64,000 bases of DNA. Origin: Trichobilharzia regenti (taxonomy: Eukaryota; Platyhelminthes; Trematoda; Strigeidida; Schistosomatidae). A model generated the notes under the pieces. The model searched no databases. It saw only the letters and a program-made list of their open reading frames with translations, and was not told the DNA's origin. A program made the position numbers and the translations under genes. The DNA lies in contig OX235263.1 of assembly GCA_944472135.2 (NCBI GenBank), positions 30,681,379-30,745,378 of the forward strand, written 5' to 3'. Positions 1-64,000 of the stretch are shown piece after piece; within the stretch, counting starts at the first letter, position 1, and every line of letters starts with the position of its first letter.

Positions 1-284
1 GATGCATTAAAAAAGCGGTGATTGAAATAGGCTACTTTTGTAGGTTTGTAAGGAGACACTTGAATTGAGAAACCAACCGTTGTTCTTGAAGTTACAGCTC
101 AGTGGAGAGTGGCTAGTGAAGCCCTAAACCTATGATTATATTGTAGAAAATAAACCAAAGTACTTATATTTTTATAATTTCGTAAGAGCAGTTGTGCAAG
201 GTTACATTTAATGGGAACTATTGAACCATAAAATCGATGTACAGAAGCAAGTATTTGCAAAACTTTTAGTTTGTAATGTGATTG

Positions 285-609
285 TGTAACAACAGAAGAC
301 AAGGGCCAGGCAACAGATCGTTTATTAAGGAAATCAACACGTATTTATATATATTTCATGTACATTATTCAAGCAGACAAACACAGTCTTTTGATTCGTT
401 GTTTCTTGCTCAAGGTTATTCTGTACTGCTTGTGACTGGTTTCTCAGAAATTTAAGCCATATATCTGTGAACCGTATTTGCCCACGTTAATTCTGCTGTG
501 ATTGGTTGTTGAATCAGCCTTGTTCATATTTTCTCACGACCAATATTAGTGAGTTAGACATTGACGTAAATTAATGTCTACCACTTGACTAGCAGCCTGC
601 TCTCACCAT
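285..609 (+). repeat. Solo LTR, family TGTAAC...CAC
   Basis: A stretch of about 325 bp starts TGTAACAACAGAAGACAAGG and closely resembles copies at 16730-17041 (plus), 19780-20130 (minus) and shortened copies at 23428-23706 and 29881-30131 (minus). Two of those copies have exact 5-bp target duplications, which defines the ends. Here the flanks are GATTG (280-284) and AATTG (610-614), one mismatch. No coding region is attached, so it is read as a solo LTR left by recombination. The parent element is probably Ty3/gypsy or BEL, but that is inference. Confidence 0.7.
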
Positions 610-783
610 AATTGTATCTAGATTTCCTTTTGAAATTCAACTAAGTTTACCACAAATTATTACCTCTTCGACACCACTGTTGACATCAAGTAAAGCAATT
701 GGTGCAAATTCACCACACACACACACACTGCTAGCTAGTAAAAAGTGCTTGAAAAAATTTAATTAGTATTTATCACTGGTGGC

Positions 784-954
784 GTGATTCTATACCGCAT
801 TTTTTGATACAAGTATGGAATTTTCAGCATGTGATATCGATAGCCCAAATTTCGCAGGTCGACCATAGATATCAGGTGTTCGTCGGCAGGGGATCGAACC
901 CAGGACCATTTGAATGGTCGGCGAGAGTCCTAACCACAGTGCCACCGACGCACA
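784..954 (-). repeat. tRNA-derived SINE, family A copy 1
   Basis: Read on the minus strand it begins GCGTCGGTGGCACTGTGGTT, which gives a Pol III A-box-like TGGCACTGTGG, followed by a B-box-like GGTTCGATCCC and a shared body that ends near a T/A-rich tail. Five more copies lie at 11246, 20840, 22322, 34261 and 41403. The order head, A box, B box, unrelated body is that of a tRNA-derived SINE. No hammerhead core is seen in this family. Confidence 0.75.
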
Positions 955-972
955 GAAATAGCAGATAAGCAT

Positions 973-1679
973 CCCGTTAATCTGAGGCTAAGTTCATCTG
1001 CGGAACGTGGTGATTGGTTCATTTCAGAGTAACTTTTCTCTGAATTCCTTATCTCAGACAGTGAGTTTGTTTGAAAGACTTGAAAATTGGCCACCTACTT
1101 GAACGTCTGACAATAATCAGAGACTGAAGGATTTTTACTAAGATTTTCCATTCGTGTTAACATATCACTAGGGAGAATAATTACAAATTATAGCCCTTTT
1201 TTAAACAAAAAAACTGACCAGTGAATGGTCACAATAATTTTTTTGTAGAGTATGAAAATAAGGTTTTACGGAAAAAAGCGTTGGGCATATAAGATACCAA
1301 CGCGAGACTTCGTCGAACTGCTAAAGTCTCTGTTTTGTTTGTTAAGAAGGTTGGAATATGCCACATTAATAGGTGAAACGTTACTGGTTACTAATGTAAG
1401 AGTAGAATGTGTTTCTATACATAGCTGTAAAATAAAACAGTTTCTTTAATTAATTGGATGGTATTTTGAGTACAATTTATTGCTCATATTGATGAATAAT
1501 ACATCGCATTGGTACCGCTATATTTTTTTGGATTGTGTAGTTTAACTGAGAAGCTTTCATTATCCTTCTAAACACCATCTTCAGGGTTTACTTCTATGTC
1601 AAATAAGCTAATTGGAATTCTCCATTAATAATAACACTCTCTCCTGGTCACCATGGTTGTGATTGGTTGTCTTCATAGA
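973..1679. other. Intergenic, no recognised gene
   Basis: AT-rich sequence with only short open frames (up to 65 codons at 1252-1449) that have no recognisable motif. I see no repeat matched elsewhere in the window here. Confidence 0.5.
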
Positions 1680-1905
1680 CTTCCTTATCATTGTGTTCAT
1701 TACTATTAGTATTGATTGTCTATTTTACCAGGTATGTGACGTTTCTGTCATAAGACTTGTTATTTGTTGATCGATAGGGCTGATGTATCTAAATATGTCG
1801 GTCAAGTGCAAACTGATTGATACAAGTACTAGTGTGCCAACATTGTTTTCTTTATCTAAAATTTCTACATTTTGCCAATCAAACTGATGTCCACAGTTGT
1901 CCAAA
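1680..1905 (-). pseudogene. Possible Penelope-like element C-terminal fragment
   Basis: Minus-strand translation around 1905-1830 reads GHQFDWQNVEILDKENN. This resembles the segment after the GIY-YIG domain in Penelope-type retroelements (H-x-FDWxNVxILDxE). The frame then decays. No RT is attached, so this is a small relic, and the assignment rests on one short motif. Confidence 0.4.
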
Positions 1906-2015
1906 TCTATTGATATGATCGAATAAATGTTATATCATATGACAACTAGTTTATATTCTTGAATGCATTTATTGATACTATGTCACCCACCGTGTTATAT
2001 CAGATGAACATATCC

Positions 2016-2640
2016 AGTATGGGAGTTTTATTAATATATGTGTAAAACTTGGGCACTGTGGTAGTAAGTAATTCCATATTAGTTTGTTTATTAGATATAT
2101 CACACAGTGAAACAGTATTATTTACTGGATGACAAGGTTTCGAACACAATTTATCGTTCATAATCATATCTTCAATTATCATCACACGACTTAAAAACTT
2201 GAGTTTTATAGTTTGCTTTATCTTCTCCTATTTGTTGTATGGGTAGTAGACTTTCCAAGATATTACGAATTGGTAGAAGTTAAAATTCATGGGCTGGCCA
2301 TTGAATCGGGTCCCGGTGGCTGAATGGTATACGAGATAGCTTGCCTTGTAACCGGAAGGTTTTGGGTTTGAATCCCAGTGGGTGCGTACTGCCGATGATT
2401 CCCAAACTAGGATGAAACAGCCGCTGTCTAGTACTCCCTGGTTTCCAATGGTTCTCTAACTGATATTAATCCATGATCAACTCGTAAAAACTATAAAACT
2501 CAAGTTTCAAAGTCATGTGATTACAATTGATATGATTATGAACCACAATAAATTTTGTTCGAAACGTCATCCAGTAAATAATACTGTTTCACTGTGTGAT
2601 ATATCTAATAAACAAACTAATATGGGAGTTTTACGTAGTC
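2016..2640. repeat. Fold-back structure: two inverted copies of a dispersed repeat around a SINE
   Basis: The left arm (about 2016-2219) and right arm (about 2474-2640) are inverted copies of one repeat, recognisable by a segment like CGTTTCGAGCACAAACTATT and by TGGGCACTGTGGTAG in some copies. The same repeat occurs singly at 4361-4505 (minus), 28419-28735 (plus, interrupted), 30918-31052 (plus) and 43035-43190 (plus). Between the arms sits a tRNA-like SINE (2312-2462). The arms could fold into a long imperfect hairpin. Confidence 0.65.
2312..2462 (+). repeat. tRNA-derived SINE with degenerate hammerhead, family C
   Basis: The head has A-box-like TGGCTGAATGG and B-box-like GGTTTGAATCCC. Downstream (about 2385-2438) the layout matches a hammerhead ribozyme: stem I GTACTG pairing with TAGTAC, core CCGATGA (consensus CUGAUGA, so one change at U4), a short stem II TCC/GGA with loop CAAACTA, then GAAA, a 4-bp stem III ACAG/CTGT with loop CCG, and a GUC-type cleavage triplet. 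The U4 change and the missing G10.1-C11.1 pair suggest a weak or dead ribozyme. The layout parallels the Sm-alpha SINE at 3963, but the sequence differs. Confidence 0.6.
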
Positions 2641-3776
2641 AGAAATGTGAGCAAATGATTATAGACTTCCAGTTAGAATAAACAAAATGCATGGCAAGAT
2701 GGTAGCCAGTTAGCTATCAAACTTGACACAGTCTTCAGTCAATCATGATTTTAATTTAGATCTACTAGTATCTGAAACGCTTGTTACTGCTAAATTCCTG
2801 TTAACCTTTATGGCTGGCTGTTTAGTCTAAGCGTTTTCGGAACTTATTATCATGTAAGTCAATCATATTTATGAATGACCTTAACAAGTCTGAAGGGTAT
2901 TATTATTATTATTATTATCGTGAACTTGATGAATTTAAAAATTCCCATATTGATTTGTTTGTTATATATACTCTCTGGTTTGCTTAACATTAAGTTTTGT
3001 TCCAGTGAGAAAGGAGGAGAAAAAAGGAGAAGAATGTGCTAGCTAGCTGTTATTGCACTTCCAATTGTTAAATTACACAATGTCTACAAAATAGTTGGGA
3101 AAAATGAATTCCACGAGTGTAACTCATTCGAAACTCTAATCATTATATTTTCAGTTTGGATTTCATAACTGTCCTATCTTGACATTTGTATATTAATAAC
3201 TTTTTCAGTTAACCTTGTTATTAAGTTGCATTTGTGTGTGTGTGTGTGTGTTCACGAGTCGTCAGCTGATGTTTGTTCTTTACTCTTTCAGAAGACTTTA
3301 TGCAAGTACGTCAAAGCATAGAACTTCCACTATACCATATTTGGGACGTACTTATTGTGATGAAAATAGTGTTGAGCATGAGCTACTAACTAACCTTCTT
3401 TGCACTACTAAATAAACCATTTCATCCAACCTTACAACATCAACCTTCATTGTTATTGTACTTCTTATATTTATAATCCTCTCAAGTTTTTGTTTTTATT
3501 ATTTGTTTATTTTTTCATAAGTGGGAACATCATTTAAGCTGTGTTATGTAACTGTAATTTTGTATTTCCCCTCACTATACTATATCAACAGAACATTTGA
3601 TTCAATAATCTATAACATGCTAAAATTTTCAAAATAAATTGACAATACTGTTTGAAACAAATTCGGTGTTATTATTACTATATTTAATATTCTCAACTCG
3701 TACTTCGGATATTGTTGACTTTATGTCATGAATGTGGACAAATCCCTCTGGTTAATTTTGTTTTAACTTTTTATTT

Positions 3777-3956
3777 TAATTATTGAATGGAATTTTTGAT
3801 TTTCCCGTCGATTGATTGGGCCGAAGTGTTCGGTCTCAGGTTGACATGTCGGCTTCTTGTGCAGATGCTTCGACGATGTCTGGGGATTTGATTTGTATAC
3901 AAAACACTTCGGCCCAATCAATCGACGGGAAAATCAAAAATTCAATTCAATAATTA
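3777..3956. repeat. Near-perfect 54-bp inverted repeat with 72-bp loop
   Basis: The arms 3777-3830 and 3903-3956 are reverse complements with a single mismatch. Together they would form a 54-bp hairpin with a 72-base loop (3831-3902). The arm core contains CGATTGATTGGGCCGAAGTG. No ORF lies inside and no clear target duplication flanks it. It lies immediately upstream of the hammerhead SINE. It may be a fold-back or MITE-like element, or part of a larger mobile element. Confidence 0.85.
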
Positions 3957-3962
3957 ATATAT

Positions 3963-4180
3963 GACCCGTTGCACAAGAGGTGGCTCTCGCGGCCCAAGTG
4001 GTCTAGTGGATAACGCTTTGGCGTTTGAAACTATGGGCACTGGGTTCGAGCCTCGGTGGGAACATCATCACTCACTGAGAAATGCAGGTACATCCAGCTG
4101 ACGAGTCCCAATTAGGACGAAATGCGCATCCTGGATTCCACTGCTAGCCACCATCCACCAATTGTAACTTTTTATTTTAT
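3963..4180 (+). repeat. Sm-alpha-like tRNA-derived SINE carrying a hammerhead ribozyme
   Basis: The element starts near GACCCGTTGCACAAGAGGTG. It has an A-box-like TGGTCTAGTGG (about 4000) and B-box-like GGTTCGAGCC (4043-4052), then the ribozyme at 4084-4147. This is the arrangement known for schistosome Sm-alpha SINEs, which Pol III is expected to transcribe. It ends in an A/T-rich segment. A decayed copy lies on the minus strand at 15938-16126. Confidence 0.85.
4084..4147 (+). ncRNA. Hammerhead ribozyme (Sm-alpha type)
   Basis: Stem I pairs ATCCAG with CTGGAT, with outer pairing GCAG/CTGC across an internal loop, as in the well-studied schistosome ribozyme. The core is CTGACGA: position 7, where most copies have U, is C, and position 7 is tolerant. 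Stem II is GTCC/GGAC with loop CAATTA, followed by the conserved GAAA. Stem III is only ATGC/GCAT with essentially no loop, so cleavage would probably need dimeric transcripts, as is known for Sm-alpha. The cleavage triplet is AUC. All required core bases appear present. Confidence 0.88.
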
Positions 4181-5375
4181 TTATATTTTGAGTAAATGAG
4201 ATGCAACATTGTCACAAATGCTGAGAATTCCATTCTGTATTATAAGTAATGTTTTTGGAATAAAGTAGATTATTATGATTATTATTATTATTAACTGTCA
4301 TCGCCAATCTTATGCACAAATTCTACCCTCTCATCTTTCAACAGCCAACTTACAGGAAATTAAGTGATGACGTTTCGAGTACAAACTATTGCTCGAAACG
4401 TCATCAGTTAATATTAACTGTACAACACTATGTGATTTATCAAAATAAAATCTAATCCATCATGGAGTTATACTCTACCATAGTGCCCAAGTTTTATACT
4501 TATATCAGCTTACAGGAAAATCTGTCAGCAGTTGATGAATTGAATTATACACTTGTCAAACAGTTAAAACAAAAAATCTGAAAGTTTTCTAAGCGTAGAT
4601 GGTATTTCGTTCACTATTGATATGTATCCACATATATATATATATGTGTGTGTGGTGGTCTCTCCTTCTGTTGCTCTCTTAGTCTGTGACCATTTCATTT
4701 TGATGAACCTGTTTCCTTTAACAATGTATATTCCCCTTATATTACATATAATATAATATGAGTGTTTGTTGACAGTCCGTTGCTTGGTGACATATATCCA
4801 TATTATATGTGTGGTTGCTGACATGTCTGCTATATGTATATATGGATCGATACTTCATTATAATTAGCCATTCATGTTAAGACTGTCTATTGATTTGTTC
4901 ACACACTTGTCTGGACATTCATATATATTTCGCTCTCACAATCTTGTGTGACTCTTTGGTGTGATACCACTTATTGCGTCTCCTTGTGTTTGGAAAATAG
5001 AAGTATCATCGAAAACCTAGTGGTCTTCTGATTTCCGCCTTCTTGCGTCAGGACTATTATATTCTCGACCAGTACATAACAATAATTTAGCGACGAGTAC
5101 ATAACAATTTGGCGACGGGAAAACTACTATTAACCACTCAGCAGCAGCAACATAACAACTATGAAATTGTTCTTGAGATGGAATGAAGTCAACTTTTTTT
5201 TTGATTTAATTACTGAGTGTCTCTCTTTAAAACATAACATCTCATCATTTATCTACGTGTAATACTTTTCCCACTCTTTGATTATCTCTTAACCTTAAAA
5301 TGACGTCTTTTTTTCGATAGTTTATTACTAACTAACTTATCACAACTAAACTGTTGGACTATAGATTTATTAAGA
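4181..5375. other. Intergenic with one dispersed repeat
   Basis: It holds a minus-strand copy of the CGTTTCGAG...ATTGCTC repeat at about 4361-4505, an (AT)n run near 4634 and AT-rich unique sequence. Near 5080-5125 the phrase GCGACG(A/G)G occurs twice after ACATAACAA, reminiscent of the end of an LTR plus primer site, but no partner LTR is seen. No gene is recognised. Confidence 0.45.
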
Positions 5376-5380
5376 GAGTT

Positions 5381-5574
5381 TGTGGTGATTGACAATTTCT
5401 ATCTCTGTATTGTTTAAATACTTACTGTTGACTGTTGATATGTTTCTTATATGAATTGCATTCTAATTCCGCTAAATACAAATTACTGATTGCTGCCCTC
5501 TCTGGGTTTTGATTAGATTCCTATAATTCCGTCATCCCGGTATATTAATATTTCAAGTACAATAAATTACTACA
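5381..5574 (+). repeat. 5' LTR of gag-only element
   Basis: 194 bp, TG...CA ends. It contains AATAAA at 5561-5566 close to its end, a likely polyadenylation signal for the element RNA. It is identical to 7016-7209 except for one base. Confidence 0.93.
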
Positions 5575-5587
5575 AATTGGCGTCGCG

Positions 5588-7027
5588 ATGGAGCTAAGTA
5601 ACCTGGGAAAATTTCCTCTTAATGGTTCTCCGCGGGAGATTGCTGATTATTTGGAATGCTTTGATGCGTGGTGCATTTCCAAGAATGTTCGGGATGATAA
5701 AATACCTGCTCATTTCATCACCGCTATTGGTCTTGATGCATATAGCCTGGTGAAGAATCTGGCGTTTCCAGATAAACCCATTTCTATGCCATATGCTAAG
5801 CTCCGTGAACTTCTTATAGATCACTTCCATGTAACTACTTTTGAGACCAGAGAGAGGGCTCACTTCAACAAACTGGTACGTTCTCCCAATCAGAAGATAA
5901 GAGACTTTATTCTACAACTCCAAATTCAAGCCTCAAAGTGTAATTTTGGAGATCAGCTGCATACACAACTACGTGATCGTCTAATTGCTGGAATCAACAT
6001 TCCTAAATTAGAGAAGGAGTTAATTCAGATTCCTTCTTGTACGTTTCAAACTGCTAAAGAGGTATGTATTACATATGAAGATGTCCATAATGAATACTCT
6101 GCTCCCACTACGTCAGTATCTGATGTCATGCTGTCTAAAGTCGAAAATACAAGTGTTCATGGAAAGAAATCCAAACTGCCGTCCACAGGTAATAGAATGC
6201 AGCGAGAGATCAAAAACATTAAACCGTGTTTATCCTGTGGAAAGTTACATCTACGAAGCACTTGCCGTTTTCGGAGTGCTAAGTGCTATAAATGTGGTAA
6301 AGTTGGACACATCAAGACGGTTTGCAGAAGTTCGAGTACTTATGTTGCTCAACATTCTTATAATTCTCCCAAGCTGTCTAGTAAAATGGAGTCTATGTGT
6401 CTTTCAACTTTTCAAAATACTCAAGCTAATCCAACGAAAACCTCCACTGCAAGTTCAGCAACGCAAGTATCAACTGTATTCAAAAATGAGGTAGCTAAGT
6501 TGCAATGTGAACTGTCGAAAGCACGAAAAGACCTGAATGAGATGAGAGAGCAACTGAATAAAATTGAGGAATTACTGCATATGCATAGACTACGTCTGGT
6601 GAATCCAGAGCATACAAGTTCTTGTGAAAGTCCTGCAAAACTATTCAAATCTCGAATTCTCAAAAAGCATCTGATGTCCACTACTTCTAATGTACATTAT
6701 TACAAAGATAATAACTACAGACCTTCTGTTGGAATTATACTACAAAAAATGGGAAATCGAGTGGTGAAGATATTAGACATCAAAGATCACTCAGTTCATA
6801 ACGGACACCTGGACAAAGTGACAATAAATGAAGTAGGTCGTTCCAATTATAATATTATTGATTCCGCTAATAATCCTGATTTTGTAGATAATTCAGAAAT
6901 AAGTCCAGATAGTACTGATGAAAATAATATCACAGAATCAGTTAGGTCGAAGCTACTTGCAAGCAAACCGAGACATCGTTATAAATACGCGAGGAGATAT
7001 TCGAGGTGTGGCGGATGTGGTGATTGA
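5588..7027 (+). CDS. Ty3/gypsy-type Gag protein, stand-alone
   Basis: 479 residues, intact, ATG 13 bp after the 5' LTR. Residues about 1-170 form a helical retrotransposon Gag region typical of metazoan Ty3/gypsy elements (ADYLECFDAWCISKNV, then FETRERAHFNKLVRSPNQKI). Two zinc knuckles follow at about residues 215-237: CLSCGKLHLRSTC (C-x2-C-x3-H-x4-C, a variant spacing) and CYKCGKVGHIKTVC (canonical C-x2-C-x4-H-x4-C). A short coiled-coil-like stretch lies at about 300-335 (heptads in AKLQCELSKARKDLNEMREQ), and the tail is basic (RHRYKYARRYSRCGGCGD). Its stop codon is inside the 3' LTR. No aspartic protease motif is present. The product should assemble particles that package RNA. Whether it packages only its own RNA or parasitises a relative is unknown. 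Confidence 0.9.
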   Translation: MELSNLGKFPLNGSPREIADYLECFDAWCISKNVRDDKIPAHFITAIGLDAYSLVKNLAFPDKPISMPYAKLRELLIDHFHVTTFETRERAHFNKLVRSPNQKIRDFILQLQIQASKCNFGDQLHTQLRDRLIAGINIPKLEKELIQIPSCTFQTAKEVCITYEDVHNEYSAPTTSVSDVMLSKVENTSVHGKKSKLPSTGNRMQREIKNIKPCLSCGKLHLRSTCRFRSAKCYKCGKVGHIKTVCRSSSTYVAQHSYNSPKLSSKMESMCLSTFQNTQANPTKTSTASSATQVSTVFKNEVAKLQCELSKARKDLNEMREQLNKIEELLHMHRLRLVNPEHTSSCESPAKLFKSRILKKHLMSTTSNVHYYKDNNYRPSVGIILQKMGNRVVKILDIKDHSVHNGHLDKVTINEVGRSNYNIIDSANNPDFVDNSEISPDSTDENNITESVRSKLLASKPRHRYKYARRYSRCGGCGD

Positions 7028-7209
7028 CAATTTCTATCTCTGTATTGTTTAAATACTTACTGTTGACTGTTGATATGTTTCTTATATGAATTGCATTCTA
7101 ATTCCGCTAAATACAAATTACTGATTGCTGCCCTCTCTGGGTTTTGATTAGATTCCTATAATTCCGTCATCCCGGTATATTAATATTTCAATTACAATAA
7201 ATTACTACA
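7016..7209 (+). repeat. 3' LTR of gag-only element
   Basis: 194 bp, 193 identical to the 5' LTR. The Gag reading frame runs 12 bases into it. The purine-rich stretch just upstream (6990-7015) is a weak candidate polypurine tract that overlaps the Gag C-terminal codons. Confidence 0.93.
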
Positions 7210-7214
7210 GAGTT

Positions 7215-8174
7215 ATATACTTCTGTTGCTCTATTATTGAAGACCATACTATAAAGTAAATATAATAATAATTTGCTTTACTCTAAAACCGTACTTATGA
7301 TACAGAATGAAATTCTCAGCATTTTACTACAGTATCGCATCCAGTTTGCACAATAACAATAAATAAAATTCTACGTAGATTATGCGTAGTCTCAGTTAGT
7401 TTTAACAACAACATATTAGCATATTGGTAGCAAGGCCAAAAGTGAACAGAATGTTTGAAGGTGTTAGAAAAGTAGATACTAGCATATTTACTAACGTAAA
7501 CGGTAACAAAAACGTCGAGATATACAGAATGTGAAGGAACGAAGAAGGGTGTTTTAAGTTTAAGATTATTCCACCACGCCGATGAACGATTTATCCTGAG
7601 GAATACTATGATTTAGTGTTAACTGTCAATTTAAAGGGTAAGAGAGAGAGAGAGAAGTAAAAAGAAAACAAACCAATGACAGTTAAAAGAGATTAGTCCT
7701 AGGGACAAGTCATCTCCACCTTAAAGCTGTTGACTTCTTTCTGAGCACTGGAGGCTGTGACTTTAAGATAAATAAATACTGCTGAAAATGTATTTTAAAC
7801 CAGAGCTTGTAATCAGCATACTGTAAACTTCGAGCCTCCTAATAAGCTTACAAATATATTATTAACTCCTTGGGTTCCAAGCATAACATAGGGCTTCAAC
7901 AGCATATCTGGATTTTTTCCCTGTTCTCTGCAATCCTCTCTACCTAGCCCTATGATTGCCCATAGTCTCTCATCTCCTCCTCAAATGGTCTCCTCCACGT
8001 CAAAATCGGACTAATGCCCAACTCATCATTTCCCATTTTTCTTACACTCAAACGAGACATCACCCAATGGTCTACTCAGCGTGTATCCAATCCATCTCTG
8101 TTTTCTTCTACATATCTGGCGAGTTTCTTGTTTCTAATTCTTCCTGGCCACCTGATCCTCAGTATGAAGTGAAA
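7215..8174. other. Intergenic; diverged direct repeat flanking the LINE
   Basis: No gene is recognised. About 7875-8060 resembles about 9834-10020 (shared phrases such as CTCTCATCTCC and CTCATCATTTCC), so diverged copies of one repeat flank the LINE relic at 8175-9760. Confidence 0.4.
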
Positions 8175-9760
8175 GCAGCAGTTGATAAACGTTTACAGTG
8201 TGTTGGAAATGATTTTCGTGACGCGAGCGCCAAGTTTCTCACCCATATTGAAGAACTGACTGACGTTACATTTGTTTTGAATATCTAAATCTTGTTCTTT
8301 ACTCTGAGTTAGTGCAGAAGATTTCCAAACCGATTTCATGTTGATGAAGGCGTATCTTGCCTTTCCGATTCTGACTGGTTTAGACATCTTCATCCGTGCC
8401 ATTCACCTGTATTTGAAACGATGTTTCCTAGACACGTGAAGAAGGTAACCTCTGTAAAATCTCTCCCATTAATGGTGATTGGTGCTGGCTGTTGTTGTGG
8501 TTCGTTGGTTATCTTCAGCACCTCCGTCTTTTCTATGTTCACTTTCAGTCCTGTCTTCGCCATCAGCTTCTTCAGCCAATTGTTGGTTTTCGCTTGCAAG
8601 TCTTCGAGTTTGTGTGACATCTGACATATATCTGCGAAATCAAGATCTTCTAGAGTCTTCTTATCGGTCGCCCAGCGTATTAATTTCCCCTCGCTCCCCA
8701 CAGTTTGACGCATAATCCAGTCCACTACAATCAGGAATATCATCAGTGATAATAGGCAGGTGGCCTTGTCTAATTCATGTATGCACTCCGAACGCCTATC
8801 TGAGTTTTCCGTTGGTGATCACCTATCACTGTCACATAGCTAGCTGTTGAATGAGGTTGACAAAGATTTGAGGTACGCCGTAGTGTTGAAGTAGTAGTAG
8901 TACTTACTTCTTGGTCTGCGCTGTCGAAGGCCTTTTCGAAGTCAATGAATCTACTGAAGTAGAGGTTTGACTACCATTCTATGCTTTGCTCTGTGATGAC
9001 GATGCGTAGAGTTGCAATTTGATCAGCATATGATTCACCTTTCCCGAATCCAGCTTGTTCCAGGAGGAGTTCTGTATTCAGTGCATTCTTTTTTCTCTCC
9101 AGGATGATGCGACTTAGTATTTAACTTGGTGTGGACAATAGCATTATTCCACACCAGTTCTTTGAGAGGTGTATATCGCCCTTCTTTGGCAGCTTAACGA
9201 GGTAGCCAGCCTTTCTTCCAATCGGTAGGTAGCTTTCCTTCCTTTTAAACCTTTTTGATGTGGTTGCGTTAATTTGAATTAATTTCAAACCTTTTCAATA
9301 ATGGCGTGATTACATCTGCCGCAGTCTCTGGGTCCATTTTCAGTGCTTCGGGGGAATTTCGCTTGTCCCTCTTTTACTTCCCGACTGGACTTCAATAGCT
9401 TGATTGCATTCAGGATTTCTGCTTTCGCCGGATGGTTGGTGTCCACTGATAGGCAGTTGTGTGTGTGTGTGTGCTATTGGTGATAGTGTATTTCTGCGCG
9501 AATTGCAGGTGAGGGTCAAGCCAGGAGTCCTTTGAAATGGTCAACCGAGTTATTTCTTAGTGTATCCTCCTTGGCAGTTAAGCTCCTTTGGCCATCTTTT
9601 ATAGGTTTTACCTGCGTTGTTCTCTTCTATGATAGAGACCTAGCTATCTGATACAGCGTTCTGAGGTCTATTTTACCTGTGGCCTGTTCTGCTTCAGTTG
9701 TCAGTGTGTCGTAGAATTGTTTTTCCTTGCACTCTTCACTTTTTTATTCAGTGGGATGTA
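8175..9760 (-). pseudogene. Decayed RTE-like LINE, RT to C-terminal region
   Basis: Minus-strand pieces in order: DFEKAFDS near 8940 (RT block A region), QAGFGKGESYADQIATLRI near 9040, then DLDFADICQMSHKLEDLQA at about 8640 (RT YADD box lost to FADI), AKTGLKVNIEKTEVLKI, INGRDFTEVTFFTCLG, and RIGKARYAFINMKSVWKSSA at about 8370. These are the ordered motifs of RTE-class and related LINE reverse transcriptases. Frames shift and stops intervene, so it is inactive. The 5' endonuclease is not seen. Confidence 0.8.
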
Positions 9761-11245
9761 CACTGAACTCAGTTGCACATATAAGACATGAGTAATTTTC
9801 AGTCATAATACTCATTTGTTAATATTATTATTTCCTTGGTTTCGAGGTGTGACGTAGAGCTCCAATAGTACACTTTCTTTCTACTCTGCTCGCTGCAGTC
9901 CTTTTAGCTGTCTCCATGACTGCCCATAAGCTCTCATTTCCCTCCCCCCCTCCCCACCCCGATCTTCTCCATTTCAACATCGGATGTCTGACTCATCATT
10001 TACCATCTGGATTCCACTCAAGTGAATGGTGAGCAGTATAACTGACACGCCTTGTCCAAGCACTTTAGTAAATCAAAACGAGTATGCCAAAGTTAGTCAA
10101 TAAGTACCAATGTTTCTTTCACTGGTATATAATTCAATCTTGCTTAATTTTATGATGAAATTATTATGATGAAAAAGAATTTGAGAGAAAATGGAACATT
10201 TCAAAAGGCTTATACCACATAGCAGTATGAAGATGAGTCAAGCATATTAGCACCGGTTTATTGATTGAATAATGGTGCTTCCTAGACAATGATGATAGCT
10301 GCTTTGACCTTGAGATGCAAATTATTTGAAAGAAGTAAAACCTTTTAAGTGAAAATTGTTTTTCAGTAAGTACAGTATTACAAAAAAAATTAAGTATTTT
10401 TCAATTATTAAGAATATTTTCTAATGACCTATTCTTATACAGAGTAATTCGCAGACAGCTGGTTACATACATTCATTGGATCAATATTAGACAGTTCGTT
10501 ATTGGTGAAATAATAAATTGCTATTTATGCAAAAGACTACCTTGAGATAAACTGGATTATGATGTATCTATAAACAGTTAGAGGAATAAAATAACCTACA
10601 ACTTTGCACACTGATGTATCTAGTCAACTTGTTAAATTTTGAAACTTTAATAATTGAAATTTACATCAGAATGGTGATGTTAATGTAACCGTAGATTTGA
10701 GAGGATAGAATAACCTAATTAAAGTTGAAGAGAATGCTGCAGTTTTCAAAAGTGATGAAGATTGGATATATCGGTACAAATGTGAACAACTTTGAGCTGT
10801 ATTATCAAGGGTCTGCTAGCATAGAATATTCATTCTTGCAAGATTCCGACTAGATGGTCTTCACCATCTTAAACGAGTCAGCTCAAGAATTGAGTGACTT
10901 ATTTCCCCTACCTAGCAAATAAAAGCCAACTTCTGTGCTATTAATCCTCTTATTCCCTGGTACAAAAATAAAAAGATTGGTTAAAAAAGCCTGAGATATT
11001 TTCACTATCTTCAATAGCCGCTCTATCTCACAACTGTAGAAAGGCATATAGTGAAAAGCATTGAAAAATGATGGATAAACTCATAGTTTCCACCTAGAAA
11101 CTTTATCTGTATTTCTCAGTATCTTTTACTTATGGGCACATAGACTCTAGGGGGATAAACGAGCCAAATAGTATTGACTTGGTTCAAGTAAGAATGGCCA
11201 TCAAAAAATCTCATTTGCTCTGACCAACATTTTGTTTTGGATTAT
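9761..11245. other. Intergenic, no recognised gene
   Basis: AT-rich sequence with no open frame of note, apart from the repeat segment near 9834-10020 mentioned with its partner at 7875. A C-rich run occurs near 9940. Confidence 0.45.
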
Positions 11246-11410
11246 AGCTTGATTCCGCACCGTATTTTCAGATAAAAGTATGGAATTTTCAGCATACGAT
11301 GTCGGTAGCCCAAATTTTGCAGGCCGACCACTGATATCAGGGGTGCGTTGGTAGGGGATCGAACCTGGACCATGTGAATGGTCAGTAAGAGTCCTAACCG
11401 CTGTGCTTCT
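11246..11410 (-). repeat. SINE family A copy 2
   Basis: The body matches the family (GGAATTTTCAGCAT, CCCAAATTTTGCAGGCCGACC) and the B box GGTTCGATCCC is present. The head lacks the first bases, so the copy is truncated or diverged near 11405. Confidence 0.7.
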
Positions 11411-12212
11411 TTTTACATCCATAAGTGGTTTTTATCACACTGAAGATTATTCACTCATAAGACATTGAAAGAAATGAACAAAACCTTCTCTGATTAGATT
11501 GCAGCGGTAAATAATTCCCCAAAATTACTGACCATAGGAATCATCAGTGAACATTGGATGCTGACCGTTAATGTTCGACTTGTTTAGCTGAAGGCTTCCG
11601 GTCAAACATCCTCGCAATTTGGTATCCCATCGTGTCACTTGCGTGCACGATCACTAGCCAGCTTAGCTTCCGCTTCAGTCCTCGATTTGGTCCCCAAAAT
11701 ATATCTCATAGTTTGGACGATCCATTACTGTATTTTTGCTTTGCCTTTGGTACACGAGAAACGAATACTATAGAAGTTGTTGGTATAAGATCTTGCGTTA
11801 GTATACTCCGTACAATTCGCGAACATCAATACCGTCAGCCTCTAAAATATAATCAATAAGAGGTATTTCTCTTTTTACTAATTTATTTTATACCTTAAAG
11901 TATTATAAGTATTCTAATAATGTTTTACAGCACAAAATTAGAATTTTGACATATATTTATATGTGAAAACATCAGTCACAAGGATCTTCAGGAAATTCAT
12001 TATTTTCACATTAACATTACTGGTTGGTGTTGTATGAACACAGAAGAGTTAACTAACTAAGTTTGAGCAGTAAGTAATATTTACTAATTAGAAATACGAT
12101 AAGCTAGTTGCTTCTCTCAATATATGTATTCCGTAGTGTGTTACATGGAAAAATATTTTGTAATTCATTTCTTCAGTATAAGGTAAAAATGACACTGTAA
12201 AGATGAATAGGA
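11411..12212. other. Region downstream of the RING gene
   Basis: Unique AT-rich sequence with no recognised gene. On the minus strand an AATAAA lies at 11882-11887, about 330 bp beyond the stop codon of the RING protein. It is a possible polyadenylation signal, but such hexamers are frequent in DNA of this composition. Confidence 0.4.
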
Positions 12213-13466
12213 TTATGCTCTCCTTATAAAACGACTTTTATATCTTTGACTCTTCACTACAGTTACTTTAGGCTTTCTAGTGTATTTTCGTTTGATTTTA
12301 ACATTAGGATTTGAAACATTGAAATCGCATACTTCATAGGTATATGTTGCACTTTCACCAAATGATGAAGTTACATCAGAGGTAACATTCTTACACGGGC
12401 ACACTCCACTACTTGTTATACATGTGGGAATTGTTTTTGCACCTGAAGGGAATGATGTGCTAGTTGTAGGCAGTAGTTGACTATGATCAGGGTATTGATA
12501 GTCTGTTAATTTCGGATTTCCATCTGTTTGTTTAGCTTCAGTGGAATTATAGAAACATTTACTGTTATCAACTGTATCACTCATTACCTGATAACATTCT
12601 TTACAATAATAATCAGAAATAGATTTATTTATTGGTATATCAAAATTGCTAGTTTCACTTAATTGCATTTCGTTAATTTGAAGGCTGTCAGCGTCTGATG
12701 TTGCATTATTCTGTGAATTATCCATTATAAAATTATCTCTGTTTTTCTTCAATTGTGACTCTTTTGTAATCATATGATTACGTAGGAAATATCGTGAAAA
12801 ATTTGAAAATAATGTAACACAATTTTTTAACCAAACAGGTAAGAGATAATTAATTCTATTCCTTATGCCTTCATTTCTCCATCTAGTTTTATTTGTATCT
12901 AATTCCATATTTCTTCTTTTCACAGGATTATTCACCAATGAATTGGATCTTTTCAAATGTTCACTTAATTGTTTTTCACTGCAATTTTTTAAATGATTAG
13001 ATCTACTGACTAATTCAGTTTTCGAAATACACATTTGATCAAATGGACACTGCTTTTTACAATTAGAACAATAAATGTCTTTAGAGTTGATACTTTTATC
13101 TCTTGAACGTTTACGTTTAACAGAAATATTGATACGTTCATTGGACCTATTATTATTATTATTGTTATTATTATTGTATACATGTGAAATATTATTTGGG
13201 TTTTGTAATTCCATTTCTGACTTAGTTTGTTTAACAACTTGTCCTGTATTGATTGATTCATATGGAAGACTGGAAATGTTATCAGTTAAGCAGTCACTTT
13301 CTTCATGATTGTCGACATTGATATTATTATTATTATTACCGTCATCATCGAATCCGGTAAGTGCATTATTATTTTTTTCTAATGTTTGATTAGAGATATC
13401 GATTTCATTGTCGAAGTCATCATTTTCACCAGTTGCATTGTTACTAGCCTCCTCGTCTTCATCCCC
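12213..13466 (-). CDS. C-terminal part of the CYHR1-like protein (in shifted frame)
   Basis: This frame is open from the stop at 13467-13469 down to 12213. It starts with an acidic segment (DEDEEASNNATGENDDFDNE) of the same composition as the end of the upstream ORF, and the two join if one G is added to the G run at about 13464. An internal ATG at 13214 would give 333 residues. Features are an Asn run (13145-13190), Cys pairs CSNCKKQCPFDQMC and YYCKECYQVM that could bind zinc, and a strongly basic tail (KIKRKYTRKPKV). It is probably the C-terminal 417 residues of the gene and not a separate one. Human CYHR1 is far shorter, so this extension is lineage-specific. Confidence 0.7.
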   Translation of the reverse strand, partial: GDEDEEASNNATGENDDFDNEIDISNQTLEKNNNALTGFDDDGNNNNNINVDNHEESDCLTDNISSLPYESINTGQVVKQTKSEMELQNPNNISHVYNNNNNNNNNRSNERINISVKRKRSRDKSINSKDIYCSNCKKQCPFDQMCISKTELVSRSNHLKNCSEKQLSEHLKRSNSLVNNPVKRRNMELDTNKTRWRNEGIRNRINYLLPVWLKNCVTLFSNFSRYFLRNHMITKESQLKKNRDNFIMDNSQNNATSDADSLQINEMQLSETSNFDIPINKSISDYYCKECYQVMSDTVDNSKCFYNSTEAKQTDGNPKLTDYQYPDHSQLLPTTSTSFPSGAKTIPTCITSSGVCPCKNVTSDVTSSFGESATYTYEVCDFNVSNPNVKIKRKYTRKPKVTVVKSQRYKSRFIRRA

Positions 13467-15472
13467 TCATTATCGTTCTCCTCCTCTTCATCATCATCAT
13501 CATCATCTTCAGCGGCAGTAGAAGTATCCTCCTCCTCTTCCTCCTCCTCTGCTTCTTCTTCTTCTCCCTCCTCTTCCTCTTCTTCATCATCGTCTTCGTT
13601 GTCATTATTATCCTCTTCATCAACTTCATTTCTTATCAGACCTAAATGTCTTACCATTAGATTATCTGTTATTATACTATTCTGCTGTATAGTATCATCT
13701 CCATAGTCATCAATAGAACCATTTGATACTCTAGTAAGCGTAACTATAATCGGATTTCTTAAATTATCAATATTCCCATTCATTGTATCACGATTTCGAT
13801 TTGTACTTGATAAAGATGTTGTAGTTGTTGTTGTAGTTGATGTATTATTTGAGAATAGACTGCCTAAAATTGGTCTTAAGAGACTATTAGTTGGTAATCC
13901 TAAAAGTCTTGTCCATGTACCTAATCTTAATTGATCTTGTGGAGTTGTAACAGTTACATCTGTCATTGGAGTAACAGTAGTAGTTGTTGTTGTTGTATTA
14001 TTATTGTCATTTTCATTAGTTATACCACTGTCAGAGCCAGGACTATTGTATACATGTGTATGATGATCTCCATTAGCATGCTCAAATCTCATTTGTACAT
14101 TTAATGGTTCATTAAGGCGTACACTTTGATTTCCATACAAATGGATTTCAAGCGGATCTTTATATTCAACAAATAATAAGAAATTTAATAAAATACAGTT
14201 ATTTTGACTTAGAATATCCAACATAGTTTGATCTCGATAAACATCTATGGATAAATCATCAAATGTGTATTGATGCTGATTTTTACTACTATCATTATTA
14301 GCATTGTTAGTAAGTTTAGGAGATGCATTACTCATTAATACATCAGTAGTATAACTAGATGATTGTTTATTTAATGCATCGAAATGTACTGAGTGCAGTT
14401 GGTCGTTTATATTAAATAATATATCTCCACATTTGAATGAATTCAAACATATGAGAAAATCCGTTGTTTTATTCGACTTAGTTTTAATCGAGTAGTCCAG
14501 TTTATTTAATTCACAGTTAATGTGAATTTCAACAGTCAAACGTTTAAAGTTACTCAGAAGTGTTGTGTTATTTGCTTGATAATTAACAGAATTAGCATTC
14601 ACGTCTGATGAATCATTATGGAATGCAGCAATTTGCTTTTGTATAATTCTTAATCCCATTGGATAATTATTTAATTTAGTTGATAATGTTTTACTAAATT
14701 GTATTTCATTCATTAAATATAATTCATAATGAATTAAGTTTCTCACCAGATTAGATTCAACATCTTCAACAGTTTTTTGTTTATAGTCACATTTTGAAAT
14801 ATGTGAATTTAAATCTTCATATTTACCTTTCCATACACATCCAACAAGATTATAACGACACGTTACATAACGATTTGGGCATAATTCATATTCATGTTGT
14901 TTAATTAATCTACGTGGTATAATATTGAAGCAGTAATGACATTCATGTGGTAATTCAGCAGTCATTTGTTCAGCTAGTAAACATCTACGTAATTTATACT
15001 GTAAATTAACACGACAACTAGGACATTTAGCTAAATTTGTTTGGCTTGACTGTTGTAATAATTGTATAGAACATTGTGAACATATTAAATGTCCATTTGG
15101 GCATTGATTTGTTTGATCTCTTATTTCTAAGCATACAGAACAAGTTAACAAAGATTTCAGTGTATCTAGTATATCGTTTTCGTTGAGTTTCGACTTAATA
15201 TAATTTCTGTGGTCATGTAAAAATGTTTCGTCATTGGCGTTAATATTTTCAAGGTCGTCAGTTTTTGAACTATCAGTGACAGTGAGTTGTTCTCCTTGTT
15301 GCTTCAGCTGCTGGTGATTAGTGTCATTATTATTGAATAAATTCTGTTTTAATATAGTTAACCTGGGTTGTTTATTCAATGGTTCTGAATGAAGTAATTT
15401 CTCTTTCTCCTCTTCTTGATTTGTATTACTATCGGAAATTGACTGTGAATTTCTCTTAGATAACTTCTGCAT
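13379..15472 (-). CDS. CYHR1: RING/TRAF-type zinc-finger protein, CYHR1 (ZFTRAF1)-like
   Basis: 697 residues from ATG 15472. The first 100 residues are Asn/Gln-rich. A RING-type finger spans about 111-153 (C111, C114, C124, H128, C131, C134, C150, C153; CPNGHLICSQC). A TRAF-like zinc-binding region follows (C178, C181, H193, C198, C205, C212, H224, C228; TCRYNLVGCVWKGKYEDLNS). This order and the phrase CSVCLE...CPNGHL...CPSCR match the CYHR1/ZFTRAF1 family, putative E3 ligases. Residues about 300-470 probably form its beta-rich C-terminal domain. Then come Thr/Asn runs and a long Glu/Asp run (about 610-670). The last 28 residues look like out-of-frame translation after the indel near 13464. 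Just upstream on the minus strand TTTTCATCTGTAATGCAG could be a 3' splice site, so the ATG may not be the true start. Confidence 0.85.
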   Translation of the reverse strand: MQKLSKRNSQSISDSNTNQEEEKEKLLHSEPLNKQPRLTILKQNLFNNNDTNHQQLKQQGEQLTVTDSSKTDDLENINANDETFLHDHRNYIKSKLNENDILDTLKSLLTCSVCLEIRDQTNQCPNGHLICSQCSIQLLQQSSQTNLAKCPSCRVNLQYKLRRCLLAEQMTAELPHECHYCFNIIPRRLIKQHEYELCPNRYVTCRYNLVGCVWKGKYEDLNSHISKCDYKQKTVEDVESNLVRNLIHYELYLMNEIQFSKTLSTKLNNYPMGLRIIQKQIAAFHNDSSDVNANSVNYQANNTTLLSNFKRLTVEIHINCELNKLDYSIKTKSNKTTDFLICLNSFKCGDILFNINDQLHSVHFDALNKQSSSYTTDVLMSNASPKLTNNANNDSSKNQHQYTFDDLSIDVYRDQTMLDILSQNNCILLNFLLFVEYKDPLEIHLYGNQSVRLNEPLNVQMRFEHANGDHHTHVYNSPGSDSGITNENDNNNTTTTTTTVTPMTDVTVTTPQDQLRLGTWTRLLGLPTNSLLRPILGSLFSNNTSTTTTTTTSLSSTNRNRDTMNGNIDNLRNPIIVTLTRVSNGSIDDYGDDTIQQNSIITDNLMVRHLGLIRNEVDEEDNNDNEDDDEEEEEEGEEEEAEEEEEEEDTSTAAEDDDDDDEEEENDNEGMKTRRLVTMQLVKMMTSTMKSISLIKH
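13464..13469 (-). other. Apparent single-base frameshift in a G run
   Basis: On the plus strand the run reads ATCCCCTCAT. Adding one C (one G on the coding strand) joins the acidic end of the upstream ORF to an acidic, Asn-rich continuation of 417 residues. As read, the upstream frame leaves its acidic composition right here. A homopolymer sequencing or assembly error is the simplest cause. A real allele or programmed shift is possible. Confidence 0.7.
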
Positions 15473-15929
15473 TACAGATGAAAATAATGATTAGTTTAGA
15501 TAATTGGATATTTTACAATAATTCTGCGCATACAATAATACTATTAACAGTTGAAATTATAATAGCGGAGATATAACTATTAATGCTTCATTTATTCTAC
15601 AAATCTGAGTATAATAAAGAAATGCTATGTAAAACAGATTAGAGATTTAAATTTCTGCAGATCGATATTCACTTACAGTAAGTATAATTAATTAAGACCG
15701 TGATGATATAACTATAAACAGACGTATCATTAGGTTTCTACTCATACAAGATTTTAGTGCAAGAAATAACTAAAAATTAAGATGGCTGGTGAAACAGGTA
15801 GATACAACTGGAGTAAATTTTGAAATAACTAACGTTGATTTTTCAATTGTTAACTTCACTATAGAAAAATTCATTTCCCTAAAAAAGACTTCATCGCTTT
15901 ATTCATTTTATGCAGTTAAAAAACATGAT
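15473..15929. other. Upstream of the RING gene
   Basis: AT-rich, with no open frame. It may hold the promoter, or an intron if the first exon lies further upstream. No distinct promoter motif can be supported. Confidence 0.35.
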
Positions 15930-15937
15930 TTACTTTA

Positions 15938-16126
15938 GTCGGTGGTGACTAGCAGTGGAATTCAGGTTGCACATTTTGTCCAATCTGGCACTCGTCACTG
16001 AATACACCTGCATTCCCAGTGAGTTATGATGGCATTCCCACTCAGACTCAAACCCTGTTCTCATCATTTCAAACGCTCAAGCACTATCCATTAGGCCACA
16101 TGAGCCACCTCTTGTACAATGGATAT
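15938..16126 (-). repeat. Decayed Sm-alpha-like SINE with dead hammerhead
   Basis: On the minus strand it begins TACAAGAGGTGGCTCATGTG, with A-box-like TGGCCTAATGG and B-box-like GGTTTGAGTCT. The ribozyme region reads CAGTGACGAGTGCCAGATTG then GACAAAA, so the conserved GAAA is lost and stem II is broken. It is an old copy of the element at 3963. Confidence 0.75.
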
Positions 16127-16729
16127 TGTTTATTATTTGTTTCTGTTGATAGGTCAGTAGAGGGATAAGAATTCAGTTTAACCTAAAGAAAAAAAGGTGG
16201 TGTTTTGAAGATTTATTGATTACTGCTTAAATAGGGAACTGGCTGTCTGGAAGCAGCTAGTGATTAACAGTAGGAAGAAGGGATACTCCTATTCAGTAAA
16301 GGTGCAGAAAATAACTTACGACTTTGTAGAAAACCTTAGTATATTTAACGTTCACTCCATACTTTCCAACTGTTGAATGATACTGCGGAATTGGTCTGTT
16401 TCTACATCGGTTTCAAGAACTTTGTGTGGATTTATCCGGCATTCCGCACCATTTTTAGTTCTTCACCTTTTGATTACTCTTGAAACTAATGTGCGGTGCA
16501 ACAGTTCTAGTTTACAACATTGGGATGTAGCCTCTGAATACAGGTGACATGAAATTACAGGCTTTTGACTAAAAGTGTCTTCACATTGACGGAATCTCAG
16601 TGACGGTATATGGCGACTTGATGCTAGTCAATAAGTTTGTGAAACTTCACTTAATCAAATAGGTGAGATATGTGTGTATTGCCATCAGCGGCTTTTCACA
16701 GTCAACACTGTCAAGTAGGATAATACTAT
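16127..16729. other. Intergenic, no recognised gene
   Basis: AT-rich unique sequence. No open frame or repeat was recognised. Confidence 0.4.
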
Positions 16730-17046
16730 TGTAACAACAGAAGACAAGGGCCAGGCAACAGATCCTTTATTAAGGAAATCAACACGTATTTATAGATTTT
16801 CATGTACATATTATAGATTACTGTTAGCAGAAAAACACAGTCTTCTGATTGGTTGTTTCTTACAGAAAGTTAACTTTGCATCTGTCTGTGACTGTTTCTT
16901 GAATATCAGATCATCTGTATGTTAACTGTACCCGCCTACGCAAAGCCTTTCTTCTCATTTTTCTCACGACCAATATTGGGGACATAAACATTGACGTAAA
17001 ATACTGTCTACCAATTTTGACTAACAGCCAGCTGTCATCACACTAT
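16725..17046 (+). repeat. Solo LTR, family TGTAAC...CAC, with target duplication
   Basis: The LTR runs 16730-17041 (312 bp), from TGTAACAACAGAAGAC to CATCAC, with exact 5-bp duplications ACTAT at 16725-16729 and 17042-17046. It has the same sequence family as 285-609 and 19780-20130. Confidence 0.85.
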
Positions 17047-17964
17047 AATTGGTGTAAATCAGACCGAAAAGAAATCTAAAAACTATAAAGCCTCTATCTC
17101 TCAACTCGAGCCATGTGTGAAAGCGTAGGTCGCCCGACTTTTGTTATCAGAGTGGCAAGAATCAATAGTCGACGACTCTTCTGGTCACGACTGAAAACCT
17201 GTCTAAAGGACGTAAATGTTTGTAGCATTAAACATCTATGTAATGTTTATCATTTTCACCTGCCTTATGTGAGCCTTTTCCATCCTTCTTTTTTAGTCAT
17301 TTTTGTCCATTGTCGCATTATTCTATTTTCTGTATTCTTATATTTGTATGCTATTCTGAAATGCAATAAAGTCTTGTGCTAAACTTTATATCCTTTAAAC
17401 CATTTCTCTATTCATTGTTCAATAAAATTGGAAATAAATGTTGAACAATTACCAAAAATCTAACTGTTGTTCATAAATATTTGTTAGAGAAAGGATGCCC
17501 TGAAAAAAGTAATTATTGTAGTTAAATGCTAGTTAGTTTGACGTCCGTAGTTTATTAAAAGTGTTCGATTTAATAAGCGTTTAGTTAGACACTAGAGGAT
17601 AGTTATAATGGCTAGTGATATCAAGAGTTCCTAATAGCACTCTTGAAGAGACTTCTGTTCAACACTAGGACATCTTTAGCTAATCAATGATGTCGTTGAA
17701 AAGACCTGTTAAGGGCTTCAGTTAAAGTTTTCTCTTGTTCAGCGACTTCATTTTTAAGCTAACTGTACAGTTATATTTATATTACCGAAAACTGTATTAA
17801 GTGACACTAGAAATTGCTCAGTCAATATTGTACATATGATAGGAATAAAGATAATTAAAATGATATACTAAGGGGGTAGAGTTGAAGTGGATGAATTACA
17901 CAACTTTCAAAGATTGTTAAATTAGTGAACTGGCATAAAGACTTGACATACAGTTTTAAAGTCT
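17047..17964. other. Intergenic, no recognised gene
   Basis: There is a short open frame at 17113-17382 (89 codons, hydrophobic end) without recognisable motif. The remainder is AT-rich. Confidence 0.35.
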
Positions 17965-17999
17965 TTAAGGTGTTGTCTGAAAAATTAAGAGTACGATGA

Positions 18000-18803
18000 T
18001 GATAACAATAAAGACGGCGAAGGTGAATTGAGGTTCAATGAATTCAAGTGGTAAAATAGAATAAAATAAAAGAGCATTACTATGACCAAGGTAGAGAAAA
18101 GGGTTTGACATAAAGTTTTTGAATAAATAATTTAGATTTTTGTCCATGTATAGCTAGAACTTCGGCAATGCATAAGTGGAGAAAGCGTAAGCTTTTGGAG
18201 TGATTGGATTTGGTCCTGTAGATGATTTTGAAGGATAAATCACATGGGGCTTAATGACCCGACTGCAGAAGATGTTCACAAATTGAAGACTTTTTCGTCC
18301 TTTGCTCACGTTTCATTAACCAAACCGGGTAGTGCTCAGCTACGCGTTTATGGAGATTACGCTTACAATGTCCAATATAATCAGCTCCACAAGAACATGT
18401 GAATGAGTATATGCACAAAGAGGCGGTAGTTTATCCTTGATACATTGTCAAATCATATTTCGGTTGATAATTACTAAATGTAAGTCAACTGTATGAAAAC
18501 ACCGTTTAATACATTTAAACGACTTTTAATTACTTCAGAAATATTGTCACCTTTGAAAGCCAAACTCATAAACAGTGTCTTCTCTGCCACTGTGATTTGG
18601 CTGGGAATGGTTTCTTTCTTGGTGTTTCTCCCGATATATCTCCTAGGATATCCATTATTTAAGAGAGTTGTGCGAAGGTTTTCTAATCCTAAGTTGATCG
18701 TATCTATAGAGCAAATTTTCAGAATCTTGGAGCACATAGAACGAAGCCCTAGTTCCTTAAACTGCAGTTTCCTGGTGATATCATCGATGAAATAATAACA
18801 CAC
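18000..18803 (-). pseudogene. Penelope-like element, GIY-YIG endonuclease fragment
   Basis: The minus strand opens with ITRKLQFKELGLRSMCS and NGYPRRYIGRNTKKE (end of RT and linker), continues with LAFKGDNISEVIKSRL, then after a frame break CSCGADYIGHCKRNLHKRVA EH (GIY-YIG core at about 18390-18330), ICEHLLQSGH, and finally IAEVLAIHGQKSKLFIQKLY. This is the order of the C-terminal half of Penelope-like retroelements. Stops and shifts show it is dead. Confidence 0.75.
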
Positions 18804-18839
18804 CCAGAAATTGCCGTAAAAAAGGCATTCAATGAAAAG

Positions 18840-19270
18840 AGTTAGGTTTTCTTTTCACAATTAAAACGATTTCAGGTTGAGAAATAAGAATAAACCACCT
18901 AAATTCACCGCCTTCATGGATATCTACCGATTCATTTGCATTTATGAACCTAGTTACATCGGACATTCAATTAGCGATTCACGCCATAGGATTCCCGAAC
19001 ATCATCTTGGATACTTAAGCAAGGTACATACAAAATATGTTCGTAGCTCTGTTTTAGGACACATTGTAGATACTTATCTTAAAGTGAATGTTCATAAAAT
19101 ATTTGAAGTTATCTATAGTAATCACGTGATGTCAATCTTGCCTTAAGACTTCGTCTTCAACATGCAGAAGAAGCCATTGGAATCCAGCTGAGGAAGCCGA
19201 CTATAGAAAAATTCTTACAGCCAATTTCCTTATTCTGTCTATCATTACATTAATGTAAAAACTGATAATT
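18840..19270 (+). pseudogene. Second Penelope-like GIY-YIG fragment, opposite strand
   Basis: The plus-strand frame contains CIYEPSYIGHSISDSRHRI PEH, SSVLGHIVDT and, in another frame, LRLQHAEEAIGIQLRKPTIE. These are the GIY-YIG core, the H-x-DT segment and the C-terminal AEAI segment of Penelope-like elements. It is divergently oriented to the fragment at 18000-18803 and less than 50 bp away. It carries frameshifts. Confidence 0.7.
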
Positions 19271-19774
19271 CCTCCCCCTGTGTCGCTTAAAAGCTATAAT
19301 TGTTTAAACTATCTTATTATTCCGCATACATCACATTTAATTATTTCTTTACGTAGTCCGTCTGATGACTCACTTATTCTTCTTTTTTTAAATTATGTAG
19401 CCACTTGTTTAATGTACACAAATACTTAACCCTCTTATTGTAGCCTTAATCTTCTTGGTTAATTATCTCCCCTGTTGACACTGACTAATCATCGTTAGCA
19501 AACTTATCATTACTAGATCGCCAAACTCTATATTGAATTAAAATTATTATACATACTATAGCAGAGTCATTGACTACGACCTAATTGAAAACCAAGTACG
19601 TTTTCAGTCAATTTACTGTCCTCTAAATGTCTGAATAGTGAGTTTCCGCTAGATATGTTATTTACTAAGATACGATGTTATCACTGCAACAGAATTATCG
19701 TTGCAGTGCACTTTGATGTCAAGTGGCTGGAAGTAAGAGACCGCAAACCATGGGCTTATGTTCTACGATTGGCA
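19271..19774. other. Intergenic, no recognised gene
   Basis: AT-rich sequence. Nothing recognised. Confidence 0.35.
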
Positions 19775-20135
19775 GTACTGTGGTGAGAGCTGTTTGTAAG
19801 CCAAAGTCGTAAACAACAATTTACATCGATGTTTACGTCCAGAATAAGGGTCATAAGAAAATATAATAACAAAGTTTAACCTTGAGGAACTCACCAACCA
19901 ATCACAGCAGACTTAACGTGGTCAGATGCTATTCACAGATATATGACCGGACTGTCTAAGAGACGGCCACAAAGAGATGACAAAATAACCTTCAACAAGA
20001 AAACAACCAATCGGAAGACATTGCTTCTCTGCTAAAGATAACGAATAATGATGTACGTAAAAATCTACAAATACCTCTTGATTTTCTCAATAAACGATCT
20101 GTTGTCTGACCCTTGTCTTCTGTCGTTACAGTACT
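19775..20135 (-). repeat. Solo LTR, family TGTAAC...CAC, minus strand
   Basis: The LTR is 19780-20130, read on the minus strand from TGTAACGACAGAAGACAAGG to CTCACCAC, with exact 5-bp target duplications GTACT at 19775-19779 and 20131-20135. Part of it plus its flank is duplicated at 29881-30440. Confidence 0.85.
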
Positions 20136-20439
20136 AGTACTAAAGATGGTGTACCAGCTAACTGATTCGCAGAGTTTGATCGCTATATAGGAACAAGGAT
20201 GTAATTAGTTGCACGCCAATAATCAACCATTTCATCAGTTTTACTAATGTACATCTTCAGTCGGTACTCCCACAATAGCTCATTGAGAACGACTGTGGTT
20301 TCGAAACATCCCATGGTGAGGATTTTAACCCACAAGTGGATATCGATATTCTGGCTGTTACAGATACAGTGTAGTGACAAGCTAAACCGATTACACTGAT
20401 TGTATCTATTTGTTCCTGATGACTATCTTTATTCACGGG
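19880..20439. repeat. About 560-bp duplicated segment, copy 1
   Basis: It matches 29881-30440 almost base for base, including the GTACT junction and about 300 bp of sequence outside the LTR. Because both copies share the flank beyond the target duplication, the pair arose by duplication of the locus or transposition of a larger unit, not by two LTR insertions. Confidence 0.85.
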
Positions 20440-20444
20440 ATTTT

Positions 20445-20650
20445 ATTCCTTTACGCTCTCAGAGGAAGTTTCGATAGCAGTGGTGCTCATTTATACGAGA
20501 TGAGGTTGCTAGCCTAATGCCCAGCCTTCCCCCTTTACCAATCTTAGAACTGCCTTAGCGAGGTAAAGGAGTGCGTCGACCGGTGATCGAACCCCTGACT
20601 ACATGAGGCGTGGTCGGCGAGCATTCTACCGCTCTGCCACAGACGCATTA
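20445..20650 (-). repeat. tRNA-derived SINE, family D copy
   Basis: The minus strand begins GCGTCTGTGGCAGAGCGGTA, with B-box-like GGTTCGATCAC, then a body with CTTTACCTCGCTAAGGCAG. It is related to the plus-strand copy at about 25205-25440. It is inserted next to the end of the duplicated segment, so it is younger than that duplication or marks its edge. Confidence 0.65.
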
Positions 20651-20839
20651 AAAAGGCTAAGTTGCCATTAGATGGTTGGAGGTAATCGACAGGAGCCCTT
20701 GGAACTAGGCTTCGTACTAGCTAGCACTTGTCAGTCAGCAAGGCGTATCTGTAACTTTGAAAAAACTGATGTCGCATGTGAGATTCAAACCCGTGTCACC
20801 TAGTGCTGAAGAGTCTGAGACGTTACCACTGAGCTATTT

Positions 20840-21022
20840 GATTTGATTTACAACTTGATTTCACACCGTATTTTTGGTACAAGTATGGGATTTTCAGCAT
20901 GGATATCGTAGCCCAAATTTTTCAGGCCGACCATAGATATCAGGTGTACGTCAGCAGGGGATTGAACCTCAAACCATGTGCATGGTCGGCGAGAGTCCCA
21001 ACCACTGTGCCACTGACGCACA
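20840..21022 (-). repeat. SINE family A copy 3
   Basis: Full-length body with head GCGTCAGTGGCACAGTGGTT on the minus strand. The B box is altered (GGTTCAATCCC). Confidence 0.75.
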
Positions 21023-21140
21023 GCTTACAGATAGTAACAATCCTCAACTAGAGGATTTGCACCCAGAAGGTCGGAAAGTCTGTGCACGAAGCTATTTGAC
21101 GGGGGGACGAGTGTGATGAGAGCAGGCTGCTAGCCAATCG

Positions 21141-21236
21141 GTAGACATTCTGTCTGTTTTCGACATAGAACTTTGCACAAATGTGCGGCAGTTCAAGTCG
21201 CCACACTCCGTGTAGCACGCGAAGCAAGTTCTAACA
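21141..21236 (-). repeat. RTE-type LINE 3' end fragment
   Basis: The sequence ACATAGAACTTTGCACAAAT and CCGTGTAGCACGCGAAGCAA recurs at 28451-28620, 30535, 43480, 43815, 45670 and 61850. In several of those places it directly precedes minus-strand RTE coding remnants, which identifies it as the 3' end of that LINE. Confidence 0.6.
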
Positions 21237-22320
21237 AATATATAATTTTTCTGAGTTCAATGGTATCTTTCAGTCAGTTTGCCACAAATATTTGATTCGG
21301 AAATCATGAATAGTTGTATCTTATCGAAACAAAAATCTGAGAGACCACACATTTTTGTTTACTTGACTAAATGTTTTCCGAATTTCCTATTTCAGCTACA
21401 CTGTTAATTTTATGTAGTTTATTAGCTTCAGGGCTTCATGCTGAACTTCAGCTTAGTTTATTTTATTTATCGATTGGTGGTCACTTAATTGAGTTTTTAT
21501 TACTGTGCTCCTACTGATCATACATGTCTTGGTCATGCAGTTTTAACAATATCTAGGTTGGGAAACAAAACTACATCAAATAAAAGTTATTTCTATGATT
21601 GAAACCATAAATACGTTTGTTCGTACATCTTGCTAATGTGGTCGAGTCGCTTGACTCTTGGTAATCAGTGTAGCTATTTTCTTCTGATTATGTTAATTTG
21701 AAGCCTATTGATATAAAACTGGTCATTGTGATGTTCATTTGTATGTTTTGTTTATGCCTGTTTTAGTTAAAAGTCTAAGTGATGAGAAAGAGATCTGTCG
21801 AGTTATTATCATTCGGTACTGAACTTAAGCCACAAAATTCTCACCTGTTAACTTTTTGGGTAGCATTAATTAATCACCGGTGACGTGATATGAGTATTAA
21901 GAACGATATCTAGTTACTAATACAGTTTCAGAGCTTGATATTCTACTCTACACGTCAAATTGATTGGTATTTGTGATTTCTGTCATGGAGTAAAATTTTA
22001 CAGTTAAATTGTAGTATGACGCACTTAATTGACGTTTTGTGCTTTATATCCTTCTGCAAACTTAAGCTAATTGGTGTGTCTTCATGTTTAGAGAATTATG
22101 TCATTCAGTGTGTTAATCATGACCGTTACCATGAATATATTTTGATGGCGATTGAACCTGTGGAGCAGAATCCTAAGGAATAACCGGTGTTATGTTCTCT
22201 GACAGTTTTTGCTTATCAAATTCTCTCTTCTTGAAAATGGGATTTCTCCGTGTTGAATGCATATGGCTGTGTAATGATTCCTGATAAGTATTATACCTAT
22301 ATCCTGAGTTCTCTTGTATT
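21237..22320. other. Intergenic, no recognised gene
   Basis: AT-rich sequence. No frame with recognisable motifs. Confidence 0.35.
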
Positions 22321-22321
22321 A

Positions 22322-22509
22322 TGTGTGCGTCGGTGGCACAGTGGTTAGGACTCTCGCCAACCATGCACATGGTCCGGGGTTCGAGCCCACGCCGGCGCAC
22401 ACCTGATATCTATGGTCGGCCTGCAAAATTTGGCCTAACGATATCCATGCTGAAAATTCCATACTTGTACCAAAAATACAGTGTGGAATCAAGCTGTAAA
22501 TCAAAAAAA
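22322..22509 (+). repeat. SINE family A copy 4
   Basis: Plus strand, head GCGTCGGTGGCACAGTGGTT (A-box-like TGGCACAGTGG), B-box-like GGTTCGAGCCC, body ending GTAAATCAAAAAAAA. It is one of the best-preserved copies and abuts the 3' end of the RTE LINE at 22510. Confidence 0.8.
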
Positions 22510-23427
22510 AGCAGGAGAAGAAAGTACAAGAAAAGCATAATAGAAACAGTGAGCAGAGGTGTGAGACAAAGGAAGAGTAATAACGAAGAACAAAACACTT
22601 TCATTGGAGATCATAAGTCACAGGGAGTGGATGCATCTGCGCTACTGAGAACGGTTTTGAGCCATGTCACCAATTGTTTCCAACCATAGATTTTTACCGT
22701 CCCGAGGACCCCAACCAGCCTGGAAGTCTACACCTTCCTACGTGACTGGTTTAGACTAACTTTTGTGGATTTCATTGACTGGTGCCAAGTTTTTGTTTGA
22801 CCGCCGCTAGCTTTTTTCCAGCCTGGCCCTATATCCGCTAACATTGCTCGTCGAGGGAGGCGATGGCTTGGCATACGCAACACATGTCCTAACCATCTCA
22901 GTCTTTGTAACTTCACGACTTCGTCGATTGATTTCCCCTGTTTACCTAGAACTCGACGCCTAACCTCAATATTGCTCACCTTATTATGCCACTTTACACG
23001 GGAAATAGAGCGCAGGCACCTATGATCAAAGACAGCTAGTCTTTTCATGTCTTCCACTCTCAATCACCAGGTCTCACAGCCTGCCATAAAGGAGGACGGA
23101 GCGGACTGATGAGCAATACACCTGCCCTTTGGTCGATAGTCGAACATCTCGTCTACGCCAGAGTCGGCGTGAACTGGCAAATGCGAAACGAGCCCCCTGT
23201 ATTCGTGCTGAGATTTCGTCAGAGATCAACCCGTTGGCACTGGCTGATGGTACTTCCTAAATAAGTGAAGCGCTCAATGTGCTCTACCACTTCACTTCCT
23301 ATTTTTAAACTAGGCGTCGATGCAGTCCAGTCCTGTAACATCATCTTGCATTTGGCGGGAGCGAATCGCATGCCAAACATTCGTAGATTGCGGCTCAAGG
23401 TGTTTAGAAGACTCTGCATTTCGTAAT
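22510..23427 (-). pseudogene. RTE-type (SR2-like) LINE, C-terminal region
   Basis: Minus-strand pieces in order: QSLLNTLSRNLRMFGMRFAP, FTYLGSTISQCQ, then after frame breaks MKRLAVFDHRCLRSISRVKW (about 23060) and LQRLRWLGHVLRMPSHRLPR (about 22900). RLRWLGHVxRMP near the C terminus is characteristic of RTE-clade reverse transcriptases. A 3' UTR shared with other copies follows to 22510. The RT core is cut off by an LTR fragment at 23428. Confidence 0.8.
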
Positions 23428-23706
23428 CGGTAGACATTAATCTACGTCAATGTCTAGGTCACTAATATTGGCCATGAGAAAATATGAACACGGCTGATTC
23501 AACAACCAATAACAGCATACTTAACGTGGGCAAATATGATTCGCAGATAGATGGCTCCACTTTCCGAGGTTACCCGAAACAACCAATCAAAAGTCTGCAT
23601 TTGTCTACTTGAACAAGCTATAATAATGTACAGGAAATAAAAATAAATACGTGTTGATTTCCCTAATAAAACGATCTGTTGCCGGCCCTTGTCTTCTGCT
23701 GCTACA
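23428..23706 (-). repeat. Truncated LTR, family TGTAAC...CAC
   Basis: On the minus strand it starts TGTAGCAGCAGAAGACAAGG and follows the family to about 23430, where it stops abruptly at the RTE coding relic. The family 3' end (CTCACCAC) is absent. Confidence 0.7.
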
Positions 23707-24195
23707 TTTGGGCTTACCATCTGTAATTATCAAAAATTATTTGAATCTGTAAATAAGTGATAAAGTGAAAGTCACTTTTATATCTCCCCTAACCCTTATA
23801 AATATCCCACTTATTTCGAACGTTAAAACGAAGCATTTCATGGAACTTTACACACTTATACGAACATGATGCTTCTGTAACAAATGAAGAGAAGAAAAGA
23901 CCAATGCGAGAAACTAAGTTTTATTATCAAGGCAGATGAAGTGGAATTTCATTAAACAATAACAGATAATAATCAGTCAACACAAAGCATCTAATCAAAA
24001 AAAAAATAGAAATAGGAGAACAAAAGAAAAGTCATAAAATAATTGTACAAGTGAGGTGGAAAGTAATAATTGTGTCTTATAAATATATATCAGATCATGT
24101 AACTACAAGCGATAGATATGATAAATTTGTAAAATAAACTACACACAGAGTATGTACAAATATCTCGATACATGTGAATTGATAATATAGGATAA
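23707..24195. other. Probable 3' UTR and downstream region of the uridine kinase gene
   Basis: No coding. On the minus strand an AATAAA hexamer lies at 23920-23925, about 270 bp after the kinase stop codon, and could serve as polyadenylation signal. Confidence 0.4.
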
Positions 24196-24378
24196 TTAGT
24201 GTGGTCTAACTGAGCCTAGACATGATTCTGATTGATTTCTAACACGTGGTACAGATTGTTGAGAGTTACCTATGAAAGGTATTTCATTAACTACCTGTAA
24301 TAAGTGTTCAGTAATTAAATCCACGCCGACTTGATTATCCGGAGCTCGAGGTAGAATCACATCAGCGTACTTCTTAGT
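24196..24378 (-). CDS. UCK: Uridine-cytidine kinase exon 6, C terminus
   Basis: 60 codons plus stop; acceptor TTCAG. It starts TKKYADVILPR as in all UCKs and ends in a short Ser/Arg tail. Confidence 0.9.
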   Translation of the reverse strand, partial: TKKYADVILPRAPDNQVGVDLITEHLLQVVNEIPFIGNSQQSVPRVRNQSESCLGSVRPH

Positions 24379-27300
24379 CTGAACAAAAGTATTTTTAAAA
24401 AAATACACTCGTTAAAAACAAACTACTCACAAAAGATATATATATATTGTTTAAAGTTACCTAGATATCAGTTTTACTAGATTAATAAACGCGACTCAAG
24501 TTTTCTCACATTATACGCACATGATTAATTATTTAACAATAAAAAAACTTAAGGTAGTAGCAAAACTGTGGTGAGGAGTTTTCTGCATTTTGTTCGAATA
24601 ATTGTTGCTTTAAGAGCTGGGTACACTTTTGCGCATCAATCTTATCTCCTGCTTCCATCAACCGCTTCATTAACAGGTGCATCATTGTAAAGATATTATT
24701 GTATTCAACCTGAATAACCAGTTAAACCACATTAATTGGTTAAAGGAAGTCATGTATCATAAGCTTTTAAAGGCAAACTATAATATCGAATTTACTGTGT
24801 TGGAAGGCTTAGTTTATCGTTACACTGACTGCAAAAGCAGTGGAAATGAAATAGTAACCATTACCTACTTCTGGCAAGAACACCACCACATATTAGATAC
24901 ACATTATAAACGGGTGAAAATCTAAATAATTGAATTGGATAATTTACTTGTAGACCAGACATATGAACAGGCTATATTTTACCGTTTGATGTTGAATCAC
25001 AGGATATATATATATATATATATATCCTGGACCGTCCACGGGTGACATGGAGGAGACAGTGCGAAGAAGAGATGAGAAACTACGGACAATCGTAAACCCA
25101 GTTGAAGAGGACGGTAGAAAATAGAACAAAGTGGAGATGTGTTGTTGAAGTCCTATGTTCTACTCGGAACCCAAGGCAATAATAATAATATGAGAGCAAA
25201 CATGAATGACGTGCGCCGTGGCATAGCGGTTAGGACGCTCGCCAACTATGCACATGGTCCGGGCTTCGACCCCCGGCCGACGCACTGCCTTACCTCGCTG
25301 AGCCAGAAATAATCCTAACAAAGAGGAAAGGTTAGGCATGAGGCTAGCAAACCCATCCTGTAAAGATTAACACTGCTACAGAAACTCCAAGCCACTACCT
25401 TGGAGCCCTATGTTCCACTGGGAAAGTGAAGGAAAAATAACATGAATGACTGTTTCCAACTGACAAATCCTTGTTCTAAGGCATTTCAAATATAATTTAC
25501 CTTCTTATACTTAACAGGAAGATGAAGAGTTGCTACATAGTTATGACGTTGGTTGTAATGACCGTGTTTTGCCTCTTTCCGTTCTCCTTAGTGTAAATAA
25601 GCTTAACAATAATACTAGTAACGATGGTGACAACAATAAAATTCGTAAAACATTCAGTTAAAAGAGCAAGGTATAGTCTACAATCATTCCCCGTGTAGTA
25701 TAGTAACGATAAATGTTCTTTCGAAGTATAAACAAAAAAATCTCTACGAAAGCTTAACCTGACAAAGCTTACACACTCCATAACAATATTAGAAACAGAA
25801 AGTAGTGAATTTAAAGATCAATAGATGATATTCTGTAGTATGACAGTTTTTATTGAATCACTTTTCCAATGGTGCTTTCTTCATAGAGATCCCTTTGGAG
25901 ATTTACATATTTAATAACGCTTTCAGAAACAGAAGAGGACGCCATCCTAGTGGATCACTTGTGAAACTAATTTTCTGAATACTTTCCATGAAAAAAAGAA
26001 TCTCGGAAACACATTTTATATGCATATTTATTGTATTAGCAGGATATAGAGCTCAAAGTTGAACTTGAAGTGGTTGTGTAACATACTCAAAAGATACTCA
26101 CGTGTTGTATCAGTACAGTGGACAGAATGTAATACTACCTATTACCTTACTGTTACTAAATCTTAACTCCTCTTTAACGACTTACCTGCAGAGAACTTAC
26201 GTCAGACAGCATAAGAATTGTTTTACGTTTTCCATGCATCTCTTCAGTTGCATAATCACACGAAGTCTTTATGTAATGTAGACGAATAAACTTTCAAGCC
26301 TTATAGTAGACTCATACTCGAGAATAGAATCTTCCCAGTACAATCGGAACGTTAAAGATTAACTTAAAGTAATGGTTTAGTAGTTACTTTATTTCAATAT
26401 ACCACTCCAAGCTAACAGGAGTAAAAATTACTTTAATCAGAAGGCCACAAGTGTTTAGTGCAGAAGTTCTAAGAGAGACTCTGGCCTGATATGAGGCAGA
26501 ACACCTTCGTAACACTAAAACACCCAGTTTTCCTTGTAAACCACCCAAGAAACAAAAAAAACAATCTTGAAATCAAAGATAGACGCCAACGAAAAAAAAT
26601 TAAGAAATGAAGTTTTACCACTATAAGATTCTAAAGTCCTGGAATGGAATTATCTGCGTTGTGATAAAATACAATGTAAACAAATATGAACAAGCTGACT
26701 GGTTTACATAATGATGAAAGCTTCAATAAATTCATAGTTTAAAAGTAACTTACAGGTAAACAAAACTCCTCAAATGCCGGTTTAACGTACTTAAAGTAAC
26801 TATCGAGCACGGATTCCAATCGACGACCTTTCGTGGAAACATCTCTTAAAACTATATTATTAATTTTATAAACACACTGCAAGAAAATGCACTCATACCT
26901 TTCCTGCAAAGTCTAGTGTCGGCATCAGATTCCACAAAAATTTTCAGATGAAATAAATCTCTGACTTCCTTTTGATAGAATGTTAATATTCCTTCAACAA
27001 TTACAACATCAACATCTTCTGGGATTTCTTGAACATCTGGAGTACTAGGAACAGAAATGATAATTTTAACTTCATACCTAGAATAAGCAGAACAATCGTA
27101 GGTATGCAAGACTACCGGTTCCCTTTGTTTGATTTTTCTTAAAACCTCGGCCAAATATTTGAAATCAAATGAATCTAAGCCAAATTAAGTGAAAATAAAA
27201 TAACATATAAGAAAGGTAAAACATACTAGCTGTTAAGATAAAAATTAATTTATCACTTTCCCTTAGTTAATCAACTCTTTATGAACACATAAGGCTTACT

Positions 27301-30300
27301 TTAATTTGCTCGATGAAAAAGAATAAAAGGACTTAGAACGAACAAATAATATGAAATTTAACAAGCATAGTATGGAACACCTTGCATCTAATGTCAATTT
27401 CTAATTCTCAAGCGTAAGTGTCAAGAAAGTTGCTATGAAAATAAATGAATGAAGGCAAAGACCGAATGTTTAACTAGTTACCATATCACCGTAACAGCAC
27501 GTAGCTTTCAAAAATAAGTCAATTTTCTGAACTCTACCCAACCTTTATACAGATGGGATAAATCACCTGTTGTTAGTAAATTATTGCACACGCTCGTTTA
27601 ATTACAAGTTATGGGGTGTTAGGTGTCAGTTTTTTATTGGTGAACATTGATCATTCTTTAAAAAAAACGTTTTCAACATAACAATCGATCAACTAAGATA
27701 TGTGGACCATAAAGATAGAAGTAAAGGTGAGAAATGAAGCTAGTAATAAGATTCGATTGCAGCAATTCCATAGGAGAAATCATCTCTTCAAATACCAGAA
27801 ACAATCAACGAGTTGCAAGAGATTTTACAAACAATAAACTGATGAAAAATAGTCGACAAATGCTACGGTACAAATTAATCAATCGAGAAGATTAACAAAT
27901 AAAGTGAAAATTATACATACACAAGAGTGAGGACATAGAGATAAGGATAATTTGCATGCAAATATGGAGAAATCAATTGATACACTATACGTCAATGAGC
28001 AAACAGTAAGTGTCTAGTGCACAAAACGTTAATGTCATTAGAGATTGGCGTAACAATAAGATAAACATGCAAAAAATATTAGACGCCACACTTCGAAAAA
28101 GTACACAAAAAGTGGAGAAAATAAGTGTAATGGAAATACAATTGGGGAGGATTTTCATGAGCGAATCATCAAATGAAAACTAGTGAGTATTTCCACAATC
28201 TAAAAGATAGTTAGGAGTATTAGCGTATGCTTTATTGTGTACGCTTCTGAGCTAGGTCCTTAATTAATCTCCACCCATTGACTATTAGCATTTAGACGAC
28301 ATCAGAGCCAAGCAGTCTGTATCTCTGTACACTAGGCTCAGACCAACAGTCACTGACTTACTGAGTTAGTACTATCTTCAGCTCTGGAATCACACTATTT
28401 CTCAACCTCATTCTTGATATAAGTATAAAACTTGGGCACTGTGGTAGAGTCTGTCTGTCTGTTTTCGACATAGAACTTTGCACAAATGTGGGGAAGTTCA
28501 AGTCGCCACATTCCGTGTAGCACGCGAAGCAAGAGAAGAAAGTACAAGAAAAGCATAATAGAGACAGTAAGCAGAGGTGTGAGACAAAGGAGTAATAAAG
28601 AAATACAAAACAGTTTCATTGAGTATAATTCCATTACAGATAAGATTTTATTTTGATAAATCACAGTGTTGTACAGCTATATGAACTGATGACGTTTCGA
28701 GCACAAACTATTGCTCATAATCATATCAAGGTACTCACACAACTTCCTAACTTCATTTACATAGTTCCATTATTTTCCACTTGATTTGATTGGCAGTAGT
28801 ATTTTCCATATTTCAGGTATGAGTGATAAATAATTCCTATTGCATGTGTTTGGTGTAGACTCGATGAACCGGGCGGGATTCAGTAATCAACCTCTCTCGC
28901 TCTCCACCTATCTATATTACTTTTTAGAATTTTAAACCTATCCCACCTTATTGTGTGGTTGTTTATTAATGCGTGAAGTGCAATTGCTGAGCATTTTTCT
29001 AAATTACTTATCGTTTCAGGGTCAACCATTCTTACCTTAGCTAAATTCTTATGTTCCGACAATCTGACTACCCCTGACCTACTAGTTTGACCTATGTAGT
29101 TGACCTCACAGTGATTGCAGGGTATTTTGTAAATTATATTATTTTGTCTAATTGGGTCAACTGGGTCCTTTAACCTACAGAGCTTGTCCCTGAGTGAGTT
29201 TGTAGGTTTAAATGCCACTCTAATTCCTGCTTTATTTAGAATCCTACGTAGGGTTTCAGATGTCCCCTGTTTATATGGTATAACAGTAGATGACTTATAC
29301 TCCCTCTTATTTATGTTATTATCAATAGTTTCACAATTATTTTTATTTTTCGTTTGGCCTTTTTCGATCTTCCTAATGAATTTTAAAGGATAGTTATTCA
29401 ACACCAAAGCCTCTTCTATCTGTTTTAGTTCATCATTTAGGTCTTTTCTTGTGCTACTGCTCAGTTTGTTAAACACTTAACTAAGCCTGCTTTAACAGTT
29501 AACGGATGAGACGGACTAAAGTCTAAGTATCTATTAGAATGAGTTGGTTTTCTGTACATAATAGTGTGTAGTTTACCTTCTTCTATTCATTTTATTTTAC
29601 AATCTAACAGCTAATTCTCTTAGTTCATTTTCCGATTCAAATGTGAATTTTATTCCCTGCACCAGTGAGTTTAGGTGTGTCAAGAAGCTAGAGATATGTT
29701 TTGTTTTTAACACTGAAAATGTCATCCACATATGTCCACATATCTCCACATTTTTGGAGTAGGAGTAAACGTATTAAGAGCATTACTTTCCCAGCTGTCC
29801 ATAAATATGTCTGCTACGATAGGGGATATTGGTGATCCGATTGCTACACCTTCTGTTTATCTATATATTTTACCTTGGAACCTTGAGGAACTCACCAACC
29901 AATCACAGCAGACTTTACGTGGTCAGATGCTATACACAGATATATGACCGGACTGTCTAAGAAACGGCCACAAAGAGATGACAAAATAACCTTCAACAAG
30001 AAAACAACCAATCGGAAGACATTGCTTCTCTGCTAAAGATAACGAATAATGATGTACGTAAAAATCTACAAATACCTCTTGATTTTCTCAATAAACGATC
30101 TGTTGTCTGACCCTTGTCTTCTGTCGTTACAGTACTAGTATTAAAGATGGTGTACCAGCTTACTGATTCGCAGAGTTTGATCGGTATATAGGAACAAGGA
30201 TGTAATTAGTTGCACGCCAATAATCAACCATTTCATCAGTTTTACTAATGTACATCTTCAGTCGGTACTCCCACAATAGCTCAGTGAGAACGACTGTGGT

Positions 30301-33300
30301 TTCGAAACATCCCATGGTGAGGATTTTAACCCACAAGTGGATATCGATATTCTGGCTGTTACAGATACAGTGTATTGACAAGCTAAACCGATTACACTGA
30401 TTGTATCTATTTGTTCCTGATGACTATCTGTATTCACGGTTGTTTTTGTTTCTTTACGCCAAGCTATCACTTTTCTTGACGACTAGTTTTAACTCAATTA
30501 GAAAGAAGTTAAAAATAACACAAGAGTGATCGAAGTGACTAACTGACTGGTTTCAACATAAAACTTTACATAGATGTGCAGCAGTTCAAGATGCCACACT
30601 CCCTGTAGCACACAAAGCAAGAGAAAAGCGTAATGAGAGATAATAAACAGAAACGTGAGGCAGAAAGAACAGTAATATGGAACCGCTATAGAATTTTTTT
30701 GGATGTTATATATCACGAAGAGTAAATGCATCTGAACCAGCCGTTGCGAACGATTTCGAGCCATATCACCAATAGTCTTCAGCAATTGGTTCTTACCATT
30801 ACAAGGACCCCAACCGGTCAGGAAGTCTACACCTCCCTGCTTGAATGCCGTAAAGTGACTGTTGCGGATTTCATTGTCTGATGTTGTTTCCACTAGACCA
30901 CCACTAGTTCTGATATAAGAATAAAACTCGTGCACTGTGGTAGAGTATAATTCCATTGTGGGTAAAATTTATTTTGATAAAGTCTCAGTGTTATACAGTA
31001 ATATTTACTAATGACGTTTCGAGCACAATTTATTGTTCATAATCACATCAACAACCACTAATCATTTTCCAACCTGATCCACCCTACTTCAGCTAACATT
31101 GCCCATTGACGAGGAAGGTGATGGTTAGGCATGCGCAGCAACACATATCCTAACCATCTCAATCGGTGTAACTTCGCAAACTCGTCGACAGATTTCACCT
31201 CCTTACCTACCTAGCACTCGACCGAAGCCTAACCTCACTATTACTCACCTTATTATACCACATAACACGGCAGATAGAAGGTAGGCACCTATGATCAAGG
31301 ACAGATAGTCGGGCTTTTCATGCCTTCCATTTTCAATGGCCATGTCCCACAGCCAGCCATAAAAGAGGACGCAGCAGATTGCTGAGCAGTAAATACATCC
31401 TTTGGCCGACAGCCGAACATCACAACTACGCCAGAGGTGGCGTAAGTTGGTATATGTCAAACGAACCCTCTGTATTCGTGCTGAGACTTCGTCAGCGATC
31501 AACTCGCTGGAACTGCCTGATGAAACTCCCAAAATAAGTGAAACGGTTTACAACATGCTCCAACAGTTTACAACCCATCTTTAAACCAGCTAGAAGTCGA
31601 TGTAGTTCAGTCCCGTAGCATCATCTTACAATTGACAGCAGGAGCGAATCGCATGCCAAGCATTCGAAAATTGCTGCTCCTCAAGGTGTTCAGAAGATTG
31701 TGCTATATTTCTTCAGCGTTTTCACATAGGAGGATTACTATATCAGCACATTCTAAGTCAACGAGGTTATTCCCTGGTATCAAGTCAACCCGAGTCGGTG
31801 AATTCACTTAAGGATAAGCCCACTAGTACATCTATGATGAAAATGAATAGAAACGGGGATAGTGGGCATCCCTTACTGACACCAACTATTAATGGTTGTC
31901 ATCACTTCAGATGACAACTCTCCATAGGCACTTACCCGAAGTTCGAGTAGAGTACCTTGATCAGTGTGATATATTTCCTCGCCATTACCTTCATAGCTAA
32001 GCATAGCCATAATACCTCTCGGTCGACGGAATCAAATGCCGCTTTCAGGTCAAGAAATGTGGCGAGTGTTGGATGCCGTTAAACATACCTGTGTTCCAGA
32101 ATCTGTCGGAGTGATATGTTTAATACACCCTCTTCCTGGTCTGAAACCTGCCTCGTTCTCTCGTGTTTGTTCCTCCCGAGCACCACAGTCCAAAAATTAT
32201 TGAGCCTAGAACTTTAGATACCATTTATAAAATTATATTTGTAAAATCCCAGCGAAATTGAAATGATTAATTCCAACGTTTTGTCCGGTAATCTGGTCCG
32301 AACTTCTTTAGGGAAATTAATCGAAATTAACAACAAAGTTTATATATAGAAGGGACGTCTCTTGTTTTTAAAACTTTGTCCAATCATGAGCCATGCAACA
32401 GGTATCAACATGTATAGTAAATAAATAAAATAAAATTGTGTTTACATATAAAAGTACATCTCTCGTTTTTAAATTGTTTATCCTGTCATATGAATCAAGA
32501 AACATCTATCAATAGGTATACTAAACAAAACAAAACAGACATTAAAAATTGTATGAACTATGATCAAAATTTGACCTCAGACTTTCAAAATTTGTCTACT
32601 TTTGTTAAAATATATGTGTATATGTAGTATATAAAGGTGTGTGTGGGTGAACAGTCATAAAACATTTGCTATTCTCATATGAGCTGTGATCAAGATTTGA
32701 CCGGATAGTTGCAAAATAACTGAGATCTTTACAAATATAATATAATTTTTATAAATTTGTTATTCTCTCCATAAGATGTAGACAATCGGGAATTTGACCA
32801 AGTGTGACTAGTTGTTGATACATACAAATATAATTTTATAAATGTCTACTTCTCACTCAGCACTCAATTATTTTGCAGCTATCCGGTCAAATCTTGATCA
32901 CAGTTCATATGAATTTAGATACCATTAAAAAGTCCTTCGAGGAGTTTGAGTGCTTCATATACGCAATATCACGGAAATATTATTTGAACTGCGTAAATTA
33001 TTGAAAACTAACTGGATATGAATGACTTGCTGATTAATTTAACATATTAATTTGAAAATCTTACGGACTGATTCAGTTGGTCAGTCGCCTAGCTTATACG
33101 AGCCAAATCTGTGAAAAACTGGCTATAGGTATCGAGGTTGAAGTAATTGGAGTGAGATTCGGAACTACAGCCTAAAGCCTGTTCCAACGAACGACATCTA
33201 CATTTGCACACAAATTTTGTGAGTTAGCGTATTCAGAAGACGCAATATAATTTATTTGACAGATGGTACGCATGTTATTTGGAAAGCAACGGGATTATGA

Positions 33301-33955
33301 GAGTAGCTTTAAGATTAGACATACTTATTCTTCACTACAGTGCAACCTGGAATAATTTATAGAACTGTTGAAAAATAATACCAACATCCAAAAATAGAAG
33401 ATGCTGCGTACAAGAATACATACATTCAACAAAATGTAATCAAACCACCAATGGAACTTCTCAAGTGATTGTCAACATAAGTAGACATTAAAATGTATAA
33501 TAGTCTACCCATTATGCACACGAAAAGCGTTACCAAGTAAAGTGACTATCGGAATGTCGCAAGACAGCGCTTAAAGGATCCCGTATCACTGTCGTTCGAA
33601 CCAATATGACTGAACTCAACAAACAGTTTTCGACCAAAATAAGCTAATTAACAGTGACGTTAATGAAAACAGTGGAATGAAAAGTATATGTCTATAACAG
33701 AACTTACTGGGATGATCGAAATCGAATTCGCTATTTAATGCCATTTTACGCTCTTCATCAGAGAGTTCACGATAAAAGGATGAAAGGGTGAGAACCACAA
33801 CTTTCTTTTCTTTTGCTTTCTTGAACAAGACGTCTTTTATTTTTTGACATGCTTCTGTCTAAAAGTGTTATATCATGTAGGAGAAGTACCTTCCCTGAAG
33901 CGGCTCCCCCACTAACACCAATTAGAAAAGGCTTGTATGAAGAGCTGTGAACCAT
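24196..33955 (-). CDS. UCK: Uridine-cytidine kinase, six exons
   Basis: UCK phosphorylates uridine and cytidine to UMP and CMP (pyrimidine salvage). Exons on the minus strand: 33890-33955, 33708-33858, 27078-27174, 26899-27044, 26754-26851, 24196-24378. These total 741 bp, or 246 residues plus stop; human UCK2 has 261. All borders are GT/AG and all phases agree. Seen: Walker A GGAASGKT, created by joining exons 1 and 2; SSFYREL and FDFDHP (exon 2); HTYDCSAYS (exon 3); DVVIVEGILTFYQKEVRDLF and FVESDADTRL (exon 4); VLRDVSTKGRRLESVL and KPAFEEFCLP (exon 5); TKKYADVILPRAPDNQVGVD (exon 6). Every landmark of the family is present. Introns are 31, 6533, 33, 47 and 2375 bp. The gene is probably functional. 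Confidence 0.93.
24379..26753 (-). other. Intron 5 of the kinase, with SINE and microsatellite
   Basis: 2,375 bp. It holds an (AT)n run at about 25002-25023, a tRNA-like SINE of family D at about 25205-25440 on the plus strand, and otherwise unrecognised sequence. Confidence 0.75.
25205..25440 (+). repeat. tRNA-derived SINE, family D copy
   Basis: Head GTGCGCCGTGGCATAGCGGT, A-box-like TGGCATAGCGG, B-box-like GCTTCGACCCC, body CTTACCTCGCTGAGCCAG. It shares head and body with the minus-strand copy at 20445-20650. It lies antisense within kinase intron 5. Confidence 0.65.
26754..26851 (-). CDS. UCK: Uridine-cytidine kinase exon 5
   Basis: 98 bp, acceptor TATAG and donor GTAAGT. The acceptor was chosen over two nearby AGs because it restores VLRDVS, matching VLRDIS of the family. 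Confidence 0.88.
26899..27044 (-). CDS. UCK: Uridine-cytidine kinase exon 4
   Basis: 146 bp, separated from exon 3 by the 33-bp intron 27045-27077. It contains the EGI segment and the FVESDADTRL segment, family landmarks. Confidence 0.9.
27078..27174 (-). CDS. UCK: Uridine-cytidine kinase exon 3
   Basis: 97 bp, phase 1 in and phase 2 out; acceptor GGCTTAG. It encodes NSFDFKYLAEVLRKIK and YDCSAYS, matching DAFDNELILKTLKEI and YDFVSHS of the family. Confidence 0.9.
28419..28735 (+). repeat. Dispersed repeat interrupted by a short RTE 3' tail with GAGT duplication
   Basis: The repeat (TGGGCACTGTGGTAGAGT ... TATAATTCCATT ... TTTCGAGCACAAACTATTGC) is whole at 30918-31052 and 43035-43190. Here a 170-bp piece of RTE 3' end (28451-28620) interrupts it. 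GAGT occurs at both borders (28447-28450 and 28621-28624), consistent with a 4-bp target duplication of a strongly 5'-truncated LINE insertion. Confidence 0.75.
28880..29879 (-). pseudogene. Penelope-like element: RT C-terminal part plus GIY-YIG
   Basis: On the minus strand from 29870: GVAIGSPISPIVADIFMDSW (RT block), TYVDDIFSVKNKT (catalytic YVDD, about 29730), then after breaks a 198-residue open frame from 29476 with FIRKIEKG, SETLRRILNKAGI, IPCNHCEVNYIGQTSRSG (Cys pair and GIY-YIG core), and the C-terminal WRAREVDY. It is a third Penelope family member, distinct from the CSCGADYIG type at 18.3 kb. A stop replaces a residue just before GVAIGSP, and the 5' part is cut at 29880 by the duplicated LTR segment, so it is dead although the endonuclease frame is intact. 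Confidence 0.85.
29881..30440. repeat. About 560-bp duplicated segment, copy 2 (truncated solo LTR plus flank)
   Basis: Near identical to 19880-20439. The LTR portion is minus-strand 29881-30131 (5' part only) and the flank continues to 30440. It joins directly to Penelope RT sequence at 29880. Confidence 0.85.
30527..32230 (-). pseudogene. RTE-type (SR2-like) LINE, 3' UTR to RT
   Basis: The 3' end (about 30535-30680) matches other copies. Coding remnants on the minus strand: ARIQRVRLTYTNLRHLWRSCD and VRLSAKGCIYCSAICCVLFY near 31430-31370, then upstream toward 31890 GCPLSPFLFIFIIDVLVG (RT GxPQ/GCPLSPxLF block). Many stops. A dispersed repeat (30918-31052) is inserted in it. Confidence 0.78.
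32675..32912. repeat. 45-bp inverted repeat element, about 240 bp
   Basis: Arms 32675-32720 and 32868-32912 are inverted copies with about 3 mismatches (core TGTGATCAAGATTTGACCGG). A diverged direct relative of the arm, GATCAAAATTTGACC, lies at about 32559. No ORF. It is a possible fold-back or MITE-type element. Confidence 0.75.
33708..33858 (-). CDS. UCK: Uridine-cytidine kinase exon 2
   Basis: It starts with the Thr that completes Walker A and ends in phase 1 after DHP, with donor GTAAGT. It encodes the VVLTLSSFYREL segment, matching the substrate-binding SQDSFYR segment of human UCK; the aspartate of human QDSFY is replaced (TLSSFY), a difference worth noting. Confidence 0.9.
33890..33955 (-). 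CDS. UCK: Uridine-cytidine kinase exon 1
   Basis: 22 codons from the ATG to the Lys of Walker A (FLIGVSGGAASGK). The donor GTACTTC follows, and the intron is 31 bp (33859-33889) with acceptor TTTTAG. Confidence 0.9.
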
Positions 33956-34260
33956 CTCAACCTGAGAGAGTGTAGAGATGCAAGCGTCTTACGGAGAGGC
34001 TGAGCACTTGAAGGTCACTTGGCCATACTGTGATTGGTAGAATTTCCTTTGCATTAACGTTGCGGCTAATACGTATTGGACGTTACTGATGTGGGCTTTG
34101 AAATAATTGTAAAAAAATTAGATGAACATCATTTTTTTCAGCTAGAAAAACAGATAATTATGTGTATGAATGGCGACGGCAAAGAATGGCCACCAAAGCC
34201 AAATTACATTTAGTCTACAAATTATATCCTTCTTGGTGATAAGTGGCATTTCATTTTTTG

Positions 34261-34439
34261 ATTTTATAGATTGACTCCACACAGTATTTTTGATAAAAGT
34301 ATATAATTTTCAGCATGTGGTATCCGTAGCCCAAATTTAGCAGGCTGATCACTGATATGAGGTATGCGTCTGCAGGGGATCGAACCCTGGACCATGTGCA
34401 TGGTCGGCGAGCGGCCTATCCGCTGTGCCACCGACGCAT
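34261..34439 (-). repeat. SINE family A copy 5
   Basis: Minus strand, head GCGTCGGTGGCACAGCGGAT, B box GGTTCGATCCC, full body. It lies about 300 bp upstream of the kinase start codon, in the likely promoter region. Confidence 0.78.
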
Positions 34440-34999
34440 ATATAAGCATACATGGGCAACAGTAAAAAATAGATACCCAAATCAAATGGCCTTTAGCCAA
34501 CCAATAAGACGGCCAGGCATGACACATGAATGGTGTTCATAACTTTCGTTGTAAGTTTCATAAAGATGTTTTAATACCAGTAATACAACGACTAGATCTC
34601 CTAGGCACTACCACTCATACACTCGACTAGGAAGGTTATTCAAGGTTATCATTAGACTATATTCATCATAAAGTCAATCATACTTCTGAATTAGTAGATC
34701 CTAAAAGTGGAACTCATACAAAATTTATTGAAAGACTCTGCGTGAACCTAAAATTACGTATTATAATATTTAATGGTTCCGGACATAATATGACATGATG
34801 ATTTTGATGCTTTTGCTTTACTGTTGCCGATACGATATACAGCCACTTAGATTTGTTTTATTCACATTGGCTTTATATGTATACAGAAGCTCCTTGAGAA
34901 ACTGAGGCCAGCTTTTACATCATCTTAGAGATACAAGCCCTGTATAATTCAGTTTTATTACATATACGGGTCAAGTTAATTTTTAAGCACCACTAACTA

Positions 35000-37900
35000 C
35001 CAATCAACGAATGATCTTGACTGGCCGAATGAGCTTCAACGGCGTGAGGTGAAGGTTCTCTTCCACTTAATGCGGGCCAGATGTCAGTGAAGGCAAGTTA
35101 ATGATTCTAATTTTTCGTAGGAATATTTGTAGCCAGGTCACGCTTGCCCTTCACCCAGATTTCGTATACTTGTAACCACGGGGTTTTAAAGCAGCCTGTG
35201 ACAGGCGTGGCTGCTGACACAGAGAATACAGAAAACGTGTAAGTACCGTTAAGAGACTGAGATCTAATACTCGTCAACCGTCTGAACGCCTCAGCTCCGT
35301 TGACGATTCTATACTTTTGACACCAGACACACTCAAAGCTATGGTATCTGATATCATGGAGGAACCAATAGGTAACGCGGCTCGCAGCAAAAATTATTTA
35401 CTGACACTTCAGAAATTAATAGCAGACTTACAATGTAAGTTTGACAGCATTATGAACCTCACGCAACTGTGTAACCCATCACAAAACATCTGCCTAGAAT
35501 CACTTATCAAATCCAAGAGCATTATTGACTATTTGGCTGAAGAAGCTGCTAAAAGAATTATGTTTTCGCGTGACATCTTGGAATATAGCATTCTAGACCG
35601 AGAGCCTATTGCCAAACCTAAAACTTCATGTCTAAAGGCATGTAAAGTGTAGTTAATCGACTGTCAGGTTGTGCGTTTTCGTAATAAATCTAAAAACCAC
35701 TCATGTCCCGTGCTTTTCAAGTCAGGTTTATTGAAGAATCTAGGAATTTTCTGAAATGTGCTAAGATAATAGGCTCTTCAACACCCTACAACAACATTGG
35801 GGTTGCACCAGGTTTAACGCCATCGCCAAGACGATGCCGCTCAGGAACACTAAATGCTGATAACTCTCATAGGACAACTGTAGATGATGTTCAATGCGTT
35901 ATTCCGTCTGGCAATATCCCTGATGACCGAATGCATCAGACATTTTCACATGCACTGACAAATATTATATAAAGACACTGATGCCGACACTGAAATGGTG
36001 AACATAGATTAATCAAGAGAACATAATGTTGAAAAATATAGTTTGCACACTGACACAGACGTCAAGAGCCAGAAAACATGAAAACGCACCTAACTAGTGT
36101 TCCACCCACCTTCTTATAAGTCACTTAGCCCTCAGTCTGGCAATCTACCCACTGTGAAATACTAGTCTAATTTAGCTACCCAAAAAAGCAAGTTCTCTAG
36201 GCGTTGTCCTCAACCTGGAGGACAATTGTACAATTCAATAACTATACAGCCTAGTTCAGACAATGTGTATTTATATATATCAAATATTTAACTGTTGAAA
36301 CATTATTAACTTGTAGACAATCTACGATTTGATATTATATCATACTTGATCGTGCCTGTAAAAATGGCATGCATTTTCATGTAAATTTATATGTTTATAT
36401 GAGAATATACATTATTATTATTATGACAAACGTCCTGTGTCAAGGAACGTAAACCTAAGTTCCTATTGCTACGAAGACGCTCCGAATCGATAAATACTAT
36501 GTACTTTCTTCGACTTCAACTCCAAAACACCAGTATTGTAAGAAGAAAGCTACATTGTTTGGCAATTAGAGTGGAGAACAGTACAAGTCTACAAACAAAT
36601 GTTTTATACAAATTTATTATGTACTTTTATTTGTTTTTGTGCGTCCTCGTCGAACTTGCACACGATCAAACCATTCGCGCCTTCGAGTTGCCCACCAATC
36701 GCCACCAGTTCCAAAAACAAACGTTCAGTGTTCACGTCCATTGACATACTGTTTCCGTTAAAGAACCAAGGCACCGGAAGTGTTCAAGCAAAAGAAACCC
36801 CATTTAGCATGTGCTGGCTGCCCTGTCAGCCATCATCAACCAGTTGATAATAAAAGGGGGGAACCGAAGTAAATAAATTAAATACTGAACTCAGAGTAAG
36901 AAAGCCCTTTGATATGATGGAGTCGAAAGCACCTCTAAGCCACCTTTCCAAGAGTAGGTCAAATATGATAGACCAAGCTCCTAGAGGTAGGCCCAATTGG
37001 TCTCAATCAGGAGGCCAATTATATCCAACTATTAATTGTAAGCAAAACACATGACTAGGTATTGGTATTATTCTGCTCATTCACTACGTAAACCCGTTGT
37101 TATCCAGCCCCTTCTTAATATTCCATCAACTAAAAGTTATAGAAAAGCCCCCAAACATCGGCTACAGACTAGATTCAGCAAGCTAAATAGGCCCACGAAA
37201 CCCACTCATACATCTTGTGTATTTAGTAGGAACCATGTATCTATTTCTCAACAAAACCTGATATGGTCTGAAGACTACTCGAAACAGATACCAACACTTC
37301 ATTCCTATTCTGGGAACAAATTACCCAATATTCATACTGATCATAACTTTCACAACAGCACTGCAACTATTAGCCGCTTAGAGCAAATTTTAACCAGCGT
37401 CAGTTAACAGAAACACCTTGCATCATGCATGTAGCACGCATGATATCGTATCAGTCCCTTGCTGGCATAGCGAACAGTCTACAGCTAGGGCAAGGTACAT
37501 TTCTCAGTAGATAGCTGCTACTGTGTCGGCACCAAATGCGGAGACTAATATCTCTAAAATACTAATATCTGATTATCCTACAGGTGTCTCTCACCGCATA
37601 CCCAATCCAAACGACAGACCATTTCCGACTACCGCCTTACAAGCATGCCTGAAGTCTTTCTGTGATCTAAATATATTGGTAAATGAGTCTAAAAGCATGT
37701 ATACAGTGGATACTAGAGGATTATTCTATCAAGATGTTGTCCGCTCACTGAAACCACGTAGTCAGTGTTTATCTATTATCCTGGTAAATACGAGATCACT
37801 TCTAAGCAAACACTTAACACTAAGTGCATTAGCTTCTATATGCAGACCGTCATTGATTATGATCACTAAAGCCTGGTGCATAAGTGAAATCTCTAATGAC

Positions 37901-38290
37901 GGCCTAAGGAATGATAGATGCAGCCACTTTCATTGGACACTAGTAACTAGTGTGACGTGTCTAGTTCTTTCTTTGGTGCAGAATGAATTCTATCAGTCAA
38001 TTGTGCAGTGTGGCCACCGTGCTAGGTATCTCGGCATCAAAGAACGCCGTTGGTATTAGATGGTTGCAGGTAATCGGCGAGAAGCCTTGGACCTAGGTTT
38101 CCTGCTAGTTGGCACTCATCAGTCAGCAAGTCGTGTCTGTAACATGGAAGGAACTCATGTCACTTCTGAAGGAACACGAACAACGTAATACCATCTGCAG
38201 TACATGTGGGACATCAATTTCTAGGTAGGGGCCATAAAATATCAGTATATTCTTTTAGCATATCTCCTGAAACAAAGGGCGTTGATAAGG
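35000..38290 (+). pseudogene. CR1-like LINE, 5' part (ORF1 region and start of endonuclease)
   Basis: From about 37385 the sequence aligns with the start of the LINE at 46764 (TTTTAACCAGCGTCAGTTAACAG versus TTTTCACCAGCGTCAGTTAACAG) and encodes SQCLSIILVNTRSLLSKHL, RPSLIMITKAW and ISNDGLRND of the endonuclease. Upstream open frames at 35317-35652 and 37051-37407 probably belong to ORF1/5' UTR of the same family. A foreign segment (37936-38166) interrupts the endonuclease, and alignment resumes with the segment at 38167-38290 that matches 47745-47845. A 3' LINE tail of the same family (36215-36426) is nested in the upstream part. Confidence 0.65.
36215..36426 (+). repeat. CR1-like LINE 3' tail ending in (ATT)n
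   Basis: Near identical to 51662-51880, the 3' end of the LINE that starts at 46764: AACCTGGAGGACAATTGTAC, the hairpin-like GCCTGTAAAAATGGCATGCA, then (ATT)n. It is a very short 5'-truncated insertion. Confidence 0.8.
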
Positions 38291-39149
38291 CATATCCCCT
38301 ATTTGAAGTGGCGCCTCTGGCTTAACCTTGACGGCATTTGCGCGGTTTCGTTGATTCGAGTTGGAGCTAGTCGTCCAGCAAACGCAGTAGGCGCGATTTC
38401 GGTGCTTATTTTGCTCTTGTTGGATGAATTTATATGAAAATTATTGTTCTTGAGCATTTACTTATTTCTTGTGTGACAGGACGCTTAAAAACATGGTTCA
38501 TGCAGTGATTTTTGGCATGTCGATAAGGTTCGCGTACATTTCAACGACTGTCATCCGATAAATTTCTTTGCACATTGGCGGAAACTTGTACTCGGTCTCA
38601 AATTTCCCTATCAGCATTTGTGCAGTACCTATTACTGCTGCAGGAACCGAAGAATATGGTTGATATCAAATTTTGCATCCTTCCGCAATTTTGTGTGGTG
38701 TTTTGATAGCTGAAAGTCAATGGAATGCATAAATACAAGCGAAAATTAGTGTTCACAAAGGGGAAGAAACTGTAATATGTTTTACGATCACTTACAACAT
38801 TCAGTGTTTTCTGCCAAAATTTTTAAATGAGTTAAATGCACACTGCAACATTTTAGTAACTTGGTGGATTTCAATACCATCCTCGTGATCAGGTACGTAA
38901 AGACATCTGACGTGTGTGTCATTTTGTCCTATTAGTGAGTTTGGTTTCATAAACTTCCGATTTTTATTATTGTCCTGACGCCACATTATTCGCGCTTGTT
39001 CGAAGTTAATTCACAAAATTATTTTAAAACCACGTAAAAGTTGCACTCACTGAAAATCTGGCGGATTTTTCCAACTATGCACAGAAATGATTGTACATAA
39101 GTGAAAAGGATGTTTTTTACTATTCGGATTAACATTTATCAAGTGTACG

Positions 39150-39728
39150 TATTATCTCCAGTGTACATGTTAAACATATTTTGCTATCGACTGTAAATTG
39201 TGACTGAATAATATGATCCTATTTCTGTAACAATTTGATGATGCCTGTAAACTAGCGTCCCTCATGTACTGTATCATGAGAATAAATTTATTTATTTATT
39301 CCTATACTTCATGATGTGCTCCATTGAATGACTTGTTATATTGTGGAATAACTTCAAGCTTCATTTTTTCCCAAGTATTTTTAATCCATCCAAAACATAC
39401 TTGGGTTTTTTTGTTAATGCGAAGTTAATATTCCTATATTTCATGACGTGCTCCATTGAATGACTGGTTATCATATTGTTCCCACAGACCTAAGACAAAA
39501 CCGCCAGCAACCATGTAACTTAACCATGAACCAAATTTATGAAATTTATATAATGCTTATCCATGCCTGTATATTTGGTGTGTCCTACACAAGTAGGAAA
39601 AAATGTGTATTTTATTAAAACATTACTATTAATTATGATTGCTAATCGTATATGTAATTTATCATATTGATGATGCCTGTAAACTGGCGTCTCTCATGTA
39701 CAAAATGAGAATATACTTATTATTATTT
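39150..39728 (+). repeat. Two LINE 3' tails in tandem
   Basis: Tail 1 ends 39232-39300 with GATGATGCCTGTAAACTAGC and TTTATTTATT. Tail 2 (about 39322-39728) contains TTTTTGTTAATGCGAAG and ends GATGATGCCTGTAAACTGGC with TTATTATTATT. Tail 2 matches 54130-54594. The GCCTGTAAA...GGC stretch is a recurring feature at the 3' end of these LINEs. Confidence 0.75.
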
Positions 39729-39730
39729 TT

Positions 39731-41402
39731 AAGTAGTGTCCGACATCTCTTAAAGCTATGGACGTGAGGTTTAGAAGTAATTGCTGTATCCATTTAGGGA
39801 AGGCTCATCGATTTCTACAAGTAAGGGCTACGCATCATATTCCTAAATGCCTCCAGAAGCAACAGAATCTTCAGAAGTTATTAATGGGGTCCCAGCTCCT
39901 CTATTTCGAAACATATTATAGGGACAGGACATAAAACTGACTTTTGCACATTTTTTAAACCTATCTGTAAAACGTTTTTGGATTGCATCCTAAAGTTTGT
40001 GGAAGCCGAAGTGTGATTAGGAAGTTTAAACCACTTTTGTGAATTCCAAGACTATTCGTCATCACACGAAACCTTTTTTGTTAAACTTCGTTTTGATACT
40101 AGTCATGGTAGATGTACTAGTACCTCTGATAATTTGTTTAGTGATCTTCATTGTTATTTTGACCTCCAATATGTGGTTTTAATTCCACCTAAATTTATTT
40201 TCTAGACTTTTAACTGTATTAATCTCATATGTATTCCTATAACAAGTCCATGCGTCACCAAATTGTTCAAAATGTGTTGCACAAATACAACACTGCACGA
40301 CTCATACAAATTACGTCTTCTTATTACTTTGTCTAAATATCCACTTGTGTCAAAAATAGTGACTGATGTAATCGCACATCGATATAAACTTTCATTAATT
40401 CTTACTGTGATATCTCGTTAATATTATATTGGTAGTTATTACCATGTATACATCCTGTGAACCCTTGTTTTCTTCTTTAGATAATCTGTAGTCCCAGTGA
40501 CCTCGTGGGATTCGTTGCTGAAGAAAGTGGTTTCCAGTACCGTTGATTTTATATTTTGTGTCGAATCACTAATAAATGTATTCTCTATACCTCAAATAGA
40601 CATTCTACTTGTTAATAGTCACTACTAACTTTATAGAATTTTGTGAGCTACAGAGTTAGGGAGATTAGGGTCACGTGTGGTGTTGAAGATACGTCCGCCC
40701 CTGAGGAATATTGTCGTCAATATGGAGTACATTCTCGTGATAAATCTGATAGCAGTAATTATTATCAGTACCTATATTTCGTATGGATGGTATATAACGA
40801 AACGTACTAATTCAGTAGTCAAAGGCTAGAAATATCCGTTAAAATTGAAACAGGTGCTCATGTAAGGGAAAACTGATTAATCGAAAGTTGAAACATCACG
40901 TAAGTGATAAAGTTTATAGCATTGTTTACATGCGAATAGTTAAGGTTATTTATTTAGAAATGATGGTAACTCGTTGATGGTTTAAGGGATGTTCTGTTTG
41001 ATAGGAAATAGATGGGACATTGTAACTGAAATACAGTGTAACTGGATAAGCAACATCAGCTGGCCAGTGTACACATATTTTGAAGTAAAACACGATCGGG
41101 TAAAGTGTTTCGAAGACAGGAGTAGAGCAGTCTTCTGGAACTATTAATTTAGTGAGCAATTGAATTTGTCTTTGAATTAAGACTGAAAGTAAGCGGCATA
41201 TTGGTAAGCTAAACGATTATCATTATTCAATTTCGTTAGAATAAGTATCAGAGTACTGTTTTACTCATCATTCTGTCTTTTGAATAACTTAGTAACATGG
41301 CGTTTACTTTCGGATCCAAATTACCACGTAAAGGTTAATATCCCTAAGATTAAATTGTCGCCAAAGTAAGTAAATATGTTCATTTCTGGAAAATACTTTA
41401 TT
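39731..41402. other. Intergenic, no recognised gene
   Basis: AT-rich sequence without a recognisable coding or repeat signature. Confidence 0.35.
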
Positions 41403-41594
41403 TTTTTTTGATTTTTATTTACAGCTTGATTCCACACTGTATTTTCGGTACAAGTATGGAATTTTCAGCATGGGTATCGGTAGCCCAAATTTTGCAGGCC
41501 AACCATAGATATCAGATGTGCGTCGGTGCGGGCTCGAACCCCGGACCATGCGCATGGTCGGCGAGAGTCCTAACCACTGTGCGACCGACGCACT
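41403..41594 (-). repeat. SINE family A copy 6
   Basis: Minus strand, head GCGTCGGTCGCACAGTGGTT, B box GGTTCGAGCCC, body ending in an A-rich tail (T run at 41401-41409 on the plus strand). Confidence 0.78.
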
Positions 41595-43034
41595 AAGGTT
41601 TGGAGTTGTTTTTTCACTACCACAACACCAGGTGACTCACCAATTAGTCGCAAAGTAAAACTAGATCTGTCAAAAAGAGTCTGCTCCTGACTTCTAGGTT
41701 TCGTGAAGGTAGAACTATATACATAGGCTAATAGGATTAGACGCATGATGTCAATTCGAAACTAGGTAATTACGTTTCGCAGCTACAGGAGACACCACGT
41801 TACAATCTATTCCTTTAATCGTGTCAATCAATGTGACATCAATTAAGGCTAGAGAAGGAACACCACTGGTTTTCACAAAATCCATTTGTGTTCCCTAATA
41901 TAATGTGCATTCCGCAATTATAGGCAAACTAGGAAACGCACCAAGTCATCACATATACGAACAATAATTGATTTAAAGGAATGCCTACTCGATATGATCC
42001 AGAGTTTATGTGAAGTGACACATGCCTACATATGAAAGTGCGTGTGTAAGGTATCGCATTTCGTCAGCCTTTCGTCTAAGTGACTCAATGGGTCGCCTCC
42101 ATATTTAACAAATGCTCAGTCCATGAATTCTATTTGTACCTGTAAAACACATAGAATACCCTGCTGGGATATGGTGCTGTGTTACACTAGAGTCCCTCAG
42201 TTTACAGGTAAATCACACTTAATATCAGTATTGCGGCTTTTAGTTGAAAAAGTCATTCGACTGTGTCACAGCTGCTTTTGGCTGGATTCCTCAGTACCAA
42301 GTATTATTCCCTATGAGAGTGCATTGAAGAAACCCTGCAGGGTGATATTGAAGCTTCGCCGAAAATTGAATAGAAGCATTCCACTCATACAAGATGGATG
42401 CAGTAAAGAATACATTATTAACTCATTGTGCTCACTCCTACATTACCCTATAAAATTCTCTAGTTTGGAAATGAAAAATCCACATATATATTGTGTCGTT
42501 AACTTCAGATACACACTAATATCTAAATTTCATACGCTTTCTGTCTCACTACTCCATGTAATAATAGTTTGACTGTTATTTCCGAATGCAGTAATAAGTA
42601 TTTCATGGGCCACGAGTAGCACTTGGTATTCAGCAGAGGTATGGGCACTTAGTGATTGTAATTTAGAGAACTGATACGACAAGGTTAGCTTTTTTCTAAT
42701 ATATACGCAACTATCAACACAATGAAAAGATAATGACGAATTGTTATCACAAGCATTCTATTTACTATGGAGGGAATGTTATTACAAGCTAACTTCACAG
42801 TAACATGTACAAGTCTTGCATGTCATTGCATCAGTAATATTAGCACACTAATTGTATTACGGCCAAGTGTAAATGATTTAAAGGCATCGTAACAATAACT
42901 TTGCGGGAGGTAGATGTATTGAAAGACTGCTTGCAGACACTATGTATGACGATATCTAGTAGAATGTCTACGGAGACTGACAACCTGCAATGAGGAAGAC
43001 AAAAAGGAAACAATTAGGAGACACATAAGATAAG
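41595..43034. other. Intergenic with one unassigned 149-codon frame
   Basis: 42123-42572 on the plus strand is open for 149 codons, starts MNSICTCKTHRIPCWDM and has a hydrophobic end. I do not recognise it. Its Cys/His content and the surrounding relics suggest mobile-element debris, not a host gene. Confidence 0.3.
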
Positions 43035-43190
43035 TATTTTTGACATAAGTATAAAATTTGGGCACTGTGGTAGAGTATAACTCCATTATGGATACGATTT
43101 TATTTTGATAAATCACACAGTGTTGCACAGCAATATTACTTGGTGGCGTTTTGAGCACAAACTATTGCTCATAATCATATCAAGTCAGTC
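43035..43190 (+). repeat. Dispersed repeat, intact copy
   Basis: TTGGGCACTGTGGTAGAGTA at the left and a TTTTGAGCACAAACTATTGC segment at the right; same family as 28419, 30918, 4361 (minus) and 2016/2490. Confidence 0.7.
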
Positions 43191-43799
43191 ACACAACTTT
43201 TTGCCTCATTCATATACATGAGTATTTTAGTTAAGCGTACTACAGGGATAGAAGGTCACTCATCTCATTCACTTCTATTCACACTATTTCTTACGTCCGT
43301 GTTACTGACTTTTGGTTTATGTTTTCCTCTTCGGTGCACTTTATCTGGACAGTTTAAGGAATCGGGAAATGCATAGAGTACTTAGGAAACGGCATGAATA
43401 ATTGTTTAAGCTAATTAACACTAGGTAGTTGTGACACTACGCATCTGCAGTGACAAAGCTGACTGACTGAGTTTTAACATGGAAATGAGCACAGAAGTGT
43501 AGCAGTTCGATTTGTGACGTTCCACACTTGAAAAATATTATATTTAGTTGGTAATAAGCAAAACATATTTCATCAGATGTGTTTCAATTTCGCATTTGGG
43601 CTACACGATAAAATTAACTAACTAATGAGATATAACGGGACAGAGTGTGAGAGTTATCTCGGGTAAGAGGAGAAATTATTGTAAGATCACTTTTTTCAGT
43701 TAGACAAGAACTAAATGAAAAAATACGATTACCATTTGTTGACATTTTGCTTATTTTTATCGACGTTTTAGCATTTCATTATAACTGGACTATAGATCA

Positions 43800-44420
43800 T
43801 TCTGACAGACTGACTTTCAACATAGAAGCTTGCACACAAGTGCACCCGCTTAAGTTAGCACATTACATGTAGCACACAAAGGTAGAAGAAAAAAGAAATT
43901 AAATGTCACTATAATGAGCATAAATGTGATGAAAAACAAACAGTCATATGGAAAAAATATAAGGGTTGCTCAGATATGTGAGATTACATAGAGTGAATGC
44001 ATCTGTGTCATTAACAACGTTTGGAATCACATTTCTACTTAACACTAAGCTTAACCCCAATATTACTCACCATATTAGACTACTTAACACAGAAGAAAGG
44101 GTACAGACACTACGATCAAAAACCAGTAGTCTTTTCATATCTTCCAGTTTCAATGGTCACTTATCGCAGCCTAAGTGGACAATACCATCAGCATACACTA
44201 AGTTGACAAGACTGTTCCCTGGTAAGGGCCTAAAGTGAGTAACAGACAATTCGGTTAATAAATTTATGATGAAATTGAACTAAAATAAGGACGACAGTTG
44301 TAGAAATGAGCCTTGTACTACATCCTTCTTTGAAATATCAGTTCCTTCATAGTTTAGTTTCAGTAATAAGTGAATGGAATGCAGTCTACAGATTCATGAA
44401 ATTCGCACACTGACGTACTA
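43800..44420 (-). pseudogene. RTE-type LINE relic
   Basis: The 3' end segment (ACATAGAAGCTTGCACACAA) begins near 43820 and is followed by badly decayed sequence parallel to 31200-32000 and to the copy at 45655-46600. No usable frame remains. Confidence 0.55.
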
Positions 44421-44425
44421 CTTTC

Positions 44426-45420
44426 CTAGAATCCTAGTTGATGTCTCCTCAGGAAAGTGGGAAATGAGCATTCCGCTTGCGTAAACTCAATAGGCTGTGA
44501 ACTGCTGGCAATGAAAACGACAACAATTTTTGGAATTACGTAATTCCAAAAACGATCGTATGATCTTTGATACTGACTTCTGGTTCCATCAGATGAAATT
44601 AAAGGGAAGAGCTGAGAATAGAGGGGACGTTGAGGGTTAGACAGTATAGATTTAGACCATTTCTCGCATGAGTTTAGATGTCTTTTAACTAATGCATTAA
44701 CGAGTTGACTAAATGGTACACCACTTGCCCTACTGACAACCTTAATACCTTGCACAATACGACATAGTCGTTTTTGAGTAATTCAGGAAAGAATAAGGGG
44801 GAGCAGTAAAGACCAATTCAATTGTTAACAAATTGTAAAAAGAGAGGTTGAATGATTCCTGACTGTCTTGAACACATAACATGGTAAGCTAGACTGAAGA
44901 AATCGACAAGATATAGAATGACCAAGAAAGACCAGAGGATAGATTTACTCCAAGGTATTTTCTGTTAGACTTAGTTTCTGTTTCAGTGCCCTCTTTGATA
45001 CAAACATCTTGTGAACGACACAGTTCTTGCAGTTCACGCTTATGAGTGAGGGGAAAGTTAACTGCCTGACTTTTAGAGGGATTTAACGCAAGACCACGTA
45101 CCTTAGATTACAGGCAGGAACCAGTTAAGTTTGCTGCAGTCACATTGTAACATGACACGAAGTGAGACGGTCAGATCAACAGCGTATTTGACGAAGTTGC
45201 TCTCATTAGAAAGAGAAAAGTCATGTAAGACGAGAGAGAAAGAAGAAAAGGAGTGATAAAAATAGCCTGAGGAACACAAGCTTCAGCAAGCAAGGCGGAA
45301 TATTTACCCTAATATTCAGTATACTGCATTCCATTTGAGAAATGATAATGCAACCAATCAACCGCCCAGGACCCAAGTTTGCACGATCGAAACCTTATTC
45401 AAATAAAGTCATCTAGGCGC
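44426..45420 (-). pseudogene. Decayed non-LTR reverse transcriptase of a different family
   Basis: Minus-strand pieces in order: GVPQA (about 45275), HDFSLSNESNFVKYAVDLTV (45225-45170; YADD box changed to YAVD), LNPSKSQAVNFPLTHKRELQ (about 45085), KSNRKYLGVNLSS (about 44960) and a 109-codon frame 44755-44426 with VSRASGVPFSQLVNALVKRH. This is the order of the C-terminal RT region of LINEs. It is unlike the CR1 and RTE copies here. Confidence 0.65.
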
Positions 45421-45654
45421 TGAGTCAACAACAACGGCGAATGCTGAATGACCGAAAGCTAAGCACAAATGTGACAAAACACAAATCCAGTTGCAAAGTA
45501 GGAGACGAGTCCCGGGTGGAAGAAGAGATTACTGAAAGGTATCTATTTTTCATTTGGCAAAGAAGAAGATTAAGAACTACACTTATCATTTGTTGAAATT
45601 TTGGAGATCATTTATCAATGTTTCGCATTTAGTTATGCCCAGACTGTGTCATTC

Positions 45655-46600
45655 TGACTAGCTTTCAGTATTAGTTTGCAGAGAAGTCCACCTGTTTAAT
45701 TTACCACATTTCATGTAGCACACAAAGGTAGAGGCATAAAACTAAATGGAAGTTTAACGAGCGAAAATGTGAGGGAGAATAAATAGTGACAAGGAAAAAC
45801 ATGAGTTGAATAGATACGTGAGATTACACAGAGTGAATGCACCTGTACCAGTACCAAAGATTTGCAGTCACATCTCCGGTGGTTCATCCAGCTGACTGTC
45901 AACAATTTTATGAACCAATATCACTTTTTCATTTGACCGACCCAAACACATTTTAAACCCTAACATGTGCTGGCTAGCATTGTCCCTGGAGAAAGGCGAT
46001 GGCTTTGTATGCCAGCACGTGTTCTAGCCATCTCAACCTATTCAGCTTCCCTACCTTGAAGACTAACTACCCTCCCCACCTTAACATTTATGCGTAACCT
46101 CAACAGCACTCTCCATATTATACTGCTTTACTCATGAGATAGAACGCGGACACCTATAATCAAATACTGGTATTATTTTCATATTTTACGGCATCAGAGG
46201 TTACTTCTCATAGTCTAGGTGGACAATATCATCAGTAAACTGTGAGTTGATGAGACTATTCCCTGATAAGTCTCTAAAGTCAATTACAGATTATTCTACT
46301 AATATATGTGTGATTGAATTGAGCTGATATAGGGATGACAGTTTAAGAATTCAGCCTTGCATTACATCCCACTCGGAAATGTGTTTTATCGGATAATTCG
46401 CAAACAGTATTCAGTGAATAGAAAACATTCTGTAGGCTTAATGAAGCTCGTAAACTGACGCACTACTTTTGCAGGCACTATACTATTTCCTCAATAAAGT
46501 GAGAATTGAATATTTCGACTGCATAAAACGAGTAAGTAGTATCCTGGGAATACCAATGACTACAACAAGTCTAAGAGATATGCACAACAACTTTCACTTT
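45655..46600 (-). pseudogene. RTE-type LINE relic, second copy
   Basis: The 3' end starts near 45657 (ACTAGCTTTCAGTATTAGTT, then CATGTAGCACACAAAGGTAG). 45960-46200 parallels 31080-31310 (GGCGATGGCTTTGTATG, CATCTCAACC). It is cut by the BEL element at 46611. Confidence 0.6.
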
Positions 46601-46615
46601 ACTGAATACACCAGC

Positions 46616-46763
46616 TGTCAATCACGTCTCATAAACCGTTAATGCCCAGCTCTTGCTACGCTCGGGCCCACGCTGTTCCTTGAAGATTTCAGAAACGCTT
46701 AGTTATAACGGACGAAAAAACCAAAACACCGATCTGCCGCTTGAGATTTCTTTATTGTAACAC
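46616..46763 (-). repeat. BEL LTR, left copy, outer half
   Basis: Matches 56268-56415 along its full 148 bp. It breaks at GTAACAC, where the CR1-like LINE is inserted. Confidence 0.88.
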
Positions 46764-49700
46764 ATATCGGTTATACCTTAGGGCAGGATTTTCACCAGCG
46801 TCAGTTAACAGAAACACCTGGAATCATGCATATAGCACGCATGATATCGGATCAATTCCTTGCTGGCATAGCGAACAGTCTACAGCTAGGGCAAGGCATA
46901 TTTCCCGGGAGATAGCTGACACAGTGTCGACACCAAACGCGGATACTAATATCTCTAAAATATTAATATCTGATTATCACACAGGTGTCTCTCACTGCAT
47001 ACCATATCCAAACGTAAGCCCATCCCTGACTACCACCTCAAAAATCTACCTGAAGTCTTCCTACGATCCAAAGATATTGGTAAATGAGTCTGATAACATG
47101 TATATAGAGGATACTCACGGATTATTTTACCAAGATGTTGTCCGCTCACTGAAACCACATAGCCAGTGTTTATCTATTATCCTAGTAAATACGAGATCAG
47201 TTCTAAGCAAACATTTAGCACTAAGTACAATAGCTTCTATATGCAGACCGTCATTGATTATGATCACCGAAGCCTGGTGCACAAGTGAAATCTCCAATGA
47301 CAGCCTAAGGATTGATAAATACAACCTTTTTCGCGGGGACAGACGGACAGGTCGTGGGGGTGGAACACTAATTTACTGTGAACAATCCATGTGTGCAACC
47401 CAGTTTAGTAACCCAATTCTGTCACAACTCAATGACTCGATCTGGGTCGAAATAAAAGTTGTCAGAAGTAAACCTATACTTGTGGGTTGTGTGTACCGGC
47501 CCCCTTCATCCAGCAGGGAATATGATAATATGCTTAGCAATATCTTTAATGTTACAGCCAATCTTCCTTTCAGTTATAAAATTATCGGAGGCGATTTCAA
47601 CTTGCCAGAAGTATCATGGTCTTCACTCCGAGGACCCCAAAGGTACGATAATCTCATAAATTCCATCGTCACAGGAGGGTGGACACAACACATAAATTCA
47701 CCCACTAGATCCGCAAATATCCTAGACCTTATTTTCACGAACAACATAACGCCATCTACCGTACATGTTGGACATGAATTTCCAGGTAGTGACCATAGAA
47801 TAGTAGTTTGTTCTTTTGACATCTTTCCTGAAACAAAACGCAGAGATGAAGCTGGCCAGATACCTATGAGATTGTACACACATGCTGACTGGGACTTGTA
47901 TCAGCACCTAATTAGATGTTCTAATTGGGACTCGTACTTTTCGAACCAGTCCTTAGATGCAATTCTTAACAACTTCTATCAGAATATTAACTCAATTCAC
48001 GACGTCATTGCACCCGAGAAGATTCTTAACTTCAGATTCCCCCAAAGTGATTATATTCCGACATCGTTTAGAAGAAGTCTACGTAAGCACTCAATAAAAT
48101 ACTACAGATATCATGACTTATCGTCATTAATTGCCATAACGTCCCTTCTCAGTAGAATTGAAGAGTTGAGAAATATAGGCCTCAGAAACAAAGAAATGCA
48201 GGCCATTCATGCACCGCATAACTCAGGAGAAATAGCCAAACTTTTTAAAAGTAGGTTGATGAACTCCAAAACACCCTATCCGAAAATAATATACTTAGAC
48301 GGCATTGCTTACGAAAATAATGAGGCGATATGTGAACTGTTTAGCAAGCACTTCGCCAGATTATACACCTTAGAGAACGATGAAGTCGTGGATTTCCCAC
48401 GTAAAACAGACGAATGTTTAAGTGACATAATTTTCACCACACATGAGATCGATAAAGCTGTCGCAAATCTTAAGCTTAGTAACACTACTGGCCCAGACGG
48501 TATATCTTCCGTTCTGCTGAAAAAAGGTGGTAATGACATGAGTTTACTCTTACTCAAGTTATACTCAATTTCATTAAGCGATGGGACATACCCTAACTGC
48601 TGGAAGAAGTCTTATATTGTACCTATCCATAAATACGGGCCTATAGCTGATATCAACAACTACCGCCCCATCAACATCACGTCTGTAGTTTCACGTGTAA
48701 TGGAAAAGATAGTTAAGACTCAAATCATTCAGTACTTGCTGTCAAATGACCTACTATCCCCATCCCAATACGGTTTCTTAAGTAGAAGGTCGTGCATTAC
48801 TTGCCACTTAGATTATTTTGACTACATCACACAAAGCATTGATAATGGGCGTTCGGTAACAACATTGTTTCTTGACGTTAGCAAGGCCTTTGATAAAGTC
48901 CCACATATCAGACTCCTAACAAAACTCCAATCCTACGGAATAACCGGAAATCTTCACAAATGGATAAGTTCTTTTCTCACAGAAAGAGAGCAATTAGTCA
49001 AAATCAACCACCAGTTGTCTTCCTCAAAGCCGATAACCAGTGGTGTAATACAAGGTAGTGTTCTTGGCCCTATTCTATTCCTCTTATTTATAAATGACAT
49101 AGTCTCTGTAATCAAGTATGGCAAGCCATACCTTTTTGCAGATGATCTCAAGATAGTATATGATTATGGGTACGGTGATATGAGCGTCGAAAGCAAGATC
49201 CAACAAGACTTAAATGATCTAGGCGATTGGAGCGAAAAGTGGCAACTGACTTTCAACCCAGACAAGTGCGGTATAACCCACCTTGGACGCTGGAAACCGA
49301 TAATGTGCCTATACATGTACGGGAAGCTCCTGTCAAAACTGAACACAGTCACAGACCTCGGGATAACATACTCAGATTTATCCTTTTCCGATCACGCAAA
49401 TAAGGTTGTATCTGACTGTAAACGACTTACTGGCTTTGTACTGCGTAACTTCTACACCCAAGAAGCAAGATTAGCTATATATAGGACATGTATCCGTCCC
49501 AAACTTGAATATTGTGCTCTCCTATTTAGTAACCTCAGGACTGTAGACAGAAAAAAAATCGAAAGTGTCCAGAGATTCCTCACGAAACGCATAATAGGGT
49601 TCGACCAACAAGTGGAATATGTTGACAGGTGTGTACGTCTGAAATTAGAGCCTCTGTGGTTAAGGAGAGTGAAGTGCAACCTATTTCTACTCTTCAAAGT

Positions 49701-49968
49701 CATTAGGAAACACTGCTACAGTAACTCATCCATAACTTGGGAAAATATTAAATCATATCAGCTGCGAAACCACGACTACCTTGTCAAGGTGGCTACCCAC
49801 AGAAAATCCATTAGGGCAAACTTTTTCACCATAAAATATTGCACTCTTTGGAACCAACTACCACCTGAAATAAGATGTTGTGAAAACCCTGATGGGTTCA
49901 AACGGAGCCTAGAAAGACACTTTAACATGTCCACCCTAGCTCGTCTAAAAGACCACAACTGTTGGTAG
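46741..49968 (+). CDS. LINE endonuclease/reverse transcriptase (CR1-like), intact frame
   Basis: 1,075 codons without a stop. An AP-type endonuclease lies at about 140-355: LVNTRS, MITEAW (catalytic Glu), VGCVYRPP, GGDFNLPE, SDHRIVV. Reverse transcriptase lies at about 560-830: GPDGISSVLLK, FLDVSKAFDKVPH, GVIQGSVLGPILFLLFINDI, and the catalytic LFADDLK. After that comes a C-terminal region with CIRPKLEYC and no RNase H or zinc knuckle. The layout and motifs fit CR1/Jockey-type LINEs. The frame opens with TTG inside BEL LTR sequence; the first in-frame ATG is at 47098, just before the endonuclease. The enzyme domains look functional, but initiation is uncertain because of the 5' truncation. 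Confidence 0.9.
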   Translation: MRFLYCNTYRLYLRAGFSPASVNRNTWNHAYSTHDIGSIPCWHSEQSTARARHISREIADTVSTPNADTNISKILISDYHTGVSHCIPYPNVSPSLTTTSKIYLKSSYDPKILVNESDNMYIEDTHGLFYQDVVRSLKPHSQCLSIILVNTRSVLSKHLALSTIASICRPSLIMITEAWCTSEISNDSLRIDKYNLFRGDRRTGRGGGTLIYCEQSMCATQFSNPILSQLNDSIWVEIKVVRSKPILVGCVYRPPSSSREYDNMLSNIFNVTANLPFSYKIIGGDFNLPEVSWSSLRGPQRYDNLINSIVTGGWTQHINSPTRSANILDLIFTNNITPSTVHVGHEFPGSDHRIVVCSFDIFPETKRRDEAGQIPMRLYTHADWDLYQHLIRCSNWDSYFSNQSLDAILNNFYQNINSIHDVIAPEKILNFRFPQSDYIPTSFRRSLRKHSIKYYRYHDLSSLIAITSLLSRIEELRNIGLRNKEMQAIHAPHNSGEIAKLFKSRLMNSKTPYPKIIYLDGIAYENNEAICELFSKHFARLYTLENDEVVDFPRKTDECLSDIIFTTHEIDKAVANLKLSNTTGPDGISSVLLKKGGNDMSLLLLKLYSISLSDGTYPNCWKKSYIVPIHKYGPIADINNYRPINITSVVSRVMEKIVKTQIIQYLLSNDLLSPSQYGFLSRRSCITCHLDYFDYITQSIDNGRSVTTLFLDVSKAFDKVPHIRLLTKLQSYGITGNLHKWISSFLTEREQLVKINHQLSSSKPITSGVIQGSVLGPILFLLFINDIVSVIKYGKPYLFADDLKIVYDYGYGDMSVESKIQQDLNDLGDWSEKWQLTFNPDKCGITHLGRWKPIMCLYMYGKLLSKLNTVTDLGITYSDLSFSDHANKVVSDCKRLTGFVLRNFYTQEARLAIYRTCIRPKLEYCALLFSNLRTVDRKKIESVQRFLTKRIIGFDQQVEYVDRCVRLKLEPLWLRRVKCNLFLLFKVIRKHCYSNSSITWENIKSYQLRNHDYLVKVATHRKSIRANFFTIKYCTLWNQLPPEIRCCENPDGFKRSLERHFNMSTLARLKDHNCW

Positions 49969-51883
49969 AACGGAAATTGAAGGCCAGTCCAGTCTCCAGT
50001 ATAGTCACATACGTATATCTCGACTCTAATACTCACGCAGCGAACGTTAACTAATTTACTGATTTCTATTCTCTATAATTTTCACTAAGTTGTGTTGGTG
50101 AAAGTAACACTGGAAATAATTGTAATAGCATCCACACCTTTTAACGTTTTACATATGTATATACTAATATAACAATACTTATTAATCATGCATGTTCAAC
50201 TCTTAAATTAGATGGATATTAAAATACTTAAAATATTTATGCATCAAATGTTCTCTTGCTTTACCACGCTTGTTTCCCTTATAACACTCAATTATTGAAC
50301 CTAGTGTAATATTTGATATACGAACTATATTATTGATTATACTCTTATCATATATGGTTTGATTTACTCTACGGCTCCCTGTAGACTAACCACCATTCTT
50401 CAGTATACACACACTGCAGTATTGTTAAAAAACGCCAAAATTTCGTTGGTTCTGTGTTAATATCTTTTTATAATATGTCTAGACACGTTACTTTGCAATG
50501 TCAGATGTTTACTATATATAAGACTGTCATGAAAATTTAGTACACTAAGTCCTGCCAACCGACCTTACCTTCAGTCCATACTACCTAAATTGAACCTTAA
50601 CTATAGTATTCTGCTAAATCTTGCTCCACTATTCACAATACCTATTCGTTTTACTCTTTAAGGTTTTAACTTCTTATAAAGTAATCTGTTCATCAGGATG
50701 CATGCACACATATATAATATGTTCGTAAAGATGTACGTGGAGACCTATTGGAAGCACTCATTAAGAAAGCTAGGGAGATGGAATATGGGGTACGAACATG
50801 TCTGGTACCAAGCAATATATTTGCGGTAGCCATAATAATCATAGTCTCAGAGCTTAACATCAAAAAAGGAGGGAGGGTGGCGTTAGCTGATCAGTAGATA
50901 TGGTGGTGGTCACTAAGGTGAATCGCCCCATTCTGCAGGAACAGCAATATACAAATTAAAGGCTCGAGATATTTCTGATTTTTATGAGGGCTTAGATCTT
51001 TATCTTGAAAAAGATAATAGTGAACGCCTTGACAGATAATGCTTCTACCTTTAAATATATACCATTCGCTCAGCCTATTGTTGAGATGCGACCACGTGGG
51101 ATCTGCACAGATTTATGGGGCATCTTATGAATTAACTTGCTATCCATTGTCAGATCTTTAAATACCACTTCACAATATCTTGTCTCACTTATTTTCTAAT
51201 AACGTCTTTACTTGATTCTCATTATATTCCATTAAACCTAACATTTTATAGCTCTTTATGAATTTGATTCGACTTATTCTATTCCTATTCTCTGGAGGGT
51301 ACGGTTGTGCACCAAATAGAAAAAAAGACATGAAATAAAGACAACTGGCTTGAAAATAATTGTATTAAAGCCAAAAGTGAACGCATGATAGTATAAAATA
51401 TATTGGTTTCATTATACATTGCAAATGAACGTTGTCGGCCTAAGGATTAATTACTTCCCCATTCTGTTTTCTATATAAATGTGTTTATTAATGATATATT
51501 TCACTCACTTAATCTATTACACTTTAATGTTACACCACAGCACTTTAATTTTTCTAAAAAAGCTTCCAATTCCTTGTAAACGTTGTACTTACCTCAATAT
51601 TGGTTGATTATCGTATGCCTACAACCACGGGATGAAAACGAAACGAAGTCGATTTTCCCGCTCAACCTGGAGGACAATTGTACAATTCAATAACTATACA
51701 GCCTAGTTCAGACAATGTGTATTTATATATATATCAAATATTTAACTGTTGAAACATTATTAACTTGTAGACAATTTAAGATTTGACATTATATCATCCT
51801 TGATCGTGCCTGTAAAAATGGCATGCATTTTCATGTAAATTTATGTTTATATGAAAATAAATTATTATTATTATTATTATTAT
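46764..51883 (+). mobile_element. CR1-like LINE inserted in a BEL LTR
   Basis: About 5.1 kb, lying between the two halves of a BEL LTR that is uninterrupted at 56268-56587. It lacks the ORF1 region seen in the relative at 35-37.4 kb, so it is 5'-truncated. The 3' UTR is about 1.9 kb and ends with the GCCTGTAAAAATGGCATGCA segment and (ATT)n at 51860-51882. No clean target duplication is visible: one C of the target appears missing. Confidence 0.85.
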
Positions 51884-52054
51884 AACATATAAAAAGAATA
51901 AGTGAACTAAGGTTTCTGACGATGTTTTACTCTTCTTTCTGAACAGCGACCGATGAGACGATGACTGTCGTATTGATGCCTCCGCGAAAATTGGGGAAGT
52001 TGGTTTTGAGCAAACAACCATGAATTGATCGTTCAATCTTCAGCTCCATTGACA
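51884..52054 (-). repeat. BEL LTR, left copy, inner half
   Basis: Matches 56417-56587 with about two differences near its inner end (CTTCAGCTCC versus CTCCAACTCC). Confidence 0.88.
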
Positions 52055-52759
52055 CTCCCCGGCAAAAAAGGGATCCAACCCTTTTTTCCTTCACGACCAA
52101 TACGCGTTGACTTGGATGCCATTGCGAGAACCTGGGTCACACGGACAGAGCTGAAATGGAAAACAAACAGGAAAGCCAACACACCACAAGCATACCCACA
52201 GCACAATCTCACACATCAATGACGACCTGCGCCTCCAGACAGAGACCTCCTCTTGAAATCTTGCAACACAATCGCCCCTTGCTAGAATGACTCTTGCAGA
52301 ATGCAACGTGACCATCGCACCACCTCACGATACTCTACGCACATCCTCTTATCTTCTCACTACCAATTACCACTGAAATCGCTTGTCACTCATTCTGCCT
52401 CAGTTCTAGTAAAGGTGACGTATGCGAGCCTCAGTCGTTTACACTCTTTCTCCCCGGCGTGTCGGACCGCAGCTAACAATTATCTCCGTGTGCATTTCAT
52501 TCTCAGCAATAGCCTAGCCTCCCCGGCGTATACGACCCATCTGCTGTCCTTAACATCAATCAATTCATTCATGGATGTGATGACTCGAAACAACTCCAGA
52601 AGTAATCACGACGAAAATTTTAAAGAGATTACGCAATAACAACAAGATACGAAAACAACAAGTAAACACAATGAATCCAAAAAACACTAATTGATATGAC
52701 ACACCACACGTATATACAAATAGTACAAACAACCTCGCCGATCCTGCCTTGGTGGAATT

Positions 52760-53011
52760 CCTTTGAAGAATTGCAGGACTTACACCAGTACGCCTACAAC
52801 CCTTCTCAGGTTGACGATTGTAAGTTGTGGAATGTCCGGACACAAACAGAATTACCAACAGCTAGATGATAAATTATACCAATTCAGTATATACAATATG
52901 AACATATGTACAAAATCACACACCAAGCACATTGGACTGCTCACTGATGCACTACCCTTTGAAGAATTGTAGGACTTACAGCAGTACGCCTACAACCCTT
53001 CTCAGGTTGAC
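52760..53011. repeat. 56-bp direct repeat pair inside the BEL element
   Basis: 52760-52815 and 52956-53011 share CCTTTGAAGAATTG(C/T)AGGACTTACA and CAGTACGCCTACAACCCTTC with about two differences, 196 bp apart. Function unknown. It could mark a deletion or duplication near the 3' LTR. Confidence 0.8.
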
Positions 53012-53014
53012 GCC

Positions 53015-53557
53015 CTAGGTAAGAAAATCGTCGCAGAGTTCATTTGCTAACTTCCTTCTATCAGCTATATCTTCAAATCTGAACGGCAACTCGCTCATGT
53101 CATTGTATCGTAGAATATGGATGACGAACAAACATACAACGTATCTGGTCAACCAAGCGTAGAAACAGAGTAATTTACACCAAAGATAATAACATTCAAA
53201 TAGTAACTTGAAACTAGAAATGCCTTTATTCATGCAAGTCAATTTAACAATTACTCTCTCCTTTACACTTGGCTTATCCTCACTAAACTGACCATTGATA
53301 TTCGTCCTTTCAAACGAACTGATACTAGCATAGTCATTGGACAAGATACTTGAGTTGATGGGCGTCTGTTTCATTGTGGATGACAGAACCAACGACGACT
53401 GATTGATAGGAGCCAACAAAGTAATCCTTTCCAAGCTTATGTATACTTCAAATGGGCACGGAGACTTTGTAGAATACGTCATAATCAAATCACTGCCTCT
53501 ACAGCGCCAATAAACCTGGATATCTATGATATAACGAAAACATGCTGAAAGCTGCAT
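53015..53557 (-). pseudogene. Possible BEL pol remnant before integrase
   Basis: A 180-codon minus-strand frame includes FKLLFECYYLWCKLLCFYAWLTRY, here cut in two for length: the segment ending in YAWLTRYV resembles the W-K-L-x-R-x-x-AW-x-x-RF stretch between RNase H and integrase of BEL/Pao polyproteins. Only this motif supports the call. Confidence 0.35.
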
Positions 53558-54129
53558 CTCAGATCAAGTTGACTCATTCCATGGTAATGATCTCCTCCTG
53601 CGTGCCTTATTCGACATATTGAATGGAATGGTTCGCAGTTATTCTGGTACTAGATCGAAAAGAATAAAAAATTCACCGGTTGCTGAATCAAAAGTACTTC
53701 TCTGCATGTTTAACTGTATTCTAACTGCTATGATTAATTCCAAACCATTTATCCCATAATCACTCAAATTCCAGGAACTATCCAATTCTACCATTTAAAG
53801 AAGCTGGCGGACACGATGTAAATGAGTATTCATGATCTGAAATAAAGAAGCAACTGGCTTTCAACATTTTACTCAACTTACGAGTACAGTCCGCCATGCA
53901 GACACAAATGGCGCAAATGGGGAATTCTGGAATCGACCTCGGGACCATTTGATGCAGTAAAACAACCCGACATGACCTTATCTAATTTTCGCCTCCACGA
54001 TCAAATTTCTCTCCTGTTATGAAACTACGATAAGACTGCTGAAAAATGGAATAAATATATCACTGATCTCAACATAATACATCAATAATCTTTAAGCCAA
54101 GGGTGCTGTTCACAACAAAGTTATATAAG

Positions 54130-54594
54130 AGAATTGACTTCAAGCTTTATTTTTCCCATATATCTGTATTACATTCATCTGACGTCTGGGTTTTTTGTTA
54201 ATGCGAAGACAATATTTCTATATCTCTTTATGTGCTACACAAACAGACTTTATAGCAGACTGTTCCGACTGACTCTAATGTCAGAGAGAACAACCAAACT
54301 GTAAGTCCATTATACATCAAATTATGTGTAATTTATATAATAACTTATCCATGCCTGTACAATAGGTATGTTCCTGCATAAACAGGAAGGAATATATTAT
54401 TATTATTAAAACAATATTTATGCATGCCTATACAATTGGTGTGCCCTACATAGCTAGGGAAAAAATGTACTTTATTATATTATCGTTACTAAATATGCTT
54501 ATTAATATTATGTATAAACTATCGAATTGATGATGCCTGTAAACTGGCGTCCCTCATGTAAAAAATGAGAATATATATTATTATTATTATTATA
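54130..54594 (+). repeat. LINE 3' tail inserted in BEL gag
   Basis: Matches 39322-39728 (TTTTTTGTTAATGCGAAG, CCATGCCTGTA, and the end GATGATGCCTGTAAACTGGC followed by (ATT)n at 54578-54594). It directly abuts the broken end of the BEL gag frame. Confidence 0.8.
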
Positions 54595-56123
54595 TCAGTT
54601 GATGAAGTTAGCGGTGGATCAAAAGCTGTTGTTGATCGACTTTCAGAAATTTGTCTACCTGCAAGACCACCACCACTGCTGTCTTTTACTATCAGCTCAG
54701 GTTTAGCACTAGCATCTGATGATAGGTGGGCTACATGCTGATCACTCCCACTGACGGTCTCACAAGTATGCATGCCTTCTACAACTGCATCTGCATTTAT
54801 TTCTACTTCACGTTCAAGTTGTACAGAAACTTTGTTCAACTTAGCAGTAGTAGGCATATCCCTCATCTCATCATGATCAACCAAAGACAACTGTGAAGTA
54901 TCATGATCATTACCACAAATATTCAATTTACCGTCAACTTTATCATTTTCAAACTCTTTAATAACAGAAGTAGACAATTTTGGTTCCTCCTCGCAAATCC
55001 TAAGAGGTTCTATATCTTCACTCTGAATAGTAATACCTTGTAAACTTGTAGGGTCAGAACTGCACTCTGAAGCAGCAACTCTATGCTGTGACACTCTATT
55101 CAACAATGGCTTACCAGTTGCAACTACAGACTTCTTCACCGCACCGTTATCGTCACACAATTCGGAGTCAGACCTGGAGTTTACATTTGCATTTGTACGC
55201 ACTTCTTGCAAACGTGTGAAACACAACCGTGTTTGTCTTGCATCTTGTAACTTATCGGTTGAGGATGTACTACGAAACCTGTTGCACTCACTAAGTTTAT
55301 ATGCATTATTAGACATCATGGAGCCTTCTCGATATCCACCTCTCTGAGGCCTATTCGTCATCAATGATTGCGTTTTACCCTCAGACTGCTCTATTCTAGG
55401 GGTGAGATGTAATAGACTGGCGAACTTGCTCATAGATTGATTGACACTACCTTTTACTAGTTTCAGGATATCATCAAATTTGGGCTCGATACCTTCATCC
55501 TCTATACGATAGCTTATTTTTACCCACTTCCTTTGCAGCCGAGTAGGTAGGCGTCTCGCAATTACCTCTAGGACTGAGCTGGAGTTGAGGTCACTCACGC
55601 AATTCATAGAAATCAAGGTATTCTTGTAAGTCATAAGATTATCTAAAAACTCAGTAAGTGCCTTGGAGTCATCTTGAAGTTGACTGCCGTTACCTTTGAC
55701 AGCTTCGTATACGTTCCTTACAATCATTGAAGGTCTTCCAAACCTTTGACGTAATATGCTCATAGCCTCAGCGTATCCGTCATTAGGGGGCATGAGCTTA
55801 CTGCACTGCTCTTGAAGCTCTTGAAGCATCTCCAGTGCAATACCTCATCAAATACATTAACTTCATTTCATCAGTTAACAAAAGCCACTTAACATGGTTT
55901 CAAATTCTTTCACAAACTGTAAATAATCAGCTGGGTTTCCGTCGAAACACCGCGATTCTAATTTAGGGAGTTTGATGTTTCTATTATCCCTGAACGGCGA
56001 AACAGTAACATCAACCATGTCATGCTTAACATCAGACACATCGTTACAATTAACAGACAAGTCACCATGACTTACTTTCCTGTTTGCATCCAAGACACTC
56101 TGTCCCTTCTTTGACCCGAGCAT
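54595..56123 (-). pseudogene. BEL/Pao Gag, frameshifted and truncated
   Basis: The minus-strand N-terminal part (56123-55875) ends KLPKLESRCFDGNPADYLQF, the conserved start of BEL/Pao Gag (DUF1759-like). After two frame breaks at about 55850-55870 it continues with ELQEQCSKLMPPNDGYAEAM, LRQRFGRPSMI and RLPTRLQRKWVKIS to about residue 420. The zinc-knuckle region was not found. The end is replaced by antisense LINE tail at 54594, adding a short Ile run. Confidence 0.85.
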
Positions 56124-56267
56124 TGTTGAACTTGACCCAATTCCAAGAACGTTCCAAATATTGCTTGTTCAAAGAGGACTTGACCGGCACCAGGAAAGAT
56201 GAACGGTGACTATCCAAACTATCACCAACTGTTTGAATCCGCCAGATCTGTTTCTATCGTCAGAAAC

Positions 56268-56587
56268 TGTCAATCACGTCTCATAAACCGTTAATGCCCA
56301 GCTCTTGCTACGCTCGGGCCCACGCTGTTCCTTGAAGATTTCAGAAACGCTTAGTTATAACGGACGAAAAAACCAAAACACCGATCTGCCGCTTGAGATT
56401 TCTTTATTGTAACACCAACATATAAAAAGAATAAGTGAACTAAGGTTTCTGACGATGTTTTACTCTTCTTTCTGAACAGCGACCGATGAGACGATGACTG
56501 TCGTATTGATGCCTCCGCGAAAATTGGGGAAGTTGGTTTTGAGCAAACAACCATGAATTGATCGTTCAATCTCCAACTCCATTGACA
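56268..56587 (-). repeat. BEL LTR, right copy (5' LTR by gag orientation)
   Basis: 320 bp, complete, TGTCA...TGACA. It is followed by CCAGC, matching the left flank at 46611-46615. Confidence 0.9.
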
Positions 56588-57318
56588 CCAGCAGACTACA
56601 TAAACACTTGACAGATCAAATTTATACAGGTAGTCAGCAAGATTTAGTAAACTAAAAGTGCTTTCGGTTTCAACAGGAGTTCTCCGTGCCGAATTTATTC
56701 CTTCAAGGGCCTACAGAGATTAAATCTTCAATTAAATAACACTGACGTGGAAGAAATTCCATTCTTCATTACTATACTTAATGAAAAGAATCATGTTTTT
56801 TATTTTAAAAACAGGAGAATTCGTAATGTTTTACTTTATGTAAATGCAGTTGCATACAGTTGCACTAAGAACTCAACGCAACTCGATACACAATAGTATA
56901 TATACAAATAAACTAAAAAATAATGTCCTCCTTACCTTCTGAACAACTTGTCCTTATTCCAGGATTATAATTTTTCACCCATGAGCCTGAGTTATGTTTA
57001 CGAAATCGCAATATTACATCAGTTAAAACTTCCCCCAAAACCAAGGCCACTTGAAACCAATAGCAACATAGCAACAAGCGTCATTTAGGGGATATGCAAT
57101 AAAGTCGCTCGAAACAAAACGCAGGAATAAAGCTGACCAGACAACTTTAAGATTGTAAGCGCATACTGAATGGGACCTGTATCAGCCCTAATTGGGACTC
57201 GTACTTTTTGAACGAGTCCTCAAAGGCAATTCTTAACAATTTTTATGGCGATATTAACTCAATTCATGACGTCACTGCATCTGAGAAGATTCTTAGCTTC
57301 AGATTCATTCAGAGCTAT

Positions 57319-57677
57319 TGTCAATCACGTCTCGTAAACCGTTAATGCCCAGCTCTTGCTACGCTGGGACTCACGCTGTTCCTCGAGGCTTCTCAGAAAC
57401 GCTTAGTAATAACGGCCGCAGAAACCAAAACACCGATTGGCCACTCGAGAATACTTTATTGTAACACCAACATATAAAAATTGTTATCACTAAGGTCTGT
57501 GAACAAATATTACAATAATAAATCACAATATTACTTCTGACGGTTTGCTACTGACTTCTTTCTGAACAGCGACCGATGAGACGATGACTGTCGTATTGAT
57601 GCCTCCGCGAAAATTGGGGAAGTTGGTTTTGAGCAAACAACCATGAATTGATCGTTCAATCTTCAGCTACATTGACA
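57319..57677. repeat. BEL-family LTR inserted in CR1 copy
   Basis: 359 bp, TGTCAATCACG...CATTGACA, a diverged relative of 56268-56587. It is followed directly by a second partial copy of the LTR 3' half (57678-57843). The flanks CTAT at 57315-57318 and ACTAT at 57844-57848 suggest the target duplication of the whole tandem. Confidence 0.8.
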
Positions 57678-57843
57678 GACTAAGATCTAAGAACAAATAT
57701 TACAACAATAAATTATGACATTACTTCTGACGGTTTTTCCAGGTTCTTTCTGAACATCGACCGATGGGACGACGAATGGCAGATTGATCACCCGCGAGCA
57801 AACAACCATGAATTGATCATTCAATCTTCAACTACATTGGCAA
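57678..57843. repeat. Partial second LTR in tandem
   Basis: It repeats the last half of the preceding LTR (ACTTCTGACGGTTTTTCC ... CAAACAACCATGAATTGATC ... CTACATTGGCA) with a deletion and about 10 percent divergence by eye. Confidence 0.75.
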
Positions 57844-58284
57844 CTATTATATTCCGAGATTCTTAAGGCGAGGTCCACGACAGCACCCAGTAAAATACAT
57901 GTTTCATGAATTATCATCATCAGTTGCTGTTAGGTCCCTCCCTACTAGTATTCAAGAGTTAAAAAGTATAAGCCTCAGAAACAAAGAAATGCGGGTCATC
58001 CAGCTCTCGCGTAACTCAGGAGAAGACGCCAAACTTTTCAAAATTAGGTTGACGAACTCAAAAGCAGCCTATACAAAAATAGCATACTTGAACGGCATTG
58101 CCTACGAAAATACTGAGGTGATACGTCAACTGTTCGGCAAGGACTTCGCCAGACTATACACCTTCGGAAACGAGGAGGTTGTGGATTTCCCACGTAAAAC
58201 AAACGAATGTCTGAGTGACATACCTTTCGCCACACACGAGATCGATAAAGCTGTCGCAAATCCTAAGCTTGGTAACACTTTTGG

Positions 58285-58647
58285 TGTCAGCTAAGTTTCA
58301 CAAACTGCCAATGTCCAGCTCTTGCTACTCTGGACCTCACGCTGTCCCTCGAAGACTTTCAGAAACGCTTTGTATCAACCAATGCAAAAACCGAAACAAT
58401 TATTGGCGACTGAAGAATCCTTTATTCTTACTCCAACATATAATCAACGATAAGGTTATTACACAAGGCCTAAGAACAAATGCTATAACAATAAATCATG
58501 GTAATACTTCTGATAGTTTTCTATCTTCTTCTGAGCAGGGAACGATGAGACGATGACTGCTGGATTGGTGACCCGTGAACATTATGGAGGAGTTGGGTTC
58601 GAGCAAACAACCATGAATTGATCGTTCAATCTTCAGCTACACTGACT
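58285..58647. repeat. Second BEL-family LTR inserted in the same CR1 copy
   Basis: TGTCAGCTAAG...ACACTGACT, 363 bp, more diverged from the others. It splits the RT region between SNT (58270) and a degenerate G-I-S-F-V-P-L (about 58660). No clear target duplication. Confidence 0.75.
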
Positions 58648-61394
58648 GTTGTTCTAGATGGTTTATCTTTTGTTCCGCTGAAAAATGGTGGTATTGACAT
58701 GAATTTATTCCGACTCAAGTTGTACTCAATTTTTTCAAGCGATCGGACAAGGCCTACCTTCTGGAAGAAGCTCATTCGTAAATACGGGGCTATGGCTGAT
58801 ATCAACAACTACCGCCCAATCAACATCACGTCTGTAGTTTCGCGTGTGGCAATAAAGATAGTAAAGACTCAAATCATTCAGTACTTGCTGTCAAATGACC
58901 TACTATCTCCACCCTAAAACGGTTTCTTAGGTATGAGGTCGCGCATCACTTGCCACTCAGATTATTCCGACTACAATAGACAATGGGCTGATAGGGGCGT
59001 TCAGTGACAACATTATTTCTCGACGCCAGCAAAGCCCCATATCAGACTCCTAAAGAATACCTCCAATCCTACGAATAACTAGAAAGCTTCTCAAATGGAT
59101 AAATTCTTTTCTCACATAAAGGGAGCAATTAGTCGAAATCATTCACCAGCTGTCTTCAACAAAGTCGATAATTGGTGGTGTAATACAAGGTAGCATTCTC
59201 GGCCCTATTCTATTGCTCTTATTCATAATGACAGTCCCTGTGATCGAGTATGGTGAGCCATACTTCTTTGCAGATGATCTTCAAATAGTATATAATTATG
59301 GGTACGATGACATGAGCTTCGAAAGCAAGAACCAATACGACTTAAACAATATGGAGATTGGAGCGAAAAGTGGCAGCTGACTTTCAACCCAGATAAGTGT
59401 GGTATACCCCACCTTGGACGCTGGAATCCGAGAATGTGCCTATGTATGTACGGTAAGCTCATCTCAGAACTGAACACAGCCACAGATCTCGGAATAACAC
59501 ACTCGGATTCAACCTTTTCTGATCATGCAAATAAGGTTGTATCTGACTGTAAACAACTTACTGGCTTTGCACTGCGTAACTTTTACACCCAAGAAGCAAG
59601 ATTAGCTACATATATATGCGGCATGTATCAGCCCCAAACTTGAACATTGTGTTCTCCTATTTAGTAACTTAAGGTCTGCAGACCGAAAAGTCATAAGCGT
59701 CCAGAGATTCTTTACGAAACGCATAATAGGGTTTGACCAACAAGTGGAATGTGTTGACAGGCGTATACAACTGAAGTTAGAACCTCTGTGTTTAAGGTGA
59801 GTGAAGTGCGACTTATTTCTACTCTTCAAAGTCATTAAGAAACATTGTTACAGTAACTCATCCATAACGTGGGAAAATACTAAATCATATCAGCTGCGAA
59901 ACCACGGCTACCTTGTCAAGGTGGCTACCCACAAAAAATCCATTAAGGTAAACTTTTTCACCATTTAATATTGAAATCTTTATAGGCAACTACCATCTGA
60001 AATTAGATGTTGTGAAAACCCCGATGGGTTCAAGCGGAGCCTGGAAAGACATTGACGTGTCCACTCTAGCTCGTTTAAAGAACAAAAACTGTTGGTAGAA
60101 TGGTGAATGAAAGTCAGTCCAGTCTTCAATATAGTCACTTACGTATTACTCAACTCTAGTACTTACACAGAGAAGGTCCAACTAACCTACTGATTTTATA
60201 TTTTCCTTAATTTTCAATAGGCTGTGTTAGTATAGGTAATTCTAGAAACACTTATATTGGCAACCACACTTTTCGCTACCTTGCTTGCATGAATTCTGGT
60301 TCCTCTGATTAAAAACACAACACCACCGATGTTAGAACAAAGCTATATTTTCATCGAAAACGTCATAGTTTCCATGTTTAGACCAATATGGTTAGCATTA
60401 AACATTGCAAGTGTATACTATCACTCCAAGGAGTCTCCACCTTCTCCTCGTATTTATCTTGTAAATATGCTTCCAATGATGTATTAGCCATAATCGTATT
60501 TTATGCCACTTTTCAGTTTCCCAGGACGTTCTCCTCCTCAATCACGTGGCGGCGTAGCACTCACCCAGATATACGATGTTCACTGGTTCGCCATGGCTAT
60601 CAGCAGGAAATGGAGAGAAGTTTTGATTGTCGCTCAACTTGGATGGTGACCTTAGTAAAGCGATTAAAATTCAACATTTATAAGAACCTGCTCTGATTTC
60701 TTGTTGAACGATCGAACGATCTAAACTTTTATTAATTTGTGATACTTCAAGATTGTAATCCATAACATAACTGATCGTGCATGTAAAATGGCATGCATTT
60801 CTTGTAAACACCAGTTTACACGAATAAAACCATCATTAATGCTCAGTAAGCTAACTTGTATTTCTCAAAAGAACTTACTGAGTCAGTCAAAACAACTATA
60901 GCATGTGCTTATATCGAACAGCAATCTACACATAATAGTTTACACTACTTCAAGGATAAGCGTCGCCTTGAATTCCATGGACCGAGTTTCACTGACGTCA
61001 TCTTTGGTGTCATGTCATTTTCCCTTGGTTCGTTCCTCCCTTTGAGTCATACTCTAAAATTGAATCGATTACAGAGATTAAAAGGAGGAATGTTATCTGT
61101 ACTCACCAGGGTCTGATTTGCTTATGGGAATAACTGACTGGTTCATATATGTGATGAAAAATCTATATGTCTTCTGCGCCTCCCCACTGGGCTTTGGGTC
61201 ATTTTATTTATGAAGAAGTGGGGTTTCATTTTTAAACCAACACCCGACCGATACGTAACTCAGTGCAGCACTTTTCTAAGAAGTGTGAAAGTTGTAGCTT
61301 TTTGCTCTTTTAAGACGAGGGGAAAATTCTTTACACGCATTTTCTTGTTTTTCCATTTGCTTATAGTTTACTAATTATTCGTCAGCCCTCGTAA

Positions 61395-62581
61395 TCAAAG
61401 TCTGTCGGTATGTGTATGCTGGTTAAGTTTGTTCTTGTCAGTGCTACGCCCTGAATACCATTCCTGCAGGTGAACGTCGAAAATCGTTTTGAACGGTTCT
61501 CGGATACTAGGCCTAACCATTGGCTGGGTTTCTGTCCAGTGAGGAGAGTTACAGTGAGATATTATTGCAGGTTTAAGTTGTTGAAGAAAGCGTTCTATCA
61601 GCCTATTGTTTTGAGAGCAATTTGCTGTGCAGCCAATTCTGTGTGATCTGAGGAACTTCGACAAGTTGTTAAATGACCCTGACTCGAATCGAGCCTCTTG
61701 ACAAATTTTTATTGTTACAGACCTCCTGAACAAGACTAGCCAGCGGCGGAGAAAGGCCTATGCTTCCCATTTCGCTGTAATAACGTTAACTTTTGTAGCT
61801 ACAGGGATCCAATCTTCCTACCATTGCATTCAGCTGATGTTTCTCAAAACAGAACTTAAAGCAGAAGTGCAGTTGTTCAAGTTGCTACGTACCATGTAAC
61901 ATACGAATGTTGAAATTAGAGTGAAAGACGGATTCAAAAGTACTGTAATAAGTTGAAACATAATGGACAAATTATATTGCCAGTGAATCCACGATGAGGG
62001 ATCTACCAAATCCACATTGATGTGGAGGAAACGTATGTCCGGCCATCAGAATGCTCCTAAGAGTGATATTGTGTGTATGTTCTTCTTCGCCCTCTGGCAG
62101 ACACGCACCCTGTCGCCAATCCCTGCACTTTCTGTTGAAGGTTTAGCCAAATGCATCTTGAGGACATCATTTTAACTTACACCTCTTCTCCAGAGTGCGA
62201 TGGTGAGAGTAATTATTCACTACGGGTTTTCTCACAATTTTATGGATATTGGTCTGGTGAATCTTTTTTGTCGTAGTATGCCAAGCCAACATCTAATGCA
62301 GATGGGGATTGTCCAGGTTTGGGACTAGAGCTATTTACAGCTAGGGCGTACCGCAGCTCTTCACTTTTGTCCAGTGCTATGAAGGCTGTAGTGATTTGTT
62401 GCACTGCACTCACGTGTATTCCGGACAGTGCATCAGCCATGCAGCTCTCCTCCCTCTTCACCCGCAGATATCGCTGACAAATTTTGATGTGAAATAAAGG
62501 TGGCCAACCTCCCCTGGTGATCATTTCCAGTTTCACTACTCCTCACTGGTCCGTGATCACTATTAAGGATCAGAGCGGCAA
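61395..62581 (-). pseudogene. Ty3/gypsy pol remnant (RNase H end to integrase)
   Basis: On the minus strand, 62536-62240 contains CMADALSGIHVSAVQQ, the conserved V-x-ADALSR region at the end of RNase H. 61690-61480 contains FNNLSKFLRSHRIGCTAN, SQNNRLIERFLQQLKPAIIS and HWTETQPMV, the integrase core end (NxxxERFxRxLKxAI). The intervening part and frames are broken. It is an old relic. Confidence 0.78.
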
Positions 62582-63470
62582 TATTTCCTTCGAGTTGTTC
62601 AAACATTGAACAACCCTTATTTCTCGCTCCACATGGCCAGATGTTTTTTTAATGAATTAGAAATTAATCAAAACCTCTCTGTGGGAGAGGGAACTGAGCG
62701 ATTTTCAGTGATATTCTGTCAGTCATTTTGAAGTCCATTCCATGAGACTGTATGAATGACAGCCAACATCCAAAGTGGTATTAGAAAGCTCTTCATCGCA
62801 ATCCTATTAATCCTAACTCGGAATCTCCTTAATGTCTCACTAGCTACCACACTAGTTCAATTATTGTTAGTATCCTAGAACTTGAGAGGCATATAGCACA
62901 ATGATCCCCTGCTTTGTGTGTGTGAAACTTGCTAAACGCCAAGCACTCATCGAATATGTCACTGTGGTTACGCAGAAGCGCACACAAGCCATCCATTCAA
63001 ATCTGATGAAATGTCTGAAAGTAGAAGAAGTAGGACGAGGATTTCTGGGGCACCCTACTAACTTTGTGTTCAGTCATGCCCCAGTGACTATACTACATAC
63101 AGCTGGAGGCCTCATACGTTGGATCGATAATCTGTGATGCGAACCAAAGAATAAGCAGGCCATCTACATCTAGGGAGTTTGAAAATTTGGCCAACCAAAC
63201 TACTGGTCTTACCCCAGTCTGTCAAGAGGAGTTTGCCTTGGGGGGAGCGCTGGGCCTAAGTTCTCTCAATGTCCTGATTACTTGGTAAGGTCACTGAAGG
63301 TCACTACACCTTTTAGTTTCAGTATTACCGCTTCACCGGTCATAGTATTGCTCCAGCTACGTAGACAGCAGTCTGGCATCACTGCAACCAAATCTGTGTG
63401 AACCAACCTTGGTGATTACAAAAGTACCCATTTCTGCAGAAACAGAATTTTTCGAATCAATCTTAATGTT
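62582..63470. other. Intergenic with one unassigned short frame
   Basis: 62901-63137 (plus, 78 codons) has no recognisable motif. Nothing else recognised. Confidence 0.35.
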
Positions 63471-63479
63471 TGGCGAATG

Positions 63480-63829
63480 AGGCATTACATTTGCTGAATA
63501 TTTAACCTATTTGACAATTTTATTATTGAACGGGAACTGAATATTCATCGAACACCTAAGAAGTAATTGTTTCAGATTAGTAAAAGGAATTTTGGTACAC
63601 AGCTTTCTTCCTTTCCGCAGATAGGCTGGACAGTTGCCACCAGAGGTGAGTTAATGAATAGAGGTGAAACATCAAAGGATGTCACATATTTTTCCCTTAC
63701 GTTCAAGCTTTTTATCTTACCAGTACACAGAAATGTATCCTTGACGCCACTGTTCACTAGCTGATCATACAAGGACTGAAATAGCTGTATCAGAGACTTT
63801 GCACTGTTGTGATGAGATGATTGAGACAC
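63480..63829 (-). pseudogene. Penelope-like RT fragment
   Basis: The minus-strand frame contains EKYVTSFDVSPLFINSPLVA, close to the SFDVSSLFTNIPL block that carries the first catalytic Asp in Penelope-type RTs. The next piece, MNIQFPFNNKIV, matches the F-x-F-N-x-x-Y block further on. A frameshift lies near 63570. No endonuclease part is seen downstream. Confidence 0.65.
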
Positions 63830-64000
63830 GTCTAGTGTAGGACAGAGTGCTAGTCTTAATTTATGTACTTTTAGCAGGCCACCGTCATTGTGATGATAAA
63901 TATTACATTTTATGATTGCTAGAATTGAAGAGAATTTATTGAAAATATTACTCTTCGTTCAGGCTGACTTTCAGTCCATGGCTTGAGAGTGTTTCAGATT

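Follow-up and report, generated by a model that had tools for sequence, protein, structure and literature searches.

The window, a 64,000-nucleotide stretch of the genome of the bird schistosome Trichobilharzia regenti, contains a short LTR retrotransposon that is probably a non-autonomous satellite, mobilised in trans by a Ty3/gypsy-type Trichobilharzia element and making its own capsid protein. Most likely, a defective element kept its capsid gene, lost its enzymes, gained part of a worm coiled-coil gene, and spreads with the enzymes of a complete relative. Sequence comparison gives the anatomy of the element, the donor of its coil, its partner, its copy number and its recent insertion. The satellite reading draws on the matches across the fusion, the two-place donor, the copy numbers, the termini and primer site common to satellite and partner, the capsid fold, and the pN/pS of Gag.

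Structure of the element

A preliminary description of the sequence had proposed an intact, young, LTR-flanked and gag-bearing element, and the LTRs, the target site duplication and the open frame bear this out (Table 1). The outer LTRs, described as 194 bp long with one difference, are indeed 99% identical with a single mismatch; the perfect GAGTT duplication is present on both flanks, and the 479-codon ORF is unbroken. About 20 nt upstream of the 3′ LTR lies GCGAGGAGA; by eye, no clean purine run directly adjoins the LTR.

Table 1. Features of the satellite element, with positions in the window.
Feature	Position	Strand	Basis
Target site duplication GAGTT, left	5376..5380	.	read directly
5′ LTR, 194 bp, TGTGGT...ACTACA	5381..5574	+	LTR comparison
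Candidate primer binding site TGGCGTCGCGATGG, overlaps start codon	5578..5591	+	conserved with partner
479-codon ORF (Gag, coiled coil, integrase tail); stop inside 3′ LTR	5588..7027	+	ORF list, protein search
Gag-derived part (capsid fold and zinc knuckles); homology to partner gag until seam AAGTTCAG	5588..6458	+	
First zinc knuckle CX2CX3HX4C, residues 214-226	6227..6265	+	by eye, alignment
Second zinc knuckle CX2CX4HX4C, residues 233-246	6284..6325	+	Pfam, below cut-off
Captured coiled-coil segment, shortened form, 143 nt	6459..6601	+	partner and genome alignments
Internal deletion of ~300 nt relative to long-coil form, approximate place	6529..6549	+	breaks in alignment to L084-L086
C-terminal tail of integrase, residues 339-479, extends into 3′ LTR	6602..7027	+	protein matches
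3′ LTR, one mismatch to 5′ LTR	7016..7209	+	LTR comparison
Target site duplication GAGTT, right	7210..7214	.	read directly

The element has two LTRs and lacks reverse transcriptase, RNase H and integrase core domains. The claim that it encodes only Gag and nothing else does not hold: residues 1-290 are Gag, residues 291-338 form a coiled coil and residues 339-479 are the C-terminal tail of an integrase, so that about 40% of the ORF is not Gag. Residues 321-479 match the integrase tail of a T. regenti protein (P0014) at 71%, and residues 323-477 match an S. rodhaini integrase at 32%. The alignment between satellite and partner breaks precisely at element nt 1078 and 1222, and the coiled-coil segment has no counterpart in the 27 partner loci whose alignment spans the two seams. 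Both junctions of the coil are in frame, with only a few bases of similarity, as would be expected of template switching.

The two zinc knuckles previously noted are recognisable by eye; in Pfam, the first was not detected and the second fell just below the cut-off. A structure model predicts a capsid fold at approximately residues 10-170, which by structure comparison is common to PNMA2, MOAP1, PEG10 and Arc. With the whole model as query, the best PDB hit in Foldseek had E 6.9e-3, so none reached E ≤ 0.001; the top rows are retroviral-type capsids all the same. The tail and linker are modelled with pLDDT below 50.

Protein databases list satellite ORFs under T. regenti as CCHC proteins (P0001-P0005, in clusters of 22 and 27 members), and mobile-element proteins thus inflate the gene set of the worm. 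Three other ORFs in the window, all classified by eye, are a 1075-codon frame with the look of a LINE-type endonuclease and reverse transcriptase (46741-49968), a 697-codon frame with a RING/SIAH-like cysteine pattern and long acidic repeats (13379-15472, minus strand), and a 436-codon frame resembling the gag region of a Pao/BEL-type element (54519-55829, minus strand).

A high-copy family

The genome searched comprises 954 Mb. With at most two mismatches, a 24-base pattern spanning the shortened coil occurs 1,474 times (740 + 734), and the reversed-pattern control not at all; this is the copy count that the preliminary description had asked for. All of 12 long-coil loci compared are at least three bases off this pattern; two are exactly three off, so a few long-coil copies may be among the 1,474. 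Rather than being a single internal deletion among full gag-pol elements, the finding which the preliminary description had named as speaking against its reading, the short form makes up a separate family; a pattern across the gag-protease junction of the partner has 315 matches (control 0).

In a search with the LTR, 40 of 1,369 first-look candidates were scored and 30 loci were fetched, representing 26 distinct elements. All 30 have the same structure of approximately 1.83 kb, with internal gaps in a single locus, a recurrence well past what chance would give. Among 14 elements with both outer ends readable, 13 have a 5-bp target duplication, each of different sequence; L079 has none. When the window protein was compared with the genome, 87 of the best-scoring 89 matches (of 6,882 first-look candidates) were without an in-frame stop. 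The full frame is open in 31 of 34 distinct satellite copies, and in 23 of the 26 chosen by LTR alone; the sample is not random, 26 copies having been chosen by LTR identity to the window and eight by protein score. At C1:113784152-113798785, ten short-coil pattern matches lie on one strand, about 1,626 bases apart, as a head-to-tail array whose units presumably share LTRs.

The complete partner element

The search for an autonomous element with the same LTR and primer site, as the preliminary description had proposed, led to a Ty3/gypsy-type gag-pol partner with mostly the same LTR ends and primer site. It has a single gag-pol frame: of the 81 integrase matches scored, 36 fall within an open frame of 1268 codons, long enough for gag and pol together. 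In copy L048 the order is protease, reverse transcriptase, RNase H, integrase, and the closest PDB sequence match is Ty3 Gag-Pol. P0014 itself is 100% identical to a stretch of the genome.

Twelve partner copies were compared in detail. Where both ends could be read, 11 of 12 5′ LTRs begin with TGTGGT and 10 of 12 end with ACTACA. The 18 bases after the LTR, AATTGGCGTCGCGATGGA, are identical in eight copies, and their core TGGCGTCGCG is present in 11. An exact 5-bp duplication stands at the computed edges of four copies. In nine, gag starts at the same place and the frame is open to the end of the fragment; the remaining three have no ATG there, and one copy has a diverged primer site, which count against the satellite reading. 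Partners in wheat have been recognised by criteria of this sort (PMC9744471).

The partner gag ends with CAGGCAAGT, which resembles a GC-type splice donor and has 25 exact matches in 30 loci (L033-L062). The splice-donor-like end of the partner gag is the exact start of the satellite fusion (seam AAGTTCAG/GCAAGT). The partner may thus resemble barley BARE in producing a Gag RNA by splicing. Some partner copies are seemingly in tandem (L068/L056 and L072/L059), the 3′ LTR or upstream flank joining another copy directly.

Origin of the coiled-coil segment

Two forms of the satellite exist: one with approximately 157 coiled-coil codons, which is the older, and the window form with approximately 48, which lacks about 300 nt of the long coil in alignment to L084-L086 and is much more numerous. 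Many genomic loci carry the long coil, some in open frames of 500-600 codons, among the matches listed for the 150 candidates scored of 2,042. In P0011, which like P0014 is filed under T. regenti, about 150 coil residues stand at the equivalent place, and this part is 100% identical to a stretch of the genome.

The long coil matches sequence from the interior of a single exon-like stretch in a worm locus present in two copies. P0027 has the coil in common with the satellite, preceded by a different, non-Gag coiled coil. Its residues 87/89-279 are contiguous at only two of 139 places, C2:100565741-100566313 (96%) and C2:100769070-100769648 (94%), with no in-frame stop over these residues at either. 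The remaining P0027 matches listed begin at residue 159, the left junction, or later, apart from two small exceptions at 146 and 153. A 27-mer crossing the unbroken left junction is found only at the two C2 places, with no mismatches, and its control gave none. At the locus, the frame runs beyond both junctions and then meets GGTAAGT. Residues 15-80/93 of P0027 are matched 1.5-1.7 kb upstream of both places, which suggests an intron; these upstream exon-like matches have one stop codon each, and two further fragments of the upstream type exist. The gene model of the donor is a putative one.

Searches of Pfam and PDB with the donor protein yielded weak coiled-coil matches only. A protein search with the donor-only part found only itself among proteins of 0.55-1.75 times its length, a range that leaves room for a longer orthologue. 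A host gene at C1:58.17-58.31 Mb, where hits are split, was considered as donor and rejected: the flanks, gag and integrase tail, are those of long-coil element copies, one with a nested insertion. That region (C1:58171284-58309000) is a cluster of long-coil copies, at least one of them split by a nested insertion, and looks like a segmental duplication.

The splice-donor-like end of the partner gag would suit capture by splicing at the left junction. On the donor side, however, this junction lies inside the open exon-like stretch and is preceded by purines rather than pyrimidines, so that template switching is tentatively favoured over splicing.

Exchange between copies

The satellite gags form one clade apart from the 12 partner gags (support 100). 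The window copy is up to 96.5% identical to partner copies in the capsid region, up to 90.2% in the LTR and up to 87.0% in the tail, whereas the values for three long-coil copies are 78-81% in LTR and capsid. The four-gamete test fails in 546 of 1,225 pairs of shared sites, corresponding to at least 16 exchanges, and 39 of 48 shared variants of satellite Gag are also present in the 12 partner gags. From the partner-like capsid region, the four-gamete failures and the shared variants, it seems that satellite and partner exchange sequence in the 5′ half; either gene conversion or template switching within particles that hold both RNAs may be responsible.

Satellite variation is mostly a reshuffled shared pool. 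In 23 of 31 intact copies there is no private variant in 1,437 coding bases, although some of these have LTR pairs two to three mismatches apart; private singletons are clustered, 35 of 46 falling in three copies. Beside the window copy, the eight copies L076-L083 lack private coding variants, although the two LTRs of a copy are as many as three mismatches apart. LTR pairs have 0-3 mismatches in satellites (11 pairs: window copy, L031, L032 and eight others) and 1-20 in partners (12 pairs). Exchange between copies spoils dating by LTR pairs, and the mismatches are therefore left unconverted to years.

Selection on Gag, tail and coil

Pooled pN/pS within satellites is 0.17 for Gag and 1.05 for the integrase tail, compared with 0.25 and 0.14 within partners; the tail has thus been released from constraint in satellites. 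The pooled Gag events, 40 synonymous (S) to 32 non-synonymous (N), compare with an expectation of approximately 18.5 S : 50.3 N. The signal weakens once variants also found in the 12 partner gags are set aside: private Gag variants are 10 S : 14 N (P about 0.08), of which those shared between copies are 6 S : 3 N (P 0.015, a small sample) and the singletons, which look neutral, 4 S : 11 N. Gag and tail differ in S:N when pooled (P 0.028), with P 0.36 for private variants alone. The long coil has a pooled dN/dS of 0.65 over 10 copies, a partly biased value as these were mostly picked for open frames. The preliminary description had proposed selection on Gag. The strong pooled signal, absent from the tail, agrees with this, but the private variants and the overlap with partner variants do not secure it. 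Given that overlap and the heavy recombination, selection on the satellite's own Gag is suggested and unproved, and the constraint may be imported.

Proposed mechanism and alternatives

From the alignments, a single-ORF gag-pol ancestor has lost about 2.4 kb encoding protease, reverse transcriptase, RNase H and the integrase core, and this has been replaced by a coil homologous to the two-copy cellular locus, in frame with the integrase C-terminal tail. We infer that the chimeric Gag forms particles, that partner reverse transcriptase and integrase act in trans, and that the coil has a role. Satellite RNA would be translated into a Gag-coil-tail protein, which would assemble into particles via its capsid domain, alone or mixed with partner Gag-Pol, and bind RNA through its knuckles. 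The partner reverse transcriptase would copy the satellite RNA from the common primer site, and the partner integrase would insert the copy. Exchange with partner gags, by template switching or gene conversion, would hold the satellite 5′ half near the current partner. For the coil, the likeliest role is that of a module for oligomerisation or spacing, retained because it preserves the reading frame across the fusion. As far as the protein is concerned, the integrase tail looks like a passenger.

The most serious competitor, though not the favoured reading, is a pure cis parasite, whose RNA is packaged by partner Gag and whose ORF plays no part in its spread, staying open because the copies are young and recombine with functional partner gags. 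The 39 variants also present in partner gags, the weak signal in private variants, the neutral-looking singletons and tail, and the youth of most copies, in which decay is not yet to be expected, all suit it. It sits less well with the S:N ratio of private variants shared between copies, with a foreign coil read through an open frame in most LTR-picked copies, with long-coil copies open over 500-600 codons and their dN/dS, and with the degenerate coding sequence of non-autonomous Angela copies in wheat (PMC9744471).

It is rather unlikely that the satellite is a helper instead of a parasite, supplying excess Gag to a partner with a fused gag-pol frame so that both gain. A single-frame partner has no visible route to extra Gag, and TR-GAGs feeding Gag to others have been proposed (PMC8704663). 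Barley BARE, also single-ORF, obtains a Gag-only RNA by splicing (PMC3735527); the splice-donor-like end CAGGCAAGT means that this partner may likewise splice its own Gag.

Transfer of the coil in the opposite direction, from retroelement to two-copy locus, is improbable. The segment is in both, and the direction is read from context: to either side of the segment the locus carries on as coiled coil without a change of frame, with neither gag nor integrase tail there, and full gag-pol relatives have no coil. A domesticated capsid gene of the worm, to which the intact capsid frame and the fold in common with PNMA2 and its relatives might point, is more improbable still, as the copies in this genome are dispersed and numerous, with young LTRs and target duplications, and not a single-copy, LTR-less locus. 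A one-off internal deletion of a gag-pol element can practically be dismissed; the lineage did arise by internal deletion, but the number of pattern matches, the distinct duplications and the foreign insert contradict it.

A bolder extension of the satellite reading, less likely than not, is that the captured host coil is part of a chimeric Gag under selection and has turned the element into either a self-packaging parasite that now dominates or a source of Gag for a partner whose single frame yields no excess of it. On this view the recent burst followed, or was driven by, the reduction of the coil from about 157 codons to about 48.

Relationship to known systems

The proposed likeness to TR-GAGs stands in part. 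Like those of plants, the satellite has two LTRs, a single Gag-headed ORF, no reverse transcriptase or integrase core, and an autonomous relative in the same genome. Unlike them, it lives in an animal, and its ORF joins Gag to a host coiled coil and an integrase tail; this coding beyond GAG falls outside the definition used by Inpactor, GAG or GAG plus protease only (PMC6022998). One plant TR-GAG has been observed transposing (PMC8704663). Judged by title, the open-access papers found on TR-GAGs all concern plants.

The wheat families RLG_Sabrina and RLC_Angela are similarly high-copy, dependent families with partner-like LTR ends and primer site; they include semi-autonomous gag-bearing variants, and some Sabrina elements carry unique short coding segments replacing GAG-Pro, while non-autonomous Angela copies, unlike the satellite with its open fused frame, have degenerate coding sequence (PMC9744471). 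The trematode Ty3/gypsy-type elements CsRn1, PwRn1, Saci and Boudicca resemble the partner in having Gag, protease, reverse transcriptase, RNase H and integrase in Ty3 order; the partner has one frame, as does PwRn1 (PMC2582038). The satellite knuckles, CX2CX3HX4C and CX2CX4HX4C read by eye, differ from the CHCC Gag motif of the CsRn1 clade (CX2HX9CX3C; PMC2582038).

Searches of the open-access literature found no gag-bearing satellite of an animal that has captured a host domain, and to our knowledge the satellite has no animal counterpart. Capture of host sequence by retroviruses and retrotransposons is familiar from oncogene transduction and maize Bs1. ORF capture also occurs in LTR elements of bdelloid rotifers (PMC5408684). 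In all of these, as in the satellite, cellular coding sequence lies in frame inside a retroelement and element genes have been lost. The satellite differs in that the captured piece is an internal coiled coil of a structural-type protein, placed between Gag and integrase tail, and then multiplied to about 1,500 copies.

Significance

The satellite is a naturally replicated case of a retroelement capturing host sequence. With the donor locus, a complete ancestor-like partner, an older long form and a recent short form in one genome, both its origin and the steps that followed can be read. Gag and integrase tail within the same copies offer a clean internal comparison for the question of whether a satellite must make its own Gag, which also arises for the TR-GAGs of plants. 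If the chimeric Gag does form particles, it would be a natural capsid protein bearing a host domain.
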